Source: Methylomonas sp. EFPC3
Lineage (GTDB): Bacteria; Pseudomonadota; Gammaproteobacteria; Methylococcales; Methylomonadaceae
Assembly (NCBI RefSeq): GCF_029643245.1
Contig: NZ_CP116398.1
Coordinates: 3,592,372 to 3,656,371, forward strand
Direction of reading: 5' to 3'
DNA length: 64,000 nucleotides
Shown here: in pieces, positions 1-64,000 of the stretch
Layout of the letters: the number at the start of each line of letters is the position of its first letter
Numbering within the stretch: the stretch's first letter is position 1
Translations under genes and position numbers: made by a program
Notes under the pieces: generated by a model
The model's input: the letters and a program-made list of their open reading frames with translations, nothing else
The model's database searches: none
Told to the model about the DNA's origin: nothing

Positions 1-718
1 TGCCCAATTGGCGATAGCCGTCCTGCATGATTTGCAGCGCGAACGGTACTGCCGGGGTACGCTGATATTCCTTGACGATGTAATTGGCGCGGTTGACGGC
101 GGCGATGTAGGCTTTGCGCCGCATGTAGTAATCGGCGACGTGGACTTCGTACATCGCCATGTTGTTGCGCAACGCGACCATGCGCAGCTTGGCGTCGGCG
201 GCGTATTCGCTATTCGGATAGCGGCGGATCAGTTCCTGGAAGTTGTCGTAAGCGTCTTTGGCCGGGCCGGGATCGCGTTGCGAGGAGTCGGTCGGCAAAA
301 AGCGGTCTATAAAGCCGATGCCGCGGTTATAGTTGATCAAGCCTTTCAGATAATAGGCGTAATCCACTTTCGGATTACGCGGATGGATCTTGATGAAGCG
401 GTCGGCGGCGGCAATCGCGGCTTCCGGATCGTCGTTCTTGTAGTAAGCGTAAGCGACGTTGAGTTGGGCTTGGGCGGCGTAGTCGCCGAAGGGGTAGCGC
501 GATTCCAGCGCTTCGTAAAGCGTCACCGCCTTCGAGTAGTTTTTGTTGTCCAGCGCTTCCTTGGCTTTTTCATGGAAGGTTTTGTCGTCCCAGCCGGCGT
601 ATTCCTCTTCCTTCTCGCTGGACGAGCCCTTGCCGGAAAATGCTTCCAAGGTTTCGCACGCCGGCAGCAGCACAATCAGGCTGGCGGCGAAAACGGTTTT
701 TACTAAAACTAATCGCAT
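1..718 (-). CDS. bamD: Outer membrane assembly lipoprotein BamD (3' end outside window)
   Basis: BamD is the essential lipoprotein of the BAM complex, which inserts beta-barrel proteins into the outer membrane. The gene reads leftwards from an ATG at 718 and runs off the left edge, so its C-terminus is missing. The N-terminus is a lipoprotein signal peptide ending in a lipobox (LLPAC). A charged linker follows, then tetratricopeptide-like helical repeats with typical BamD phrases (ALESRYPFGDYAAQAQLN, IKIHPRNPKVDYAYYLKGL). The divergent neighbour is rluD, the usual BamD partner in gammaproteobacteria. About 239 residues are present, close to the family length of 240-260. Identification is firm. 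Confidence 0.95.
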   Translation of the reverse strand, partial: MRLVLVKTVFAASLIVLLPACETLEAFSGKGSSSEKEEEYAGWDDKTFHEKAKEALDNKNYSKAVTLYEALESRYPFGDYAAQAQLNVAYAYYKNDDPEAAIAAADRFIKIHPRNPKVDYAYYLKGLINYNRGIGFIDRFLPTDSSQRDPGPAKDAYDNFQELIRRYPNSEYAADAKLRMVALRNNMAMYEVHVADYYMRRKAYIAAVNRANYIVKEYQRTPAVPFALQIMQDGYRQLG

Positions 719-801
719 ACGTTTATCAACACGTTGTAATATTGTTGGTTTTTTGCGGCATTTGGCAGCATTTGGGCCGCGAGTATAACTTAAAAACGAC
801 T

Positions 802-1732
<931 letters not shown>

Positions 1733-1752
<20 letters not shown>

Positions 1753-2461
1753 TTGGCCGTTGCCGGCCAATGTGCGGGCGGCAGTCACGTTGCGTAGCGG
1801 CGGCGTCAGCATCGGCGGCTACGCCAGCCTGAATCCGGCCGGCCACGTCAACGACGATCCGCAACATGTGCAGCGTAACCGGCAGATCATCCGCGAGCTG
1901 CTGGATTTGCCGGCCGAACCGGTCTGGCTGCAACAGGTGCACGGCATCGATGTGGTCAAAGCCGACCAAGTGCAGGGCCTAGCGACCGCCGATGCCAGCT
2001 ATACCGACCAAAGCGGAGTGGTCTGCGCGGTGTTGACCGCCGATTGCCTGCCGGTATTGTTTTGCGGCGACGGCGGCGAAAAAATCGCCGCGGCGCATGC
2101 CGGTTGGCGCGGCTTGCGGGCCGGCGTGATCGGCCGGACCCTGCACGGCATGGCTTGCCGCGAGGTCTCGGTCTGGCTGGGGCCGGCGATCGGCCCGCAG
2201 CATTTCGAAGTCGGCGCCGAGGTGCGCGAGGCGTTTTTGGCCGACGACGCCCGCCACGCGTCAGCGTTCACCGCCCATGGCCCCGGCAAATGGCTGGCCG
2301 ATATTTACCAACTGGCGCGCCGGCAACTGGCCGGGCTGGGCGTGGAGCGGGTGTTCGGCGGCAATTATTGCACCGTGGCCGATCCGGCCCGATTTTACTC
2401 CTACCGCCGCGACGGTGCCGCCACCGGCCGCATGGCCAGTTTGATCTGGAGAGTTTCTTGA
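1733..2461 (+). CDS. pgeF: PgeF (YfiH) family purine nucleoside phosphorylase / peptidoglycan editing factor
   Basis: Members of the YfiH/DUF152 (laccase domain) family act on purine nucleosides and, in E. coli, prevent misincorporation of serine in peptidoglycan stems. The 242-aa protein shows the metal- or substrate-site motifs TADCLPVL (around residue 103) and AAHAGWRGL (around residue 122). A late Cys lies in GGNYCTVADPARFYSYRRDG, as expected for the family. The start overlaps rluD by 20 bases, an order seen in many gammaproteobacteria. The stop codon overlaps the TTG start of the next gene. Family assignment is secure; the physiological substrate is inferred from homologues. Confidence 0.92.
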
Positions 2462-3291
2462 GCGTATTGCTGTTTATCGTTTTGTTTACCGCATTGGGCG
2501 GGGTTTTGAGCGTACTGGCGGCAGCCGTGTTTTTGCTGTTGCCGGAAGCTCAGCAAAAAAACGTGTTACCGCACGGCATCAGCTTCGCCATCGGCGCGTT
2601 GTTGACCGGGGCATTTTGCGGCTTGATCCCGCATGCCTTCGAGGAAGTACAGCCGCAACAATTATCGACGCTGTCGGCGACCATCCTGGCCGGCATTCTC
2701 GGTTTTTTCGTGTTGGAAAAACTGCTGGTCTGGCGCCACTGCCATTCCAACGCCTGCGAGGCGCACGGCGAAGATTCTCACGACGATCACCACCATGGCC
2801 ACAGCCACGGCGCTCAAGCCGGTCACCGGCCGGCCGGCATGTTCATCATCCTCGGCGACGGCATTCATAATTTCGTCGACGGCGTGTTGATCGGCGCAGC
2901 GTTTCTGACCGACGTTCAGCTCGGCATTGTCACCAGCCTGGCCGTGGCCGCCCACGAAATTCCGCAGGAAGTCGGCGATTTCGCGATTCTGCTGCACAGC
3001 GGCTACCGTCGCGGCGAGGCCTTGTTTTACAACATCCTGGCCAGTCTGGCCACGGTGATCGGCGGTGTGCTGGCCTATTTCAGCCTCGGCGATTTGCACG
3101 ATGTCCTGCCTTATTTCCTGACGCTGGCGGCGTCGAGCTTTATCTACATCGCCGTGGCCGATCTGATTCCGTCTTTACATCAAAAGACCGACATCAAAAC
3201 CTCGCTGCAGCAGATCGGTTTTATTCTGGCCGGCGTCGTATTGATTCTGGTGATGCAGGGGATTGCTCACCGGTTCGAGGGCGTCGCTTAG
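2458..3291 (+). CDS. ZIP family divalent metal transporter
   Basis: This is a predicted inner-membrane zinc/iron uptake or exchange protein of the ZIP family, 277 aa. A TTG start at 2458 is favoured. It overlaps the pgeF stop as TTGA, has GGAGAG six bases upstream, and gives a hydrophobic N-terminus (SVLLFIVLFTALGG). A His-rich cytoplasmic loop (residues about 100-125, with HDDHHHGHSHG) separates TM3 and TM4. The metal-pathway motifs GDGIHNFVDG in TM4 and AAHEIPQEVGDFAILL in TM5 are intact. Eight membrane segments are plausible. An in-frame extension to 2044 exists but overlaps pgeF and is not credible. The transported metal is not known. Confidence 0.9.
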   Translation: MSVLLFIVLFTALGGVLSVLAAAVFLLLPEAQQKNVLPHGISFAIGALLTGAFCGLIPHAFEEVQPQQLSTLSATILAGILGFFVLEKLLVWRHCHSNACEAHGEDSHDDHHHGHSHGAQAGHRPAGMFIILGDGIHNFVDGVLIGAAFLTDVQLGIVTSLAVAAHEIPQEVGDFAILLHSGYRRGEALFYNILASLATVIGGVLAYFSLGDLHDVLPYFLTLAASSFIYIAVADLIPSLHQKTDIKTSLQQIGFILAGVVLILVMQGIAHRFEGVA

Positions 3292-3313
3292 CGCCTGTAA
3301 GATCGGTCCGGGT

Positions 3314-3901
3314 TTAAATCGAGGCGGCCGACGTTGCCGGTTCGCCAAATTCGACCCCCTCGTATATCTCGGCAACCGGCAATTCGAACCCGACCGATTC
3401 GAACCTGACCTGCTCGCCAGCTTGGTAAAGCTGCAAATCCCATTGTTCGCTACGGCGGTAACATTCGACGCGTTGCGTGTCTTGGGCGACCAGGACGTAT
3501 TCTTCCAGGTTTTCCAGCTTGCGGTAATGGTGGAATTTTTCGGCCCGGTCGTAGCGTTCGGTCGCGTCGGACAAGACTTCGATGATCAGTTTCGGCCGGC
3601 CGTTGTAATGTTCTGCCGTATCCGCCGCCGAACAGGTCACGTGCAGATCCGGGTAGAAGAAACAGTCGTCGCTGGCGGTTTGGACGCGGACTTTCATTTC
3701 TCCGGAATGCACACGGCAAGGTGTACCGCGTAAATGGTGATGCAAAAAGGCAATCAGATTCGTCGCAACGGTATCGTGAGCGCGTTTAACGCCAACCATC
3801 GCATAAACTTCGCCGTTGATATATTCGTATTTGATTTCGCTGAGCAACTCGCCTTGCAGGTAGTCCGCAACGCTCAGGTGTAATTTTTCCGCTAAAGCCA
3901 T
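3314..3901 (-). CDS. Uma2 family (DUF820) putative endonuclease
   Basis: The product belongs to the Uma2/DUF820 family, a PD-(D/E)XK nuclease-like fold abundant in cyanobacteria and some proteobacteria; its biological role is unknown. The 195-aa protein has the typical features: KYEYINGEVYAM (the conserved E/G region), then FFYPDLHVTC and PKLIIEVLSDAT, which supply the Asp and Glu of the putative active site, and the late YVLVAQDTQRVECYRR strand. Start 3901 is preceded by GGAAA at six bases. An upstream in-frame ATG at 3976 would add 25 poorly conserved-looking residues. It is convergent with the ZIP gene and divergent from the AraC gene. Confidence 0.85.
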   Translation of the reverse strand: MALAEKLHLSVADYLQGELLSEIKYEYINGEVYAMVGVKRAHDTVATNLIAFLHHHLRGTPCRVHSGEMKVRVQTASDDCFFYPDLHVTCSAADTAEHYNGRPKLIIEVLSDATERYDRAEKFHHYRKLENLEEYVLVAQDTQRVECYRRSEQWDLQLYQAGEQVRFESVGFELPVAEIYEGVEFGEPATSAASI

Positions 3902-4033
3902 AGCCGTTTCCGCTGGATTGGATTGAGCGATTGTAGCGGCTAATACCGGCCGGCGGTAGTCCGGACCGATCTGCAAAATGGCGGATCGGCCGATAGCCGC
4001 TAAACTCTGGATTTTGCGATTTCGGCGGTTTTG

Positions 4034-5047
4034 ATGCAGATTGCAGCCCTGTTAAGTATCGGATTCTCGTTCGGCGCCGCCCTGCTGCTGGTTGCCGACA
4101 ATTTATTGCAAAGCCGTGAGTCTCTATTTTGGCCTGCGCGATGTGCCGGGTTTGTGCTGATTGCCGGTTTGGTCGCGATCCAAACTGCGCACCTGGCTTG
4201 GCTGACTCAGGCTTTCGATGTTTTGCATGTGGCAGCTTATTGGGTAGCGCTTTATCTGGTCGCTCCCAGTTTTTATTTCTTCAGCCGGCATCTGCTGCAG
4301 GCCGACGTGCAATACCGTTGGCGAGACCTGTTGCACGCCGCGCCACTGCCGCTCTGCCCCTTATTGCCGCAACCGCTCGCAGTGCCCGGCGCATTTTTGC
4401 TCGGCAGCGCGTATTTGATCTGGCTGGCACATGCCGTGTACCGCTTGCGTGCGGAACGCCGGCGGTTTCGGCTGGAACTGGTCGCGCTCGCAACCTTGTT
4501 CGCGATCGCGGTTGCCGTATTGGTGTTGGGATTCATCTGGCCGCTGTTAGTGACGGCCGATTTCATCCAGGCCTACAGCATATTGGTCGGCCTGGCGTTT
4601 TTTGCCGTGACGCTGACCTTGTTGCGTTTCCCGGCGATTACCGCCGACGTGGCGGAGGCCGTGCAGGCGGCGTACGCCGAATCGACCTTGAAAAACGTGG
4701 ATAAACCGAAGAAGCTGGCCGAGCTGGAGCGCTTGATGCGGCAAGACAAACTTTACCGGCTGGATACCTTGAATCTGGCCTTGCTGGCCGAGCAATTGAC
4801 GTTGAGCCAGCACCAATTGTCGGAACTGATCAATACCGAATGTCGCCAGGGCTTTTCCCGCTATATCCGCGAACAACGCATCGAAGACGCCAAACAGCTG
4901 CTCGTTACCGAACCGGAGGCGTCGGTATTGTCGATCGGGCTGACGGTGGGGTTTAGCACCCAATCTAATTTTTATGCCGCATTTCGGGAAATTGTCGGCA
5001 TGGCGCCGGGACAATACCGGAAAATCCACGCGCCACCGCCTTCCTGA
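4034..5047 (+). CDS. AraC family transcriptional regulator with N-terminal membrane domain
   Basis: This 337-aa protein combines a polytopic membrane region (about residues 1-205, six or seven hydrophobic segments) with a C-terminal AraC/XylS DNA-binding domain (about residues 225-330). The second helix-turn-helix shows the usual signature around VLSIGLTVGFSTQSNFYAAF and ends in MAPGQYRK. Such proteins are thought to sense a membrane or extracellular signal and regulate nearby genes, but the ligand is unknown. The downstream SDR/DUF2269/DUF4166 operon is a possible target by proximity only. A TTG three bases upstream of the ATG is an alternative start. Confidence 0.88.
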   Translation: MQIAALLSIGFSFGAALLLVADNLLQSRESLFWPARCAGFVLIAGLVAIQTAHLAWLTQAFDVLHVAAYWVALYLVAPSFYFFSRHLLQADVQYRWRDLLHAAPLPLCPLLPQPLAVPGAFLLGSAYLIWLAHAVYRLRAERRRFRLELVALATLFAIAVAVLVLGFIWPLLVTADFIQAYSILVGLAFFAVTLTLLRFPAITADVAEAVQAAYAESTLKNVDKPKKLAELERLMRQDKLYRLDTLNLALLAEQLTLSQHQLSELINTECRQGFSRYIREQRIEDAKQLLVTEPEASVLSIGLTVGFSTQSNFYAAFREIVGMAPGQYRKIHAPPPS

Positions 5048-5211
5048 ATCCGGCAAGAACTCCGGTTTTATCATTTTGTAAAAATATAACCTGTTGTAAT
5101 TGATAGGTTTAATTTTAGCGCGGAATTTTTTATTCCAGTCCTATCACTCCGGAAGTTACGGCCTTTGGTTCGGCTTAAGCTGAGCCCTCCCTCAACTTTT
5201 GGAGCAAAGCC

Positions 5212-5301
5212 ATGAATTTTTCACTGATCAATTGGTGCTTACCTCGCCTGCGGCTGGCCTGTCCGCCAATTTCCGAACCGACGCGCGGGAGGCGGTTATG
5301 A
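5212..5301 (+). CDS. Possible 29-codon leader peptide overlapping the SDR gene
   Basis: An ATG at 5212 is preceded by GGAG seven bases upstream and opens a 29-aa reading frame. The frame ends in a TGA that overlaps the ATG of the following SDR gene (ATGA, 5298-5301). The peptide begins MNFSLINWCLPRL and is Arg/Pro-rich at its end. Such ATGA overlaps usually indicate translational coupling. The SDR gene has its own strong site (GGAGG five bases before its ATG), so coupling is plausible but not required. No homologue is recognised. It could be an unused frame, so confidence is limited. Confidence 0.4.
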   Translation: MNFSLINWCLPRLRLACPPISEPTRGRRL

Positions 5302-6584
5302 ACATCCTGTTAACCGGCGCCACCGGCTTTATCGGCCGTGCGATTGCGCTGGCGTTATTGGAGCAGGGGCACCGCGTGACGGCGTGCATCCGGCAGCCGC
5401 AGCGTTTGCGGATTGAAAGTCCGCTGCTGACGCCGCTGGCGCTGGATTTTGCCGAGGCTGACCAAATCGAAAACTGGTTACCGCATTTGCAAGGCATCGA
5501 TGCGATCGTCAATTGTGTCGGCATCATCGCCCCCGGTCCGCGGCAAAGTTTTCAGCAATTGCATAGCCAAAGTCCGATTGCACTATTTCGGGCCGGCGCC
5601 ATGGCCGGCGTTAGCAAGATCGTGCAACTCTCGGCCTTAGGTGCCGACGATCAGGCCGCCTCGGCGTACCACTTGAGCAAGAAAGTCGCCGACGATGCAT
5701 TGCGCGAACTGCCCTTGGATTGGTTCGTTTTGCAACCGTCGCTGGTCTACGGCCCCGGCGGCCGCAGCCATGCCTTGTTTCAGGCCTTGGCGGCCCTGCC
5801 GGTGCATCTGTTACCGGATGGTGGCACGCAGATGCTGCAACCGATACACGTCGACGATGTCGCCGCCGCGGTATGTCGCTGCCTGCAACCGGGCTGCGGC
5901 GGGCGGCGAACGATCGCGTTGGTCGGTTCGGAGCCCATCAGTTATGCCGATTGGCTGCAAGCCCTCAGACTGCGTCTGGGGAAATCCCGAGCCGGCGCAT
6001 GGCGTCTGCCGCAACGCTACGCGGCGATTGCTGCCGGCTTTGGCCGCGCATTGGCCGAACCGATACTGAGCCGGGACAACCTGGCGATGTTGCAACGCGG
6101 CAGCACAGCCGATCCGGCGCCGTTGATTGAGCTATTGGGCCGGCCGCCGCGGAGTGCAAAGCGGATGTTCGCCGAGGCTGCGTCTCAAGCTGAACGCTGG
6201 CATGCCAATTTGTACTTTTTGCGGCCATTGCTGGGCTGGAGCATTGCCTTGGTCTGGTTGTGGAGCGGCATCACCTCGCTATTTTTCTATCCGCATCAGG
6301 CCAGCTACGCCTTGTTGGCGGCTACCGGCATCAGCGGCATCGCCGCGCCGCTGACGCTATACGGTTTGGCGGCGCTGGACATCGCAATGGGTTTGATGAC
6401 CCTGGCGCGGATACGCTTACCCGCACTAATGCTGTGCCAGTTTTATATCGTGCTGGGATATAGCCTGGTGGTGGCCTGGCGGCTACCGGAGTTCGTGTTT
6501 CACCCGTTCGGGCCGTTATTGAAAAATCTACCGTTTTTAATGTGTTTGTTGGTTTACCGGATCTTGGAAGGAGAGCGGCCATGA
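5298..6584 (+). CDS. NAD(P)-binding SDR-family protein with C-terminal DoxX-like membrane domain
   Basis: The 428-aa product has an N-terminal atypical short-chain dehydrogenase domain (about residues 1-285). Its Rossmann motif is TGATGFIGRAIA, and it carries a VNCVGIIAP strand and a Tyr-x-x-x-Lys pair (YHLSKK). A C-terminal DoxX-like region of four hydrophobic segments follows (about residues 315-425). This fusion is recurrent in proteobacteria, usually beside DUF2269 and DUF4166 genes as here. Substrate and reaction are unknown. The start is fixed by GGAGG and an ATGA overlap with an upstream mini-ORF; the stop overlaps the DUF2269 start as ATGA. Confidence 0.85.
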   Translation: MNILLTGATGFIGRAIALALLEQGHRVTACIRQPQRLRIESPLLTPLALDFAEADQIENWLPHLQGIDAIVNCVGIIAPGPRQSFQQLHSQSPIALFRAGAMAGVSKIVQLSALGADDQAASAYHLSKKVADDALRELPLDWFVLQPSLVYGPGGRSHALFQALAALPVHLLPDGGTQMLQPIHVDDVAAAVCRCLQPGCGGRRTIALVGSEPISYADWLQALRLRLGKSRAGAWRLPQRYAAIAAGFGRALAEPILSRDNLAMLQRGSTADPAPLIELLGRPPRSAKRMFAEAASQAERWHANLYFLRPLLGWSIALVWLWSGITSLFFYPHQASYALLAATGISGIAAPLTLYGLAALDIAMGLMTLARIRLPALMLCQFYIVLGYSLVVAWRLPEFVFHPFGPLLKNLPFLMCLLVYRILEGERP

Positions 6585-7054
6585 CTTATTTGACCTTGAA
6601 ATTGATTCATATCTTGAGCGCAATCGTGTTGTTTGGCCTGGGTTCCGGCACGGTGTTCTATAAAGTGATGGCCGACAAAACCGGCGATCATGCGGCGATT
6701 GCCGTTACCAGCAAGCACGTGGTGCTGGCGGACTGGTGGTTCACCACGCCGACCGTCATCATTCAGCCGCTGACCGGCGTGTTGCTGGCCGAGCAGTTAT
6801 CGGCCTCGTTCGGCGAAGGTTGGTTGTGGTGGACGGTGTTGCTGTATCTGCTCACCGGCTTGTGCTGGCTGCCGGTCGTGGTGTTGCAAATCCGGATGCG
6901 CGATATCGCCGCCGATTCGCTGGCTCAAGGCCGGCCGTTGCCGTCGATTTACCACTATTACGCCAAAATCTGGTTATGGCTGGGAGTGCCGGCGTTTTTC
7001 GGCATGATCGGCATCACCACGTTGATGGTGTTTCACAATTCGCTGTGGAGTTGA
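6581..7054 (+). CDS. DUF2269 family integral membrane protein
   Basis: A 157-aa protein with four predicted membrane helices, typical of the DUF2269 family, whose function is unknown. Conserved-looking features are the N-terminal LKLIHILSAIVLFGLGSG helix and W-rich loops (DWWFTTP, GWLWWT). It begins with an ATG that overlaps the SDR stop codon, behind GGAAGGAGAG. It is followed after three bases by the DUF4166 gene. The three-gene arrangement suggests a membrane complex acting with the SDR-DoxX protein, which is inference from context. Confidence 0.82.
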   Translation: MTYLTLKLIHILSAIVLFGLGSGTVFYKVMADKTGDHAAIAVTSKHVVLADWWFTTPTVIIQPLTGVLLAEQLSASFGEGWLWWTVLLYLLTGLCWLPVVVLQIRMRDIAADSLAQGRPLPSIYHYYAKIWLWLGVPAFFGMIGITTLMVFHNSLWS

Positions 7055-7057
7055 GCC

Positions 7058-7654
7058 ATGTCCAAACTATTGATGCAACAGGTGTTAGGTGACGATTGGC
7101 AACAATTGCCGGAACCGATTCAACGCCATTACCGGATCGGTGACGGCGAACGTAGCGGATTGGCCGGCACGATGCAGATCGGCTATCCGGCTTACCTGTT
7201 TCCGTTAATCTGGCTAATCCATCTGTTCGGCGGCTTATTGTTGTGGCGGGCGCCGGCGGCGCATGCCGAAGTGGATAAAACCGCCGATGCCGCTGGGCTA
7301 AGCTGGCGGCGCAGGCTGGATTACCCGGACGGCCGCAGCGATTGCTTCAATTCGCGGATGGTCTACGTCGCCGAAAACGAATTGGCCGAATACATCGGCT
7401 TCGGTTTCGGCCTGCGCTTAAGGGTCACGGTCGAAAACGGCGATTTGGTCTACCGTAGTCAAGGCCACTTCTGGCAATGCGGCAATTGGGTCGTGCCGAT
7501 CCCTGACTGGTTATTATTGGGCTCGGCAACGATCAGGGAGCATGCGCCGCAACCGACCGATTTTATCTGGACTTCGAAATCCGCCATCCGTGGTGGGGTC
7601 TTAGTTATTGGTACCGGGGTACGTTTGTCTACCGTTGATTTGTCGCCGGTTTGA
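7058..7654 (+). CDS. DUF4166 domain protein
   Basis: The 198-aa product matches the DUF4166 pattern. An N-terminal LPEPIQRHY stretch leads into a hydrophobic PLIWLIHLFGGLLL segment and a beta-rich C-terminal half (SWRRRLDYPDGRS, NWVVPIPDWLLLG). In many bacteria this domain is encoded beside, or fused to, SDR and DoxX-like domains, as in this operon. The reaction is unknown. GGAG lies seven bases before the ATG, inside the end of DUF2269, so the three genes are probably co-translated. No strong terminator is visible after it, only a weak inverted repeat around 7660-7680. Confidence 0.8.
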   Translation: MSKLLMQQVLGDDWQQLPEPIQRHYRIGDGERSGLAGTMQIGYPAYLFPLIWLIHLFGGLLLWRAPAAHAEVDKTADAAGLSWRRRLDYPDGRSDCFNSRMVYVAENELAEYIGFGFGLRLRVTVENGDLVYRSQGHFWQCGNWVVPIPDWLLLGSATIREHAPQPTDFIWTSKSAIRGGVLVIGTGVRLSTVDLSPV

Positions 7655-7847
7655 ACTTCCGGCTCTTGCCGGGAATTAACGTTAGAGCGACGCCGGGTTT
7701 GGTTTCCATTGCCTTGCGAATTCAGAACGGCGCGCTCCCTCCCGGCAACTTCATGCCGAAACCGATAAACCAGTCAGACCTATGGGCGATTCGCGGGTTA
7801 GCGTCGGTCGCCGCATTCGATTGATATTCACCAAAGAGGACGGAGAT

Positions 7848-8504
7848 ATGAGATTGACAACTGTAAAACGACTAGTGGCCGCAGCGATGTTCAGCGCTTC
7901 GGTACAGGCACAAGCCAGTGTAGTGAACGATGCCACCGGCGACTATCTGGCCGGATATGCCGGCAGTAAGGCCGGCGATTTGGATGTGGTTAGCGCATCG
8001 GTCACTTACAACCCGCAAACCGATGTGTTTCATTTCGAAAGCACCTTTGCCGCCGCAATCGGCACCTCCCTCGGCGGCCTTTACGTACTGGGTTTCGACC
8101 GCGGCGCCGGCACCGGCCGCTTTGCGGCGAGCGGTCTGCCGAATGTATTGTTCGACTCGGTAGTCGTGATCAATACCAACGGCAGCGGCGCGGTGAATCT
8201 GTTAGTGCCGCAACCGGTCGTTTCGACGCCGTTCGCAGCAGGTACGGCCGTAATCGACGGCGCTAAATTGAGTCTGGACATCTTGGGCAGTTGGCTGCCG
8301 TCCGCCGGTTTCAGTAAGTCCGGATATACCTGGAACCTGTGGCCGCGGGACGGTTCGCAACCGGCCGGTTTCGGCCAGATTTCCGATTTCGCGCCGGATA
8401 GCGTGAATGCCGCGGTGCAGGTCGTGCCGCTGCCGGGAGCGGTCTGGCTATTCGGTTCGGCGCTTGCCGGTTTTGTCGCAGCCCGGCGACGCGCGTTCCG
8501 CTAA
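7848..8504 (+). CDS. Secreted protein with VPLPA-type C-terminal sorting signal (1 of 4)
   Basis: A 218-aa exported protein with an N-terminal signal peptide (cleavage near VQAQA-SV). It ends in a PEP-CTERM-like tripartite signal: VPLPGAVWLF, a short hydrophobic helix, then ARRRAFR. Such proteins are processed by an exosortase and often end up in the extracellular matrix. The central domain is Gly/Ala-rich and beta-like and is not recognised. GAGGACGGAG precedes the ATG, which decides the start against an in-frame ATG at 7782. No exosortase gene is in the window. Confidence 0.85.
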   Translation: MRLTTVKRLVAAAMFSASVQAQASVVNDATGDYLAGYAGSKAGDLDVVSASVTYNPQTDVFHFESTFAAAIGTSLGGLYVLGFDRGAGTGRFAASGLPNVLFDSVVVINTNGSGAVNLLVPQPVVSTPFAAGTAVIDGAKLSLDILGSWLPSAGFSKSGYTWNLWPRDGSQPAGFGQISDFAPDSVNAAVQVVPLPGAVWLFGSALAGFVAARRRAFR

Positions 8505-8515
8505 CCGCCTTCTTT

Positions 8516-8539
8516 AACCGCTACCGCGCGGTTATGTTT
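8516..8539 (+). terminator. Weak stem-loop after the VPLPA-CTERM gene
   Basis: A six-base-pair stem AACCGC/GCGGTT with a six-base loop lies just after the stop codon, followed by ATGTTT. It lies in the convergent gap before rlpA. The stem is short and the T-run is poor, so termination is only a possibility. Confidence 0.3.
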
Positions 8540-8553
8540 CGGCTTCGCCCCGC

Positions 8554-9066
8554 TCAGCGCGAGCCGGGCGAGGCATCCAGAATTTCCACCGACACTTGCG
8601 CCAAGCCGTTAACGCCGATGCGTTTGGCGGCACCGTGCGATAAGTCGATCAAGCGATCGGCGACGAACGGGCCGCGGTCGTTGACCGTGACATCGATATG
8701 GCGGCCGTTTGCCAGATTGGTGACCCTGACTTTGGACGGTATCGGCAGCGTCTTGTGGGCGGCGGTCAGGCCGTTGGGTTTGAAACGGTTGCCGTTGGCG
8801 GTGCGATCGCCCGATTCGGCGCCGTACCAGGACGCCAGCCCGACTTCCCGGTAACCGTGCCGGCTCAGCAACGGAAAATAAGTTTTGCCTTTTACCGTGT
8901 AAGGCTGGTTATACAGCGCCTGATCGCGGTAAGACGGTAATTGTGCCTGCGAATCCGAAGGCGGCAGCGGCGGTTCGGAGGCGCATCCGGCCAGTAACAT
9001 TATCGAAGCCAGTAGCCTCAGCGGCAGATATTTCGAAGCCATGTCGTAATTTAAGTGGTTGAACAT
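8554..9066 (-). CDS. rlpA: RlpA family lipoprotein (septal lytic transglycosylase)
   Basis: RlpA is an outer-membrane lipoprotein with a double-psi beta-barrel that, in Pseudomonas aeruginosa, cleaves naked glycan strands at the septum. The 170-aa protein has a signal peptide with lipobox LLAGC, then a linker. Its RlpA domain contains GLASWYGAES, TANGNRFKPNGLTAAHKTLP, VTNLANGRHI and VNDRGPF, including the catalytic-site Glu and Asp regions. It lacks the C-terminal SPOR domain found in many homologues. Start 9066 has AAGGA at the right spacing, whereas the internal ATG at 9042 has none. Confidence 0.92.
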   Translation of the reverse strand: MFNHLNYDMASKYLPLRLLASIMLLAGCASEPPLPPSDSQAQLPSYRDQALYNQPYTVKGKTYFPLLSRHGYREVGLASWYGAESGDRTANGNRFKPNGLTAAHKTLPIPSKVRVTNLANGRHIDVTVNDRGPFVADRLIDLSHGAAKRIGVNGLAQVSVEILDASPGSR

Positions 9067-9219
9067 AGTCGGTCCTTTTCCAAAGGACTCGGCGGCATGG
9101 TCGTTTGCCAAACTTAACGGTTTATTAAAAACTTGTGCCGTCCGCATCGACTGGAACGCTACTCCGGCGTCGGCGCGCGGCGCAGCCCGTCAAAATCGGC
9201 CAGCCGGGATGCGATTGGT

Positions 9220-9225
9220 TATAAT
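9220..9225 (+). promoter_or_regulatory. ndh: Candidate -10 element before ndh
   Basis: A consensus TATAAT followed by GCCG lies 86 bases before the ndh start. The same TATAATGCCG string recurs at 60251 before the radical SAM gene. No good -35 hexamer is visible at 16-18 bases, so this is a partial promoter prediction. Confidence 0.35.
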
Positions 9226-9310
9226 GCCGCGAGCAAGGGAATTCAAAACAACGCAGGGACGGCGCATTCTGTGCCTGATTAGGCCGGGCATCACTCGTGG
9301 GGGGAACAGC

Positions 9311-10609
9311 ATGGCGGAAAAACACAAGATATTGATCGTCGGCGGTGGCGCGGCCGGTCTGGAATTGGCCACGGAACTGGGGCAGAAGCTCGGTAAAGCC
9401 GGCAAGGCCGAAATTACCTTACTTGACGCCGCATCGACTCATATCTGGAAGCCTTTATTGCACGAAGTGGCCTCCGGTACGCTGGCCGAGGCCGAAGAAA
9501 TCGAGTACATGGCTCAGGCGCACAGCAATCATTTCCGTTTTCTGTTCGGCAAAATGGAGGCGTTAAATCGGGCAAACAAGGAAATCATCGTCAGCTCGAT
9601 TACCAATAAGCAAGGCGAAGAGATCATTCCGCAACGCCGGTTCAAGTACGACACGCTGGTAATGGCGGTCGGCAGCGTCAGCAATACATTCGGCATTAAG
9701 GGCGTCGATAAATATTGTCGATTCATCGATACCACCAAGGAAGCTTTCCGTTTCCAGAAACAGTTGGTGGAAACCTACTACGTTCAGTCCTACGCCAACC
9801 AGAGTCGTCAGCGTGACAAGCCGTTGTCTATCGTGATTATTGGCGCCGGGGCGACGGGGGTGGAATTGTCCGCCGAGCTGCACCACGTGACCAAATTACT
9901 GGCCACTTACGGCTTAGAGGGGTCGATAGACGTCAACATCACCATCATCGAAGCCGCCACCCAGTTGTTGCCGGCATTGCCGCCGCGCTTGTCGCAGGCT
10001 ACCCAGGAGCAACTGATCAAACTCGGTATTCAGCTGAAACTGGGCCGTAAAGTTACCGAAGTGACCGAAACCGAAGTGCACACCTACGACGGCGAAGTAT
10101 TCGAAGCGGATTTAAAAGTCTGGGCGGCCGGCATCAAGGCGCCGGACTGGATGAAAAACCTGGACGGCCTGGAAACCAACCACATCAATCAATTGGTGGT
10201 TGACCAAACCCTGCAGACCAGCGATCCGGATATCTTTGCGATCGGCGATTGCGCCGCCTGTGAATGGGTCGGCCATGGCGGCAACGTGCCGCCGCGCGCC
10301 CAATCCGCCCATCAAATGGCATCTGCCGTCGCCAAGTCCATTGTGAACCGTCTGAAAGGCAAACCGGGTGTCAAATTCGTCTACCGCGATTACGGCTCGC
10401 TGGTGTCGCTGGGCAAATTCAGCACCGTCGGCAGCCTGATGGGCAGTTTGATGGGCACCGTCAGCGTCGGCGGCTTCATCGCCTACATGGTGTATCTGTC
10501 CTTGTACAAAATGCACCAGGTAGCGATCCACGGCTATTTCCGCACCGCGATGCTGACCTTGTCGAACCTGTTCCGGCGCAGTACCCATGCCAAAATGAAA
10601 ATGCATTAA
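9311..10609 (+). CDS. ndh: Type II NADH:quinone oxidoreductase
   Basis: A single-subunit, non-proton-pumping NADH dehydrogenase that passes electrons from NADH to quinone at the inner face of the cytoplasmic membrane. The 432-aa protein has an FAD-binding Rossmann motif near the N-terminus (ILIVGGGAAGLELATELG), a second dinucleotide motif for NADH (IVIIGAGATGVELSAELH, about residues 175-192) and the FAD phosphate-site IFAIGDCAAC. C-terminal amphipathic or hydrophobic segments rich in Gly and Met are suited to membrane attachment. The start at 9311 follows GGGGGAA. A small membrane protein gene follows 20 bases downstream. Confidence 0.93.
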   Translation: MAEKHKILIVGGGAAGLELATELGQKLGKAGKAEITLLDAASTHIWKPLLHEVASGTLAEAEEIEYMAQAHSNHFRFLFGKMEALNRANKEIIVSSITNKQGEEIIPQRRFKYDTLVMAVGSVSNTFGIKGVDKYCRFIDTTKEAFRFQKQLVETYYVQSYANQSRQRDKPLSIVIIGAGATGVELSAELHHVTKLLATYGLEGSIDVNITIIEAATQLLPALPPRLSQATQEQLIKLGIQLKLGRKVTEVTETEVHTYDGEVFEADLKVWAAGIKAPDWMKNLDGLETNHINQLVVDQTLQTSDPDIFAIGDCAACEWVGHGGNVPPRAQSAHQMASAVAKSIVNRLKGKPGVKFVYRDYGSLVSLGKFSTVGSLMGSLMGTVSVGGFIAYMVYLSLYKMHQVAIHGYFRTAMLTLSNLFRRSTHAKMKMH

Positions 10610-10629
10610 TCCCTTAACCGAGCTTATCC

Positions 10630-11151
10630 ATGTTAGATATCGAATACGAATTCCGCGAAGAAGATCTGGTCCATTTCAACGAACTGCGCCTGAAAAGCGA
10701 CCCGGAAATGCAGAAAAAAATCCGCCAGAACCGCATCTTCGCGCCGGGCGTGATGATGGCGATTGCGCTGTTTTACTACGTGTATTACGTGGACATGAAA
10801 ACCACCGCCTACATCACGGTGTTGGCGCTGGCCTGGGCAATTGCCTCGCCGTTTATCATGAAGATCGACATGCGCCGGCAGTTTTTCAACAAATACACCG
10901 AAGCGGAAAAGAAAGCCCTGTTCGGCAAACACCATTTGACGATCGAACCGGAATTCCTGCAGGAACGCGCCCCCGGCGGCAAAAGCAAAACCCCGTGGAA
11001 AGACATGCTGCGGGTCGAAAAGCACAAGGATTACGTCTACATCTACGTCGATATCGACGCGGCCATCGTCATTCCGCGCGCCACGGTCAAGAAAGGCGAT
11101 TTGAAAGCGTTCGCCAAGCAGGTTGAGGGGATGATTGAGAGGGCGGGGTGA
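10630..11151 (+). CDS. YcxB-like family membrane protein
   Basis: The 173-aa protein has two membrane segments (about residues 38-55 and 60-78). A C-terminal YcxB-like domain has the phrase GKSKTPWKDMLRVEKHKDYVYIYVD, cut here into recognisable parts: TPWKDMLRVE, YVYIYVD and VIPRATVKKGD. Function is unknown. It follows ndh closely on the same strand and may be co-transcribed, which could point to a membrane partner of NDH-2, though that is speculative. The sequence downstream becomes clearly more AT-rich. Confidence 0.72.
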   Translation: MLDIEYEFREEDLVHFNELRLKSDPEMQKKIRQNRIFAPGVMMAIALFYYVYYVDMKTTAYITVLALAWAIASPFIMKIDMRRQFFNKYTEAEKKALFGKHHLTIEPEFLQERAPGGKSKTPWKDMLRVEKHKDYVYIYVDIDAAIVIPRATVKKGDLKAFAKQVEGMIERAG

Positions 11152-11213
11152 TGATACTTTTCCGTATATCTGGAGAATACTGAAACTACATAGCTAATTG
11201 TCAGACATAGTCT

Positions 11214-11708
11214 ATGAACAGTCACACGGCACGAGCCGATTTCTTTGACGCATCGGCGCTCGTAAAGGTGTACTCCGATGAGCCGGGGTCGAGTGTTGTA
11301 AGAGCGTACTTCCATACTCGCCCTACAAAATACACCACACCATTTTGCTTCTATGAGGCGATGAACGTTCTTAAAGGAAAATGGAAGCACAAAGGCTTGC
11401 TCACCCTAGATCAATACCTTGAAGCTGCATTTCGACTTACAGCCTGGTACGGAGCATCGTCCTCAAGGATCAAAGATCTAGACTTCACTGATCCATTGAC
11501 CTTTATGGATGCTAAAGCAGTCGCTGAGAGGAATAAGCTAGATCTTTCAGATGCATTTCAAATATTGAGCGTCAAGAAGGGATACTTCTCCGTACTCGTA
11601 AATGAATCGGCAACCGTTCTTGTTACCGGTGACAAAGAGCTTGCAGAGGCTGCAAAGTTAGAAGGCCTTCGTCCCTGGAACCTCATGCTTGAGCCCGCGC
11701 CAGAATGA
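11214..11708 (+). CDS. PIN domain protein (VapC-like)
   Basis: PIN domains are Mg-dependent RNases and are common as VapC toxins. The 164-aa protein shows the first acidic motif in FFDASALVKVYSDEPGS, a conserved Glu in FCFYEAMNVL and the later acidic residues in LSDAFQIL and LVTGDKELAEAA. No antitoxin gene is visible upstream or downstream, and no good ribosome-binding site precedes the ATG. Codon use (AGA, CTA, AGC) and base composition are AT-richer than the neighbours. Together with the adjacent repeat region this suggests recent acquisition. It could be a solitary PIN nuclease or the remnant of a toxin-antitoxin pair. Confidence 0.8.
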   Translation: MNSHTARADFFDASALVKVYSDEPGSSVVRAYFHTRPTKYTTPFCFYEAMNVLKGKWKHKGLLTLDQYLEAAFRLTAWYGASSSRIKDLDFTDPLTFMDAKAVAERNKLDLSDAFQILSVKKGYFSVLVNESATVLVTGDKELAEAAKLEGLRPWNLMLEPAPE

Positions 11709-11815
11709 GTTATGTCAGTCATGATGCAGGGTGGGCACGGTTTTTGTACCCAACACGGGGTCAATAAGCTTTCATTTGTGGTGTCGCTAACGCGACGGTT
11801 GGTTTTAAAGTCGGG

Positions 11816-11867
11816 TCTCGGCCCGACGGCCGAGATACTTTCTTTTGCGTCGCCAAAAGAAAGTATC
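11816..11867. repeat. Two adjacent perfect stem-loops
   Basis: The first stem pairs 11816-11823 with 11828-11835 (TCTCGGCC/GGCCGAGA, loop CGAC). The second pairs 11834-11847 with 11854-11867, a perfect 14-bp stem with loop CGTCGC. The two stems share bases 11834-11835, so they would be alternatives or be trimmed by those bases. Confidence 0.75.
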
Positions 11868-11886
11868 CAAAGAAAAGGCGACCCGG

Positions 11887-12025
11887 ATGCTGCTTGTTCC
11901 CTGCGCTCCTCGCTTTTGAATGGGGTTGCCGAAAGGGGCTTCCTGCCCCTTCGGCAACGCGCCGCATCCCTGCGGCGCCCCTGCGGGCTGAACCGTTCAA
12001 AAGCTCCGGTGCTCGGCGCAGCATA
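11887..12025. repeat. Multibranched palindromic element
   Basis: A nested fold is visible. The outer ATGCTGC (11887-11893) pairs with GCAGCAT (12019-12025). Inside it, GCTTTTGAATGG (11912-11923) pairs with CCGTTCAAAAGC (11993-12004) with one G-T pair. Within that closing helix are two further hairpins. One is 11925-11939 with 11945-11958 (one bulged A); the other is 11959-11965 with 11972-11978 (GCGCCGC/GCGGCGC). This resembles the fold of a structured RNA or a cruciform-forming repeat. No promoter is recognised. Confidence 0.6.
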
Positions 12026-12061
12026 CGGGAATAAAACCATCCCGATTTCGGTTGCCCGTAG

Positions 12062-12099
12062 AACTCGTAGGTACGATTAGAACTCGTAGGTACGATTAG
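12062..12099. repeat. 19-bp direct repeat, two copies
   Basis: The 19-base unit AACTCGTAGGTACGATTAG occurs twice in perfect tandem (12062-12080 and 12081-12099). A partial third unit (TTCGTAGG) follows. It leads directly into the GTAGGGTGGGCAC hairpin. Two copies are too few, and have no spacer, so this is not a CRISPR array. Confidence 0.85.
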
Positions 12100-12104
12100 T
12101 TTCG

Positions 12105-12227
12105 TAGGGTGGGCACGGTTTTTGTGCCCACGCGGCATTGGGACTATTCCTCTTATCCGTGGACAGAAAAGCTTTGTCCGCCACTTTCAAGGCTTTAACG
12201 CGTGGGCACTAGCGACCCACCCTACAT
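12105..12227. repeat. Inverted repeat pair bounding 60-70 bases next to holC
   Basis: At 12109-12116 GTGGGCAC pairs locally with 12124-12131 GTGCCCAC. The whole left copy (GTAGGGTGGGCAC...GCCCACGCG) reappears inverted at 12199-12225 (CGCGTGGGCAC...CCACCCTAC). The right copy ends inside holC: the TAG stop codon of holC (12222-12224) is part of the repeat end. This suggests insertion of the element at the 3' end of the gene. Confidence 0.65.
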
Positions 12228-12674
12228 TTTGTGAGTGTTGATCGATAAACCCAACTGTTGGTAATGCCGGTAACGCTGGCGGCCGGCTTGTTTGGACTCC
12301 TCGCTGTTGTCCAATATTTCCAGAATCCGTTCGGTTGGCGGTTCGGCGGGCGGGAACGCCGACGACAGGTTGACGATTACGCCGCGCCAGGCGTCCGGGA
12401 TCTCGCTGCCGCCGATCAAAACCGTGCCGGGAAATTGCGGCGGCAAGCCGCGGTAGATTTGATGCGGTACGAAGCTGCCGGCGCGGAAGGTCCACAAGGC
12501 TTTGTCGATTTGCTCCGCCTGCTCGGCCGATTCGGCCAGCACGTAGCAGAAAAAGCCGCTACGGTAGATTTTCTCGATCAATTTGCAGGCGAATTCCTGG
12601 CGTTGCTGCTGGTCGTGCGTGCCGAGCACGTAGAAACTGACTTCAGGCAGTGCGCTGTCGGTGGCGGCGGTCAT
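12222..12674 (-). CDS. holC: DNA polymerase III chi subunit
   Basis: HolC (chi) links the clamp loader, through psi, to single-stranded DNA-binding protein. The 150-aa protein matches the family: VSFYVLGTHDQQQRQEFACKL near the N-terminus, a GFFCYVLAESAEQAEQIDKALWTF helix-strand pair (quoted here as YVLAESAEQ and DKALWTF), FVPHQIYRG, and VIVNLSSAFP. It lies directly downstream of pepA on the same strand, the standard gammaproteobacterial order. The stop codon is provided by the end of an intergenic repeat, so the last residues (NTHKM) may differ from those in relatives. Confidence 0.88.
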   Translation of the reverse strand: MTAATDSALPEVSFYVLGTHDQQQRQEFACKLIEKIYRSGFFCYVLAESAEQAEQIDKALWTFRAGSFVPHQIYRGLPPQFPGTVLIGGSEIPDAWRGVIVNLSSAFPPAEPPTERILEILDNSEESKQAGRQRYRHYQQLGLSINTHKM

Positions 12675-12721
12675 GGCGGTTTAGGCGGAGCGGCGCGGCC
12701 GCCGCTCCCGGTTGAGGTGAA

Positions 12722-14215
12722 TCAGGCCTGAGCCCGGTTCAGCAGGTATTGCACCAACAACGGCACCGGCCGGCCGGTGGCGCCCTTGTTGGCGCCGGTG
12801 CGCCAGGCGGTGCCGGCGATGTCGATGTGGGCCCAACGGTATTCCTCGGCGAATTTGGACAGGAACACCGCTGCGGTGATGCTGCCGCCGTCCGGGCCGC
12901 CGATGTTGGCCAAGTCGGCGAAATTGGATTTCAGTTGTTCCTGGTATTCTTCCCAGATCGGCATCCGCCACAGCAAATCGCAGGCGGTTTCGCCGGCGCC
13001 GATCAGTTCGTTGCAGAGTTTGTCGTCGTTGCCGAACAAGCCGCTCGGCACCCGGCCTAAGGCGACGATGCAGGCGCCGGTCAAGGTCGCCATGTCTATG
13101 ATCACGTCCGGGTTGTATTTTTTGGCATAGGTCAGCGTGTCGCACAGGATCAGGCGGCCTTCGGCATCGGTGTTCAAGATTTCGATGGTCTTGCCGGACA
13201 TGCTGGTCCAGATGTCGCCCGGTTTGTTGGCGGCGCCGTCCGGCAGGTTTTCCGAGGACGGCACCAGGCCGACGATGTTCAGTTTCAAATTCAACAGGCT
13301 GGCGGCGCGGATGATACCCAGCACGCTGGCGCCGCCGCACATGTCGTATTTCATTTCGTCCATGCCCTGGCCGGGTTTCAAGGAAATGCCGCCGGCGTCG
13401 AAGGTCAGGCCTTTGCCGACCAGCACGATGGGTTTGGCGTTTTTGTCGCCGCCCCGGTACTCCAGGCAGATCAGTTTGGCCGGCTGGCGGCTGCCGCGGG
13501 TCACCGACAGGAACGAGCCCATGCCCAGCGCTTCCATGTCGCTTTCTTCCAGAATTTCGCAGCTCAACAGTTCGTGCTGGCCGGCCAGCGCCAAGGCTTG
13601 TTCGGCCAGATAGGTCGGGGTGCAGATGTTGCCTGGCAGGTCGGCCAATTGCTTGGTCAGCTCCACGCCCAGGGCGATCGCGACGCCTTGCTGCAATCCG
13701 GTTGTTGCGGCGGCTTTTTGGCTGTCGTTGGCGAGAATGCTTAGTTGTTGCAGCGGGATTTTATCGTCGATTTTTTTAGTGGCGCTGTACTGGTACAGGC
13801 CGTCGTTGAAGACTTCGACGATTTGCCGGGCTTGCCATTGGTTGTCGGCAGCGTCGACATCGATATCCAGCAACGCGCTACAGGCGTTTTGTACTTTGCT
13901 GTCTTTAACGGTTTTGGCCGCGGCGGCCAACGCCTTACGGTATTGTTTGCGGCTGACTTTGCCGCGCTCGCCGAAGCCGACCAGGACGATGCGGGCGATA
14001 TTAGCGTCCGCCAGGTTGTTGACCAACAGGGTTTCGGCGTTTTTGCCCTTGATGTCGCCCCGCGCGATCAGTTTGCCGATCAGGCCGCCCTGCGCCGCAT
14101 CCATGGCCGCGGCCGCCGGGCTGAGTTGCTGGTTTTCGTAGATACCCAGCAGCAGGCAATCGCTTTGCAGTTTGTCTAAGGGGGCGCTTTCTATAGAATA
14201 GTCCATTTGATACAT
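12722..14215 (-). CDS. pepA: Leucyl aminopeptidase (M17)
   Basis: PepA is a hexameric cytosolic di-zinc aminopeptidase; in E. coli it also serves as a DNA-binding architectural factor. The 497-aa protein has the variable N-terminal macrodomain-like region. The M17 catalytic domain follows with [26 protein letters not shown] and the signature NTDAEGRL (about residues 345-352), which supplies metal ligands and the active-site Arg. Length is typical. The next Met (position 4) could also serve as start. It is divergent from lptF and followed by holC. Confidence 0.95.
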
Positions 14216-14302
14216 CCACTATCAAGTGTCTTGGATTGAGGGTTTCTGCCGGTTGCAGCGGTATTGCGACCGATTATACATGAGAATATCGGGAGAGAGT
14301 CT

Positions 14303-15439
14303 TTGAGCGTCGAGCGCACAATGCCCAGTTCCGGCCGGCCGTTTCGGCTGTTGACCGTGCTGGATAAAATGATCATCAAGGAGTTGTTTTTCACGGTCAC
14401 GGCGGTGCTGACCGTGCTGGTGGTGATTATCGTCAGCCGCAAATTCATTCGGGTGCTGGCACAGGCCATTGAGGGTAATATCGCCAATGAGACGGTGATG
14501 ACCTTGCTGGGCATGAAAATCGTGATTGCCACCACGGCCTTTTTACCGGCCGCCTTGTTCATGGCGGTGTTGATGGTATTGGGACGAATGTACCGCGAAC
14601 AGGAAATGTCGGCCATTTCCTCGGCCGGCGGCGGGGCGTTCACGATTTACCGGTCGGTATTCTTGCTGGTGGTTCCGCTCAGTCTGGTTGGCGTGGGGCT
14701 GTCGATGTTTGCGGCGCCGTGGGCCGAGGCGCGGACCGAACAATTGATGCACCAGGACAAGCAAAACGCCGATATCCGCGGTATTTCCGCTGGCCGTTTC
14801 AGCGAATACAGCGACGGCGAATTGATTTTCTATACCGAAACGGTGGACGACGAAGGCCGCATGCACCATGTGTTTGTGCAAAACAAGCAGGGCGGCAAGC
14901 TCGGCGTGGTCAATGCCGAATCGGGTTGGCTGAAAAATCTGCCGGGCGGTTTGTATTTAGTGTTGGAAAACGGCCAGCGGGTGATGGGCGTACCCGGCAA
15001 TAAGGATTTCGTGATCGAAGCCTTCCAGGAATATTCGGTATTGATCGAAAAGAAAGTCACGGTGTTGAGTCTGGGCCGGGAGGCGATCCCGACCCGGGCC
15101 TTGTGGGTGTCGCCGGAATTGCGCGACATTGCGGAAGTTCAAGACCGCTTGAATACGCCGCTGGGGGTGGTGTTGCTGGCGATTCTGGCAGTGCCGCTGG
15201 CCAAACTGTCGCCGCGCGGCGGCATCTACGGCAGCATGCTGGTCGCCTTCGGCATTTACTTCGTCTACGGCAACCTGCAGCGGGTCAATCATAGTTGGGT
15301 CATCAGCGGCGCGTTGCCGGCTTGGGTCGGTTATTTTTGGGTGGATACGGCGTTATTGTTACTGGGGATAGCGATGCTGATCCGCCTGTACGGTTGGCGC
15401 TGGTGCTTGCAAAGTCTGACAGGAAAGGTTGCCGGATGA
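14303..15439 (+). CDS. lptF: LPS export permease LptF
   Basis: LptF pairs with LptG in the inner-membrane LptB2FG transporter, which extracts lipopolysaccharide and pushes it to the Lpt bridge. The roughly 378-aa protein has the YjgP/YjgQ architecture: three N-terminal helices (from MIIKELFFTVTAVLTV), a periplasmic beta-jellyroll (about residues 130-265) and three C-terminal helices. A TTG start at 14303 is favoured because GGGAGAGAG lies just upstream; the ATG at 14321 is an alternative. The stop overlaps lptG as ATGA. Divergent from pepA. Confidence 0.92.
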   Translation: MSVERTMPSSGRPFRLLTVLDKMIIKELFFTVTAVLTVLVVIIVSRKFIRVLAQAIEGNIANETVMTLLGMKIVIATTAFLPAALFMAVLMVLGRMYREQEMSAISSAGGGAFTIYRSVFLLVVPLSLVGVGLSMFAAPWAEARTEQLMHQDKQNADIRGISAGRFSEYSDGELIFYTETVDDEGRMHHVFVQNKQGGKLGVVNAESGWLKNLPGGLYLVLENGQRVMGVPGNKDFVIEAFQEYSVLIEKKVTVLSLGREAIPTRALWVSPELRDIAEVQDRLNTPLGVVLLAILAVPLAKLSPRGGIYGSMLVAFGIYFVYGNLQRVNHSWVISGALPAWVGYFWVDTALLLLGIAMLIRLYGWRWCLQSLTGKVAG

Positions 15440-16503
15440 ATGTGTTAACGCTTTATATCGTCAAGGAAGTCGTGAAAGGATCGCTGGTGGCGGTGATTTT
15501 GTTGCTGACCTTGTTCAATCTGTTCAGCTTCAGCGACGAATTAAAGGACTTGGGTCAGGGTGGCTACAATTTGCAGACCATTTTGTGGTTTCTGACCTTG
15601 ACTTCGCCGCGGGTATTTTACGAATTGGTGCCGTCTTCGGCACTGTTGGGTAGCCTGTTTGTGGTCGGGGCGATGGCTAACAACCGGGAAATCGTCGCGA
15701 TGCGCGGTGCCGGACTGTCGGTGGCCTGGATCATCCGCACCATTATGCTGGCCGGGCTGGTGTTGGTGGTGGTTGCGGTCCTGGTCGGCGAATTCGTCGC
15801 ACCGCCTTGCGAACGCGCCGCGCAGTTGCTGAAAACGACGGCGTTGCACGACGGCGTGGTGATGCGGTCCCAATACGGTATGTGGCTGCGGGAAGGCGAC
15901 AGTTTTATCAATGTCCGCAAAATTCTGGACGACGGGTCATTGGCTGACGTGCGGATTTACGATGTCGGCGAGGATAAACATCTGCAGCGCGTGACTCAGG
16001 CCGAGCACGCCCAGTTTCTCGGCGACAAGCAATGGCGGTTGGAGGGGGTCAAACATTCGGAAGTCACGCCGCAGCAAATACTCGCCGGCGCTCAGGAGCA
16101 GCAGGCTTGGCGTTCTGGGATAGACTCCGATCTGCTGAAAGTGGCCGTGGTCAATTCCGACAACCTGTCGCTGTACGATCTGTTCATGTATATCGATTTT
16201 CTGAAGCAGAACAATCAGAAGTCGCAAAGTTACGAGCTGGCGTTTTGGAGCCGGTTGATTAATCCGTTCGTCACCTTCGTGATGTTGATGGTCTCGGCGC
16301 CGTTCGTGATCGGCATCGGCCGCGGCGTCAGTACCGGAGCGCGGATCATGATGGGTATTGTGATCGGCATGACCTTCAATATTTTCGACCGGATTGCCGG
16401 CCATGTCGGTTTGGTTTACGACATGAATCCGATGTTGATGGCAATGTTGCCGAGTACCTTGGTGTTTTGTTGCGCGTTGTACGCGGTGAAACGGGCCAGC
16501 TAA
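15436..16503 (+). CDS. lptG: LPS export permease LptG
   Basis: This is the second permease of the LptB2FG complex, 355 aa, close to the E. coli length. Six membrane helices flank a periplasmic domain (about residues 120-260). Features typical of the family are LTLYIVKEVVKGSLV at the start, FYELVPSSALLGSLFVVG in the coupling region and the C-terminal helices ending LVFCCALYAVKRAS. Its ATG overlaps the lptF stop codon, so the two subunits are translationally coupled. A GC-rich hairpin follows at 16539-16562. Confidence 0.94.
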   Translation: MNVLTLYIVKEVVKGSLVAVILLLTLFNLFSFSDELKDLGQGGYNLQTILWFLTLTSPRVFYELVPSSALLGSLFVVGAMANNREIVAMRGAGLSVAWIIRTIMLAGLVLVVVAVLVGEFVAPPCERAAQLLKTTALHDGVVMRSQYGMWLREGDSFINVRKILDDGSLADVRIYDVGEDKHLQRVTQAEHAQFLGDKQWRLEGVKHSEVTPQQILAGAQEQQAWRSGIDSDLLKVAVVNSDNLSLYDLFMYIDFLKQNNQKSQSYELAFWSRLINPFVTFVMLMVSAPFVIGIGRGVSTGARIMMGIVIGMTFNIFDRIAGHVGLVYDMNPMLMAMLPSTLVFCCALYAVKRAS

Positions 16504-16538
16504 GGCAGGTGCATAGTGAGTGGAATCTGGCCGAAGGC

Positions 16539-16562
16539 GCCGGTTGCTCTGCGGCAACCGGC
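16539..16562. terminator. Candidate terminator hairpin after lptG
   Basis: A perfect nine-base-pair stem GCCGGTTGC/GCAACCGGC with a six-base loop lies between the convergent lptG and the small secreted-protein gene. There is no immediate T-run on either side (GGGTTTTATTT begins 13 bases further on), so it may need Rho or act only weakly. Confidence 0.45.
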
Positions 16563-16579
16563 TCGAGCGAAAGCGGGTT

Positions 16580-16966
16580 TTATTTGCGGGTCATGAACAG
16601 ATAGAGAAATTTACATTTCAATACCATATCTTTTTCGTCCAGTTCCACGACGGCGCAGTCTTCGTATTTTTCCCGGCCCGGAGTGACTTGTTTTTTGATC
16701 AAGCCGTCGGCCACGCTGTATTTAATCGGAATGGTCATTTCGCCGATGCCGCTACGGGCATCTTCGCCGGTGGTGACCAATGTGCCGTCTTTTTGAAATT
16801 CCCAGGTTACTCGGAGCGGTTTTTTCTCTCTATCCAGGGCGAGGGATTCGGCAGTGACCTGCCATTTACCCAACAGCTTGGCGTTGTCCGCCAACTTCAC
16901 GTCGGCAACGGCATTGGCGGCGGTCAATGCGGCAAACAGGGATAGGGCTATTGTTATTGTTTTCAT
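16580..16966 (-). CDS. Small exported protein of unknown function
   Basis: A 128-aa protein with a clear signal peptide (MKTITIALSLFAALTAANAVA). A beta-rich mature domain contains LLGKWQVTAESL, VTWEFQKDGTLV and a C-terminal pair of Cys residues (CAVVEL and KCKFLYL). The 'GKW...F..DG.l' pattern resembles lipocalin-like or DUF-type small-ligand folds, but no family is assigned. GGGAG precedes the ATG. It lies between lptG (convergent) and the RDD gene on the same strand. Confidence 0.7.
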   Translation of the reverse strand: MKTITIALSLFAALTAANAVADVKLADNAKLLGKWQVTAESLALDREKKPLRVTWEFQKDGTLVTTGEDARSGIGEMTIPIKYSVADGLIKKQVTPGREKYEDCAVVELDEKDMVLKCKFLYLFMTRK

Positions 16967-17026
16967 TGTGTGCTCCCGGCTCATGAAGAAGATGGAGCCG
17001 GGAATATAGCACATCCGATTTTGGCT

Positions 17027-17491
17027 TCAGCGCTTTTCTTCGCAGTAAACCACGCGGGTTTTGGACAGGCGGTCGTGCCAGCCTTGGCGGTCCTTGTCGA
17101 ACAAGCACCAGAGAAAACCCAGGCCCAAACAGGCCCAGGATAACAGCGCGCTGAAAAAACGCAGGATGGCTTGCGGCCAGCCGACAGGTTGAGCGTTGGC
17201 GGAGACGACTTTGATTTTCCAGGCCTTTAAGCCCAGGGTTTGGCCACCATGGGTCCAAAACCAGCCGTAAAACGCAAAGCTCACGGCCAGTAGATAGATA
17301 GGGTACAACACTTGGCTTGCCGCGAAAGCCTCGCCGCCGTTAAAGGGTAGCGCCAGTGCAGTAGCCAGGAACAGCACAGCCAACAAAAGCAGTGCGTCGT
17401 ATATGACGGCTCCCATGCGGCGTAAAAAACCCGGCCTCGCTATGGCAGCGGCGCCGGGTTCAGGTTGGCTCGGTGGATTTGCTCTGCGCAA
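17027..17491 (-). CDS. RDD family membrane protein
   Basis: The 154-aa protein carries the RDD-family core: a basic N-terminal segment followed by RPGFLRRMGAVIYDALLLL, a second helix pair, and GQTLGLKAWKIKVV, with a late WHDRLSKTRVV. Several RDD proteins have been proposed to be sodium/proton antiporters, but most are uncharacterised. The frame opens with a TTG placed directly after the TAA of the upstream small membrane gene (TAATTG). This suggests coupled translation; an internal ATG at 17416 is the alternative but would remove the conserved RPGFLRR. Confidence 0.8.
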   Translation of the reverse strand: MRRANPPSQPEPGAAAIARPGFLRRMGAVIYDALLLLAVLFLATALALPFNGGEAFAASQVLYPIYLLAVSFAFYGWFWTHGGQTLGLKAWKIKVVSANAQPVGWPQAILRFFSALLSWACLGLGFLWCLFDKDRQGWHDRLSKTRVVYCEEKR

Positions 17492-17671
17492 TTATTGTTC
17501 GAACAGGGCCAGTTTTTGTCCCATGTACATGCTCATTCCGACCAATGCGCCGACCATGGCGATGGAAAACACGAAAGGCGGCCGATGGAACAGCAAGATC
17601 GCGAAATCGGCAACAAACAGGCTGGTGAACAATGGGCGGTCGACAAAGCCCAGCAACATCTTTTTAAACAT
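17492..17671 (-). CDS. Small two-helix membrane protein
   Basis: A 59-aa protein with two hydrophobic segments (about residues 14-30 and 34-50), preceded by MFKKMLLGFVDRP. No family is recognised. It is immediately upstream of the RDD gene on the same strand, with no bases between stop and next start codon, so the pair is probably an operon. A GTG three codons upstream (17680) is an alternative start; GGAG lies three bases before the ATG. Confidence 0.6.
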   Translation of the reverse strand: MFKKMLLGFVDRPLFTSLFVADFAILLFHRPPFVFSIAMVGALVGMSMYMGQKLALFEQ

Positions 17672-17811
17672 ACGCTCCACACTCCGAAGTAAAGTGCCCG
17701 CGGCCTGACGAATGGGTGCGGGCTTGACTGGTATTCAAGGTATTACGCCGGTACGCGGCGCATGGTCGAATTCTACATTCAACACAAGGGAATGTAAAAG
17801 AAAGTGCTCGA

Positions 17812-17841
17812 TTGAGCTTAATTCTGGCGAGGTGTTATGAT
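17812..17841 (+). promoter_or_regulatory. Candidate sigma-70 promoter for pcnB-folK-panBC
   Basis: TTGAGC (17812-17817) and TATGAT (17836-17841) are separated by 18 bases and lie about 70 bases before the proposed pcnB start. No better match is seen in the gap. The downstream genes overlap or nearly abut through panC, so one transcript is likely. Confidence 0.5.
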
Positions 17842-17911
17842 AAAGCCTGATAGCTGCGCGTGCTGCAGCCACACGGTTTGGCAGGTTTCAATCAATTAAA
17901 GGAATACAATT

Positions 17912-19297
17912 ATTTTTAGCTTCATCAAAAAGATCTTTGCACCCGTGAGTTTGGCCGCACCATCGGTCAGTGAGCCGGTCGTTGCCGATAGAGCGAAGAT
18001 TTATCCGCGTTCCGAGCACTGCATCTCCCGCACCCAAATCAGCGAGAACGCACTCAAGGTATTGACGCGCTTGAAAAAAGCCGATTTCGAAGCCTATCTG
18101 GTCGGCGGTTGCGTGCGGGACTTGCTGCTGGGACGGGAGCCCAAGGATTTCGATGTGGCGACCAACGCCAGCCCGGAGCAGGTGAAACAAATATTCCGCA
18201 ATTGCCGCATTATTGGCCGCCGCTTCCGCTTGGCCCATGTCTTCTTCGGCCGGGAAATCATCGAAGTCGCCACCTTTCGCGGCGGCTCCGATAACGAGGA
18301 ATCCGACCGCCAAGTGGTGCACGAAGACGGCCGCTTGCTGCGCGACAACGTGTTCGGAACGTTGGAAGAAGACGTCTGGCGTCGCGATTTCACGGTCAAC
18401 GCCCTGTATTACAACATCCGGGATTTTTCGGTGGTCGATTACACCGGCGGTATGCAGGACCACGCGGCCGGGGTGTTGCGCCTGATCGGCGATCCGGAAG
18501 TCCGTTACCGGGAAGATCCGGTGCGGATGATCAGAGCCATTCGCTTTGCCGTCAAATTGGGCTTTACGCTGCATCCCGACACCGAGAAACCGATTCACGC
18601 CCAGGCCGACTTGCTGAAAAGCATTCCCTCCGCCCGGCTTTACGATGAGGTATTAAAGCTGTTTTTGGCCGGTTACGGTTTGCAAACCTTCGAAATGCTC
18701 CGGCATTACGGCTTGTTCGGAATTTTGTTCCCGGAGACCGAGCGCTGTCTGACTACCCAGGAACAGGACTTTCCGCGTCTGTTTTTGATTCGAGCGCTGG
18801 AAAACTCCGACCGGCGCTATAACGACGGCAAGACGCTGACGCCTTATTTTCTGCTGGCCGCACTGCTGTGGGAGCCGCTGCAAGTCGCCGCGCAAAAGCG
18901 CATCGGCAACGGCGAAAACGAGACGCTGGCTTACCAAAACGCCGCCAACGAAGTTTTGGCGCGCCAAATCAAAATCACCGCAATGCCCAGACACATCACG
19001 CAGTCGATGCGCGACGTCTGGTTCATGCAGCCCAAGTTTGCCCGCACCGTCGGCACCCGGCCGTATCGCTTGCTGGAGCAGCCTAAATTCAGGGCGGCTT
19101 ACGATTTCTTTCAGTTGCGGGCGGAAACCGGCGGCGCCGATCCGCAACTGGTGGAATGGTGGGCGCAGTTCCAGGAGGCCGACGAGGAATTGCGCAAACA
19201 AATGACTGCGCCCGGCAAATCCGGCGGCGGTAAACCGCGCAACCGCAAATCCGGCCGCTACCGCTCTCGAACCAAGCCGGTCGCCAATCCGCAATGA
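17912..19297 (+). CDS. pcnB: Poly(A) polymerase I, probably initiated at AUU
   Basis: PcnB adds 3' poly(A) tails that promote RNA decay. The 461-aa product has the nucleotidyltransferase head motif LVGGCVRDLLLG and the catalytic DFDVATNA, then RRFRLAHV, the FTVNALYYN region, RYREDPVRMIRAIRFA and a basic C-terminal tail (KPRNRKSGRYRSRTK). No ATG precedes the conserved core. An ATT at 17912, eight bases after AAAGGA, opens the frame as (M)FSFIKKIFAPV, resembling the E. coli N-terminus (M)FTRVANF, which is known to start at AUU. The conventional alternative is GTG at 17945. Its stop overlaps folK as ATGA. Confidence 0.9.
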   Translation: MFSFIKKIFAPVSLAAPSVSEPVVADRAKIYPRSEHCISRTQISENALKVLTRLKKADFEAYLVGGCVRDLLLGREPKDFDVATNASPEQVKQIFRNCRIIGRRFRLAHVFFGREIIEVATFRGGSDNEESDRQVVHEDGRLLRDNVFGTLEEDVWRRDFTVNALYYNIRDFSVVDYTGGMQDHAAGVLRLIGDPEVRYREDPVRMIRAIRFAVKLGFTLHPDTEKPIHAQADLLKSIPSARLYDEVLKLFLAGYGLQTFEMLRHYGLFGILFPETERCLTTQEQDFPRLFLIRALENSDRRYNDGKTLTPYFLLAALLWEPLQVAAQKRIGNGENETLAYQNAANEVLARQIKITAMPRHITQSMRDVWFMQPKFARTVGTRPYRLLEQPKFRAAYDFFQLRAETGGADPQLVEWWAQFQEADEELRKQMTAPGKSGGGKPRNRKSGRYRSRTKPVANPQ

Positions 19298-19797
19298 CGG
19301 CGCTGAATCCCGGCGTCGAAGCCTATATCGGCCTGGGAAGCAATCTGGACAATCCGGTCGAACAACTCAAGCAAGCGCGGACCGAGATCGCGACGCTAGC
19401 CGGCGTCGCCGAATTGGCCTTCTCGTCGCTGTACCTTAGCACGCCGGTTGGCCCGCAGGATCAGCCCGACTTTGTCAACGCGGTGATGAAAATATCCACG
19501 AGTCTGGCGGCAGCCGAGTTGCTGAGCCAATTACAGGCTATCGAAACCGCCCATGGCCGTTTGCGCTTGGTTCGCTGGGGGGCAAGGACGCTGGACCTGG
19601 ATATTCTGCTTTACGGGGCAAGCATAATCACCGAAGCACAGTTGGTCGTACCGCACCCGGAAATGGCGAAACGGGGATTTGTGCTGTATCCGTTGGCCGA
19701 CATCGCGCCGGCCGATTTGCCTATCCCAGGGTTCGGGCCGCTGGCGGACTTGCTGGCTGCTTGCCCTCAGGCTGGTTTACAGAGGCTGGAGCCGTGA
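19294..19797 (+). CDS. folK: 2-amino-4-hydroxy-6-hydroxymethyldihydropteridine pyrophosphokinase
   Basis: FolK transfers pyrophosphate from ATP to 6-hydroxymethyl-dihydropterin, the step before dihydropteroate synthase in folate synthesis. The 167-aa protein has AYIGLGSNLDNP, the pterin-pocket region VGPQDQPDFVNAV and the Mg-binding signature RWGARTLDLDILLYG. It overlaps pcnB by four bases (ATGA) and its own stop overlaps the GTG start of panB. This is the common gammaproteobacterial pcnB-folK-panB order. Confidence 0.95.
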   Translation: MTALNPGVEAYIGLGSNLDNPVEQLKQARTEIATLAGVAELAFSSLYLSTPVGPQDQPDFVNAVMKISTSLAAAELLSQLQAIETAHGRLRLVRWGARTLDLDILLYGASIITEAQLVVPHPEMAKRGFVLYPLADIAPADLPIPGFGPLADLLAACPQAGLQRLEP

Positions 19798-20603
19798 AAC
19801 TTTACGCCGATACCGCAAAAAGTCTGACCATCAGCGATTTGGCCGCGATGAAGCGCAACGGCGAGAAAATCAGTTGCCTGACCGCTTACGATGCCAGTTT
19901 CTCGGCGCTGTTGGATCAGGTCGGAATCGACGTGCTGTTGGTCGGCGATTCGTTGGGCATGGTGATCCAAGGTGCCAACAGCACCGTGCCGGTCACGGTC
20001 GACGACATGGCTTACCATTGCCGGTGCGTGGCAGGCGCGGCGCAACGGGCTTTCATCGTCGCCGATTTGCCGTTTGCCAGCTACGCCGAACCAGCCCAAG
20101 CCTTGGCCAATGCTGCGCGCTTGATGCAGCAAGGCATGGCGCAGATGGTCAAGCTGGAGGGCGCAAAAATCGACGTGGTGCGTTTTCTGGTGGACCAGGG
20201 TGTGCCGGTTTGCGGCCATCTGGGTTTACTGCCGCAATCGGTCAACCGCTTGGGCGGATATCGGGTGCAAGGCCGCGACGCCGCTCAGGCCGAAGCTATC
20301 TTGCGAGAGGCGCAGCAACTGGAACAAGCCGGGGCCGGGCTGTTGGTGCTGGAATGCGTGCCGGCTGCGCTGGCTAAAACAATCAGCCAAACCCTGGGCA
20401 TTCCGGTGATCGGTATCGGCGCCGGCGTCGACTGCGACGGTCAGGTACTGGTGTTGTACGATATGCTCAACATCGGTGCCGGCAATCGGCCCCGCTTCTC
20501 CCGCAACTTCATGGCCGGTGCGGCCAGCATAGAAGACGCTGTCGGCCGTTACCATCAGGCGGTTAAAGCCGCGCAATTCCCCGATTTGGAACACAGCTAC
20601 TAA
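19794..20603 (+). CDS. panB: 3-methyl-2-oxobutanoate hydroxymethyltransferase
   Basis: PanB makes ketopantoate from alpha-ketoisovalerate and methylene-tetrahydrofolate, the first committed step of pantothenate synthesis. The 269-aa protein contains SCLTAYDASFSALLDQ, LLVGDSLGMVIQG with the Mg-binding Asp, and GHLGLLPQSVNRLGGYRVQG. A GTG start at 19794 overlaps the folK stop as GTGA; an upstream ATG in the same frame lies deep inside folK and is rejected. panC follows three bases after the stop. Confidence 0.95.
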   Translation: MKLYADTAKSLTISDLAAMKRNGEKISCLTAYDASFSALLDQVGIDVLLVGDSLGMVIQGANSTVPVTVDDMAYHCRCVAGAAQRAFIVADLPFASYAEPAQALANAARLMQQGMAQMVKLEGAKIDVVRFLVDQGVPVCGHLGLLPQSVNRLGGYRVQGRDAAQAEAILREAQQLEQAGAGLLVLECVPAALAKTISQTLGIPVIGIGAGVDCDGQVLVLYDMLNIGAGNRPRFSRNFMAGAASIEDAVGRYHQAVKAAQFPDLEHSY

Positions 20604-20606
20604 TTC

Positions 20607-21458
20607 ATGCAAACGGTTGATAACGTCGCCGAGTTAAGGCAAATCATTCGGCAATGGCGGCAAGCCGGCCAGAGCATCGGCTTCGTGCCGACCATGGGCA
20701 ATCTGCACGCCGGCCATATTCATTTGGTCGAAACCGCCAAGACGCAAGCGGACAGGGTTGTCGCCAGTATTTTCGTTAATCCGACCCAATTCGGCCCGAA
20801 CGAAGACTTCGACAGCTACCCGCGCACCGAAACCCAGGATACGGAAAAATTGGCCGCCTGCGGCGCCGACTTATTGTTTTTGCCCGGTGTCGCCGAAATA
20901 TATCCGCGGGCTTCGCAAACCCGGGTGTCGGTTGCGGGGCTATCTGCGTTGCATTGCGGTGCCAGCCGGCCCGGCCATTTCGACGGCGTCGCCCTGGTGG
21001 TTTGCAAGTTGTTGAACATGGTTCAACCGGATTGGCTGTTGATGGGGGAAAAGGATTTTCAGCAGTTGGCTCTGATTCGGCAGATGGTGGCCGATTTGAA
21101 TATTCCGGTTACGGTGCAGGGTGTAGCGACAGTGCGGGAAGCCGACGGCTTGGCGATGAGTTCGCGCAATGGTTATTTGACCGAGCTGCAGCGGCAAACC
21201 GCGCCGGCTTTGTACCGGGCTCTAATTGAAGCCCGAGATGCCTTGCTGGCCGGAGCGGCCGATTATCGAGCGGTGGAGGACGGCGGTAAACAAGCGTTGC
21301 GAGCGGCCGGATTTAACGTGGATTATTTTTCGGTCTGCCGGATCGCCGACTTACAGCCGGCCGGACCCGGCGATACGGAGCTGGTGGTGTTGGCCGCCGC
21401 CAAATTGGGTTCTACCCGCCTGATAGACAACGTGTATTTTTGTATGCCAAGCGCTTGA
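20607..21458 (+). CDS. panC: Pantothenate synthetase
   Basis: PanC condenses pantoate with beta-alanine using ATP. The 283-aa protein shows the nucleotidyl-transferase signature FVPTMGNLHAGHIHLV, SIFVNPTQFGPNEDF, HFDGVALVVCKLLNMVQPD (quoted as two motifs, HFDGVALVV and LLNMVQPD), GEKDFQQL and the KMSKS-like MSSRNGYL. It lies three bases after panB. panD is about 100 bases downstream and may have its own signal. Confidence 0.96.
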   Translation: MQTVDNVAELRQIIRQWRQAGQSIGFVPTMGNLHAGHIHLVETAKTQADRVVASIFVNPTQFGPNEDFDSYPRTETQDTEKLAACGADLLFLPGVAEIYPRASQTRVSVAGLSALHCGASRPGHFDGVALVVCKLLNMVQPDWLLMGEKDFQQLALIRQMVADLNIPVTVQGVATVREADGLAMSSRNGYLTELQRQTAPALYRALIEARDALLAGAADYRAVEDGGKQALRAAGFNVDYFSVCRIADLQPAGPGDTELVVLAAAKLGSTRLIDNVYFCMPSA

Positions 21459-21556
21459 AGATGCAGGGTTTTCGCGCAAAAATGCTAATGCTTAAATTTG
21501 ATAGCCAATCCGATTTCAGGCATAATCGCCTGCCCTAGTATTGGAACTTGCTTACC

Positions 21557-21937
21557 ATGAACATAAACATGCTTAAAGCCAAGCTGCATCGCGCCCGCGT
21601 GACCAATTCGGAATTGGACTACGAGGGTTCATGCGCGATCGACGGCAAGATTTTGGATTTTTCAGGGATCCGGGAATACGAGCAAATCCATATCTATAAC
21701 ATCAACAACGGCCATCGTTTTACTACTTACGCTATCCGTGCCGAAGAGGGCTCGGGCATTTTCTCGATTAACGGCGCGGCCGCCCGTTTGGCATGCCCCG
21801 GCGATTTAATTATCGTCTGCGCCTTCGCCAGTCTCGACGAGAAGGAACTGAAAAACTACAAGCCGACTTTGGTTTACTTCGACGGCAACAACAAAATCAC
21901 TCATTCCAGTCATTCCATTCCTGTTCAGGCCGCCTGA
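21557..21937 (+). CDS. panD: Aspartate 1-decarboxylase
   Basis: PanD makes beta-alanine for panC. It is a pyruvoyl enzyme produced by self-cleavage at Gly-Ser; the site is visible as YEGSCAID (residues about 22-29), and the first [16 protein letters not shown] motif is intact. At 126 aa it has the normal length. The ATG at 21557 is chosen; the ATG at 21569 (MLKAKLHR) is equally compatible with the family. A strong terminator follows. Confidence 0.95.
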
Positions 21938-21941
21938 TTCG

Positions 21942-21981
21942 ATCGGCCGCCGCGGTTGATGCGGCGGCCGATAGCCTTTTT
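21942..21981 (+). terminator. Intrinsic terminator after panD
   Basis: A perfect 12-bp stem ATCGGCCGCCGC (21942-21953) pairs with GCGGCGGCCGAT (21961-21972) around a seven-base loop, followed by AGCCTTTTT. It separates panD from the convergent fliW, whose stop codon lies at the end of the T-run. Confidence 0.85.
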
Positions 21982-22438
21982 AGGCTTCAGATACGTCTAT
22001 TTCGCTGACTTTCTCGGTCAGTGTAATGCTCTGCTCTATCGCCACCAGTATCTTTTGCATGCCGATCCGTTTGTTGGCATTAATCAAGATCGGCGATTTA
22101 ATCGAACCCTTGATAGTGTGTTTGCCGTTCTCCTGCTCGTTGTCCTTATGCAGCAGGATCAGAATTACCAATTCGTCACCGGGGGCAACTTGCAGCAAGT
22201 CTTCCTCGGGATCGGTCACGGTAAAGTTGTAGTTGATGTTGAAATGAGCAGGATGTGCGACCGAGAAGGTCAGGTCTTCATTGTCCACCGATTGCAGCCA
22301 ATATACGATTTCGCTACCTTCCTGATGGAACAGTTTGAAACGGGTTTGATCTTCAAAACCGGGCAGGCCGCGCGGAAAATTGATGATGGTTTCCGGATTG
22401 ATTTCCTGGTTGCCTAATAACTTCGATTGAATTTCCAT
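21980..22438 (-). CDS. fliW: Flagellar assembly factor FliW
   Basis: FliW binds flagellin and antagonises the RNA-binding regulator CsrA, tying flagellin translation to export. The 152-aa protein shows the FliW pattern: an early INFPRGLPGFEDQTRF, WLQSVDNEDLTFSVAHP, LILLHKDN, KGSIKSPILIN and a C-terminal acidic tail. Neither csrA nor flagellin genes are nearby, so it stands alone here between panD and a VPLPA-CTERM gene. Start 22438 begins MEIQSKLLG; no extension is needed. Confidence 0.9.
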   Translation of the reverse strand: MEIQSKLLGNQEINPETIINFPRGLPGFEDQTRFKLFHQEGSEIVYWLQSVDNEDLTFSVAHPAHFNINYNFTVTDPEEDLLQVAPGDELVILILLHKDNEQENGKHTIKGSIKSPILINANKRIGMQKILVAIEQSITLTEKVSEIDVSEA

Positions 22439-22682
22439 GGTCCCGCCCGTGTTGAATGAAATCTGAATCGGCAATTTCTGCCTAACGCACCAATGTATAG
22501 CACGGAGCCGGTTATTTGCAATCTCGCGGGCTGAAACGGGAGTTTCCGGCAATGAAAAAATGCGCATTGATCTGGCTGTACCGCTAGCGGGAGTTGTGCG
22601 GTAGCTGTCGGCAGGAAATCAGGAAAAAGCCAAGCGCAAATTCAAACAGAAAGGTTTGCCGAAATTCGGGAAGGGGAATGAA

Positions 22683-22706
22683 AACGGCCCGCAGAAGCGG
22701 GCCGTT
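22683..22706 (-). terminator. Intrinsic terminator of the leftward VPLPA-CTERM gene
   Basis: AACGGCCCGC and GCGGGCCGTT form a perfect 10-bp stem around a four-base loop. On the minus strand the stem is followed by TTC after a four-T stretch. It lies about 20 bases after the stop codon at 22728. Confidence 0.75.
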
Positions 22707-22727
22707 CAATGCCTGGAGTGCGGAAAA

Positions 22728-23462
22728 TTAAGCGAGGGTTCTGCGGCGTTGCCAGCCCAAAAATCCCACCACGCCGCTCAAGAACATCCAGGCGCTTGCC
22801 GGCAACGGCACGCCGGTAACGGTGTCGGTAGGCGCCAAATTATTGATAAAAGAATCGCTGTTGCCCGCCGCGCCGATTGATCTGACGTGCAAACCGATCC
22901 GCAACGCACCGCTAGTCAGCGCGGTCGTGACGTCGTCGAAACTGTAGCCGCTATTTAGCGAGACCAGGATTCCTAGTAGATCGGAACTGGTATTCACGCC
23001 GAGATTCGGATTGCCCGGGTCGACATTGGCACCGAAATAAGGCGTAGGCGCGAAACCGGGAACTGCGTTATTGCCGCCCGGCAATACTACGTTTTTCAAG
23101 GTTCCGTTGGGTTTGGTCCAGCTTACCGGGCTGAAAGAGGTAAAACCGCTCAGGCTATTGAAGATCGAGGTTTGCGAAGCCAGCAAGCCACTATCGTCGA
23201 AATAAACTTCGGCGATGTTGGCAGCGATCTGGGCACTGTTGGCAAAAGTAAACAGGATTTTGTTGGTCAGGGATTGATTCAAAAATGCCGCGGCGTCGGT
23301 ATTGTTGTAAACGTCCATTTGCAACTGGCTACCGACATCTTCGGTGCCGTTGCTGGTGATGCGGGTGAAATTAAAGCTGGTCGGCGCGGCCAGCGCGGAT
23401 GCCGACGATAACATTAAGATGCCGGCCATCGCCGCGCTTTTGAAAATGGCTGTCACATTCAT
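22728..23462 (-). CDS. Secreted protein with VPLPA-type C-terminal sorting signal (2 of 4)
   Basis: A 244-aa exported protein: signal peptide ending near ASALA-AP, a Ser/Thr/Asn-rich beta-type body of unknown function, and a C-terminal signal VPLPASAWMFLSGVVGFLG followed by QRRR. The C-terminus fits the PEP-CTERM/VPLPA class handled by exosortase. The body contains no catalytic motif that I recognise. It has its own terminator, and GGAG lies seven bases before the ATG (AAGGAGACAATCT). Confidence 0.87.
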   Translation of the reverse strand: MNVTAIFKSAAMAGILMLSSASALAAPTSFNFTRITSNGTEDVGSQLQMDVYNNTDAAAFLNQSLTNKILFTFANSAQIAANIAEVYFDDSGLLASQTSIFNSLSGFTSFSPVSWTKPNGTLKNVVLPGGNNAVPGFAPTPYFGANVDPGNPNLGVNTSSDLLGILVSLNSGYSFDDVTTALTSGALRIGLHVRSIGAAGNSDSFINNLAPTDTVTGVPLPASAWMFLSGVVGFLGWQRRRTLA

Positions 23463-23548
23463 AGATTGTCTCCAAGGAGTAAAAAAGTGTTGCAGACAAT
23501 CATACTGGGCTAAAACTTAACTGTGACTGAACCAAAGGACAATAGGCT

Positions 23549-25714
23549 TCATTCGAGGCTGCCTTGCAATCGGGTCACCCAGGAATCTTTTGCGTAAGGA
23601 TCGATGTGAAATGCCGATGCGGCCGGTTTATGCAGCAAGCCCTCTTCGCCGGATGCGTTTGGATTGAGTTGGCGTTTCTCGACGAAATCGATTAGCCGGC
23701 GCAAATGGTAGATCGCCAATACCCGGTTGGTTTCGGCGCCCTTGTATACCAAATAGCCGACGTTGTCTTCGCCGATGTCGCTGTTGCGTGCCAGTAAACC
23801 GGCCAAGCGTTGCTCGTCAGTGCCGGCCAGGCTTTTCAAGGTGGAATCCGGATGCGCCCGGGTCAAGTCGAGTAAATGTGATGCCAGGTTGCCATTCAGC
23901 TGCTGTTGTTGCAGGTGATCCAATTCGCCGTCGTCCAACAGAAAGCTTTCCGCAACCAGATAGTGCCGGTCGCGCTCGCCGTCGTTGGCGAACAGCGATA
24001 TTTTCGACACTGCCGTGTCTTCCAGTGCGTGCAAAAACTCTTGCGGCGAGCGTATGTGCTTGTCGATGGTCACAACCCAAGGCAAGGCGCGGCCGCTCGC
24101 GTGAAACCGGGTTTTGACGCTGCCTACCACACCGGAGCGCGATAGCTCCAACTCCCGGCCGGCCGGCTTCACCAAGAAAGCGTCTACTGCGGTAATCTGC
24201 GTGCGAAAACCGGCCGCCCGGAATTGGCCGATAATCGTCGAATAACGCGGATGGTAAGGAATACCGGTGCCGTCGTACAAAATGTTGATACGTTGTTCGC
24301 GAGCCCTTTGCGCGACCAGGTCGCGTAGCCGGTTGGCGAAGGGTTCGATGTAAATGTAATCGTCGCTGTGATGATTGGCGGCGGTCAGTAAACGATATAA
24401 ATCGCTGAGTTTGCGGAATTCGTCCAGCGATGCGATGACGAAATTGTCGCCGCAAATTGCGCCGGCAATTTCCTCAACCGCGGTTTTGCCGGCCCCGGCT
24501 CCGCCCATACTCATTAAAAACTGCGGTTCCGCCGCCGGCGTTTTACCGGTAAAGATCGCATCGCAAGCCGCCAGCAGGATGCGGTTGATTTTGCCAAGCC
24601 GGTCGTAAGCGATTTCCACCGTGCGCCGCAGCCTTGTCTCCCGCTGGGCGGCGGTCAGCATCTTGTCTTTTAAAGACGGGTTGTCCGCCAATAAGAACAA
24701 GTTAGCCTGTTCTCCGCCGCACTGTCGCAACAGGTCGAGCAGTTCGGCCTGACTCGGCGAGCGCAAACCGGTCAACATGTTGACGTCCAGGCAAAACAAA
24801 GGCGCAATCCCATCGCTACGGACCGGAATCGCGTCGACCTCGGTCTTGCCCGGCGCGCGCAAGTCCTCGGTGCCGGGCAGATAGCCGATCACGTGTTCCG
24901 ACACACTGAGCGGGTTGTCCGCGAAATGCTGGCCGGCGATCAGCTGCTCGGCTGAAATACTCGATAACGGCACCAGGCCGCCTGTGACGGTGAGCAGGCA
25001 TTCGATGCCGTCCGGTGTGGTGTGGGACAGAAATGGAATGCCGAGCAAAAAGCGCTTGTTCTCCGGCCATCTGCCGTAGCGGTTGGCGTGATTGCGCAGG
25101 TGTTTGGTCCGGGTACAATCCAGCGCGTGTTGGAAGGCTCGGCTCAATGCCCGGTGCTGGCTGGCGTGGTTGTGTAACACCCGAGCGTCTTCCGCGGTCA
25201 GGCGGCGGAAATCGATGCCTTGGTCGTAAACCGCTTTGAAGGCCGGCAGATTGCCCAATGCGGTGATAAAGAAGTCCAGCGTGATCCGGTTGCCGTAAGC
25301 AAATGGCCTGATTACCCTTAACGAGTGGTAAAAGCTCGCCAGCCGCTCGGCGATGTCTTCGCTGTAAATAACAAAACCGTTGTTGTCGAAAATCGCACTG
25401 TCGCGATTGCTGTCGCCGTCGAGCACCAAGCGCTCGATGGCGATCCGGAATTGCTTGCGCTTATCGGCCTCCGGCATCGTGCCGGGGCGGTGCGGGACCG
25501 TGGGCTGTTCTTTCCAGTCGCTGAACATTTCGCGGTGAATCCGCGAATATAAACCGGTCATGTAGGTGACCCGTTTGGTCTGATCGTGAGAAACCGTAGT
25601 TTCCAATTCGTTCAATAGCGTGGACAGCAAGCTGGTGCCCTGGGCAATCGCCAGTGCAGTACGCAAGCGTTTTAATGGGCGGTAACCCGGCAGGGTCCGG
25701 CAGGGGTTTGACAT
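23549..25714 (-). CDS. Large zeta-toxin-like kinase with degenerate Fic-like N-terminal region
   Basis: The 721-aa protein has a C-terminal P-loop kinase domain of the zeta-toxin type: Walker A GGAGAGKT at 404-411, the candidate acceptor Asp in ASLDEFRKL (about 431) and DGTG at 481-484. Zeta toxins phosphorylate UDP-sugars, but solitary chromosomal relatives may have other substrates. The N-terminal half has a Fic-like segment around residues 115-180. Its core reads RPFAYGN (136-142) in place of HPFxxGN, so the catalytic His is Arg. No epsilon-type antitoxin is adjacent. AAGAGGG precedes the ATG. It is well over twice the usual length of zeta toxins. Confidence 0.75.
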   Translation of the reverse strand: MSNPCRTLPGYRPLKRLRTALAIAQGTSLLSTLLNELETTVSHDQTKRVTYMTGLYSRIHREMFSDWKEQPTVPHRPGTMPEADKRKQFRIAIERLVLDGDSNRDSAIFDNNGFVIYSEDIAERLASFYHSLRVIRPFAYGNRITLDFFITALGNLPAFKAVYDQGIDFRRLTAEDARVLHNHASQHRALSRAFQHALDCTRTKHLRNHANRYGRWPENKRFLLGIPFLSHTTPDGIECLLTVTGGLVPLSSISAEQLIAGQHFADNPLSVSEHVIGYLPGTEDLRAPGKTEVDAIPVRSDGIAPLFCLDVNMLTGLRSPSQAELLDLLRQCGGEQANLFLLADNPSLKDKMLTAAQRETRLRRTVEIAYDRLGKINRILLAACDAIFTGKTPAAEPQFLMSMGGAGAGKTAVEEIAGAICGDNFVIASLDEFRKLSDLYRLLTAANHHSDDYIYIEPFANRLRDLVAQRAREQRINILYDGTGIPYHPRYSTIIGQFRAAGFRTQITAVDAFLVKPAGRELELSRSGVVGSVKTRFHASGRALPWVVTIDKHIRSPQEFLHALEDTAVSKISLFANDGERDRHYLVAESFLLDDGELDHLQQQQLNGNLASHLLDLTRAHPDSTLKSLAGTDEQRLAGLLARNSDIGEDNVGYLVYKGAETNRVLAIYHLRRLIDFVEKRQLNPNASGEEGLLHKPAASAFHIDPYAKDSWVTRLQGSLE

Positions 25715-26064
25715 GTTTTACCCTCTTATTATTTTTTTCGATTGGGATTCGGCCGTCGCCGGAGCTGAAAATTACGTGGTTTGCCGGCAGAAATCAATTG
25801 CCCGATGCGTATCTTGCCATACCCCATCGCTTCCTGCGGAAAGAAGCCGGATGGCTCGGTGCCGGGCCATGTCGGCTGGTCTTGAGTCGACTGACTTTGC
25901 GCGTTTCGGTCGATGGGCTGCCGAAGCGATAAAACCAGTCTAATTATGCGGGATTGGCGGCCGGCTGCTCAGCGTTGGGTTAGCATCTAAATTTGTCGGC
26001 TGCGAATACGTTCGGAACAATCCTTGCCTATACTTGGCAGCAATTAATTACATGGGCTTAATTT
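25715..26064. other. Intergenic region between divergent zeta-like and chemoreceptor genes
   Basis: This 350-base stretch holds short open frames on the plus strand (for example 25713-25943), but none has a protein-like composition or ribosome-binding site. I see no convincing promoter, operator or structured RNA; it presumably contains both divergent promoters. Confidence 0.5.
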
Positions 26065-28095
26065 ATGGATTTTTTGATTGCTCCGGCCGTGACGCTGATG
26101 AATAGACTGAGTTATCCGGCCAAATTCACGTTGTTGTTCTTGATAGTCTTGATCCCGATGCTGGCGATGGGCAGTATTTTGGTCAAGCAGTTTGTCGGCG
26201 AAGCCGAATATCTGCAAGGCGAACGACTGGGCTTGGACTATATCAAGCTGCTGAGATTGCCGATCGAGCATATTCAACAGCACCGGGGCATGACTAACGC
26301 TTACCGCAACGGCGCCGGACAGTTCAAGGAACGCATCGTCGGCAAGCGCCAGGAGATCAACGCCGATTTCACCGAGTTGGCGCGGCTGGATCAAACGGCA
26401 ACTTCCCTCCTGAAAACCGCGGAGCGGTTGGACAAACTCAAGCAGCAATGGGAAACAGTCCAAACCAACGCGATGGATCAGGAACTGAGCGCAGTGATAG
26501 GAGCCCACAATAATTTGATTGCCGATGGTCTGGATTTGATCACCCATATCGCCAATACGTCCGGCATCATCCTCGATCCGAAGCTGGACAGCTTTCATCT
26601 GGGTTTCGCGCTGACGGCGGATTTACCGCAACTGATCGAATTCATGGGCCAAACCCGAGCGCTGGCTTCCGGTGTTGCGGCGAAAGGCCAACTCAGCCCC
26701 GAAGCGAAAAATAAGCTGCTGCTTTCGATGGCCAATATCGGCACCTATGCCCATAAGCTGGATAGCGGCCTACGGGTGGCGGCTGCCGAAAATCCCGCGG
26801 TCGGCGCCAAGCTGCAGAGCTTGATCCAAAACCATAACCAGGCCTTGACAGCGATGCAGGATTTAATCCGCCGCGAATTGCTGGAAAGCGAGACCGTCAA
26901 CGTCGGTAGCGACAGCGTGTTTCAGACTGCTACCGAAGCCATCACCCAGTCTTACCGACTTTACGACGGTCTGATTCACGAACTGAGCGCGCTGTTCGCA
27001 GCCCGTGCTGACGCGGCTAACCAATCTTTGCAGTTTACCGTGGCTGGCGTGGCCGGCGTGCTGTTCGTCGTGGTGCTGCTGCTGGCCGGGTTGACCCGTT
27101 CGGTTAACCGGAATATCGCGCTGATTAATAGTGCAACCCAGCGCATCGCCAAAAACGATTTGACGGTACGTCTGGCTATCGATTCCGCAGACGAAATGCG
27201 CGAAATCGGCAAAAACTTCAATGCGATGGTCGAAACCAGCTCGGCCCTGCTGCGTGAGATCATGCTCACCAGTACCGACTTGCGTGTGTCTTCTGAGCAA
27301 GTCTATAGCGTTGCCAACCAAAGTGCTGCCCACATCGATCGCCAGCGCCAGGAAACCGCTTCGGTGGCGACGGCGGTCACCGAAATGAGCGCGACGATCC
27401 ACGAAGTGGCGTCTACTACCAACAATGCGGCGCAAGCGGCGAGCAGCGCCAACGAACAAGCCAAAAACGGCAAAAATGTGGTGCAAGGCACTACCCAGGC
27501 CATCAGTCAACTGGCGCGAGATGTCGAAGCGGCCGCTAACGTGATTCGAAATCTGGAAAAGAGCAGCGAATCGATCGGCGCGTTGTTGGATGTGATCAAA
27601 AGCATCGCCGAACAGACCAATCTGCTGGCATTGAATGCGGCAATCGAAGCGGCCAGAGCCGGCGAGCACGGCCGCGGTTTCGCGGTCGTGGCCGACGAGG
27701 TGCGCAGCCTGGCCAGCCGGACCCAAGAATCCACTGCAACGATAGAAAACATGATCGCCCAATTGCAAAGCGGTACGCGCGAGGCGGTCAGGGTGATGCA
27801 ACAGAGCTGTAATCAAGCCCAGATCGGCGTCGAGCGCTCGCAAGATGCCATGCAGATGTTGGAATCGATTAGCCGCTCGGTAGCGACGATCGACGCGATG
27901 AATTTGCAGATCGCCAGCGCTTCGGAGCAGCAAAGCGCGGTCACCGAGGAAATCAACCGCAATATCATCCACATCACCAGCCTGTCGGAACAAACCGCAA
28001 CCGGCGCCGAACAAACCACGCAAGCCGCCAGCCATCTGAATCGGCTGGCGGAAAATCTGAACGGTTTGATTAACCAGTTCAAGATCGGCGCTTGA
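26065..28095 (+). CDS. Methyl-accepting chemotaxis protein
   Basis: A 676-aa transmembrane chemoreceptor. TM1 is at about residues 19-37. A long, mainly helical periplasmic sensor (about 38-318) contains a [12 protein letters not shown] region reminiscent of nitrate/nitrite-sensing (NIT-like) domains. TM2 (about 319-342) and a HAMP linker follow. The signalling domain has the conserved hairpin tip [19 protein letters not shown] and [15 protein letters not shown] (about 515-550). There is no CheR-tethering pentapeptide at the C-terminus (FKIGA). No che or flagellar genes are adjacent. The ribosome-binding site is weak. Confidence 0.93.
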
Positions 28096-28102
28096 CTTGC
28101 CG

Positions 28103-28126
28103 GGCAGCCCGGTAAACTGGGCTGCC
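28103..28126 (+). terminator. Stem-loop between chemoreceptor and glutathione peroxidase genes
   Basis: GGCAGCCC (28103-28110) pairs perfectly with GGGCTGCC (28119-28126) around an eight-base loop, seven bases after the chemoreceptor stop. It is followed by TGGTTACAG rather than a T-run, so it may be a weak terminator, an mRNA-stabilising hairpin or an attenuator. Confidence 0.4.
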
Positions 28127-28147
28127 TGGTTACAGCGGAGCACGACT

Positions 28148-28690
28148 ATGAAAACCTTGATGTTATTGCTAAGTATTTGCGGCGTGGCGCTGCCGGCGTT
28201 CGGCGCCGAAACCTGCGCGGACTTGCTGAACTTTAAAATGGCCCGGTTGCGATCCACCGAACAAATCGACTTTTGCCAAGCCTTCCGGGGCAAACTGGTT
28301 CTGGCGGTCAACACCGCCAGTAATTGCGGCTACACCCCGCAATTCAAAGGTCTGGAAGCGCTATATCAAAAATACAAGGATCGCGGCTTGGCAGTGGTGG
28401 GCTTTCCGTCCAACGACTTCAATCAGGAATTCGACGAGGCCGAAAAAACCGCGAAAGTGTGTTACATCAATTACGGCGTGACCTTCCCGATGCTGGAGAA
28501 AAGCGCGGTGACCGGCGCCAATGCCAACCCCTTCTTCCGGAAACTGGCCGAGGCCAGCGGCCAGGCGCCGCAATGGAACTTTCATAAATATCTGATCGGC
28601 CGTAACGGCGAATTAATCGCGGCTTTCCCCAGCAACACCACGCCGGAGCAATTGGACGCCAAAATCGGCGAATTGCTGTCCGGGCATTGA
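28148..28690 (+). CDS. Periplasmic glutathione peroxidase-family protein
   Basis: A 180-aa thiol peroxidase of the GPx family. It has a signal peptide (MKTLMLLLSICGVALPAFGA), so it should act in the periplasm. The peroxidatic Cys is in NTASNCGYTPQFKGLE (about residue 59). The family motifs GFPSNDF and WNFHKYLIG, which supply the Asn and Trp of the catalytic tetrad, are present. A Cys in AKVCYINYG could be the resolving residue. This suggests a thioredoxin-like rather than glutathione partner, as in many bacterial members. Confidence 0.88.
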   Translation: MKTLMLLLSICGVALPAFGAETCADLLNFKMARLRSTEQIDFCQAFRGKLVLAVNTASNCGYTPQFKGLEALYQKYKDRGLAVVGFPSNDFNQEFDEAEKTAKVCYINYGVTFPMLEKSAVTGANANPFFRKLAEASGQAPQWNFHKYLIGRNGELIAAFPSNTTPEQLDAKIGELLSGH

Positions 28691-28721
28691 TTCCGGCGGG
28701 TCGGGAAAATTTCGTGCTGCG

Positions 28722-29144
28722 CTAGTCGCCGTGCTTGAAGTTTTTCCCGATTCGGCCGGTTCTTGGCTTCCGCGTAGAAATTTTCAGCAAGCGTAAAAAC
28801 TTCGGGCACTCGAAATGGCTGGCCGCGTTGCAGTCGGCGGCATGAAGCAGGCCGTCGCGCATCGCCGCCAACTCCTGGATTCTGCGATCCAGCTCCCGAG
28901 CCTGCGCGCGCAACAAATCGCGGTCGATGTTCATCCCGTCGGCCGAGAACATCGTGGCAATCTGGTCCAGCGACAGCCCGGCGCGCCTGCCCAAAGCGAT
29001 CAGCCCCAGCCTTTGCAACGTTGCGTTATCGAACTGCCGCCGCAGGCCGACCCGGCCGCTGGAGCGGATCAGGCCTTTTTCCTCGTAATACCGCAACGTG
29101 GACGCCGGCAATCCGGAAATCCGTGCAACTTCGGCAATATCCAT
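28722..29144 (-). CDS. MerR family transcriptional regulator
   Basis: A 140-aa MerR-type activator. The winged helix-turn-helix is at the N-terminus (IAEVARISGLPASTLRYYEEKGLI), with the following RRQFD wing. A coiled-coil dimerisation helix follows (about 75-105). The short effector region is AADCNAASHFECPKFLRLL, in which two Cys residues could bind a metal or thiol-reactive ligand. It is divergent from tpm, whose promoter has the overlong 19-bp spacer characteristic of MerR control, so tpm is the likely target. Confidence 0.88.
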   Translation of the reverse strand: MDIAEVARISGLPASTLRYYEEKGLIRSSGRVGLRRQFDNATLQRLGLIALGRRAGLSLDQIATMFSADGMNIDRDLLRAQARELDRRIQELAAMRDGLLHAADCNAASHFECPKFLRLLKISTRKPRTGRIGKNFKHGD

Positions 29145-29168
29145 CCGTTTTCTTCTCGAAATTAATAC

Positions 29169-29199
29169 TTGACTTAAAGTCGGCTTGAGCTCGTATTCT
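29169..29199 (+). promoter_or_regulatory. tpm: MerR-type promoter of tpm with 19-bp spacer
   Basis: TTGACT (29169-29174) and TATTCT (29194-29199) are separated by 19 bases, two more than the usual optimum, as in promoters remodelled by MerR-family activators. The spacer begins in a short palindrome (GACTTAAAGTC, 29171-29181). The element lies about 80 bases before the tpm start and upstream of the divergent merR-like gene. Confidence 0.6.
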
Positions 29200-29277
29200 G
29201 AGCCGGAACCCCATGCGCCGCAATGCCCGATGCAACGCGGCGGCATGGCAATGACCCCGAACCCGTGAGGAGAAAAC

Positions 29278-29925
29278 ATGGATGCGACTTTTTGGCACCA
29301 AAAATGGGAGCGCCGCGAAATCGGCTTTCATCAGCAACAGGCCAACCCGTTATTGGTGGCCCATTTCGGTAAATTGAATTTGGCGATCGGCAGCCGGGTA
29401 ATGCTGCCTTTGTGCGGTAAAACCCGCGATATTGCCTGGTTGCTGGCATCCGGTTTCCGCGTCGCCGGCGCGGAATTGAGCAAGATCGCGGTTGAAGAAT
29501 TGTTCGACGAACTGGAACTGGCGCCGCAAACTCAATTGGCCGGCCCGCTATGGCATTATCGGGCGGATAACATCGACCTGTTCGTAGGTGATATTTTCGA
29601 GCTGTCGGCCGACCTGCTCGGTCCGGTAGACGCGGTTTACGACCGTGCCGCTTTAGTCGCGCTGCCCGCCGAAATCCGGCAAAAATACGCAGCCCATCTG
29701 ACTGGCTTGACTGGCGCCGCGCCGCAGTTGTTGGTGGCATACGAATACGACCAACTGCTGGCGGAAGGCCCGCCGTTTTCTGTGGCTGCCGACGAAGTGC
29801 GCGACCTTTATGCCGGCAATTACCGCTTGACGCCGTTGGCCTGCACTGTAGTTGAAGGCGGCTTGAAAGGTAAGGTGCCAGCGCGAGAAACGACTTGGTT
29901 AATCGAAAAACCGGATGCCCAATAG
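29278..29925 (+). CDS. tpm: Thiopurine S-methyltransferase
   Basis: Bacterial TPMT uses S-adenosylmethionine to methylate thiopurines; in Pseudomonas relatives it also methylates selenium and tellurium compounds, producing volatile species. The 215-aa protein begins with the signature FWHQKWERREIGFHQ and continues VMLPLCGKTRDIAWLLASG, AELSKIAVEELF and AVYDRAALVALP. GAGGAG precedes the ATG. Control by the adjacent MerR-like regulator fits a role in metalloid or thiol stress. Confidence 0.93.
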   Translation: MDATFWHQKWERREIGFHQQQANPLLVAHFGKLNLAIGSRVMLPLCGKTRDIAWLLASGFRVAGAELSKIAVEELFDELELAPQTQLAGPLWHYRADNIDLFVGDIFELSADLLGPVDAVYDRAALVALPAEIRQKYAAHLTGLTGAAPQLLVAYEYDQLLAEGPPFSVAADEVRDLYAGNYRLTPLACTVVEGGLKGKVPARETTWLIEKPDAQ

Positions 29926-30050
29926 ATAGGGCGCCTGTATTCGATCATGATGCTCAGCGAAGGCTGAAAGCCTTATCAATGTCTGGTGAGGCCGAAGGGC
30001 GGGGTCCGGTTTCATGGCAAACGAAACCGAGGCTGAAGCTGCGGAAAATT

Positions 30051-30127
30051 TGGTCGGAGTGAGAGGATTCGAACCTCCGGCCCCTGCCTCCCGAAGGCAG
30101 TGCTCTACCAAGCTGAGCTACACTCCG
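30051..30127 (-). tRNA. tRNA-Pro (anticodon CGG)
   Basis: The 77-nt gene folds into a standard cloverleaf on the minus strand: acceptor CGGAGTG pairing with CACTCCG, D-arm with AGCTCAGCTTGGTAGAGC, anticodon stem CTGCC/GGCAG with loop TTCGGGA (anticodon CGG, reading CCG), and T-arm containing GGTTCGAATCC. The 3' CCA is encoded. It closely resembles E. coli proK. Confidence 0.96.
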
Positions 30128-30406
30128 TAACGTCGAATATTTTAACAAAGACCGTTAAAACCGACATGTAATTTTTTACGAGACATGCGCGCTTAAGGGC
30201 GGGACCGTAGGCGGCGAAAGGATGGTTTGAAAATGGTCGCCCGTGGACGCTTTCGGCATTGGTATTTATTTGGAATCGATGCCAACTAATTTCGACAGCC
30301 TGCTAATATTTCACGAGAGCGTGCCTGACTGCGGCTGTTAGCCTGCGCTGGGGCGTGGATTAACGCTAACGAAAATACCGGGTTGTTTGCCCTGGGAGAA
30401 GTGAAG

Positions 30407-31081
30407 ATGAAACTAGCCCGTCTATTCTATTTTAACGTTGTGTTCGCGCTGATTTTGCAACCGGCGCAAGCCAGTGTGACCAGTTCGTTCGACGTCGACA
30501 GCGAGAACTGGCAAATCGTCAGCTTTGCCGATTTTAGCCAGAACGACTACAGGATTGTCGGTCAATACCAGCCCAGTTTCATGACCGGCGGCGGCAACCC
30601 TGGCAACTATCTTGCCGCAAACGACCCGGATGCCGGCGACTTTACCTTTTCCGCGCCGGGCGCATTTCTGGGGGCTCAGTCGGCGGCCACCGGTCTGTCC
30701 TATGATTTGACCTACCGCAACGGCGACGTAAATTGGCAGACTACCGACGTCATGTTGGTCGGGAATGGCCTGCGCTTGCTTTGGAAGCGCAATCCAGACA
30801 TCGTACCCAATAGTGGTTGGACGCACATTGGTTTGAGCTTTACGCCGTCGTCCGAATGGAGGTTGGGTACCTCGACCGGCGGCTTTGCCAGTGAAAACGA
30901 CTTCCGCAATGTGCTATCCAATTTGAGCGGGCTATACATCCACGGTGAATTTACCAACGGTATTGTCGAAACCGCCGGATTGGATAATGTGGTGTTGCAA
31001 ACTGTGCCGTTGCCGGGGGCTTTCTGGCTATTTGGATGGGGGCTCTGCGGTTTTTGGCGGTCCGCCCGCCTGAAACGCTAG
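30407..31081 (+). CDS. Secreted protein with VPLPA-type C-terminal sorting signal (3 of 4)
   Basis: A 224-aa exported protein with a signal peptide (cleavage near PAQA-SV). The body resembles the laminin-B-like or carbohydrate-binding domains often seen in PEP-CTERM proteins (FDVDSENWQIVSF, FSAPGAFLG, LSYDLTYRNGDVN, WTHIGLSF). The C-terminal signal is VPLPGAFWLFGWGLCGFW followed by basic residues (RLKR). It is followed 300 bases later by secreted PI-PLC. GGGAGAAG lies upstream of the ATG. Confidence 0.85.
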   Translation: MKLARLFYFNVVFALILQPAQASVTSSFDVDSENWQIVSFADFSQNDYRIVGQYQPSFMTGGGNPGNYLAANDPDAGDFTFSAPGAFLGAQSAATGLSYDLTYRNGDVNWQTTDVMLVGNGLRLLWKRNPDIVPNSGWTHIGLSFTPSSEWRLGTSTGGFASENDFRNVLSNLSGLYIHGEFTNGIVETAGLDNVVLQTVPLPGAFWLFGWGLCGFWRSARLKR

Positions 31082-31389
31082 CGCTAGGCGGAAAGAATTG
31101 ATCTGCAACGCTGGGGTCGAAAAGCATGAGCCAATAGCGCCCTTTCCCCGCTTCGGCAAGCCGATTGATTGCGACTATTTCTGGAAAGGAGTCGCACGAC
31201 ATAAGGTAGATCTACGGTATTTCGTGCAGCATGGAATACGTCTGCTGCGGAAAATTTCGCGCTGAATCTAAAATAAGCGATATAAATCAATATCCTGGGT
31301 TGTGCTTGCTGTATTGGCACGCGGTTTGACTGTTATCGGTTAACCGAAGTTGAACTTCGGCACCCGATAACCAAAACCAGGAGATAGCC
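31082..31389. other. Intergenic region before the PI-PLC gene
   Basis: No credible gene lies in these 308 bases; short leftward frames (around 30951-31320) are not protein-like. The only clear structure is the imperfect hairpin at 31333-31370, next to the ribosome-binding site of the PI-PLC gene. Confidence 0.5.
31333..31370 (+). promoter_or_regulatory. Stem-loop in the 5' leader of the PI-PLC gene
   Basis: TTATCGG (31333-31339) pairs with CCGATAA (31364-31370), and within it CCGAAG (31344-31349) pairs with CTTCGG (31355-31360) around loop TTGAA. The hairpin ends nine bases before the AGGAG site and 20 bases before the ATG. It is well placed to affect translation or mRNA stability, or to be a protein-binding operator. 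Confidence 0.5.
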
Positions 31390-32484
31390 ATGAAATTCAC
31401 CGCCACGTTAACCGCATTCGCCATCGCCGGCCTGATCGCTGTCAACGCCGAAGCCGCCACCGTGATCGACCGCGAAGCCTATTCCCACGACGCCGACAAC
31501 GGCGCCTACAACCCGGACTGGCTGGCCGAACTGCCGGATACGCTGAAACTAAGCCAGCTATCCCTACCCGGTACTCACGACACGATGTCTTTGTACGGCG
31601 GCGATATTCCGCAAACCCAATCCATGGATCTGCGAGAGCAACTCGAAGCCGGCATCCGGGTATTGGATATTCGTTGCCGCCACGTCAACAACAACTTTTT
31701 GATTTACCACGGAACGGTTTACCAGAAAGCCAGTTTTACCGACGTACTCGACGCGGTGCAGGCGTTTTTGACGCAACACCCCGGCGAAACTGTGGTGATG
31801 CGGGTCAAGGAAGAATCGACTCCGACCGGTAATACCCGCGAATTTCGTCAGACCTACGACGCGATTACCGCCAAATATCCCGGCCTGTTCTGGCAACCCG
31901 GCGGCAACTTCAATCCGGCGCTGGGCACGGTACGCGGCAAGGTCGTACTGCTGCAAAACTTCGCGGAATCGACCCGGCAGGGTATCAACTTTAGGGAGCT
32001 GGAGCGGCAGGGTACTGCGCCAGACGACTGCCCTTTAAATAGCAATTGGGACTTGTACGGGGTTTGGGAAAAGGCCAGGACCCAATTCATGGCGGCAGCC
32101 AGTGGCGACCAGGACAAAATCTATATTAACCGCTGTCTGACCGGTTCCACCGGCGGTTTTCCGTACTTCGCCGCCAGCGGCAAAAGTTCGCCGCAAACCG
32201 ATGCGCCGCAGTTGATGACCGGCTTGACCACGTTGACCAATCCCAACACCTATCCGGATTTTCCGCGGGTGAATTGCCTGGGCAAGCTGTGTTCGATCGC
32301 CTTTCTCGGTACCAATCCGCTGAGCAGCCAATTTTTGCGCAATCTGCGTACCAATTACGCCGCATTGAATCAGGTTTACCAAACCCTGAGTCTCAATATC
32401 CGGGTCAGCAAGCGGGTCGGTATGGTGATGATGGATTTTCCGGGCAAGAGCTTGATTAATAACATCATCGCGATGAATAAATAG
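31390..32484 (+). CDS. Secreted phosphatidylinositol-specific phospholipase C
   Basis: The 364-aa protein has a signal peptide (cleavage near NAEA-AT) and a PI-PLC X domain. The two catalytic His regions are visible: LSLPGTHDTMS (about residue 60) and FLIYHGTVYQ (about residue 105). The substrate-site features VLDIRCRH and VMRVKEES are also present. Bacterial PI-PLCs cleave phosphatidylinositol or GPI anchors to cyclic inositol phosphate without calcium. Several Cys pairs in the C-terminal half suggest disulfides. Substrate in this organism is unknown, since most bacteria make little phosphatidylinositol. Confidence 0.9.
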   Translation: MKFTATLTAFAIAGLIAVNAEAATVIDREAYSHDADNGAYNPDWLAELPDTLKLSQLSLPGTHDTMSLYGGDIPQTQSMDLREQLEAGIRVLDIRCRHVNNNFLIYHGTVYQKASFTDVLDAVQAFLTQHPGETVVMRVKEESTPTGNTREFRQTYDAITAKYPGLFWQPGGNFNPALGTVRGKVVLLQNFAESTRQGINFRELERQGTAPDDCPLNSNWDLYGVWEKARTQFMAAASGDQDKIYINRCLTGSTGGFPYFAASGKSSPQTDAPQLMTGLTTLTNPNTYPDFPRVNCLGKLCSIAFLGTNPLSSQFLRNLRTNYAALNQVYQTLSLNIRVSKRVGMVMMDFPGKSLINNIIAMNK

Positions 32485-32693
32485 GGTCTTTGGCAGTACG
32501 CGCCGCAGGTCGACCGAGCTGCGGCTAGCGTCCCGAGTTCCCGTCCAATCGCCCCTGCCGAATCAGCGGATTCTTGGCCGGGGCCGATTAATTTTCTATC
32601 CTGCGCGGTAACCGGTAAAATCGTCGCATACGCTATGCACCAGCTTGCCGAAGGCGGCGGTAACCGATTTCACCATTCAGGGAGTTCCATTTC

Positions 32694-34109
32694 ATGAGCA
32701 ATACACAAACTCACGCCGAAGTTCTGGTTTTGGGCGGTGGCCCGGGCGGGTATACCGCGGCGTTTCGCGCCGCAGATTTGGGCAAGCAAGTGGTCTTGGT
32801 CGAACGCCATCCGGTATTGGGCGGCGTTTGTCTGAACGTCGGCTGCATTCCGTCCAAGGCATTGTTGCACGTCGCGCAAATCATCCACGAAGCCGAGGAC
32901 ATGGCCGCGCACGGCGTCAGTTTCGGCAAGCCGCAAATCGATCTGGACAAAGTCAGAAGCTGGAAGCAGAGCGTGACCGAAACCCTGAACGGCGGCCTGG
33001 CCAAATTGGCCAAACAACGCAAGGTGACAGTGATTCACGGCGAGGGTAAATTCGCCGGCGCCAATAGCCTGACGGTGACCAACGAGTCCGGTATCCAGAC
33101 CATGACTTTCGACAACGCGATCATCGCCGCCGGCTCGCAGCCGACCAAAATTCCCGGCTTCCCGCACGACGATCCGCGGGTTTGGGACTCCACCGACGCC
33201 TTGAGTCTGAGCAGCGTGCCGGAGAAACTGCTGATCGTCGGCGGCGGCATCATCGGCCTGGAAATGGCGACGGTTTACCATGCATTGGGTTCGAAAATCA
33301 GCGTGGTGGAGTTGATGGACCAGATCATCCCCGGCTGCGACAAGGATTTGGTCACGCCGCTGCAACGCAAGATCAAAAAGCAGTACGACAACCTGTGGCT
33401 AAAAACCAGCGTCAAGGCGATGGAAGCCACCGATGCCGGCATTAAGGTGGCGATGGAAGGCAAAGACGCGCCGGAAAGCGAAACCTTCGACGCGGTATTG
33501 GTCGCGGTCGGTCGCCGCCCCAACGGTAAGCTGATCGATGCCGACAAGGCCGGCGTCAATGTCGACGAACGTGGTTTCATTCCGGTCGACAAACAAGGCC
33601 GCACCAACGTTAGTCATATTTTTGCGATCGGCGACATCGTCGGCAACCCGATGCTGGCGCACAAAGCCACTCACGAAGGCAAAATCGCCGCCGAAACCAT
33701 CGCCGGCCACAAAGCCGGTTTCGATGCATTGACCATTCCGTCGGTGGCTTACACCGACCCGGAAGTGGCCTGGATGGGTTTAACCGAAACCCAGGCCCAA
33801 CAACAAGGCGTCGAATATGACAAAGCCACCTTCCCCTGGGCCGCGTCCGGCCGTTCGCTGGCCTTGGGCCGCAGCGAAGGCTTGACCAAAATCCTGACCG
33901 ATAAAGCCACAGGCCGCATTCTCGGTGCCGGTTTTACCGGTCCCGGCGCCGGCGAATTGGTGGCCGAAGCCGTATTGGCGTTGGAAATGGGCGCCGATGC
34001 CGCCGACATCAGCCTCAGCATCCATCCGCATCCGACCCTGTCGGAAACCTTTGCCTTCGCGGCGGAGATGATCGAAGGCACGATCACCGACTTGTACGTG
34101 AAGAAGTAA
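32694..34109 (+). CDS. lpdA: Dihydrolipoyl dehydrogenase (E3)
   Basis: E3 reoxidises dihydrolipoamide in pyruvate and 2-oxoglutarate dehydrogenases and the glycine cleavage system. The 471-aa flavoprotein has the FAD motif VLVLGGGPGGYTAAFRAADLG, the redox-active disulfide GGVCLNVGCIPSKALL, the NAD motif LLIVGGGIIGLEMATVYHALG (quoted at up to 20 residues in each case by its core GGGIIGLEMA), IFAIGDIVGNPMLAHKA and the C-terminal catalytic His-Glu SIHPHPTLSE. No E1 or E2 genes are in the window. A frame-disrupted gene follows 37 bases downstream. Confidence 0.95.
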   Translation: MSNTQTHAEVLVLGGGPGGYTAAFRAADLGKQVVLVERHPVLGGVCLNVGCIPSKALLHVAQIIHEAEDMAAHGVSFGKPQIDLDKVRSWKQSVTETLNGGLAKLAKQRKVTVIHGEGKFAGANSLTVTNESGIQTMTFDNAIIAAGSQPTKIPGFPHDDPRVWDSTDALSLSSVPEKLLIVGGGIIGLEMATVYHALGSKISVVELMDQIIPGCDKDLVTPLQRKIKKQYDNLWLKTSVKAMEATDAGIKVAMEGKDAPESETFDAVLVAVGRRPNGKLIDADKAGVNVDERGFIPVDKQGRTNVSHIFAIGDIVGNPMLAHKATHEGKIAAETIAGHKAGFDALTIPSVAYTDPEVAWMGLTETQAQQQGVEYDKATFPWAASGRSLALGRSEGLTKILTDKATGRILGAGFTGPGAGELVAEAVLALEMGADAADISLSIHPHPTLSETFAFAAEMIEGTITDLYVKK

Positions 34110-34146
34110 AGTTCGGGCCGGCCGGTTTTCGGAAAGGAATCAAGCG

Positions 34147-34682
34147 ATGGCTTATAACCGTCCCTACGGCCTGGACGAAGTTCACCGGATATTGTGCGAC
34201 AGCGAGGGCCGGCCGCGGCCCGACTTGGCCGCCGCTGTCGCCAAGCCAGGTCACGCCATCTCGCTACACACCGAGGCGCGCGAGGATTTTTTTCGCGCGG
34301 CGGCGCCAAGTTACCGGCGAAAGATTCGATTCTACTCGGTTCGCGCAAACACCTGATCCAGGCCGTACACGAGGTGTTGAATTCGGTGCCGGGCCAGATT
34401 GAGTTGGTCAAGCTCAACAATCCGCAATGCAAAAAGGTCGAAATTCGCGGCGTCGTATTACGCAAAGGGCGCGATTTCGACATCTTCACTGTGTATCGTC
34501 CGAAAACCAAGGGCGCCCAAACGTCGTTCGACTGGCTATCCACCCACAAGGGCGACGGCTTTATCGTGCAGTTGTTTATCCTGGTTTGCAAACTGCCGGG
34601 TAGCAGTCGCGAAGAAATTCATATCCAGACCGCTTTCCCGGAAGATTACGCCAGAACCTCAGGCGACGATATTTTGCGCTGA
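34147..34682 (+). pseudogene. Unknown gene with apparent -1 frame break at a T7 run
   Basis: The frame opens at ATG 34147 (GGAAAGG upstream) and reads MAYNRPYGLDEVHRIL through EAREDFF. It then stops being protein-like after a run of seven T at 34287-34293. Shifting back one base at this run restores a long frame to 34682 (SRGGAKLPAKDSILL to YARTSGDDILR), giving about 179 residues. The run fits the slippery pattern X XXY YYZ (T TTT TTT). Options are a one-base deletion, a sequencing error or programmed -1 frameshifting. The joined protein matches no family I recognise. Confidence 0.65.
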
Positions 34683-34707
34683 GGTTGCCGTACCGACGAT
34701 TGGTGCG

Positions 34708-35253
34708 TCAGGCGGCTTTTTTGGCTTCGCTGCCGCGCGCCAGCAATCCGTTACGGCCTTTTTCGGCCAAAGCCAAAATTTGGTAAGCCAGATCGTCGGC
34801 GACGTTCAATTGCTGCAGGGTTGCGTTCAGATGTTCCATCACAATGTCGTAATGGAAGTCATCCGGTCCCAGCTTGATCAGGAAGCTGTGCGCGGGACAT
34901 AGCAGTGTGATGGTTCTGATTTCCTGACCGCCGATAATGTCCAGCAAAAATGCGAAATCGTTGCCGGTGACCAGGCTCGGCTTGGCGTTGGTGCGGGCAA
35001 AAGCCACCGTGAAATACTGGTCCAGCGCTTCCAGAACCGCTTCGTCTTTGCTATTGAAGCTGCTGAAATAAGCCTTGAGGTAAGTCTTTAGCGCCGCGGT
35101 TTGTTCGGATGCCGGTTTGCTGAAAAAGAAGCGGTTGATGCGGTAGTCGTCGAGCATCTTGGCGTAAAACACGTCGACGATGCGGCCGACCCAATTGGCA
35201 TCGCTGAGAGCGGTGCGCATCGATTGAATTTGCGGGGCTACGGTTGCGCTCAT
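34708..35253 (-). CDS. Truncated-hemoglobin-like (group 1) globin
   Basis: The 181-aa protein resembles group 1 truncated hemoglobins. It has an early VDVFYAKMLDDYRINRFF (helix B/C region with the Tyr-Phe pattern), a QTAALKTYLKAYF helix E and a late FHYDIVMEHLNATLQQL in the helix F-G region with a candidate proximal His. It is longer than typical 120-130-aa members because of additional C-terminal residues. Likely roles are oxygen or nitric-oxide chemistry, not shown by the sequence. AGGAGACAGCC precedes the ATG. Confidence 0.72.
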   Translation of the reverse strand: MSATVAPQIQSMRTALSDANWVGRIVDVFYAKMLDDYRINRFFFSKPASEQTAALKTYLKAYFSSFNSKDEAVLEALDQYFTVAFARTNAKPSLVTGNDFAFLLDIIGGQEIRTITLLCPAHSFLIKLGPDDFHYDIVMEHLNATLQQLNVADDLAYQILALAEKGRNGLLARGSEAKKAA

Positions 35254-35389
35254 GGCTGTCTCCTGGCACGGTTGATAACGCTCGCCAGTCTGCCAGTGAA
35301 GCCCCGCTTGTCAAATTTACGCTCAGATATCGGACGGACAAAAGTTGTGCGGGGCGGTGGGCCTGAAACCGGCCGCGCCGCCCAGCGGT

Positions 35390-35662
35390 TCAATCCTTTT
35401 TCGGTACGTAACCTTCCGGCATTTCGAAGCCGCCGGCGAACAGGAATTTCTCGCGCTCCGCTTCCAATACCTTTTTTGCCGATGGGTCGAAACTGGCCAG
35501 GCGGCGCTCGTTGATGATCATCGTCTGCATTGCCAGCCAGTCTTTCCAGGCCTGTTTCGAGACGTGCTCGAAAATGCGTTGGCCGTTCGGGCCAGGAAAC
35601 GGCGGTGCATCCAGCCCTTCCGCTTCGATGCCCAGTTTCACGCATTTAACCATTCTCGTCAT
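35390..35662 (-). CDS. yggX: Fe(2+)-trafficking / oxidative damage protection protein YggX
   Basis: YggX is a small cytosolic protein linked to iron handling and protection of Fe-S clusters and MutY. The 90-aa product has the family hallmarks: MVKCVKLGIEAEGLDAPP (Cys near the N-terminus), PGPNGQRIFEHVSKQAW, TMIINERRL and the C-terminal GYVPKK. GAGG lies upstream of the ATG at 35662. The start overlaps the 3' end of mutY by 17 bases, the standard mutY-yggX arrangement. Confidence 0.93.
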   Translation of the reverse strand: MTRMVKCVKLGIEAEGLDAPPFPGPNGQRIFEHVSKQAWKDWLAMQTMIINERRLASFDPSAKKVLEAEREKFLFAGGFEMPEGYVPKKD

Positions 35663-36712
35663 AATAATCCTCGGGATAATGTTGTTGCAGCAGGCGCTTG
35701 ACCGGTGTCGGCAAGCCAAGTAACGCAAAGTCGGCGGCTTTATACCAAACCGTCCGATCCGCTTCCATCACATTGTTTCTGGGGTTTTCCAGTCTGGCCA
35801 GCAGTGGCGTGTAATCCAAGTGGTAATGGGAAAAAGTGTGGCGCCTGGTCGGCAGCACTTGCGGAGTTTGTTCGGTCCGGCCCTGCTGCCGACACCAGTT
35901 GCCGGCGGCGGCCATGTCGTCGAATTCCGGCAGGCTCCACAAGCCGCCCCAAATACCGGTTGGCGGCCGCTTTTCCAGCAAGATGCGGTCGTCCGCGTCT
36001 TGCAGCAGTAGCCAGTAAGTCTGTTTGATCGGCAAAGCCTTGCGCGGTTTGGCTTGCGGCAATTGCCGGGTCAAACCTTGCTGCCGGGCCTGGCAGCTGG
36101 CTGCGACCGGACAGATTTCGCACAACGGTTTGTTGCGGGTACACAGCGTGGCGCCCAGGTCCATCATGGCTTGAGTGTAGGCGGCGGTGCGCTGCGGCGG
36201 TGTGTATTCGGCGGCGATTTGCCATAGCTGCTCGCTGACGCGGGCTTCCCCGGCCAGCCGGACACGGCGTGGTAGCGAGCCAGCACCCGTTTGACGTTGC
36301 CGTCCAGAATCGGCTGGCTCTGGCCGCAGGCGATGCTGAGAATGGCGCCGGCCGTCGAGCGGCCGATACCGGGTAGTTCGCACATGCCGGCCAATGTTTG
36401 CGGAAATTCGCCGCCACCGGCCGCGACGATTTGCGCAGCTTTATGCAGGTTGCGGGCGCGGGCGTAGTAGCCCAGCCCCGACCAGTATTGCAGAACTTCG
36501 TCCAGTTCGGCGGCGGCTAGGCTTTGCACCGACGGGAAGCGCGCCATGAAGCGTTCGTAATAGCCGATCACGCTGGCGACCTGAGTTTGTTGCAGCATGA
36601 TCTCGGAAATCCAGACCCGGTAAGGGTTGATATCGCGTTGCCAGGGCAAATCCTTGCGGCCGTGGCTATCGAACCAGGCCAGTAGTTTGCGTTGAAATTG
36701 ATCGGGGGGCAT
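35646..36712 (-). pseudogene. mutY: Adenine DNA glycosylase MutY, broken by one frameshift
   Basis: MutY removes adenine mispaired with 8-oxoguanine. The 5' part (36712 to about 36250) encodes the catalytic domain start: the helix-hairpin-helix [14 protein letters not shown] and [20 protein letters not shown]. The 3' part, in another frame, carries the Fe-S loop Cys residues (LCTRNKPLCEICPVAASC) and the NUDIX-like C-terminal domain. The frames join perfectly if one base is added to the run of four C at 36248-36251 (plus strand), giving [13 protein letters not shown]. As written the gene is interrupted; a real mutation would predict a G-to-T mutator. Confidence 0.85.
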
Positions 36713-36917
36713 GGCTGTCGTTAATTCTGTTCCTGGTATCTGCGGCTACGTTAGCATGAACCGGGGTGGCTTGCTTATGCTCGAGCCGGTTGCGGCGTAA
36801 ACAGTTGCCGATTGTCATATACATCGGTTTCGAGCGCACGCCCCCGATCTGGTGCCGATGCTGATATAGTTACCGGCCAATAGCGTTTACCAAACCAAGT
36901 TCGTCATCAGTTCTATC

Positions 36918-37742
36918 ATGAAAATGCCTGCCGCCGACGCGCCGATCGGCGTATTTGATTCGGGCGTGGGCGGATTGTCCGTGTTGCGGGCGATCCGCGC
37001 CGAGTTGCCCAATGAAGATTTGCTGTACGTGGCCGATTCCGGTTACGCGCCTTACGGCGACCGCGATGCCGGTTTCATCGAAGACCGGTCGGCTGCCATT
37101 GCCGGATTTTTAATCGACGAGGGCGCTAAGGCCATTGTCGTCGCTTGCAATACCGCTACCGTCGTGGCGATCGAAAAACTGCGCGCCTGGTGCCCGTTGC
37201 CGGTGGTGGCGATCGAGCCGGCGATCAAGCCGGCCGCCGGCATCACCCAATCCGGCGTGATCGGCGTGTTGGCGACTCGCCAGACGCTGGCTAGCGCCAA
37301 CGTGGCCCGGCTGTGCGCGGCATATGGCCAGGACGTCAATATCCTGTTGCAACCTTGCCCCGGCCTGGTGGAGCAGGTGGAAAAAGCCGAGTTGGATAGT
37401 CCTGCCAGCCGGGCCTTGCTGGAAACCTATCTGGCGCCGCTACTGGCGGCCGGAGCCGATACCATTGTGTTGGGCTGTACCCATTATCCGTTTTTACTGC
37501 CGCTGGTCAGAGAAATCATCGGCCCCGAGCGGGTCATCATCGATCCGGCCACCGCGGTGGCCAAGGAATTGGCTCGGCGTCTGGGCAATCAACGAGCCTC
37601 GGCATTGCGCCCGGAGCCGGCGCGCACCCGTTTCCTGTCCAGCGCGGCGGGCAGCAACGCCAGTTCGGTGGTTTCGGCCTTATGGGGCAGCCCGGTCCTA
37701 GTCGAGCCGATCCAGGCCAGGCCAATCGCAGCGATAGGCTAG
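36918..37742 (+). CDS. murI: Glutamate racemase
   Basis: MurI supplies D-glutamate for peptidoglycan. The 274-aa protein has the two catalytic Cys motifs, VVACNTATV (about residue 76) and VLGCTHYPFL (about residue 188), plus the N-terminal IGVFDSGVGGLSVL and YVADSGYAPYGDR. It is preceded by mutY on the opposite strand. No regulatory N-terminal extension like that of E. coli MurI is present beyond a few residues. Confidence 0.95.
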   Translation: MKMPAADAPIGVFDSGVGGLSVLRAIRAELPNEDLLYVADSGYAPYGDRDAGFIEDRSAAIAGFLIDEGAKAIVVACNTATVVAIEKLRAWCPLPVVAIEPAIKPAAGITQSGVIGVLATRQTLASANVARLCAAYGQDVNILLQPCPGLVEQVEKAELDSPASRALLETYLAPLLAAGADTIVLGCTHYPFLLPLVREIIGPERVIIDPATAVAKELARRLGNQRASALRPEPARTRFLSSAAGSNASSVVSALWGSPVLVEPIQARPIAAIG

Positions 37743-37934
37743 TGCCGGCAACCGGGTGCATAGGCACCAGGCTAAATGCCCGGCAGTCGTTTTTGCCGCC
37801 CCCCTTTGAGATCAGCGGCCAAGCCCCGAAGATGCGAAATCCCAAGCGGCCCCGGTAGTGAGCGCTGGGGCCTTGGAGCTCGCTTGTTGGCGTTTGTGCT
37901 ATTTTGAGAAACAATGTGTGTGTTATTTGTGGCA

Positions 37935-37963
37935 TTGTTAATTAAATTGGGCGCCCCTATAGT
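37935..37963 (+). promoter_or_regulatory. Candidate sigma-70 promoter of the 51-aa membrane protein
   Basis: TTGTTA (37935-37940) and TATAGT (37958-37963) are separated by 17 bases and lie about 30 bases before the start codon, giving a short leader. Confidence 0.5.
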
Positions 37964-37994
37964 CTAGCCATGGGTTTGACTATTGGAGTAGACC

Positions 37995-38150
37995 ATGACT
38001 AACGCACAAAAAGATATTTTGAACGGTTTGGCCTTCATCACCGGAATCGTCGGCTTCTTATCCGGCGAGTTTATTATTTCGTCGCTATTGTTCGCCACGA
38101 CCACCTTTGCCAGCAACATCAACATAAACCGGAAGAATCGGGAAAACTGA
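37995..38150 (+). CDS. Small membrane protein, paralogue of the one at 59464-59622
   Basis: A 51-aa protein (MTNAQKDILNGLAFITGIVG...) with one long or two short hydrophobic segments and a basic C-terminus (NRKNREN). GGAG lies five bases before the ATG, and a good promoter is just upstream. Its core (DILNGLAFITGIVGFLSGEF) aligns without gaps to the 52-aa protein at 59464-59622 (DITTGLFFVAGILSFVSGQF), with about half of the residues identical. The two therefore form a small unrecognised family. No function is known. Confidence 0.75.
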   Translation: MTNAQKDILNGLAFITGIVGFLSGEFIISSLLFATTTFASNININRKNREN

Positions 38151-38277
38151 TTGCTTGCCTCCGGCGCCGGCCGCGCACGGAAAGGATTGCGTTTAGCCGA
38201 CGATTGACGGTTTGGCTGGTGCGGCCAATCATTTACAATGCCGGCATGATTGAGACTTCGACTTCGCCGCGCATCGT

Positions 38278-38550
38278 ATGACCACGGCCGCAAAAACCTA
38301 TTTGAATGTGCCTTACGCGCAAAAGGACGCCGCGAAAGCGCTTGGGGCGCGTTGGGACGCTGCTAACAAAAAATGGTACGTCCCGGCCGGTAAGGACCTG
38401 GAACCGTTTGGTCAGTGGTTGGCATCCGCGCAAGCTGGCGCTGCCGAGACCGGTTCCGTCGCGCCCGTTTCGGCACTGGCGCCAAATATCACCCAACCGG
38501 CCGATAGCAACTTCGTCGCTTACGACGGTGATGAACCGCCCTGGGACTGA
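38278..38550 (+). CDS. DUF5710 domain protein
   Basis: A 90-aa protein whose N-terminal 45 residues match the DUF5710 pattern (YLNVPYAQKDAAKALGARWD followed by KKWYVPAG). This domain is often found at the N-terminus of primase-like or antirestriction proteins. Here it stands alone with a short acidic tail (YDGDEPPWD). Its function is unknown. It directly precedes the YgjP-like metallopeptidase gene by five bases, so the two are probably co-transcribed. Confidence 0.75.
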   Translation: MTTAAKTYLNVPYAQKDAAKALGARWDAANKKWYVPAGKDLEPFGQWLASAQAGAAETGSVAPVSALAPNITQPADSNFVAYDGDEPPWD

Positions 38551-38555
38551 CCGGT

Positions 38556-39107
38556 GTGGATTCCAATACCGGCGGCTACAAGCTTATGCCGCCGTTGAAA
38601 TACTTGGCCGGCTATCCGACCGACGTCCTGGATCAAGTCGGTCGCTTGCTCGATAGCGGTCGCATGACTGCAATTCTGTTGCAAAAATATCCGCTGGCCC
38701 ACGACATCAAATCCGACAAAGCGCTGTATGCGTATGTGATGGATTTGAAAAACCGCTTCCTGCGCCAATCCGCGCCCCTCGGCAAGATCGTATACGACGA
38801 CAAAATCGATATCGAACACCAAGCTTTGGGCTTGCACGCCACTGTTTCGCGGGTACAGGGCGGACGATTGAAATCCAAAACAGAGATCCGCATCGGGTCG
38901 GTATTTAAAACTGCGCCGCTGCCGGTGCTGGATACGGTCGTCGTCCACGAATTAGCCCATTTGCGCGAAAAACAACACAACAAAGCGTTTTACCAGCTGT
39001 GCGAACATATGCAGCCGGGTCACCGGCAGATGGAGTTCGATATGCGTTTGTATCTGACACATCTGGATGTAATCGGCCCGTTGTACTTGCCGGAATGCGG
39101 CGCTTGA
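38556..39107 (+). CDS. YgjP-like M48 metallopeptidase
   Basis: The 183-aa protein contains the zinc-protease motif HELAHLREKQHNKAFY (HExxH, about residues 132-147) and the conserved C-terminal region of YgjP/DUF45 proteins. It is predicted to be cytosolic. The N-terminal half is less conserved. A GTG at 38556, just after the DUF5710 stop, is the preferred start; ATG at 38586 (MPPLKYLAGY) is an alternative. The physiological substrate is unknown. Confidence 0.85.
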   Translation: MDSNTGGYKLMPPLKYLAGYPTDVLDQVGRLLDSGRMTAILLQKYPLAHDIKSDKALYAYVMDLKNRFLRQSAPLGKIVYDDKIDIEHQALGLHATVSRVQGGRLKSKTEIRIGSVFKTAPLPVLDTVVVHELAHLREKQHNKAFYQLCEHMQPGHRQMEFDMRLYLTHLDVIGPLYLPECGA

Positions 39108-39184
39108 TTTTTGCCGCCGATGCTCGGACCATTAGCCAATAACCGGATCCTTTTTAAAGGATTGAACCTGTAGCGGAGAACGAC

Positions 39185-39652
39185 ATGCTAGTTTCGGAAT
39201 TGATGACCACCAAGGTGTTTACCGTAGAACCCCACGACCTAATCGACCGGGTGTTTTTTCTGATCCACTACGAAAAAATCCGCCATCTGCCGGTGGTCGA
39301 GAAAGGCAAACTGGTCGGTATCGTCTCTGACCGCGATTTGTATAAGGCCTTGGGCCCGAAAAGCAATTCCAACGCCGTCGAAGCCAGCAAGGACAATACC
39401 CAGTTGCACGTGGTCTCGCAGAAAGTCGTGCACATCATGCACCGCGGTGTCTACACTGTGACGCCGGAAACGCCGGCTTCGGCCGCGGCGGCGATGATGG
39501 CCGACCACCGCATCGGCGCATTGCCCGTCGTCGAAAAAGACAAATTGGTCGGCATCCTCTCCGCCACCGACATTTTGCGGGTATTCGCCAAGCTGGAGCG
39601 GGCCCACGAACAATTGGAAAATGACTTGAAGCAAGGCAAAACCGGCGCTTAA
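39185..39652 (+). CDS. Two-CBS-domain protein
   Basis: A 155-aa protein consisting of a single pair of CBS domains. The first runs from VSELMTTKVFTVEP to GIVSDRDLYKAL, the second from VVHIMHRGVYTVTPETPAS to GILSATDILRVF. A helical tail rich in charged residues follows. Such stand-alone modules bind adenine nucleotides and regulate partner enzymes or channels. The nearest partner is not obvious. CGGAGAACGAC precedes the ATG. Confidence 0.9.
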   Translation: MLVSELMTTKVFTVEPHDLIDRVFFLIHYEKIRHLPVVEKGKLVGIVSDRDLYKALGPKSNSNAVEASKDNTQLHVVSQKVVHIMHRGVYTVTPETPASAAAAMMADHRIGALPVVEKDKLVGILSATDILRVFAKLERAHEQLENDLKQGKTGA

Positions 39653-39757
39653 CCCTGACGGCGGCATGGTTGACAGCGGCCTGACCGAGGTCTAAAACGT
39701 CGGCTGCAGCATCCGCCCGGATGCCGTTACGCCAACTTCAGCCAAGAGGTCGCCGTT

Positions 39758-39901
39758 ATGATGAGAATGTTGCTAGAGGTGGTAATGGTGCTGGCCTTGG
39801 TCGGCGGTTTGTTTTTTGCGACCAAGGTTTTGGCCAAGGAAAACCGCGACGGCGATAAGTCTGACGGCGATTCGTCGGCGGATTCCGACCGCGGCGACTG
39901 A
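39758..39901 (+). CDS. Small membrane-anchored protein with acidic tail
   Basis: A 47-aa frame (MMRMLLEVVMVLALVGGLFF...) with AGAGG eight bases before the ATG. Residues 4-23 form one membrane helix, followed by a hydrophilic tail rich in Asp, Ser and Gly (NRDGDKSDGDSS). It lies alone between the CBS and LOG genes. No family is recognised. The good ribosome-binding site and the sharp hydrophobic/hydrophilic division support a real gene. Confidence 0.55.
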   Translation: MMRMLLEVVMVLALVGGLFFATKVLAKENRDGDKSDGDSSADSDRGD

Positions 39902-39995
39902 ACGCTTTCAGCCCAACAGCCGGCCAGGCGGGGCGGACGCAATCTATCGGCAATCGCTGCCTTTTTGCACCGAACAATCTTTTGGGATTTGAAAA

Positions 39996-40586
39996 ATGGC
40001 TGCCATACGCAGTATCTGTGTTTACTGCGGTTCGAGTCCGGGCCGTAGCGAAATTTACGCCGCCGGCGCCCGGCGACTGGCCGAAGCCTTGGTCGAGCGC
40101 GATTTGCGTTTGGTTTACGGTGGCGCCGGTATCGGCGTGATGGGCGTGGTCGCGGATCGGGTACTAGAACTTGGCGGCCGTGTGGTTGGCGTAATTCCGC
40201 AGGCCCTGGCGACCAAGGAAGTGGCTCACCCCGATTTGACCGAGTTGCACGTCACCGCATCAATGCACGAACGCAAAATGCGGATGGCCGAGTTGGCCGA
40301 CGGTTTTATCGCGTTGCCCGGCGGTATCGGTACCCTGGAAGAACTGTTCGAAATCTGGACCTGGGCTCAGCTCGGCTTCCACGACAAACCCTGCGGCGTG
40401 CTGAATATCGGCGGTTATTACGATACGTTGATTCGATTCCTGGATCATGTTACTGCCGAACAATTCGTCACGCCGCAGCAGCGGGCGATGTTAATGGTGG
40501 AATCCGAGCCGGCGGCTCTGCTGGATCGCTACGCCGGCTACCGGGCGCCGGCGGTCGAGCATTGGCTGGATCGCAGTCAGACTTGA
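39996..40586 (+). CDS. LOG family protein (TIGR00730)
   Basis: A 196-aa Rossmann-fold protein of the LOG family, whose members cleave cytokinin riboside monophosphates or AMP to the free base. The family motifs ICVYCGSSPG, VYGGAGIGVMGVVAD and the signature ALPGGIGTLEELFEIWTWAQ are intact (PGGxGTxxE). In bacteria the role is usually nucleotide salvage rather than hormone synthesis. Convergent with the YebC-like gene. Confidence 0.92.
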   Translation: MAAIRSICVYCGSSPGRSEIYAAGARRLAEALVERDLRLVYGGAGIGVMGVVADRVLELGGRVVGVIPQALATKEVAHPDLTELHVTASMHERKMRMAELADGFIALPGGIGTLEELFEIWTWAQLGFHDKPCGVLNIGGYYDTLIRFLDHVTAEQFVTPQQRAMLMVESEPAALLDRYAGYRAPAVEHWLDRSQT

Positions 40587-40589
40587 GCT

Positions 40590-41306
40590 TTAGTACTCGG
40601 CGTCGTGGTAGACGTTTTGGACGTCGTCCAGATCGTTCAACATATCCAGAAATTTTTCGAACATCGCTACGTCATCTCCGCTGATCGGCGTCGATCCTTT
40701 CGGTAAAAACTGAATCTCGTCGGCTTCGAAGTCGATCTCTCCCAGCAGGTCCAACAGGGCTTGTTTAGCCTTGAAATAATCCGAATGCGGCGTGAAAACG
40801 GTGAGCTTGCCGTTGTCGTTTTCCATGTCAGTGATGTCGACGTCGGCATTCAGCAAAGCCTCCAACACCGCGTCTTCGTCGTCGTGTTTGAAAGCCAGAA
40901 TCGCCGAGTGGTCGAACATGTGGCCGACCGTACCCGGCGTACCGATCTTGGCCTTGGTTTTGGTGAAACACAGGCGGACGTCGTTAAAAGTGCGGTTCGG
41001 ATTATCGGTCAGGCAGTCGACGATGACCATGCAGCCGCCGGGGCCGAAGCCTTCGTAACGCGCCGGGGCGAAATCCTCGCCGCCGGCGCCCTTGGCCTTG
41101 TCCAGCGCCTTATCAATCACGTGGGACGGTACTTGGTCCTTCTTGGCTCGGTCGATCAAACCGCGCAAGGTCAGATTGCCGGCCGGGTCGACGCCGCCGG
41201 ACTTGGCGACCACATAGATTTCGCGGCCGTATTTGCTGTAGACCTTGGTTTTGGCGTCGGCCGTTTTGGCCATCGATACTTTTCGGTTTTGATAGGCTCT
41301 GCCCAT
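40590..41306 (-). CDS. YebC/PmpR family protein, YeeN-type paralogue
   Basis: A 238-aa YebC-family protein; members bind DNA or assist translation through difficult proline stretches. The start [20 protein letters not shown] and [16 protein letters not shown] correspond to the YeeN-type subgroup rather than the ruvC-linked YebC (MAGHSKW). The conserved [32 protein letters not shown] and C-terminal acidic region are present. It is not next to ruvABC. Confidence 0.88.
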
Positions 41307-41446
41307 GACTGCGCTGCTCCCGGTAATCGCGGTAATGAAGTCGGCGGATTTTACAGGCAGTTTTTAATGAGGGGAACCGTCAGCGGGCATTTCCTCGGGT
41401 ACCGGCGCCGCTTCGAGCGATTCAGGGCGCCGGATTTCGTAGCGAG

Positions 41447-42169
41447 CTAACTCGGTAGCGCGGTTCGCTGTGGCCTGCCAGCGCTAAGGATGCCGAAGCA
41501 GGCGGCGGCAAACAGCCATAGCATCGGCGGTAGCGGTACGGCGCTGACGTCGAATGCGATTTCGCCGATTTCCGAAACCAGGTAAGCGTCGTAATAGGTA
41601 TGGATCTGCAATCTGACGTAGCGACCGACCGAGTCGTCCAGGTCGAATACCGTTGCCGGATAGGGCGCGCGCGGCCGGTTATCGTCCGGCATTTCCGGAT
41701 TGGTAAATGAACCTACAGCAGTGGGGTTGGCGAAATCGGCGGTCGTCGAGCTATACAGGCTGATTTCCGCCACATTGGCGCCGCTGTTGGCAGCCATGTT
41801 CCACAACGCCATCTGTTTGACGCTGTAGTTGGCGCCTAAGTCGAAATCCAGAATGCCAGTGCACGGGCAATAAGCCGGGCTGATCCAGCCGTTGCCGATT
41901 TCCGGGGTGCCGCCGATATGGGTTGGATTCGAGGCGATGTATGCGGCGAAATCCGTGGCACCGCTGGTGAAGCTCAACGAAAGGCCTGATTGGTTGAACA
42001 TCGGCGTCTCGTCGGTATTGGCCGGAAACCCCGCGATGCCTTTGTAATTGCCTATCGTATTGTTGATCACCGCCACCGGCGACAGGATGGTGCCGGCCAG
42101 CGTCGGTTGAGTCATTAAAATCAAGGCGAGTGTGGCGGCGATAGTGCGCAGTCGGGCAAAGCAATGCAT
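41447..42169 (-). CDS. Secreted protein with VPLPA-type C-terminal sorting signal (4 of 4)
   Basis: A 240-aa exported protein: signal peptide ending near TLA-GT, a discoidin/F5-8-type-like beta-sandwich body (ILDFDLGANYSVKQMALWN, VGRYVRLQIHTYY) suggesting carbohydrate or surface binding, and a C-terminal signal VPLPPMLWLFAAACFGILS followed by basic residues. AGGAGG lies five bases before the ATG at 42169, a strong ribosome-binding site that fixes the start. Confidence 0.85.
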   Translation of the reverse strand: MHCFARLRTIAATLALILMTQPTLAGTILSPVAVINNTIGNYKGIAGFPANTDETPMFNQSGLSLSFTSGATDFAAYIASNPTHIGGTPEIGNGWISPAYCPCTGILDFDLGANYSVKQMALWNMAANSGANVAEISLYSSTTADFANPTAVGSFTNPEMPDDNRPRAPYPATVFDLDDSVGRYVRLQIHTYYDAYLVSEIGEIAFDVSAVPLPPMLWLFAAACFGILSAGRPQRTALPS

Positions 42170-42450
42170 AAAACCTCCTGTAGAGTTGAGAGCCTCTGAG
42201 CGACACAGCGTAAACTTTTGAGTTGAAGGCTTTTGCAATCTACTCTAGCGTTATAAGTCCGTCAAATTTTTGCTATCCAGCGGAAGTAAAACAAAAAATA
42301 TTGCATGTCGCGTGACTGTGAAAGTGGCTTGACATCGGTGCCGGTAACGGACCTGGGTCACGTTGAAGCGTCGGTTCGTTAAGCAATTTGTAAGGCAGCG
42401 CGGCCAGAATGCCGCCCGAACCAATTGCAAACAACACGGAGTATCCGCTC

Positions 42451-42603
42451 ATGACTAAACCGAAGATGAAGTTGATCAAACATATCTGGGTTTGTTCTTG
42501 CCCGCTGGCGATCGGCGCCGGCCATTCCGCCAAGGAGGCTTACAAACGCTGGAGCGATAATTGGAAAGCAAAATCGGTATTTTTGCCGGAGTTTCGTTGC
42601 TGA
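42451..42603 (+). CDS. Small Cys-containing protein of unknown function
   Basis: A 50-aa frame (MTKPKMKLIKHIWVCSCPLAIG...) with CxC near residue 15-17 and a C-terminal Cys (EFRC). GGAG lies nine bases upstream of the ATG. It is followed within 30 bases by a strong hairpin. An Arg-, Lys- and Trp-rich second half (KEAYKRWSDNWKAK) is helical. No homologue is recognised. Confidence 0.5.
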   Translation: MTKPKMKLIKHIWVCSCPLAIGAGHSAKEAYKRWSDNWKAKSVFLPEFRC

Positions 42604-42631
42604 TCTGTACGCAAGCCCATCGAGTTTGCCG

Positions 42632-42661
42632 GCAACGGTGGGGTTTGCTCCCCACCGTTGC
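42632..42661. terminator. Bidirectional terminator hairpin
   Basis: GCAACGGTGGGG (42632-42643) pairs perfectly with CCCCACCGTTGC (42650-42661) around a six-base loop. It sits between the convergent 50-aa gene and the GH17 gene and could serve both; T-runs are poor on both sides. Confidence 0.6.
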
Positions 42662-42678
42662 TTGAGTAGCCTGTTGCT

Positions 42679-43683
42679 TCAATGTTCGTTGCCGGCGAAC
42701 GGTTGCAGGCAGGAATAAGGTTCCAGGCCTTGGCATAGCCCCCAAAAGCTACCGAAAATCCCTTCGCTGCCCGGTTTCCAGTTTTCGGAGAAGGCTTCGA
42801 ACACGACGCCGGACCACCCCCGTTCCGCCAGTTTTTCGAAGGTGGAACGCACCACCAAGGCCTGATTTTCCGAGTTGGCGATCCCGCAACGTTGGCCGGT
42901 GTGGCGATTGGTTTCCGAGCCGCCTTCCGGGCCGTTCGGCCAGCCGAATTCGGTAATCACCACGTCTTTGCCGGGATAGGTCCGGCGTAGATCTTCAACC
43001 CGGGCGATATGGAAATCGGCGGCTTGTTCCGCGGTCGTGCAGGAATGGATCGGCGAAAATTTATTCTCCCACCACGGAAAAATATTGGTGCCTATCCAGT
43101 CCACCTTGTCGGCAAACAAGGTTGGCCGGCAGGTCAGGCTGCGGTCGCACCATTCCCACCAGGTGTCGATGGTTGTGAGCGGCTGGCGGACCCCGGCCCG
43201 GCGCAAACTGTCTATGCAGCGCAAGATTTCGCCGTCGAAACGGTTGCCGTGGCGGGTGCGGACTTCCGAGCCGCAGCTCATAGCGATAATCGTCTCCGGG
43301 TAGGATTTGGCCGTTTCGATGCCGGCGGCGATGGAGCGGGTATTCATCGCTATATCCTTGTCCAGCCAGACGATGGCGATGACTTTAAGATGCCGGGTTT
43401 GGGCCGAGGCGAATACTTCGCCGAGGCCATTGATGACGCCGTAAGTCATGATGCAGCGAAATGGGGTTTGCTCGATAAGCTGGTCGAGCAGACCGTCTAT
43501 CAATTGCCGGGACGGCGGTGGACCGTGCTCCGGCGTCAGGCTGCCGACGTAAGGGCTGAACGCAGCGCATTGCAGTGTCTCTCGGCCGAATTGCACTTGC
43601 TCCGGCGGCGGCTGGGAAGCCTGGGCTTGCGCGTAGTCGGCGAGAAACAGTTGCAAGAGCAACAAAACTAATGAGCGTTTCAT
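42679..43683 (-). CDS. Secreted glycoside hydrolase family 17-like glucanase/transferase
   Basis: A 334-aa exported protein (signal peptide, cleavage near DYAQA-QA) with a GH17-type barrel. Supporting motifs are FSPYVGSLTPEHG at the start, CIMTYGVINGLGEV, AMSCGSEVRTRHG (acid/base Glu), WIGTNIFPWWE and VITEFGWPNGPEGG (nucleophile Glu). GH17 proteins act on beta-1,3 glucans; bacterial ones are often transglycosylases for cyclic or branched glucans. GGAGG precedes the ATG. It is divergent from the lytS-like gene. Substrate unknown. Confidence 0.85.
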   Translation of the reverse strand: MKRSLVLLLLQLFLADYAQAQASQPPPEQVQFGRETLQCAAFSPYVGSLTPEHGPPPSRQLIDGLLDQLIEQTPFRCIMTYGVINGLGEVFASAQTRHLKVIAIVWLDKDIAMNTRSIAAGIETAKSYPETIIAMSCGSEVRTRHGNRFDGEILRCIDSLRRAGVRQPLTTIDTWWEWCDRSLTCRPTLFADKVDWIGTNIFPWWENKFSPIHSCTTAEQAADFHIARVEDLRRTYPGKDVVITEFGWPNGPEGGSETNRHTGQRCGIANSENQALVVRSTFEKLAERGWSGVVFEAFSENWKPGSEGIFGSFWGLCQGLEPYSCLQPFAGNEH

Positions 43684-44057
43684 GGTGCCTCCGATATGGG
43701 TTGTTATGTTACGGCCGCGGTTGCCGCGAGCGGCGGATGGTTCGTCGGTTTTCAACCTGGGTTTGCCGGTGTTGTCGAGTACCCGGTGTTTTGCTTCAGC
43801 CGCGCCGGCAGTATTTAGCATCGGCAGCCAAGCGCCAGCGCGGCTGAACGAAAAGGCGGCAATCGATGTTCAAACGCCGGGAAACGGTGGCGAAATCCGG
43901 CAATGGCCTTGCCGGCGGCGGAAGATAAATGTCAGTCCGGTTTTAATCTGGCGTTAAGCCGGGTTTGTTGAAGTCGTACCCGATTTTGGCCGACTGCCGC
44001 TACGTTAGCGGATGGCCGGAACGGAATAGTCGGAAATAAGCAAAACAAGGACACACC
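43684..44057. other. Intergenic region between divergent GH17 and lytS-like genes
   Basis: Nothing gene-like is found in these 374 bases. Both genes have good ribosome-binding sites at the edges. No obvious LytTR operator repeats or consensus promoter stand out. Confidence 0.5.
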
Positions 44058-45383
44058 ATGCACTACCCCATCGCTAACGAGATGCTGTTCCACTGGCTGG
44101 ACAATACCGCGCAACTGTCGCAACGGGTGTGCGTGGTGTTGATTGCAGCCCACGTATCGATTCGGATCGATTGGCTCAGGCAGGCCTTGCGCGGCGACAG
44201 TTACCTGTGGCGCAACCGTTTGGTGTGTTCGGCGTTTTTCGGTATCTTCGCGATGATCGGCACCCATAGCGGGTTTTTGTTGGACATTCACCAATTGGGC
44301 AAGCGCATCGCCTGGCCGGCGGACTTGTCGGATGCATTGAAACATTCGCAGGCCGTGATCGGGTTTCGCGATTTGATGGTGCTGGCGGCCGGCATCACCG
44401 GCGGACCCTGGATCGGCTTCGGCGCCGGTCTCGCCGCGGGCGGCGAGCGTTACCTGTTAGGCGGTTTCGCCGGCGAGGCCAGCGCCGTGGCGACACTGCT
44501 GCAGGGCGTTTGGGCCGGGTTGGCGGTACGCTGGTGGCCGATCCTGGCCAAACGCTTGCGCGGTGCGGCGTTCATCGCCTTGATCGGTACTCTGATGCAA
44601 AAAGCGGTTTTGTTGGCGCTGGTGACGCCGATGGCCGACGCGCTGGCGCTGGTGGTGGAGACCGCGCTGCCGGTGGCGGTGGTCAATACCTTCGGCTTGT
44701 TGTCGTTCTTGTTTGTGATGCAGGATCTGGAGCGCGACCGCTTGGTCAATCAGGCCCGCCAAGCCGAACTGCGGGCCTTGAACGCGCAAATCGAACCGCA
44801 TTTCATGAACAACACGTTGAATGCGATCAAGGCCTTGATTCGGCGCGATCCCGACGCCGCGGCGCAGTACGTCGTCAAGCTGGCACGGTTTCTGGACGAC
44901 ACCCGCACCAACACCGGCGCCAATTCGATCTCGCTGCAACAGGAAATTACCCAAGTCGAACGTTACCTGGATTTCCAGCGTCTGCGCTTTCCGGACGCGT
45001 TTCAATTCCAACGCAATATCTCGCCGCAACTGTTGCCGTGCCAATTGCCGCCGCGTTGCCTGCAAACCCTGGCCGAGAATGCACTGTTGCACGGGATGCA
45101 AGGCCAAAACCGGCCGTTGAAAATCGACATCATCGGCGTCGACCACGGCGCAACCCTGACCTTGCGGGTCAGCGATACCGGTTGCGGCATTGCTGACCCG
45201 CGCTTGAAAGAATTGGGCAACCGGCCGGTGGAATCCGCGGCCGGCAACGGTAGCGGCCTGTACCAACTGAAGCGCAGCCTGAAGCTGGCCTTTCCGCGCC
45301 AATCCTGTCTGGTCATCAATAGTTGGCCGGGTCACGGTACCGAAGTCGTTTTGACCATTCCGAAGAGGACCACAACATGGTAG
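44058..45383 (+). CDS. LytS-type sensor histidine kinase (5TM-5TMR_LYT)
   Basis: A 441-aa membrane kinase. The N-terminal half has a 5TM-LYT-like region with about six helices (for example GFRDLMVLAAGITGGPW). The C-terminal half is a His_kinase domain with the phosphorylated His in AQIEPHFMNNTLNAIKAL (about residue 254) and an ATPase domain with LAENALLHG and VSDTGCGIAD. It overlaps the LytTR regulator gene by seven bases, so it is its cognate kinase. AGGA lies seven bases before the ATG. Signal unknown. Confidence 0.92.
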   Translation: MHYPIANEMLFHWLDNTAQLSQRVCVVLIAAHVSIRIDWLRQALRGDSYLWRNRLVCSAFFGIFAMIGTHSGFLLDIHQLGKRIAWPADLSDALKHSQAVIGFRDLMVLAAGITGGPWIGFGAGLAAGGERYLLGGFAGEASAVATLLQGVWAGLAVRWWPILAKRLRGAAFIALIGTLMQKAVLLALVTPMADALALVVETALPVAVVNTFGLLSFLFVMQDLERDRLVNQARQAELRALNAQIEPHFMNNTLNAIKALIRRDPDAAAQYVVKLARFLDDTRTNTGANSISLQQEITQVERYLDFQRLRFPDAFQFQRNISPQLLPCQLPPRCLQTLAENALLHGMQGQNRPLKIDIIGVDHGATLTLRVSDTGCGIADPRLKELGNRPVESAAGNGSGLYQLKRSLKLAFPRQSCLVINSWPGHGTEVVLTIPKRTTTW

Positions 45384-46177
45384 CCAAACAACGCATATTG
45401 CTCGTCGACGACGAATATCTGGCCCGCGACGAACTGAAAGATATTTTGCGCCGCCGACATCCGGATTTCGAGCCGGTGGCCGAAGCGGCCGGCGCACGCG
45501 ACGCCTGGGCGGCTTTGCAAGCCGACCGGAATATCAGTGGCGTGTTTTTGGATATCCACATTCAGACCGAAGGCGAGCGCGCCGGGCTGGATCTGGCTTA
45601 CGCCATCAACAGTTTGCCGGACGCGCCGTGGATCGTCTTCATCACCGGTCATCCGCAGACCGCGGTGGAGGCGCACCGGCTGCATCCGGCCCATTATTTG
45701 TTGAAACCGCTGGACGATGCCAAGGTCGACGAAGCCTTGAACTGGATTCGGCGCCAGGCGGTGCAGACCGCAGTCGCTGGCGCAGCCTTGCCGCAGCGAA
45801 TCAAAATCCGCCACCGCATCGTCAACCGCTTCGACGAGCGCGAAACCCATGTGGAATACGTCGATCCGCAGGAAATCGTATTTGTCGCCAAAAATAACGC
45901 CGCCAACAGTTTACGCATCCAGCTCAGTAACGGCACGGCTCTGGACGGCGTTTACGGCGCGCTAAAGGAGTGGGAGCACAAATACCCCGGACTGGGCTTG
46001 GTGCAGATTCACCGCAGCCACTTGGTGAATATCCGCCAGATCCGCAGCTTGCGGCCGCGGCCGGGCGAGAACGAAGTCTACAAGGTCGCGCTGAAGGATT
46101 CCGGGCACGAACTCGCGGTGGGTCCGGAATATCTGGACGCGTTACGCGAGAAAATGGATGCCGGGTCGGTTTATTGA
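45377..46177 (+). CDS. LytTR family response regulator
   Basis: A 266-aa response regulator. The receiver domain (residues 1-125) has ILLVDDEYLARDEL and the phosphoacceptor Asp in VFLDIHI (about residue 58). A C-terminal LytTR DNA-binding domain follows (about 165-260), with IVFVAKNNAANSLRI and QIHRSHLVNIRQIRSL. GAGGA lies before the ATG at 45377. It is encoded with the LytS-type kinase. Target genes are unknown; the divergent GH17 gene is a candidate by position. Confidence 0.92.
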   Translation: MVAKQRILLVDDEYLARDELKDILRRRHPDFEPVAEAAGARDAWAALQADRNISGVFLDIHIQTEGERAGLDLAYAINSLPDAPWIVFITGHPQTAVEAHRLHPAHYLLKPLDDAKVDEALNWIRRQAVQTAVAGAALPQRIKIRHRIVNRFDERETHVEYVDPQEIVFVAKNNAANSLRIQLSNGTALDGVYGALKEWEHKYPGLGLVQIHRSHLVNIRQIRSLRPRPGENEVYKVALKDSGHELAVGPEYLDALREKMDAGSVY

Positions 46178-46392
46178 TCCGGTCCGGACGAAAGCTGACT
46201 TGACGCCCGTCGGATACAGTGCCCGGCTAGCGGCGATCGATACTGTTTTGGCCGGCCCGAATTCGGCGCCGGCTCAATCTGCTGCTATACGGGATAAGGT
46301 CGGGTTCTTGGCGCGTAGGCTATTTCGCCCATTCCAAACGCAATTCCTGTGGTTCCGGTCGGTGTCCGCCGATGATCCTAAGCAACGCATCG

Positions 46393-46887
46393 TTAAACCC
46401 TGGCCATATAGAATTCGTTAAACCTGTTGCCGCCGATGTTAAGCGAACCGATTCTTTCGCCCTCGATCGCGAACCCGAACTTTTGATACAGCGCCAGCGC
46501 CGCCTGGTTGTCGGTGCGCACGGTTAGTTCTATGCGTTCGATTCCGGCGGTATCGGCTTTGCCGATCACAGCTTCCAACAGCTTCGCGCCGGCGCCGTGC
46601 CGCCAATGCGACTTGACCACGCCGATCACCAGCGATGCCGTATGTGCGTTCCGCCGCTGTTGATTGCCCACCAGCACGCAAAAACCGATTATGTCGCCTA
46701 CCGTTTCGGCGACGTACATGAAACGCCTCTCGCTTTGGGCAAACGCCGCGATGATCGCCTGTTGTTCGGACTCGGTGGTTTGGCGTTCGCCGGGTTCGAA
46801 CAGCATGAAATCGGTTTCGGCATCAAGCTGGTTGAACAGGCGCAACAGGGTTGCGGCATCGGATATTAAGGCTTCTCGTATCTGCAT
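46393..46887 (-). CDS. GNAT family N-acetyltransferase
   Basis: A 164-aa acetyltransferase with the GNAT fold: IREALISDAATLL start, strand VGDIIGFCVLVG, the acetyl-CoA-binding loop HWRHGAGAKLLEAV (R/Q-x-x-G-x-G/A type) and NQAALALYQKFGF with the conserved Tyr. The substrate is unknown. A weaker gene pair of monooxygenase-like proteins follows upstream on the same strand. Confidence 0.88.
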   Translation of the reverse strand: MQIREALISDAATLLRLFNQLDAETDFMLFEPGERQTTESEQQAIIAAFAQSERRFMYVAETVGDIIGFCVLVGNQQRRNAHTASLVIGVVKSHWRHGAGAKLLEAVIGKADTAGIERIELTVRTDNQAALALYQKFGFAIEGERIGSLNIGGNRFNEFYMARV

Positions 46888-46941
46888 CTGGGTTGGAGGC
46901 TGGGTTGCCTGGAGTGAGTGAAGGGAGCATTGGACGCTAGG

Positions 46942-47241
46942 TCAGCTTCCTGGTTCGAGAACCAGCTGGTAGTGCTCCACTGTTGGAAATGGGCTGTAAA
47001 AATGGTGTAGTAAGCTTGCCCATTCCCGATATTCGGGCGACGAACGAAAGCCGATGGTATGCGCTTCCAGGGTTTGCCAGTTCACCAACAGAAGATAGCG
47101 GCTCTCATTTTCCACGCAGCGTTGCAGTTGGTGCGAGATATAGCCCGGGCTATTGGCAATGATGGCCGATGCGAGCGCAAATGCCGCCTCGAAATCGGTC
47201 TCTTTGCCCGGAATAATATCGAGAATGGCCACTTCAAGCAT
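46942..47241 (-). CDS. Antibiotic biosynthesis monooxygenase (ABM) domain protein
   Basis: A 99-aa single ABM-domain protein (VAILDIIPGKETDFEAAF, ISHQLQRCVENESRYLLLVN, WASLLHHFY). Such small ferredoxin-like proteins act as cofactor-free monooxygenases or heme-degrading enzymes, but most are uncharacterised. It sits next to another small protein of similar type on the same strand. Confidence 0.82.
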   Translation of the reverse strand: MLEVAILDIIPGKETDFEAAFALASAIIANSPGYISHQLQRCVENESRYLLLVNWQTLEAHTIGFRSSPEYREWASLLHHFYSPFPTVEHYQLVLEPGS

Positions 47242-47286
47242 ACGAACTCCAAAAGCGAATCGCGGCGGTAAAGCGTTGGTACAGTG

Positions 47287-47568
47287 CTACAGCGTACAAC
47301 GTTCTAGCTCGTGCAAATAAATAAAATTGGGCGCTTTCACTCCGGCGCGCTTGCGGATTTCCAGCAGTTCCGCCGATTCGAAAAAGCGGCGGGCCTTTTC
47401 CAAACAAGACCACTGCGAAAAATGGACGATGTTGTTCGCCGCCTCGTCATAGCGTAGCAATTGGTAACTGATTTCGCCGGCACTTTTTCTGATGCCCGCC
47501 GCTTGGTCGAAAATGGTCTTCCATGCCGGATAAGACTCGACCTCGTGAATAATCAAAACATACTGCAT
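47287..47568 (-). CDS. Small ABM-like (dimeric alpha-beta barrel) protein
   Basis: A 93-aa protein beginning MQYVLIIHEVESYPAWKTIF, with ISYQLLRYDEAANNIVHFSQW and a helical second half (FFESAELLEIRKRAG). The pattern fits a dimeric alpha-beta barrel protein related to ABM monooxygenases. The frame extends upstream to 47685, but that part is not conserved-looking and begins inside a palindrome. The Met at 47568 is the better start although it lacks a clear ribosome-binding site. Confidence 0.65.
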   Translation of the reverse strand: MQYVLIIHEVESYPAWKTIFDQAAGIRKSAGEISYQLLRYDEAANNIVHFSQWSCLEKARRFFESAELLEIRKRAGVKAPNFIYLHELERCTL

Positions 47569-47683
47569 ACTGGCGATTTGGTGGGTTGTGGTCCGGATGA
47601 TGATACAGAAAAAGTCGCGTGTGCTGAGCGAGCTTTTCTTTTCAACGTAGTTCATTACCTCCGCTAGCGGTTGCATGCTTGCC

Positions 47684-47704
47684 ATCGCAATTCACAATTG
47701 CGAT
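47684..47704. promoter_or_regulatory. 21-bp perfect palindrome
   Basis: ATCGCAATT-CAC-AATTGCGAT is a perfect inverted repeat with nine-base arms, followed on the plus strand by TTTTAG. It lies about 115 bases upstream of the small ABM-like gene and after the convergent GST gene end (47801). It could be an operator or a short terminator. Confidence 0.4.
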
Positions 47705-47800
47705 TTTTAGTGGAATTTGACTGGAGAACGCTACGCAAAACAGCGCAGCTGGCTTGCGCCGCCGGATTCGAAGCGCTCGAAGCCGGCGGCTAAAGGCCGG

Positions 47801-48451
47801 TTACTGATTGCCGAAAAACGCCGCCAGCGCTGCAGCGCGGTCGGCGGCTACGATTTGCGCGTGAGGCCGGCTTTCGATCAGTTGCATATAGCTCTCGATG
47901 CCCGGAATGTGGCTGTTGACCAGGTTTTCGCCGTAAATCTTTTGGGTGGCGAAGCCGACCAGTTGCAGATGCGGCCAGGCGACGACGTCGGCGGCGGTGA
48001 ACGAATCGCCCAGCGCGTAAGGTGCGAGTTTCAACATTTTGGCCAAGCCGGCCAAACCGGTGTCGAGTTTCAGCCGGACTTCATCCTTGGTCTCCTGCGA
48101 GACGCTGCCGCCGAATAGCGCTTCCGCATACAGACGGCGGGCAATCAGTTCCACGTTCAGCTCGATGTGCTGGATAAACTCGCGGCATTTAGCGCGTTCG
48201 AATCCGTTTGCCGGATACAGCGGATGTTGCGGAAACGCGTCTTCCAGGTATTCCAAAATCGCCTGCGATTCCGACAAATAGCCCTCTGCGGTTTTGATGA
48301 ACGGAACCTTGCCCAGCGGCGAGCGTTTCAACACCGCTTCGGTTTGGCTCGGGCGTAAGGCTTCCTCGACGAAGGCGATTTCCTTTTCCATCAACGCCAG
48401 TTTGACTTTGTTGTAATAGTTGCTGATTGCTATGCCGTATAAAGTAATCAT
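47801..48451 (-). CDS. Glutathione S-transferase
   Basis: A 216-aa GST. The N-terminal thioredoxin-like domain starts ITLYGIAISNYYNKVKLAL (candidate catalytic Ser/Asn near residue 9-11) and contains PLGKVPFIKTAEGYLSESQAIL (glutathione-binding cis-Pro and Glu-Ser). An all-helical C-terminal domain follows with YALGDSFTAADVVAWPHL (the conserved N-capping Asp). It is divergent from a TetR regulator whose putative operators overlap its promoter, so induction by an electrophile is plausible. GGAGAT precedes the ATG. Confidence 0.9.
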   Translation of the reverse strand: MITLYGIAISNYYNKVKLALMEKEIAFVEEALRPSQTEAVLKRSPLGKVPFIKTAEGYLSESQAILEYLEDAFPQHPLYPANGFERAKCREFIQHIELNVELIARRLYAEALFGGSVSQETKDEVRLKLDTGLAGLAKMLKLAPYALGDSFTAADVVAWPHLQLVGFATQKIYGENLVNSHIPGIESYMQLIESRPHAQIVAADRAAALAAFFGNQ

Positions 48452-48484
48452 CGAATGATCTCCATCAAGTAAAAGTGTTTTCAG

Positions 48485-48504
48485 AACAGACCGGTCAGTC
48501 TGTT
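48485..48504. promoter_or_regulatory. Putative TetR operator 1
   Basis: AACAGAC-CGGTCA-GTCTGTT: seven-base perfect inverted arms around six bases. It lies just downstream of the -10 element of the leftward GST promoter. The AGACCGGTC core is shared with operator 2, 26 bases away. Confidence 0.65.
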
Positions 48505-48536
48505 GCAATAATACAGACCGGTCGGTATAGTTGCAA
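48503..48536. promoter_or_regulatory. Interlocked divergent promoters and TetR operator 2
   Basis: Rightward promoter: TTGCAA (48503-48508), 17-base spacer, TATAGT (48526-48531). Leftward promoter: TTGCAA on the minus strand (48536-48531), 17-base spacer, TATTAT (48513-48508). Both use the same interval, and each -35 touches the other's -10. The second ACAGACCGGTC site (48511-48530) sits in the shared spacer, so one bound repressor would block both genes. Confidence 0.6.
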
Positions 48537-48560
48537 CTCCGTTTTTGCAAATATCTGCGT

Positions 48561-49148
48561 ATGGCCCGTAATCTTCAGCAACATATCCTCGACGTCGCTT
48601 CGGAACTGTTTTACAGCCAAGGGATAAAAACCACCGGCGTCGATGCCATCGTCAAGGCCGCCGGCACCACCAAGATGAGCCTGTATAAATATTTTCCGTC
48701 CAAGGACGACTTGGTGGTCGCGCATTTGAGTAAAAGCCGGGCCAAATTACAGGACGTTATCGAAGCGGAACTGGCCCAAGCCGGCGACGATCCGCAGCGA
48801 AAGCTGCTGGCTGTATTCGACGTGTTTGAACGGCTGCAAGCCAGCCCGGCCTTTCGCGGCTGCCCGTTCATCAATGCCTCGGCCGAATTCGCCGAGATTG
48901 GCAGCCCGGTACAGCAGGCGGCGGCTGAGTTCTCCGAAGGTTTTCGCCGCTTGCTGGCGAGGCTGGCCGCCGAGGCCGGCGCTCGCGATCCGGATAATTT
49001 GTCCAAACATTTATCGATGCTGATTGCCGGTGCACTGGTGCGGGAACAGATGCAGCGCGGTTCGGCGCCGATGCGCGCCGCTCGCGAAGCCGCCGAGATC
49101 TTGATCGAACATGCCTGCGCGCAGTCCGGTCCCGCCGCACCGGCTTAA
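48561..49148 (+). CDS. TetR/AcrR family transcriptional regulator
   Basis: A 195-aa repressor. The N-terminal TetR helix-turn-helix reads ILDVASELFYSQGIKTTGVD, then IVKAAGTTKMSLYKYFPSKDDLV. The C-terminal ligand domain contains Cys in FRGCPFINASAEFAE, typical of TetR regulators that sense electrophiles or disulfide stress. It is divergent from the GST gene; two AGACCGGTC-type palindromes lie between them. The chosen ATG is 48561 because the upstream ATG-less extension overlaps the promoter. Confidence 0.92.
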   Translation: MARNLQQHILDVASELFYSQGIKTTGVDAIVKAAGTTKMSLYKYFPSKDDLVVAHLSKSRAKLQDVIEAELAQAGDDPQRKLLAVFDVFERLQASPAFRGCPFINASAEFAEIGSPVQQAAAEFSEGFRRLLARLAAEAGARDPDNLSKHLSMLIAGALVREQMQRGSAPMRAAREAAEILIEHACAQSGPAAPA

Positions 49149-49203
49149 CCGCATACAATAGCTCCACCGGCCGCACCCCGGCTTTCGTCGACACTATCGA
49201 TCC

Positions 49204-50685
49204 ATGTCATTACGCCAACTCGTATCCCAAACCGCCGTCTACGGCCTGAGCAGTATCCTCGGTCGCTTCCTGAATTACCTGCTGGTGCCGCTTTATACCT
49301 ACACCTTCAGCACCGGCGAATACGGCGTCGTCTCGGAGTTCTACGCCTATGCCGGCTTTGTTGCAGTGCTGCTGGTATTGGGCCTGGAAACCGGCTATTT
49401 CCGCTTTCGGCAGCGGCCGGAATTCGCCGACGAACGGGTTTACCGCAACGCGCTGAGCCTGTTGCTGCTCGCCAATTTGGCTTTTGCCGGCGGCGTCTGG
49501 TTATGGCAGGAGGATTTGGCGGCCTGGTTGCAATACCCGCAGCACCCGGAATATCCACTCTGGTTTGCCTGGATACTGGCGCTGGATGCCTTGTCGGCTT
49601 TGCCGTTCGCCAAGCTGCGGGCCGAGAATCGGGCCTGGCGCTTTGCCGGCATCAAAATGGCCGAGATTCTGATCGCCATCGGTTTGAATTTATTGCTGTT
49701 ACTGCTCTGGCCGAAACTGGCGGCAATTTGGCCGGATAGCATGATCGGCCGTTACTACGATCCGCAAGTCGGCGTCGGTTACATCTTTATCGCCAATCTG
49801 GTGGCCAGCGCCGCTAAATTGCTGCTGCTGCTGCCGCAGTTCCGCGCCGTGCCGTTTGTTTTGGAGCGGGCGGTATTGGCGCCGGTGCTGCGCTACTCGC
49901 TGCCGATGATCGTGATCGGTCTGGCCGGTATGGTCAACGAAATGCTGGACCGGGCGATTTTGAAGCTGCTGTTGCCCTACGATCTGCAAACCAATCTGCA
50001 ACAGTTGGGCATTTACGGCGCCTGTTACAAATTATCGATTTTGATGACCTTGTTCGTGCAGGCCTTTCGTTATGCCGGCGAGCCGTTTTTCTTTTCTTAT
50101 GCCGGCCGGGACGACGCTAAACGCGCCTATGCCTTGGTGATGAAATATTTCGTGATTGCCGGCGTGTCGATCTTTTTGTTGGTGGCCTTGTTCATCGACC
50201 TGTTCCAATATTTCATCGGCGCCGAATTTCGCCAGGGGCTGGCCGTGGTGCCGATCTTGTTGATCGCGAATTTGCTGCTCGGCATCTACGTCAACTTGTC
50301 GGTCTGGTACAAACTGAGCGACCGCACCGGCCTCGGCGCCTGGGTGGCGCTGGCCGGTGCCGGCGTCACAGTGGCGTTGAATATCCTGCTGATTCCGGAG
50401 TACGGCTACGTTGGTGCCGCCTGGGCCACGCTGGTTTGTTATGGATTTATGGTGTCGTTGTCCTGGGGCTTGGGCCGGATTTATTATCCGGTCGATTACC
50501 CGTTGCTCAAGATCGGGTTTTACTTTGCACTGGGTCTGGGCCTGTATGGCGCCGACCGTTACGCGGTGGCGCAATACCAATGGGATGTTTGGCTTTGCGG
50601 CAGTTTGGGTATGCTGATTTATCTGGCGCTGGCGTACTGGCTGGACCTGCGGCCGGTGCTGGGCAAGCGTCGGATTAACGGGTGA
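49204..50685 (+). CDS. Oligosaccharide flippase family (Wzx-like) membrane protein
   Basis: A 493-aa MATE/MOP-type flippase with about 14 membrane helices. It begins LRQLVSQTAVYGLSSILGRF and contains YTYTFSTGEYGVVSEFYAYA, which is typical of polysaccharide flippases. It would move undecaprenyl-linked glycans across the inner membrane. No glycosyltransferase genes are adjacent, which is unusual for Wzx genes. Its 3' end overlaps the convergent HDOD gene by 11 bases. Confidence 0.85.
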   Translation: MSLRQLVSQTAVYGLSSILGRFLNYLLVPLYTYTFSTGEYGVVSEFYAYAGFVAVLLVLGLETGYFRFRQRPEFADERVYRNALSLLLLANLAFAGGVWLWQEDLAAWLQYPQHPEYPLWFAWILALDALSALPFAKLRAENRAWRFAGIKMAEILIAIGLNLLLLLLWPKLAAIWPDSMIGRYYDPQVGVGYIFIANLVASAAKLLLLLPQFRAVPFVLERAVLAPVLRYSLPMIVIGLAGMVNEMLDRAILKLLLPYDLQTNLQQLGIYGACYKLSILMTLFVQAFRYAGEPFFFSYAGRDDAKRAYALVMKYFVIAGVSIFLLVALFIDLFQYFIGAEFRQGLAVVPILLIANLLLGIYVNLSVWYKLSDRTGLGAWVALAGAGVTVALNILLIPEYGYVGAAWATLVCYGFMVSLSWGLGRIYYPVDYPLLKIGFYFALGLGLYGADRYAVAQYQWDVWLCGSLGMLIYLALAYWLDLRPVLGKRRING

Positions 50686-51538
50686 AGCCGCCCAGCACGT
50701 TGTCGGCAATGTCCTGGTGCAGATCGGCGAAGTCTTTCTCGCTTAAGCCGACAAAATTCAACACCAAGTCCTGGATTTCCAGCCATTCGTAATCCGGTTG
50801 ATAGCCCCAAAACAATTTATCGATATGTTCGGCCATTTTCAGGATGGCCAGCAAACTGAGCTCGCTGGCGTCGCCGCGATCGCGCGCGGAGAAGCGCGAC
50901 TTAACTTGGTGGTGGTCGCGAATCACATTGGCGATGCGCTTCTCCAAGCCCCAGGCACGCGCCAGAAAATAGCCCAGCACGGCATGTTCAACCTGGTATT
51001 GGCGGTCTTCCGCAGTGCAAATCGACTGTTCCGGCGTATTGATGTGCTGCGACATGAACTCGGCATACCCGGCGAAATGCTGGGTCAACAGCGGGTGGCC
51101 GGCGTTGTGGAACAAGCCCAGCATATAGGCTTCGTCCGGGCGCGGATAAAACACGGCGCGGGCGATGGCGGTCGCAGCCATTGCCACGTTTAGCGGCGAA
51201 TCCCAAAAATTCGGCGGATTGGCGCCTTCGTTTTCTTCGAACACCCGTCGCAAAGCCAGACCGGCGACGATATTGACGATATTGCGCAGGCCGAGCAACG
51301 AGGTAGCATGCTGAATCGATACCGCTTTGGTGCGCAAACCGAAATACGGCGAATTCACACTACGCAGTACCAGCGCCGACAAACCGACATCCTGAGCCAG
51401 AATCTCGGCGATGGCGTCCAGTTCCGGATCGTCTTTCTGCAGTTCTTTATGCAGTTTGTCCAGCACGTGCGGGGCCGGAGGGATTTTGATGTTTTTTAAG
51501 GCCTTACGGACCAATTCGTCTTCGGTAGTATTTGTCAT
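50675..51538 (-). CDS. HDOD domain protein
   Basis: A 287-aa protein of the HDOD (metal-dependent hydrolase-related output) family: IKIPPAPHVLDKLHKEL, ILAQDVGLSALVLRSVNSPYFG and HATSLLGLRNIVNIVAGLAL form the conserved first half, and a later LGLFHNAGHPLL region replaces the HD catalytic residues. HDOD proteins regulate signalling, chemotaxis or biofilm functions. It is on the same strand as, and directly after, DUF1289 and ribF. Confidence 0.88.
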   Translation of the reverse strand: MTNTTEDELVRKALKNIKIPPAPHVLDKLHKELQKDDPELDAIAEILAQDVGLSALVLRSVNSPYFGLRTKAVSIQHATSLLGLRNIVNIVAGLALRRVFEENEGANPPNFWDSPLNVAMAATAIARAVFYPRPDEAYMLGLFHNAGHPLLTQHFAGYAEFMSQHINTPEQSICTAEDRQYQVEHAVLGYFLARAWGLEKRIANVIRDHHQVKSRFSARDRGDASELSLLAILKMAEHIDKLFWGYQPDYEWLEIQDLVLNFVGLSEKDFADLHQDIADNVLGGFTR

Positions 51539-51540
51539 GG

Positions 51541-51750
51541 TTACCGGTCCTTAGGCCGAAAAAAAGATGCTTGCGGATACGATTGGCGCCGCTGTTCGGC
51601 GCTGCGCAAAATTTGTTCGCGGGTAGGGTTGTCGGAACTGCTCCACGAACGGATTTCATCCAGCGAGCGAAAGCAGCCCAGGCAAATATCGTTGTCGTCC
51701 AGGCAACAATTGCGGATACAGGGCGAGCGGACAAACGAATCGTCGGTCAT
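51541..51750 (-). CDS. DUF1289 Cys-rich small protein
   Basis: A 69-aa protein with the DUF1289 Cys pattern SPCIRNCCLDDNDICLGCFRSLDEI, which may bind Fe-S or Zn. Function is unknown. It overlaps the ribF stop codon as ATGA and ends two bases before the HDOD start codon, so ribF, this gene and the HDOD gene form one operon. Confidence 0.88.
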   Translation of the reverse strand: MTDDSFVRSPCIRNCCLDDNDICLGCFRSLDEIRSWSSSDNPTREQILRSAEQRRQSYPQASFFRPKDR

Positions 51751-52688
51751 CTATTATCGGTGTTTTCGAAAAACTGTTTGGCTGCTGTCACGTCGAGACC
51801 GATCTGCTGCTTTAGTTGATCGAGCGAAGCAAAGCGGGTTTCGTCGCGCAGTTTGTGCTTGAAATGCACTTCGACGTATTGGCCGTAAATATCCTGGTTG
51901 AAATCGAATAAATGTGTCTCCAGTACCACTTTGGAGCCGCCATCGACGGTCGGCCGCGAGCCGACGTTAGCGACTCCCCGATATTCGGCGTTGTCCAGCC
52001 CGGTCATCGTCACCGCGTAGACGCCGACAATCGGCGTGTTCTTGCGTTGCATCCGCACATTGGCGGTCGGGAACCCCAGCTCGCGGCCGCGTTTGTCGCC
52101 GTGAGCGACCCGGCCGCAGACCGAGTAATCCCGGCCCAGCATCGATTTGGCCTGAGCCAGATCGCCTTCCCCCAACGCGTCGCGGATTAAAGTGCTGCTG
52201 ACCCGTGACCCCGCCAATTCGAAGGAGTGGCTATCCTCCACGCTGAATCCGTAAGTTTCGCCGCGGTGCTGTAATAGCGCGAAGTTGCCGCGCCGGGCCT
52301 TGCCGAAATGAAAATCGTCGCCGATTACCAAGTGTTTGACGTTCAGGCGCCGTACCAGGATGTCGGCGATGAATTGCTCGGCGTCGTAATCGGCCAGGCT
52401 GCGGTTGAACGGCATCACCAGCAATTCGTCGATCGGCAACTTGGCGAATTGAATGGCTTTTTCGCGCAAGCGAGTCAGACGCGACGGCGCGTGATCCGCC
52501 AAAAAATATTCCAGCGGTTGCGGTTCGAACACCATCGCCACGGACGGCAAATTCAGCCGGCGGCCGTGTTCGGCCAGTTTGGTGATGACCAGTTGGTGGC
52601 CCAGATGCAGGCCGTCGAAGTTGCCGATCGTCAATACGCAGCCGTTGCGTAACGGCTCCAGATGATTTAGACCTCGGATTAGACGCAT
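51747..52688 (-). CDS. ribF: Bifunctional riboflavin kinase / FAD synthetase
   Basis: RibF converts riboflavin to FMN and then FAD. The 313-aa protein has the N-terminal nucleotidyltransferase motif TIGNFDGLHLGH and VIGDDFHFGKARRGN, and the C-terminal kinase motif KRGRELGFPTANV with VYAVTMTG and YGQYVEVHF. The ATG at 52688 gives the standard MRLIRGL start; longer in-frame sequence upstream is not conserved. It is usually next to murJ and ileS in gammaproteobacteria, which is not the case here. Confidence 0.94.
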   Translation of the reverse strand: MRLIRGLNHLEPLRNGCVLTIGNFDGLHLGHQLVITKLAEHGRRLNLPSVAMVFEPQPLEYFLADHAPSRLTRLREKAIQFAKLPIDELLVMPFNRSLADYDAEQFIADILVRRLNVKHLVIGDDFHFGKARRGNFALLQHRGETYGFSVEDSHSFELAGSRVSSTLIRDALGEGDLAQAKSMLGRDYSVCGRVAHGDKRGRELGFPTANVRMQRKNTPIVGVYAVTMTGLDNAEYRGVANVGSRPTVDGGSKVVLETHLFDFNQDIYGQYVEVHFKHKLRDETRFASLDQLKQQIGLDVTAAKQFFENTDNR

Positions 52689-53030
52689 GATCGCAAACGA
52701 GTTAAAAACGCCAATTCTACCAGTATGCGCAGACACAGGCCTACAGGCACCGGTTCCGGAGCGCGCGGCATCGCCGGTCTGACAATACGCGGCTGCGGAA
52801 ACTGCACCCAGTATAGGCAGCCTGAGCCCATATTGGGTGCGCGCGGTCAAATATCGGACGTTCAAGCTATGGAGCGCTTCAAAGCTGGCTTGGTTTTATC
52901 TATTCGGCTACTTTCGGTATCCCCGCTGCAAGGCCCTGGTCAACCCTGTCTGGACTCGGTCGCGGATGGATTTTCGGATTTGTCCGACTACACTTGAAAA
53001 ATCCAAATCGATCTTGCTACGGACTTCCGG
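52689..53030. other. Intergenic region between divergent ribF and the 205-aa gene
   Basis: This 342-base stretch contains no convincing gene. A plus-strand frame 52837-53172 overlaps the next gene in another frame and is Arg/Ser-rich, as expected of a shadow. No clear promoter pair was found. Confidence 0.5.
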
Positions 53031-53648
53031 ATGGCGACTAAACCGACCAATACCTTGTACAACCACAACTCGACCGCAAAGCCGAGCGTGGTCAGTAAGA
53101 ATCTGTTATCGGGCGAGGTCAAAGACGAAGATTGTCCCTGGGTCCAGGTCGGTCAGCTTTATCTGTCGGTGACGATAACCGGCGAAAACTCCTGGTTGCC
53201 GCTGGTCGCGTTGTTGCGCTCCCAAGGCCACAAGAATTTCAAGGTGTGTTCCGGACGCCACGGCGACATCCCGAATATCGTCGATAGAAAGGGTATGACG
53301 CTGAATGTGTTCGACAACAAGCACATTGCAGAAGACAAAGCCATCAAGGCCAGAGCCCTGAAAGAGTTCACCGACATTACCATCGAAATCATCGATACCC
53401 AGCAAAGCAAAACCGACCAGATTAAATGGTTGCAACAAGAAACCCAAAAACACCTGAAATCCAATATCCCGGTGATTTACGCCTGGTGTTATTCGCTGTT
53501 CACGATGTGCGAATTCAGCATGCCGGCGGTTGGCGATTCGTTGAAACTCTACGAGAAAGTGGAATACGTCAACGCCCAGAATGCCGAGTTGAACAAAACC
53601 ATCGCCGAATTGGTGCTGACGTATTTTCCCTGGGTGTTGAAAGGTTAG
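53031..53648 (+). CDS. Protein of unknown function upstream of the hydrogenase operon
   Basis: A 205-aa soluble protein (MATKPTNTLYNHNSTAK...) with a short N-terminal polar tail. The mixed alpha-beta body contains LYLSVTITGENSWLPLVALL, then KVCSGRHGDIPNIVD, and a helical C-terminal part (YVNAQNAELNKTIAELVLTYFPW). No family, signal peptide or catalytic motif is recognised. It is 136 bases before the hydrogenase small-subunit gene on the same strand and might be co-transcribed. The ribosome-binding site is weak. Confidence 0.72.
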   Translation: MATKPTNTLYNHNSTAKPSVVSKNLLSGEVKDEDCPWVQVGQLYLSVTITGENSWLPLVALLRSQGHKNFKVCSGRHGDIPNIVDRKGMTLNVFDNKHIAEDKAIKARALKEFTDITIEIIDTQQSKTDQIKWLQQETQKHLKSNIPVIYAWCYSLFTMCEFSMPAVGDSLKLYEKVEYVNAQNAELNKTIAELVLTYFPWVLKG

Positions 53649-53784
53649 TCCCGGCGGAAAAGGCTTAAGCCCAAACCCGTTTGCCGCATCGCCAAGTTTT
53701 GACGGCCGGTTTTGCGTTTCGATTGGCGCTCAAATTATTGTTTGATTAAGATTAAGTCTTGAAACCCGGGCTCGAGGAACACCT

Positions 53785-54726
53785 ATGGCTACCTTATTCT
53801 GGCTACAAACCGGCGCCTGCGGCGGTGAATCTTTAACTATTCTGTCGGCAGAGGCGCCAAGTTTGGAGCACTTGCTGTCAGACTGCGGCATCGACATGCT
53901 TTGGCATCCCTCGCTGTCCCATCAGCCGATGCGCCAGCACGACGAGCTCTATCGGAGCATCGTCGTCGGTGAGCAAGCGCTGGATATTTTATGCGTGGAA
54001 GGCAGCATCGTCACAGCCCCGCGCGGCACCGGCTTGTACGACAGTTACCGCGGCACGGCGAAAATGGACATGGTGCGCGAGTTGGCGCAGCGGGCCGGGG
54101 TTGTGGTGGCGATGGGAACCTGCGCCGCGTTTGGCGGCGTCCATGCCGCCGCGCCCAATCCCGGCGACTGCGTCGGCCTGCAGTTCGACCGCGACCGGCC
54201 GGGCGGTTTGCTGCCGCCGGAATGGCGGTCGCGACGCGGCCTGCCGGTCGTCAATGTCGCCGGATGTCCGGCGCATCCGCACACGATGACGCAGACCCTG
54301 GCCGGCTTGGCGGCCGGCTGGTCGTTACCGTTGGACGAGTTGAATCGGCCGCAGGCCTTCTTCAATACCGTGGTGCATCAGGGCTGTACCCGTAACGAAT
54401 ACCACGAATACGACATTGAAGAACTGGAGCCGGGCGGTCGCGCCTGTCTGTTTTTCAATCTGGGTTGCCAGGGGCCGATGACGCAGGCGGTATGCAATAG
54501 CGATCTGTGGAATGGGGTGAGCAGTAAAACGCGGGCCGGTGTGCCTTGTTTCGGCTGTACCTCGCCGAATTTTCCGCGCGACGCCGATCTGTTCGCCACG
54601 CCGAAAGTCGGGGAGATCCCGGTCCAATTGCCGTTGGGGGTCGAGCGTTCCCGCTATATGGCCTATAAGAATCTGGCCCGAGCCGCGGCACCGGCGCGGG
54701 TGCGCAACAAAGAAATGGATGTCTGA
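53785..54726 (+). CDS. hupS: [NiFe] hydrogenase small subunit (group 2a-like)
   Basis: This subunit carries three Fe-S clusters for electron transfer from the Ni-Fe site. The 313-aa protein has no Tat signal, like cyanobacterial HupS and Huc. Proximal-cluster ligands include C12 (LQTGACGGESLT), C113 and C161 (GCPAHP), but the expected second Cys is Glu15; as I recall, group 2a proteins have Asn there. H198, C201, C221 and C228 fit the distal cluster, and C237, C255 and C258 the medial one. GAGGAA precedes the ATG. The stop is separated from hupL by bases that allow coupled translation (ATGGATGTCTGATG). Confidence 0.88.
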   Translation: MATLFWLQTGACGGESLTILSAEAPSLEHLLSDCGIDMLWHPSLSHQPMRQHDELYRSIVVGEQALDILCVEGSIVTAPRGTGLYDSYRGTAKMDMVRELAQRAGVVVAMGTCAAFGGVHAAAPNPGDCVGLQFDRDRPGGLLPPEWRSRRGLPVVNVAGCPAHPHTMTQTLAGLAAGWSLPLDELNRPQAFFNTVVHQGCTRNEYHEYDIEELEPGGRACLFFNLGCQGPMTQAVCNSDLWNGVSSKTRAGVPCFGCTSPNFPRDADLFATPKVGEIPVQLPLGVERSRYMAYKNLARAAAPARVRNKEMDV

Positions 54727-56243
54727 TGGCCAAGATTGAACTGAACCTGAGTTTGAATCGAGTCGAGGGCGATCTGGAAATCGCTGTCGAGTTGGAGGAT
54801 GGCGTCGTCAGCCAGGCGCGCACGGTTGGCACTCTTTACCGCGGCTTCGAGCAGATCATGTTGGGTCGGGCGCCGCGCGACGGTTTGGTCATCACTCCCC
54901 GCGTGTGCGGTATTTGCGGCACGGCGCATCTGTATTCGGCGGTTTTGGCGCTGGAACAGGCCTGGCAGTTGCCGGTGCCGCCCAACGCGGTACGCATCCG
55001 CAATCTATGCCTGATCGCGGAAGGCATACAGAACGATCTGCGTCAGACCTTTCTATTCTTTACCCCGGACTTCTGCAACCCCCGCTACATTGACCGGCCT
55101 TGGTTTGCCGAGCTGATGGATGCCTTCGAGCCGTTTCGCGGCTCGGTTTACCGGCAGACGCTGGCGCTGAGCCGCAAGGCGGTCGAGATCGTCGCCCAAT
55201 TCGGCGGGCAATGGCCGCATTCTTCTTACATGTTGCCGGGCGGCGTCACCACTCCGCCAGACCTGCGCCGAATTATTGCCTGCCGGGCGGTATTGGATGA
55301 GATTCAGCGTTGGTACGAGCAGACCGTTATCGGCGCTGGCCTCGACGATTGGTTGGCGCTGGACAGTGCCGATGCTTATTTCAGCTGGCTGGAAACCCCG
55401 GCCCATGCTGCCAGTGCGCTCGGCTTGCTGAGCCGCAGTGCGCGTGGGCTCGGCTTGCAACGCATGGCGGCCGGCACGCCGCATATGCTGAGTTACGGCG
55501 CCTGGTGCGATCCGGAGCAGCCGCAGGACCGGCTGGTGCCGGGAGGGTTTTTCGACGGCGATAGCGGCCAGATTGCGCCGTTGGATCAGCGGATGATTAA
55601 CGAACATGTGCGACACTCCTGGTTCAAGCCTTACCCGGGCGGATTGCATCCGTCAAACGGCGAAACCATTCCCGATTTCCAACCCAATAGCGACCGCTAC
55701 ACCTGGGCGAAGGCACCGCGTTACGGCGATAGGGCGGTTCAGACCGGACCGTTGGCCGAATTATTGATTGGGGGCGATGCCTTGATCGAGTCTTTGCACG
55801 CGTTGGAAGGCGGCAATGCCTGGCTCAGGCAATTCGCCAGGGTACGGCGTATCGCCTACGAACTGGTTTGCGCTCGGCGGATGCTGGACGAATTGAGCGT
55901 CGATTTTTCCCAACCGCATATCTTCAACCCGGGCAAGTCGGCCGAGGTCGACGGCGAGGGTTTTGGTCTGATCATGGCCGCGCGTGGTGCCTTGGGGCAC
56001 TGGGTAAAGATCAAGGATGGTGCGATTGCACGCTATCAAATCGTCACGCCCACCGCGTGGAACGCGTCGCCGCGCGACAGTAACGGCCTGCCGGGCCATT
56101 GGGAGCAAAGTTTGGTCGGCGTCGCAGTACAGGATCCGGAGGACCCGATAGAAATCGGCCACATCATTCGTTCTCACGATCCCTGCCTAGTCTGTACCGT
56201 GCATATGCTGGATACCGGCAAAAAGCGCCATTTTGCGCCTTGA
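54726..56243 (+). CDS. hupL: [NiFe] hydrogenase large subunit
   Basis: The catalytic subunit, 505 aa. The N-terminal Ni-binding motif is RVCGICGTAHLYSA (C61, C64) and the C-terminal one is HDPCLVCTVH (C487, C490, H493). A 12-residue C-terminal extension (MLDTGKKRHFAP) after His493 is expected to be cut off by the maturation protease. This marks a catalytic enzyme and argues against a HupV-type H2 sensor. It begins at the base where hupS ends (TGATGG) and is directly followed by the protease gene. No hyp genes are in the window. Confidence 0.92.
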   Translation: MAKIELNLSLNRVEGDLEIAVELEDGVVSQARTVGTLYRGFEQIMLGRAPRDGLVITPRVCGICGTAHLYSAVLALEQAWQLPVPPNAVRIRNLCLIAEGIQNDLRQTFLFFTPDFCNPRYIDRPWFAELMDAFEPFRGSVYRQTLALSRKAVEIVAQFGGQWPHSSYMLPGGVTTPPDLRRIIACRAVLDEIQRWYEQTVIGAGLDDWLALDSADAYFSWLETPAHAASALGLLSRSARGLGLQRMAAGTPHMLSYGAWCDPEQPQDRLVPGGFFDGDSGQIAPLDQRMINEHVRHSWFKPYPGGLHPSNGETIPDFQPNSDRYTWAKAPRYGDRAVQTGPLAELLIGGDALIESLHALEGGNAWLRQFARVRRIAYELVCARRMLDELSVDFSQPHIFNPGKSAEVDGEGFGLIMAARGALGHWVKIKDGAIARYQIVTPTAWNASPRDSNGLPGHWEQSLVGVAVQDPEDPIEIGHIIRSHDPCLVCTVHMLDTGKKRHFAP

Positions 56244-56263
56244 TCAAGCGGGGCTCCGGCGGC

Positions 56264-56716
56264 GTGCGGCATATTCTGTGTTTCGGAAATCCCCTGCATG
56301 GCGACGACGGCTTCGGGCCGGCCGTCTATCGCCGCTTGGCCGAGTTGCCGCAGCCCGGCGATCTGCGCTTGTTCGATGCCGGTACGCCGGGCCTTTCCGC
56401 GCTGGTCCTGTTTCAGGATTGCTGCGAAGCGGTGATTGTCGACGCTTCGGCTCCGGCCGGCCAACCCGGCAAGCTGCGTGAATTGCCGGCGTCAGCAATC
56501 GCTACGGAACCGACAGCGGTCGGCCACGGCCACGGTGTCGGCTTTCTGTTGCGAGCTCTCGCAGCATTGCCCGAGGCGCCTCCCGCCTTACGCGTCGTTA
56601 CTGCCGAAGCCGCCAGCGTGGTCTCGTTCCGGCCTGGTTTGTCGGCGCCGGTCGCCCTGGCGGTCGAGCGGACGGTGGACTTGCTACGCGGGTATTTCGA
56701 GATCGAATCGACATGA
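56264..56716 (+). CDS. hupD: Hydrogenase maturation protease
   Basis: A 150-aa HyaD/HycI-family endopeptidase that trims the C-terminus of HupL after nickel insertion. The conserved GNPLHGDDGFGPAV contains the Ni-binding Asp, and the strand FDAGTPGLSALVLF and VIVDASAPAG supply the second acidic position. A late HGHGVGFLL has the conserved His. The GTG at 56264 (MRHILCFGNP) is the likely start; a TTG at 56240 overlapping the hupL stop would add eight residues. Its stop overlaps the next gene as ATGA. Confidence 0.87.
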   Translation: MRHILCFGNPLHGDDGFGPAVYRRLAELPQPGDLRLFDAGTPGLSALVLFQDCCEAVIVDASAPAGQPGKLRELPASAIATEPTAVGHGHGVGFLLRALAALPEAPPALRVVTAEAASVVSFRPGLSAPVALAVERTVDLLRGYFEIEST

Positions 56717-59346
56717 CTGAGGCGGAGCTGAAGCAGGAGTTGGAACGGTTACGGACCGAAGTAACCGCTTTAAGGCTGGCCAATGCGGCGTTGGAGCAGC
56801 AGATGAGCCAGGATGCCGAGCATACCGACGCGATGTTAAAAGCCTTGGAGTCGCAAAGTAATGCCTTGCGCGAAGCCAATCGGCTATACCGCCACCAAAG
56901 CGATTTTATCGAGCGGGTAATGGATAGTACCGGAGCGCTGATGATCGTTCTCGGCCCGGAGGGAAAGGTGCGTCAGATCAACCAGCTCTGCGCCCAGGAA
57001 TTGGCGGAGTCGGAACAGGTTTTGCATCAAGGCGCGGCCGACGGTTGGCTGCATCCGGCCGAGGTGCAACATTTGCAGGCCGAGCTTGGGCAGGTGCCCT
57101 GGCCGATTTACTCGCCGTTGTACGAGATGGTGCGCAGCCGCGGCGTTTATGCCGCGGAACACCGCTTGCGCAGCGGCGACGGAAGTTTTCGCCACTACTG
57201 GTTGAAAGGGGTTTTGCTACACAACCCGCAAGGCAAGGAAGAGGGGGCGGTGATTTGCGCCACCGACGTTACCGAATTGAAGCAACAGGAAGAGCGTCTG
57301 CGCCGCAGCGAGAGCTTGTTGAAAGAAGCGCAGCACATTGCGCAGCTGGGCCATTGGGAACTCGATTTGGCCAGTGGCCGCTTAGCATGGTCGGAAGAGG
57401 TTTTTCCGATTTTCGAAGTGGAACCGGCGGAGCCTCCGCCGAGTTATGAGGCGTTTTTGGCCTTGGTGCATCCGGACGACCGCGAGCAAGTCGACCGGGT
57501 TTTTAAAGCATCCGTCGACAACCTGGTGCCCTACGATATCGAGTACCGCTTACGGTTTGGCGACGGCCGCGTCAAATGGGTGCACGTTCGCGCCCAGAAT
57601 TATTACTCCGCCGAGGGCCGGCCGTTGCGTTCGGTCGGTACCGTGCAGGACATTACCGATCAACAATTGGTCGACGAGCAATTGCGTCTGGCGGCCAGCG
57701 TGTTCGATAACAGTCTGAATGCAATTCTGATTACCGATGCCAAGGCCCAGATTCTGAAGATCAACCAAGTCTTCAGTAGCGTTATGGGTTATGCGCCGGA
57801 GGAGGTGATCGGTCGCAAGCTGAATGTGCTGAAGTCCGGCCGCCATACCAAGCAGTTTTACCAAAATCTATGGACTTCGTTGCGGCGGGAAGGGAAATGG
57901 CAAGGCGAGATTTGGGACAGGCGCAAGGACGGCGCGTTGATCCCGCTGTGGCAGAACATTTCTTCGGTACGCGATAGCGACGGCCGGGTGATTCGTTACA
58001 TCAGTGTGTTTTACGATCTCAGCGAACAAAAGCAGAACGCGGAACACATCCATTATCTGGCCTATTACGACGCGTTGACCGATTTACCCAACCGCCAGTT
58101 TTTTCGCGAGCGTTGCGAACATGGCTTGGCGGTCGCCCGCCGCAGCAAACAATCCCTGGCATTGTTGTTCCTGGATTTGGACCGATTCAAACACGTCAAC
58201 GACAGCCTGGGGCATCCGGTCGGCGACGAGGTGCTGCGGATGGCCGGCCAGCGTTTGAAGGATAGTTTGCGTCAAGGCGACACCGTGGCGCGTTTGGGCG
58301 GCGACGAGTTCATCATTCTGTTGGATAACAATCCCGGCTTGGGCGATACCGAAATTGTCGCCGGCAAGGTGTTGCAGGCGTTGGCGCAACCGTTTTTGGT
58401 ACAAGGCCATAAGTTGGAAATCGGCACCTCGATCGGCATCAGCCTGTTTCCGGGCCACGGCGATGACTACATCACCTTGGTCAAGCATGCCGATCTGGCC
58501 ATGTACCAAGCGAAAGAACGCGGGCGCGGCAATTTTCAGTTTTTCGAATCGCATTTGACGGAGCGGGCCAAAGAGCGCTTGTTTCTGGAGGGCGAATTGC
58601 GCGATGCCTTGGAACGCGGCGAACTGGAGGTGCACTACCAGCCGCAGTATGCGCTGGCGAACGGCGCGCTGATCGGGGCGGAAGCTTTGGTGCGCTGGCG
58701 GCATCGGGAGCGCGGCATGATCCCGCCGGACAAGTTTATCGTCATTGCGGAAGATTCCGATTTAATCGTCCCGATCGGGGAGTTTGTGTTGCGCACAGCC
58801 TGCCGCCAAGCCCGGACCTGGATCGAGGGCGGCACTAGCTTCAAGCGGATGGCGGTCAATTTGTCGGGTGCGCAAATCGAACGCAGCGATGTGTTGGAAA
58901 TGGTGGGCCGGGTGTTGGCGGAAACCGGCTTATCGCCCCACTATCTGGAGCTGGAGATTACCGAGACTTACATCATGCGTCAGGCGCAGCGCAACATCCG
59001 GGTCATGGAGGCGTTGCGCGGCTTGGGCGTGGCATTGGCGATCGACGATTTCGGTACCGGCCAGTCTTCGCTGAGTTATTTGAAGCGTTTACCGGTAGAC
59101 AAATTGAAGATCGATCGCTCCTTCGTGATGGATATCCCCCAGGATGCCAACGACAGCGCGATTACCCGTTCCATATTGGCTTTGGGCCATAGTCTGCGGC
59201 TTACGGTGTTGGCGGAAGGGGTGGAAACCGACGAGCAATTGGCGTTTCTAAAGGATTTGGCCTGCGACGAAGTACAAGGCTATTTATTCAGTCCGCCGCT
59301 GGACGCCGAGCATTTCAATCGGTTGTTGTATCGGCAGAAGCCGTGA
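56713..59346 (+). CDS. PAS-GGDEF-EAL cyclic di-GMP enzyme in the hydrogenase operon
   Basis: An 877-aa cytosolic regulator. Residues 1-60 form a coiled coil; two or three PAS/PAC modules follow (about 65-190, 200-320 and 325-440). The GGDEF domain is intact (RLGGDEFIILL, about residues 527-537) and the EAL domain is intact (GAEALVRW near 656, ETYIMRQ, IDDFGTGQSSLSYLKRLPVD). Both synthesis and breakdown of c-di-GMP are therefore possible. Its ATG overlaps the protease stop, so it is translationally coupled to the hydrogenase genes. No membrane segment is seen. A cofactor in a PAS domain could sense redox state, but this is inference. Confidence 0.9.
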   Translation: MTEAELKQELERLRTEVTALRLANAALEQQMSQDAEHTDAMLKALESQSNALREANRLYRHQSDFIERVMDSTGALMIVLGPEGKVRQINQLCAQELAESEQVLHQGAADGWLHPAEVQHLQAELGQVPWPIYSPLYEMVRSRGVYAAEHRLRSGDGSFRHYWLKGVLLHNPQGKEEGAVICATDVTELKQQEERLRRSESLLKEAQHIAQLGHWELDLASGRLAWSEEVFPIFEVEPAEPPPSYEAFLALVHPDDREQVDRVFKASVDNLVPYDIEYRLRFGDGRVKWVHVRAQNYYSAEGRPLRSVGTVQDITDQQLVDEQLRLAASVFDNSLNAILITDAKAQILKINQVFSSVMGYAPEEVIGRKLNVLKSGRHTKQFYQNLWTSLRREGKWQGEIWDRRKDGALIPLWQNISSVRDSDGRVIRYISVFYDLSEQKQNAEHIHYLAYYDALTDLPNRQFFRERCEHGLAVARRSKQSLALLFLDLDRFKHVNDSLGHPVGDEVLRMAGQRLKDSLRQGDTVARLGGDEFIILLDNNPGLGDTEIVAGKVLQALAQPFLVQGHKLEIGTSIGISLFPGHGDDYITLVKHADLAMYQAKERGRGNFQFFESHLTERAKERLFLEGELRDALERGELEVHYQPQYALANGALIGAEALVRWRHRERGMIPPDKFIVIAEDSDLIVPIGEFVLRTACRQARTWIEGGTSFKRMAVNLSGAQIERSDVLEMVGRVLAETGLSPHYLELEITETYIMRQAQRNIRVMEALRGLGVALAIDDFGTGQSSLSYLKRLPVDKLKIDRSFVMDIPQDANDSAITRSILALGHSLRLTVLAEGVETDEQLAFLKDLACDEVQGYLFSPPLDAEHFNRLLYRQKP

Positions 59347-59389
59347 CGCGGTGCAAGGCGAGGCCGTTTCGGCAAGGTTGGGGGGCGAC

Positions 59390-59423
59390 AAAAAGAGCCC
59401 CCACCTTGAGCAAAAGTGGGGGC
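59390..59423 (-). terminator. Intrinsic terminator of the small membrane-protein gene
   Basis: On the minus strand GCCCCCAC (59423-59416) pairs with GTGGGGGC (59404-59397) around an 11-base loop and is followed by TCTTTTTG. It lies between the convergent PAS-GGDEF-EAL gene and the 52-aa membrane-protein gene. Confidence 0.8.
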
Positions 59424-59463
59424 CGTCGAGGTTACTTCTTCACAACGAGGAGGCACAACAAAA

Positions 59464-59622
59464 TCAGACGCGCACCGGTTTGGCTGTTTGCAAATTGGCT
59501 GTTAGAGACGCGGTACCGAACAGCATGGTGGATAGAATGAATTGTCCGGATACGAAACTTAGAATGCCGGCAACGAAAAACAGGCCGGTGGTGATGTCGC
59601 GGTAAAAAGTCGGGGTGTTCAT
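59464..59622 (-). CDS. Small membrane protein, paralogue of the one at 37995-38150
   Basis: A 52-aa protein (MNTPTFYRDITTGLFFVAGI...) with a hydrophobic core and a short polar C-terminus (KPVRV). GGAG lies eight bases before the ATG, with an upstream promoter and a downstream intrinsic terminator, so it is a complete transcription unit. It aligns without gaps to the 51-aa protein at 37995-38150, including the shared pattern GxxSFxSGxFIxSxxLF. Function unknown. Confidence 0.78.
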   Translation of the reverse strand: MNTPTFYRDITTGLFFVAGILSFVSGQFILSTMLFGTASLTANLQTAKPVRV

Positions 59623-59669
59623 TTTTTTGCTCCTTCGATCGGGGATCGGCGAGTGGCGGCGTTGGGTTA

Positions 59670-59698
59670 ACTTTATGCTTTGTTTTACGGGTTTACAA
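59670..59698 (-). promoter_or_regulatory. Candidate promoter of the 52-aa membrane protein
   Basis: On the minus strand TTGTAA (59698-59693), a 17-base spacer and TAAAGT (59675-59670) precede the gene by about 47 bases. A 10-bp palindrome ATGGCGCCAT (59698-59707) abuts the -35 element. Confidence 0.45.
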
Positions 59699-59866
59699 TG
59701 GCGCCATAAATTCATTTATTATTTCTTTTAAGTAAATAATTCTGGGATTGCGGATTGGCCGTTTTCGAGTAAGATTGAATAATTTGTAATCGGCATTTGG
59801 ATGCGGGCCAATTTCAATCCGCACTGAAATGCAAGCAGTCCGTTGTTAGTTATTGGTTTGTCGCTC

Positions 59867-60184
59867 ATGGATCACGAACGAATCGCCGCCCGCATTGAAC
59901 ATGTCTCTATGGCCACCGGCATTGTTGCCGGCTTGTCCGCCGCTGCCGCCGCGGCGGTGCAACCAACCGGACTGAGCGCATTCGGAGTTTGGCTGGGTTT
60001 GGTGGACGAGCCGTTGATCGTCACGCTGGCGCCGATCTTCGGTTGGTTGGCGACTGCCGCCGGTACGCTGTCGGGCAGCGCCTACTTCCTCGCGCAATGG
60101 CAAAAACGCCGGTTCCGCAAGCAAGCGGCTGCCAAGTCGGCTACAACCGATTTGTCGGCCGTGCCGGCGAAAGACGACACCTAA
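59867..60184 (+). CDS. Small membrane protein of unknown function
   Basis: A 105-aa protein with two hydrophobic segments: an Ala-rich one (about residues 17-33) and a second around VTLAPIFGWLATAAGTLSGSAYFLAQW (quoted as APIFGWLATAAGTLSG). It has a charged N-terminus (MDHERIAARIEHV) and C-terminus. Phage-holin-like or small transporter-like folds are possible but not assigned. No convincing ribosome-binding site is seen. It is isolated between two unrelated transcription units. Confidence 0.55.
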   Translation: MDHERIAARIEHVSMATGIVAGLSAAAAAAVQPTGLSAFGVWLGLVDEPLIVTLAPIFGWLATAAGTLSGSAYFLAQWQKRRFRKQAAAKSATTDLSAVPAKDDT

Positions 60185-60250
60185 GCGGTCGACAGTCTCC
60201 CGCCCTTGGGGGCAGACGGCATGTTCCGCTCCCTAAGGCCCGCCATCCTT

Positions 60251-60256
60251 TATAAT
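60251..60256 (+). promoter_or_regulatory. Candidate -10 element before the radical SAM gene
   Basis: TATAAT followed by GCCG, the same string as upstream of ndh, lies 33 bases before the start codon. No good -35 is seen. Confidence 0.35.
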
Positions 60257-60288
60257 GCCGGGCCAATTCCGCCTCCGTGCCGCTGCCG

Positions 60289-61281
60289 ATGATAGATACC
60301 TTGTACATCGAATCCGCTGTCGAATCTCACCCGCGTGCTCAGGCGATTCGGGAGCGTTTTCCGAAGGCGCGGACCGTGTTTTGCGAGCGCTTCGGCGAAG
60401 TGTTCAATCCCAAGGCGCAGAATTTTCGCCTGCAAAAGCAACGCCCGGCACTGATTTTGGCCGAGAAATTCCAGAAATTCGTATTACCGGCGCCTGCCGG
60501 CTACGGCATCGGCGGTCAGCGCAATTACTACTTCTCCCACATGCTGAACTGCCTGTACGACTGCCGCTATTGCTTCCTGCAAGGCATGTACCAGTCGGCC
60601 AATTACGTGTTATTCGTCAATTACGAGGATTTTCAGGCCCGGATTCGCGAGATTTGCGCCGAGACGCCGGCAGACGACGTGTATTTTTTCTCCGGCTACG
60701 ATTGCGACAGCCTGGCTTTCGAGCCGGTCACCGGTTTTGCCGAACAGTTCTTGCCGCTGTTCGCCGATGTGCCGAACGCCTGGTTGGAACTGCGCACCAA
60801 GAGTACTCAAATCAGAACCTTGCTGAACCGGCAGCCGCTGGCGCGCTGCGTGGTGGCGTTCAGTCTGGCGCCGGACGCCGTGGCCGGCAAAGTCGAAGCC
60901 AAGGCGCCTCCCGTCGCCAAACGTATCGAAGCGGCAGCCAAACTGCAGCGGCAGGGCTGGCCGATCGGGTTACGTTTCGATCCGGTGATCTACCAGCACG
61001 ACTACCGGCAGATTTACCGCGAGCTATTCGAGCAGGTGTTCGCTAAGATCGATCCGTTCAAACTGCATTCGGCCAGCCTGGGGGTGTTTCGCTTGCCTGA
61101 GCAGTATTTCAAGAAAATCCACAAGCTGTACCCGGACGAAAAATTGTTTGCCAGCCCGTTTCAAACCGCGGCGGGCATGGTGAGCTACCGGGCCGAGCTG
61201 GAGCAGGTCATGATGGCGGACTGCAGCCGGATGCTGCTGGAATACATCCCGCAAGATGCGTTTTTTCCATGCACGCTGTAA
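60289..61281 (+). CDS. Spore photoproduct lyase-family radical SAM protein
   Basis: A 330-aa protein of the SPL family, which repairs the UV-induced spore photoproduct in spore formers using a 4Fe-4S cluster and S-adenosylmethionine. The cluster motif is CLYDCRYCFLQG (CxxxCxxC, about residues 88-95). FSGYDCDSLAFEP and RFDPVIY follow, as in SPL. Since this organism should not form spores, the substrate may be another DNA lesion or a different molecule. The stop overlaps the SDR gene by 13 bases. ATG at 60289 is favoured over a GTG at 60277. Confidence 0.87.
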   Translation: MIDTLYIESAVESHPRAQAIRERFPKARTVFCERFGEVFNPKAQNFRLQKQRPALILAEKFQKFVLPAPAGYGIGGQRNYYFSHMLNCLYDCRYCFLQGMYQSANYVLFVNYEDFQARIREICAETPADDVYFFSGYDCDSLAFEPVTGFAEQFLPLFADVPNAWLELRTKSTQIRTLLNRQPLARCVVAFSLAPDAVAGKVEAKAPPVAKRIEAAAKLQRQGWPIGLRFDPVIYQHDYRQIYRELFEQVFAKIDPFKLHSASLGVFRLPEQYFKKIHKLYPDEKLFASPFQTAAGMVSYRAELEQVMMADCSRMLLEYIPQDAFFPCTL

Positions 61282-61982
61282 AACGCAACGTGCTGGTCAC
61301 CGGCGCCAGCTCCGGTATCGGCCGGGCGATAGCCCGGCGTTTGTTGGCCCAGGGCCATCGCGTGGTCGGCGTGTCGCGCGATGGCCGGCGATTCCAGACC
61401 GAGCATCCCGGTTTTGCCGCGGTGGAGATGGATTTGGCCGAACTGGAACGCTTACCGGCCGCCGCTAGACAAATACAGCAACTGGCGCCGGAACTGGATA
61501 CGGCGGTGTTTGCCGCCGGCTACGGCCAGTTCGGCGGCTTGGAGCAATTTTCCGCGGCGCAGATCGAACGGCTGATGACGGTCAACTTTACCGCCCAAGC
61601 CTGTCTGACCCGTTTGTTGCTACCCAAGCTGAAGCAGCGTCCCTTCGCCAATTTGGTTTACATCGGTTCCGAAGCCGCGTTGAAAGGCAGCCGTAACGGC
61701 AGCATTTATTGCGCGAGCAAATTCGCCGTACGCGGTTTCAGCCAGGCTTTGCGCGACGAATGCGGTAAAAGCCCGGTGCGGGTCTCGCTGGTCAACCCCG
61801 GCATGGTCGATACCGAATTTTTCGAGTCGTTGGGATTTATGCCCGGCAAGCAGGCCGGCCAAGCGTTGCACGTCGACGACGTGGTCGATGCGGTAATGTA
61901 TATTTTGCAGGCCGGACCGCACTGCGTGATCGACGAAATCAATCTTAATCCTGCCAGTAAAGTCATCGAATTCAAGAAATAA
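61269..61982 (+). CDS. SDR family oxidoreductase
   Basis: A 237-aa classical short-chain dehydrogenase: cofactor motif VTGASSGIGRAIARRL, VFAAGYGQFGG, catalytic IGSEAALKGSRNGSIYCASK (Ser, Tyr-x-x-x-Lys) and VNPGMVDTEF. The substrate is unknown. Its start lies inside the spl-like gene and its stop is two bases before the K+ channel gene, so the four genes from 60289 form one operon. Confidence 0.9.
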   Translation: MHAVKRNVLVTGASSGIGRAIARRLLAQGHRVVGVSRDGRRFQTEHPGFAAVEMDLAELERLPAAARQIQQLAPELDTAVFAAGYGQFGGLEQFSAAQIERLMTVNFTAQACLTRLLLPKLKQRPFANLVYIGSEAALKGSRNGSIYCASKFAVRGFSQALRDECGKSPVRVSLVNPGMVDTEFFESLGFMPGKQAGQALHVDDVVDAVMYILQAGPHCVIDEINLNPASKVIEFKK

Positions 61983-61984
61983 GC

Positions 61985-63586
61985 ATGTTCGCCAAACTCG
62001 TCGTTTATTGCGCGTACTACCTGAAAGCGGCGCACTGGTACAAGTGCAGCAAGGCGTTCTTTTTCGATTTGCTGGAAAATCGGCAAAGCCGGCGCAAAAA
62101 GTATTTCGATGCGACGATGATCCTGTTGCTGGTGTCGAGCGTGATCTTTTTGATCTACGACATCGAGCACACCGACAGCAAGATGGGCGGTTATTTCGAG
62201 CTGGCGATTCTGATGGTGTTCATCGTCGAATATCTGCTCAGGGGCTGGATTTATTCCGACACCTACAAAATCGTGATCGAAGAATACGAAAAAGCCCTGT
62301 ACCTGAATCTGCCGTTCAAGCTGTCAGGGATCTACAAAAAACTGGTCGCCAAGGATCTGGAATACGTTACCTCGGTGTTTGCCGTGATCGACGTACTGGC
62401 AATTCTACCCAGTTACCGGCCGTTGGACATTTTGCGGATTTTCATTATTTTCCGCTTATTCAAGCTGTTCCGATACTCGGATAGCGCCAAGTTGTTTGCC
62501 GACGCGCTGGCCAGCAAGCGTTTCGAATTGACCACACTGTTGATCTTTACCTGCTTTCTGGTCTTCATCGCCAGCGTGTCGATTTACATGTTCGAATACC
62601 AGAATAATGCCGGCGTCAACACCTTGTTCGATGCGTTTTATTGGACCGTCGTCACGCTGGCGACCGTCGGTTTCGGCGATATTACCCCGCAGACTACCGG
62701 CGGGCGGTGGGTGACGATTTTTCTGATTCTGGCCAGTCTGGGCGTGTTGTCGTTCTTTACCTCGATTCTGATTGCCGCCTTCAGCGAAAAAATGCTGTCG
62801 GTTCGGGAAAGCCGCACCTACGCCGAGTTGGCGCATTACGATAACTTCATCATTATTTGCGGTTTCGGTCGGGTGGGGCAGGAAATCGCCCGCCATTTGC
62901 ACGAAGAACAAAAGAAATTCGTCATCATCGACAAATCGCCGTTCAAGGTGCAGGCCGCAAAATCGCGCGGGTATTTAGCCATCGAAAACGATGCCAGCAA
63001 TAACGAGGTATTACTGAATGCCGGCATTTGTCACGGGGCGACGGCGATTTTGTGCATTACCGGCGACGATGTGGTCAACGTCTACATCACGCTGACCAGC
63101 CGGCATTTGAATAAGGAGTTGCGCATCATTTCCCGCGCCAACCGCCACGATAACGTTAACAAGTTGTATCAGGCCGGCGCCAACCAGGTGATCCGGCCGT
63201 TCGAAATCGCCGGGATGTTGGCTGCGGAGTTCGTCGGCCAGCCGGTGGCCTTCGAAGCGATTTCCGGCATTCTGCAAAGCCAGAGCGACATTGTGATGGA
63301 GTCGGTGTTGGTTAGCGAGAAATCGCCGTTGGAGGACCAAAATATCGGCCAGCTCGATCTGGAGCAGCGTAAATTAACTTTGCTCGGCGTGATCAGCGCT
63401 AATCCGATTCATTTGAAACACAAGAACAAGTACCCGGTGAACCAGCAGCATTTTTATTTCAATCCGGCCCGTCAGTTCATTTTGCGTCGCGGCGACATCC
63501 TGGTGCTGTTGGGACGTAAGTACGGCATCGACCACTTTCGCGATCAGGTCGAGCAGCGCCGCCTGTTTGCCAGGAAGTCGATATGA
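61985..63586 (+). CDS. Six-helix potassium channel with RCK (TrkA-N/C) domain
   Basis: A 533-aa voltage-gated-like K+ channel. The N-terminal region has about six helices, and the pore ends in the selectivity filter TLATVGFGDITP (about residues 227-238). A cytosolic RCK domain (from about residue 285) has the Rossmann motif IICGFGRVGQEIARHLHEEQ and a TrkA-C-like C-terminus. Four Arg/Lys residues in helix 4 are less regular than in eukaryotic voltage sensors. The stop overlaps the next RCK gene as ATGA. Confidence 0.9.
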   Translation: MFAKLVVYCAYYLKAAHWYKCSKAFFFDLLENRQSRRKKYFDATMILLLVSSVIFLIYDIEHTDSKMGGYFELAILMVFIVEYLLRGWIYSDTYKIVIEEYEKALYLNLPFKLSGIYKKLVAKDLEYVTSVFAVIDVLAILPSYRPLDILRIFIIFRLFKLFRYSDSAKLFADALASKRFELTTLLIFTCFLVFIASVSIYMFEYQNNAGVNTLFDAFYWTVVTLATVGFGDITPQTTGGRWVTIFLILASLGVLSFFTSILIAAFSEKMLSVRESRTYAELAHYDNFIIICGFGRVGQEIARHLHEEQKKFVIIDKSPFKVQAAKSRGYLAIENDASNNEVLLNAGICHGATAILCITGDDVVNVYITLTSRHLNKELRIISRANRHDNVNKLYQAGANQVIRPFEIAGMLAAEFVGQPVAFEAISGILQSQSDIVMESVLVSEKSPLEDQNIGQLDLEQRKLTLLGVISANPIHLKHKNKYPVNQQHFYFNPARQFILRRGDILVLLGRKYGIDHFRDQVEQRRLFARKSI

Positions 63587-64000
63587 AACAGATCGCCGTG
63601 TTCGGCTATAACCGGCTGTCGTTCGAGGCCATCAGCCGCTTGGATAAGGAGTTTTACCGGATCGTGGTGATCGACCACGACCCGGTCAAAGCCGCCTTGG
63701 CGCGGGAAAACGGCTTCGAGACCGCCAACATCGATTTCCGTAGCGACGACGATTTACGGCTGGCCGGCGTCGGCGGCCACATCGATACATTGTTCTGCTT
63801 TTTTGATACCGATTCGGAAAACGTGTTCCTGACCCTGTCGGCGCGGGCGCTGGACCCGAATCTGAACATCGTCGCCATCGTCGATAGCCCGGAATCGGCC
63901 GAGAAGCTGATTGCGGCCGGCGCCAATAAAATTATCGACCCTTATGAAATCTGCGGCCGCAAGATTCACGACATGTTGAAAAGGCCGGATATCACCGAAA
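63583..64000 (+). CDS. Second RCK (TrkA-N) protein, cut by the window edge
   Basis: At least 139 residues of a soluble NAD-binding protein with a degenerate Rossmann start IAVFGYNRLSFEAI (the usual GxGxxG is altered), IVVIDHDPVKAALARENGFE and the following TLFCFFDTDSENVFLTL, typical of RCK domains in K+ channels. It overlaps the preceding channel gene by four bases and probably joins its gating ring. The remaining C-terminus is outside the window. Confidence 0.85.
   Translation, partial: MKQIAVFGYNRLSFEAISRLDKEFYRIVVIDHDPVKAALARENGFETANIDFRSDDDLRLAGVGGHIDTLFCFFDTDSENVFLTLSARALDPNLNIVAIVDSPESAEKLIAAGANKIIDPYEICGRKIHDMLKRPDITE

Follow-up and report, generated by a model that had tools for sequence, protein, structure and literature searches.

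The window analysed here, a stretch of 64,000 nucleotides from Methylomonas sp. EFPC3, carries a pcnB gene whose start in the list of open reading frames is a GTG at 17945, and the original prediction proposed that translation begins further upstream, at an AUU codon at 17912. The locus raises the question of which codon starts the protein, and of whether a weak start is a feature of pcnB beyond this one genome.

The start region of pcnB

The gene is predicted to encode PcnB, poly(A) polymerase I, on the basis of its match to TIGR01942 (513.1 bits, with the cut-off at 305.65, scored from 17909) and to PDB poly(A) polymerase chains, and its revised coding sequence spans 17912–19297 on the plus strand (461 aa). 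The PcnB protein of the nearest named relative, M. koyamae strain SM2 (L003), is a 99.8% match, and the 4.44 Mb window genome (G000) groups with Methylomonas. A second PF01743 gene elsewhere in this genome is presumably the CCA-adding enzyme. A folK-like gene (19294–19797, plus strand), which served as a control gene, overlaps the pcnB stop codon in an ATGA, and the order pcnB-folK is the same as in E. coli MG1655. As side observations on the locus, each of the five loci inspected for it (L046, L152, L191, L242, and L252) had a tRNA-Glu (CTC) gene immediately upstream of pcnB, in L046 on the strand opposite to pcnB, and one genome (G098) had a full-length pcnB match plus a second copy as two adjoining pieces, as if split (G098:C1:4626648-4627924).

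Read in the pcnB frame from 17897, the window runs TAA AGG AAT ACA ATT ATT TTT AGC TTC ATC AAA AAG ATC TTT GCA CCC GTG. The in-frame TAA (17897–17899, plus strand) closes the frame upstream and overlaps the Shine-Dalgarno (SD) sequence AAAGGA (17898–17903, plus strand), which is supported by direct reading, by SD scores, and by the alignment of relatives. Exactly eight bases (17904–17911) separate AAAGGA from the ATT at 17912–17914 (plus strand), so that the open frame and the spacing are as originally described; a second ATT directly upstream (17909–17911, plus strand) had not been mentioned. Between the TAA and the GTG (17945–17947, plus strand) the frame holds zero ATG, GTG, or TTG codons, which makes this GTG the first standard start. 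The gene thus has an in-frame AUU at SD distance and no standard start between the stop and the N-terminal segment, as is typical of the AUU type. Scoring the SD support of four candidates placed ATT 17912 on top (7.7), ahead of ATT 17909 (6.65) and GTG 17945 (3.7), with a score that is crude in that it gives 8.8 to E. coli pcnB, whose ribosome-binding site is called poor in one passage of the literature.

Further upstream, a consensus scan found a promoter-like TTGAGC-18-TATGAT with a TG before the second hexamer (17812–17841, plus strand), one of two such sites in 17600–18000, one per strand, against a shuffle mean of 0.5, an excess that is not by itself evidence of function. A related locus (L089) shows a similar TTGAGC...GTGTTATGAT stretch. 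From this promoter the RNA would start near 17848 and carry a 5' UTR of ~60 bases. The leader folds less stably than its shuffles (z +1.54; 189 of 200 shuffles were at least as stable), and no occlusion of the start is therefore predicted. The same region holds a 20-codon upstream frame (17837–17899), whose ATG lies within TATGAT and which ends at the TAA overlapping the SD sequence; by eye, L007 has a similar upstream ATG in another frame relative to pcnB.

This upstream ATG allows for the reading that the N-terminal codons are translated by ribosomes entering upstream, by frameshift or from a leader peptide, and not at the ATT, given that ATG 17837 is in the pcnB frame and that the frames of several relatives are open further upstream. 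The probability of this appears negligible, because TAA 17897 closes the frame in the window, ATG 17837 is part of the promoter-like TATGAT and is placed in a different frame in L007, and six loci of family f90 (described below) have stops three codons before their ATT.

Conservation of the AUU among close relatives

The alignment of pcnB upstream regions was based on 95 loci resembling the window's family (f1-like), which were reduced to 70 non-redundant ones, 34 with the window's family code and 36 named-contig loci assigned by likeness; in L026 and L285 the start was positioned manually. In the column of ATT 17912, 67/70 loci carried ATT, two ATC, and one GTT. Internal Ile codons of the same genes, sampled in the first part of the gene to ~100 codons past the domain anchor, were ATT in only 265 of 577 cases (238 ATC, 74 ATA), which corresponds to a Fisher odds ratio of 39 and a p-value of ~1e-18 that overstates the evidence because the sequences are related and not independent. 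A chance origin of the ATT arrangement would be possible in one sequence, and is untenable given its conservation in 67 of the 70 relatives.

When 30 Methylomonas-like sequences were compared, the differences per site (codon positions 1/2/3) were 0/0/0 for the start codon, 0.064/0.093/0.271 for codons 2–9, 0.156/0.41/0.227 for the 12-base stretch of SD and spacer, and 0.686/0.596/0.603 for the preceding 24 bases. Substitutions are of the coding type from the codon after the ATT onward, and have no such character before the SD sequence; codon-level conservation from the AUU onward is a further property that the gene has in common with the AUU type. Codons 2–9 lie within the N-terminal stretch for MFSFIKKIFAP (17912–17944, plus strand), which a GTG start would lose.

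If translation began at GTG 17945 and 17912–17944 were untranslated leader, the gene would use the first standard start codon in frame, and this is what speaks for the GTG. Its low SD score of 3.7, its occurrence in only 3/30 Methylomonas-like sequences, and the third-position-biased substitution in codons 2–9, which lie upstream of it, render such a start highly improbable, and the GTG is judged to be an internal Val codon.

The upstream ATT 17909 is an AUU at an acceptable SD distance (score 6.65), and might be the start or be used together with ATT 17912. I regard this as very unlikely, and the upstream ATT was judged not to be the start, in view of its poorly conserved column: ATT was found there in 3/70 loci (window included) and ATC in 3/70, the rest being mostly GTC, GCC, GTT, and ACG, against ATT in 67/70 at the next codon. 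In one relative (L278), the two codons ahead of the conserved ATT are the stop TAG and then GTC.

The SD region itself showed some variation, and bases 12–10 before the aligned start in the 70 relatives were AGG in 38, GGT in 9, GGG in 8, GGA in 8, AAG in 5, AGT in 1, and GGC in 1. Two loci run counter to a strict rule. At the aligned position, L262, a member of the window's family, carries GTT, which is not known as a start codon and runs counter to a conserved weak start. In L261, an ATG lies three codons further upstream, counter to the rule that the start is never a standard codon. Taken together, the start of the window gene is almost certainly AUU 17912, with little room for doubt on sequence grounds, and the main claim of the original prediction is strongly borne out at the codon level, with ATT in nearly all relatives and with codons 2–9 evolving as coding sequence.

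Probable weak starts in Methylococcales and other Gammaproteobacteria

For a wider comparison, Methylococcales loci were taken from the profile listing (30 and 40 further ones among the matches listed) and redundancy removal brought the set from 135 to 111 loci. L002 and L058–L064 were omitted before counting, no domain anchor was present in L033, L039, L125, L186, L217, L236, L290, L291, and L292, and no helix motif in L260 and L272, of which L272 is within the set of 111 and outside the tree used below. The set of other Gammaproteobacteria comprised 139 loci (15 plus 124 of 128 taken from the best-scoring matches listed), of which 136 were assessable for forced starts, three being without an upstream stop. 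The stretch from the upstream stop to the conserved domain was free of ATG, GTG, and TTG in 48 of the 247 loci that could be assessed, and the folK control gave 0/119. These forced non-standard starts comprised 29/111 Methylococcales loci, a count that further weighs against the GTG reading, and 19/136 loci among the best-scoring matches listed from other Gammaproteobacteria.

In the 29 forced Methylococcales loci, the aligned codon was ATT in 27 and ATC in two. Sixteen of the 19 forced loci from other Gammaproteobacteria had an in-frame ATT with an SD score of at least 5.5, and the remaining three offered ATC, CTG, and ATA; ATA outscored ATT in L190 and scored equal to it in L220. As SD-like runs occur by chance, contrasts between in-frame and out-of-frame codons were used along with the forced cases. 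Among the best-scoring other-gamma matches listed, ATT with a good SD was found in 45/128 cases in frame versus 22/144 out of frame (p 1e-4), and ATG showed no excess (11/84 in frame versus 18/89 out of frame). The corresponding values for ATT in Methylococcales were 76/238 and 23/135.

A start candidate with an SD score of at least 5.5 was found in 79/139 of these best-scoring other-gamma loci, and 60/139 gave no call. The best codons of the 79 calls were ATT (33), ATC (14), ATG (9), TTG (8), GTG (6), ATA (5), and CTG (4), so that a standard codon (ATG, TTG, or GTG) was called in 23/79, counter to a universal weak start. In the two wrong frames of this set, ATT was the best codon in 10/56 and 5/27 cases, and an unbiased scan for the codon with the best SD returned ATT in 15/139, ATC in 8, ATG in 3, GTG in 2, TTG in 1, and many arbitrary codons. 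Within family f90, which was picked because two of its members (L220 and L244) already had ATT, the codon was ATT in 17/19 loci and ATC in 2/19. In 6/19, an in-frame stop precedes the ATT by three codons, and the AUU of f90 stands before an N-terminus different from that of the window gene. L197, from another family, has the 12 bases ATTTTTAGCTTC in common with the window, and pcnB of E. coli MG1655 is annotated from ATT.

Within Methylococcales, position and identity of the start appear to have changed. In family f6, the second codon before the aligned Ile is TTG in 8/8 non-redundant loci that contain the motif, the Ile position is variable (ATT, ATC, ATA, TTT), and the start seems to have moved to this UUG, which is itself a standard start and counts against the rule that a standard codon is never used. 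In family f4 (among L099–L122 and L253–L289), 22/26 loci have a CTG at the corresponding place and the next-but-one codon varies; the Leu codon at this place is CTG every time, versus 145 CTG among 346 internal Leu codons. A move of the start to this CUG is tentative because SD support is lacking, with only 2/76 in-frame CTG codons of the Methylococcales set reaching an SD score of at least 5.5. In four f4 loci (L099, L101, L109, and L110), a GTG with a strong SD (score 9.6) precedes the domain anchor by ten codons, and this standard start may be used there.

In a weak tree (110 rows and 99 columns; 59/99 inner branches open; states of f4, f5, and f6 assigned by the analyst from the aligned CTG or TTG), the start assigned was ATT in 73 rows, CTG in 23, TTG in 8, ATC in 5, and GTT in 1, with at least 11 changes, and ATG at the aligned start was found in 0 of the 110 rows. 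The start position gave no call in families f3 and f7. Separately, L290, L291, and L292 (f7) have neither a helix motif nor an H-x-I-S-R-like anchor, and the profile aligns to them only from its position 7 or 8; the N-terminus of f7 PcnB is predicted to differ from the others. Where the start can be placed, the aligned codons point to a non-AUG start that persists across several Methylococcales families.

The AUU may well be the start and owe its conservation to something other than low efficiency, such as overlap with an RNA element, or inertia. SD and spacer are less variable than the DNA before them, which would fit this, and the low efficiency of the AUU is itself a prediction. I consider this explanation rather unlikely, if worth keeping in mind: the single-strand leader does not fold better than its shuffles (z +1.54), the start seems changed in position or identity elsewhere (CTG, TTG, ATC) with ATG in 0/110 rows, and an AUU recurs in f90 in front of a different N-terminus.

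On a wider reading, the conserved pcnB feature in Gammaproteobacteria would be a weak start as such, and not a particular codon or position: AUU in almost every locus sampled from the window's family and also in several distant families, apparently shifted to CUG or UUG elsewhere in Methylococcales, and only seldom replaced by AUG. Poly(A) polymerase level would then be tied to IF3 activity in a class-wide circuit parallel to infC. The chances that this reading holds are about even.

Proposed mechanism, meaning, and comparison with known systems

The sequence of events envisaged for the window would begin at a sigma-70-type promoter at ~17812–17841, yielding an mRNA with a short leader. The 30S subunit would bind AAAGGA at 17898–17903, the initiator tRNA would pair imperfectly with AUU 17912, the third base being mismatched, and IF3 would reject most of these complexes, as extrapolated from infC and pcnB of E. 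coli, such that little PcnB is made; the protein would begin M-FSFIKKIFAPV. I consider this explanation as a whole, with pcnB (17912–19297) translated from AUU 17912, a putative promoter, IF3 rejection, and low yield, to be very probable. Low yield, IF3 dependence, and selection for scarcity of poly(A) polymerase are inferred, and IF3-dependent discrimination at pcnB is plausible in the light of published work on infC and pcnB. The original suggestion that low initiation efficiency is a selected feature fits the persistent non-AUG start and the near-invariant third base of the ATT; selection itself I infer.

The N-terminal segment had been described as very similar to the E. coli MFTRVANF, which holds for the M and F in common; beyond these, only a basic, weakly amphipathic character is retained, mostly borderline against shuffles. 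MFSFIKKIFAP has a net charge of +2 and a hydrophobic moment of 0.49 (fraction of shuffles as high 0.079), compared with 0.63 for E. coli residues 1–14 (0.023) and 0.47 for L201 (0.38, plainly not significant). The PDB poly(A) polymerase chains 3aqk, 3aql, and 3aqm match from residue 29 or 30 of the window protein, their residue 3, and hence do not show this segment. The E. coli enzyme is described with a cleaved 17-residue N-terminal leader, and a membrane location is cited (PMC9764084); a role of the segment in membrane binding is a guess.

The AUU start of E. coli pcnB is already known, and the window gene adds another case within a wider pattern not found described. In the literature searched, in part as excerpts, no description of a conserved pcnB AUU beyond E. 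coli was found, and Binns and Masters (2002) may discuss it; 'AUU' is absent from the main text of a paper on pcnB evolution (PMC8208693). A start-codon study reports a single switch to AUU among 61,358 reconstructed ancestral AUG starts (PMC5622118). A review associates deregulated PAP I with slow growth or lethality via depletion of functional tRNA (PMC3997798), and such harm would explain the constraint on the pcnB start. Many related bacteria seem to keep a weak start, which suggests that low enzyme supply is an old, selected trait, and an AUU kept over deep gammaproteobacterial divergence would turn an E. coli curiosity into evidence that poly(A) polymerase scarcity is selected. A possible link of IF3 level to RNA polyadenylation becomes testable in several lineages. 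In practical terms, gene finders limited to ATG, GTG, and TTG would place the start too far downstream and drop the conserved N-terminal segment.

Among known systems, E. coli pcnB is an orthologue that has in common with the window gene the AUU start, an upstream SD sequence, a short basic N-terminus beginning M-F, and folK as the following gene. Its AUU start and low PAP I level are attributed to Binns and Masters (2002) in a citing text. The two differ in the segment itself (FSFIKKIF in the window, FTRVANFCRK in E. coli), and the start in the window is predicted from sequence alone.

The second parallel is the autocontrol of IF3, which discriminates against the AUU start of its own gene, infC (PMC9410913). 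The pcnB start is of the kind that IF3 discriminates against, and infC in Methylococcales also seems to be without an AUG: it was found in 30/31 genomes (L294–L323), with ATC at the aligned start in 30/30, preceded by GGAGG in loci of the window's genus (the infC of the window genome is L305, near G000:C1:711138). In Methylococcales, pcnB and infC, the two genes with an AUU start in E. coli, thus seem to have kept a non-AUG start, with a different codon in infC. Unlike pcnB, which keeps ATT, infC keeps ATC, each gene retaining its own weak codon, and this difference would fit gene-specific tuning of initiation strength. A third comparison is offered by Staphylococcus, where cvfC1 (AUU) and ccpN (AUA) are different genes from pcnB and are likewise described as having conserved non-canonical starts that lower reporter yield (PMC13009471).
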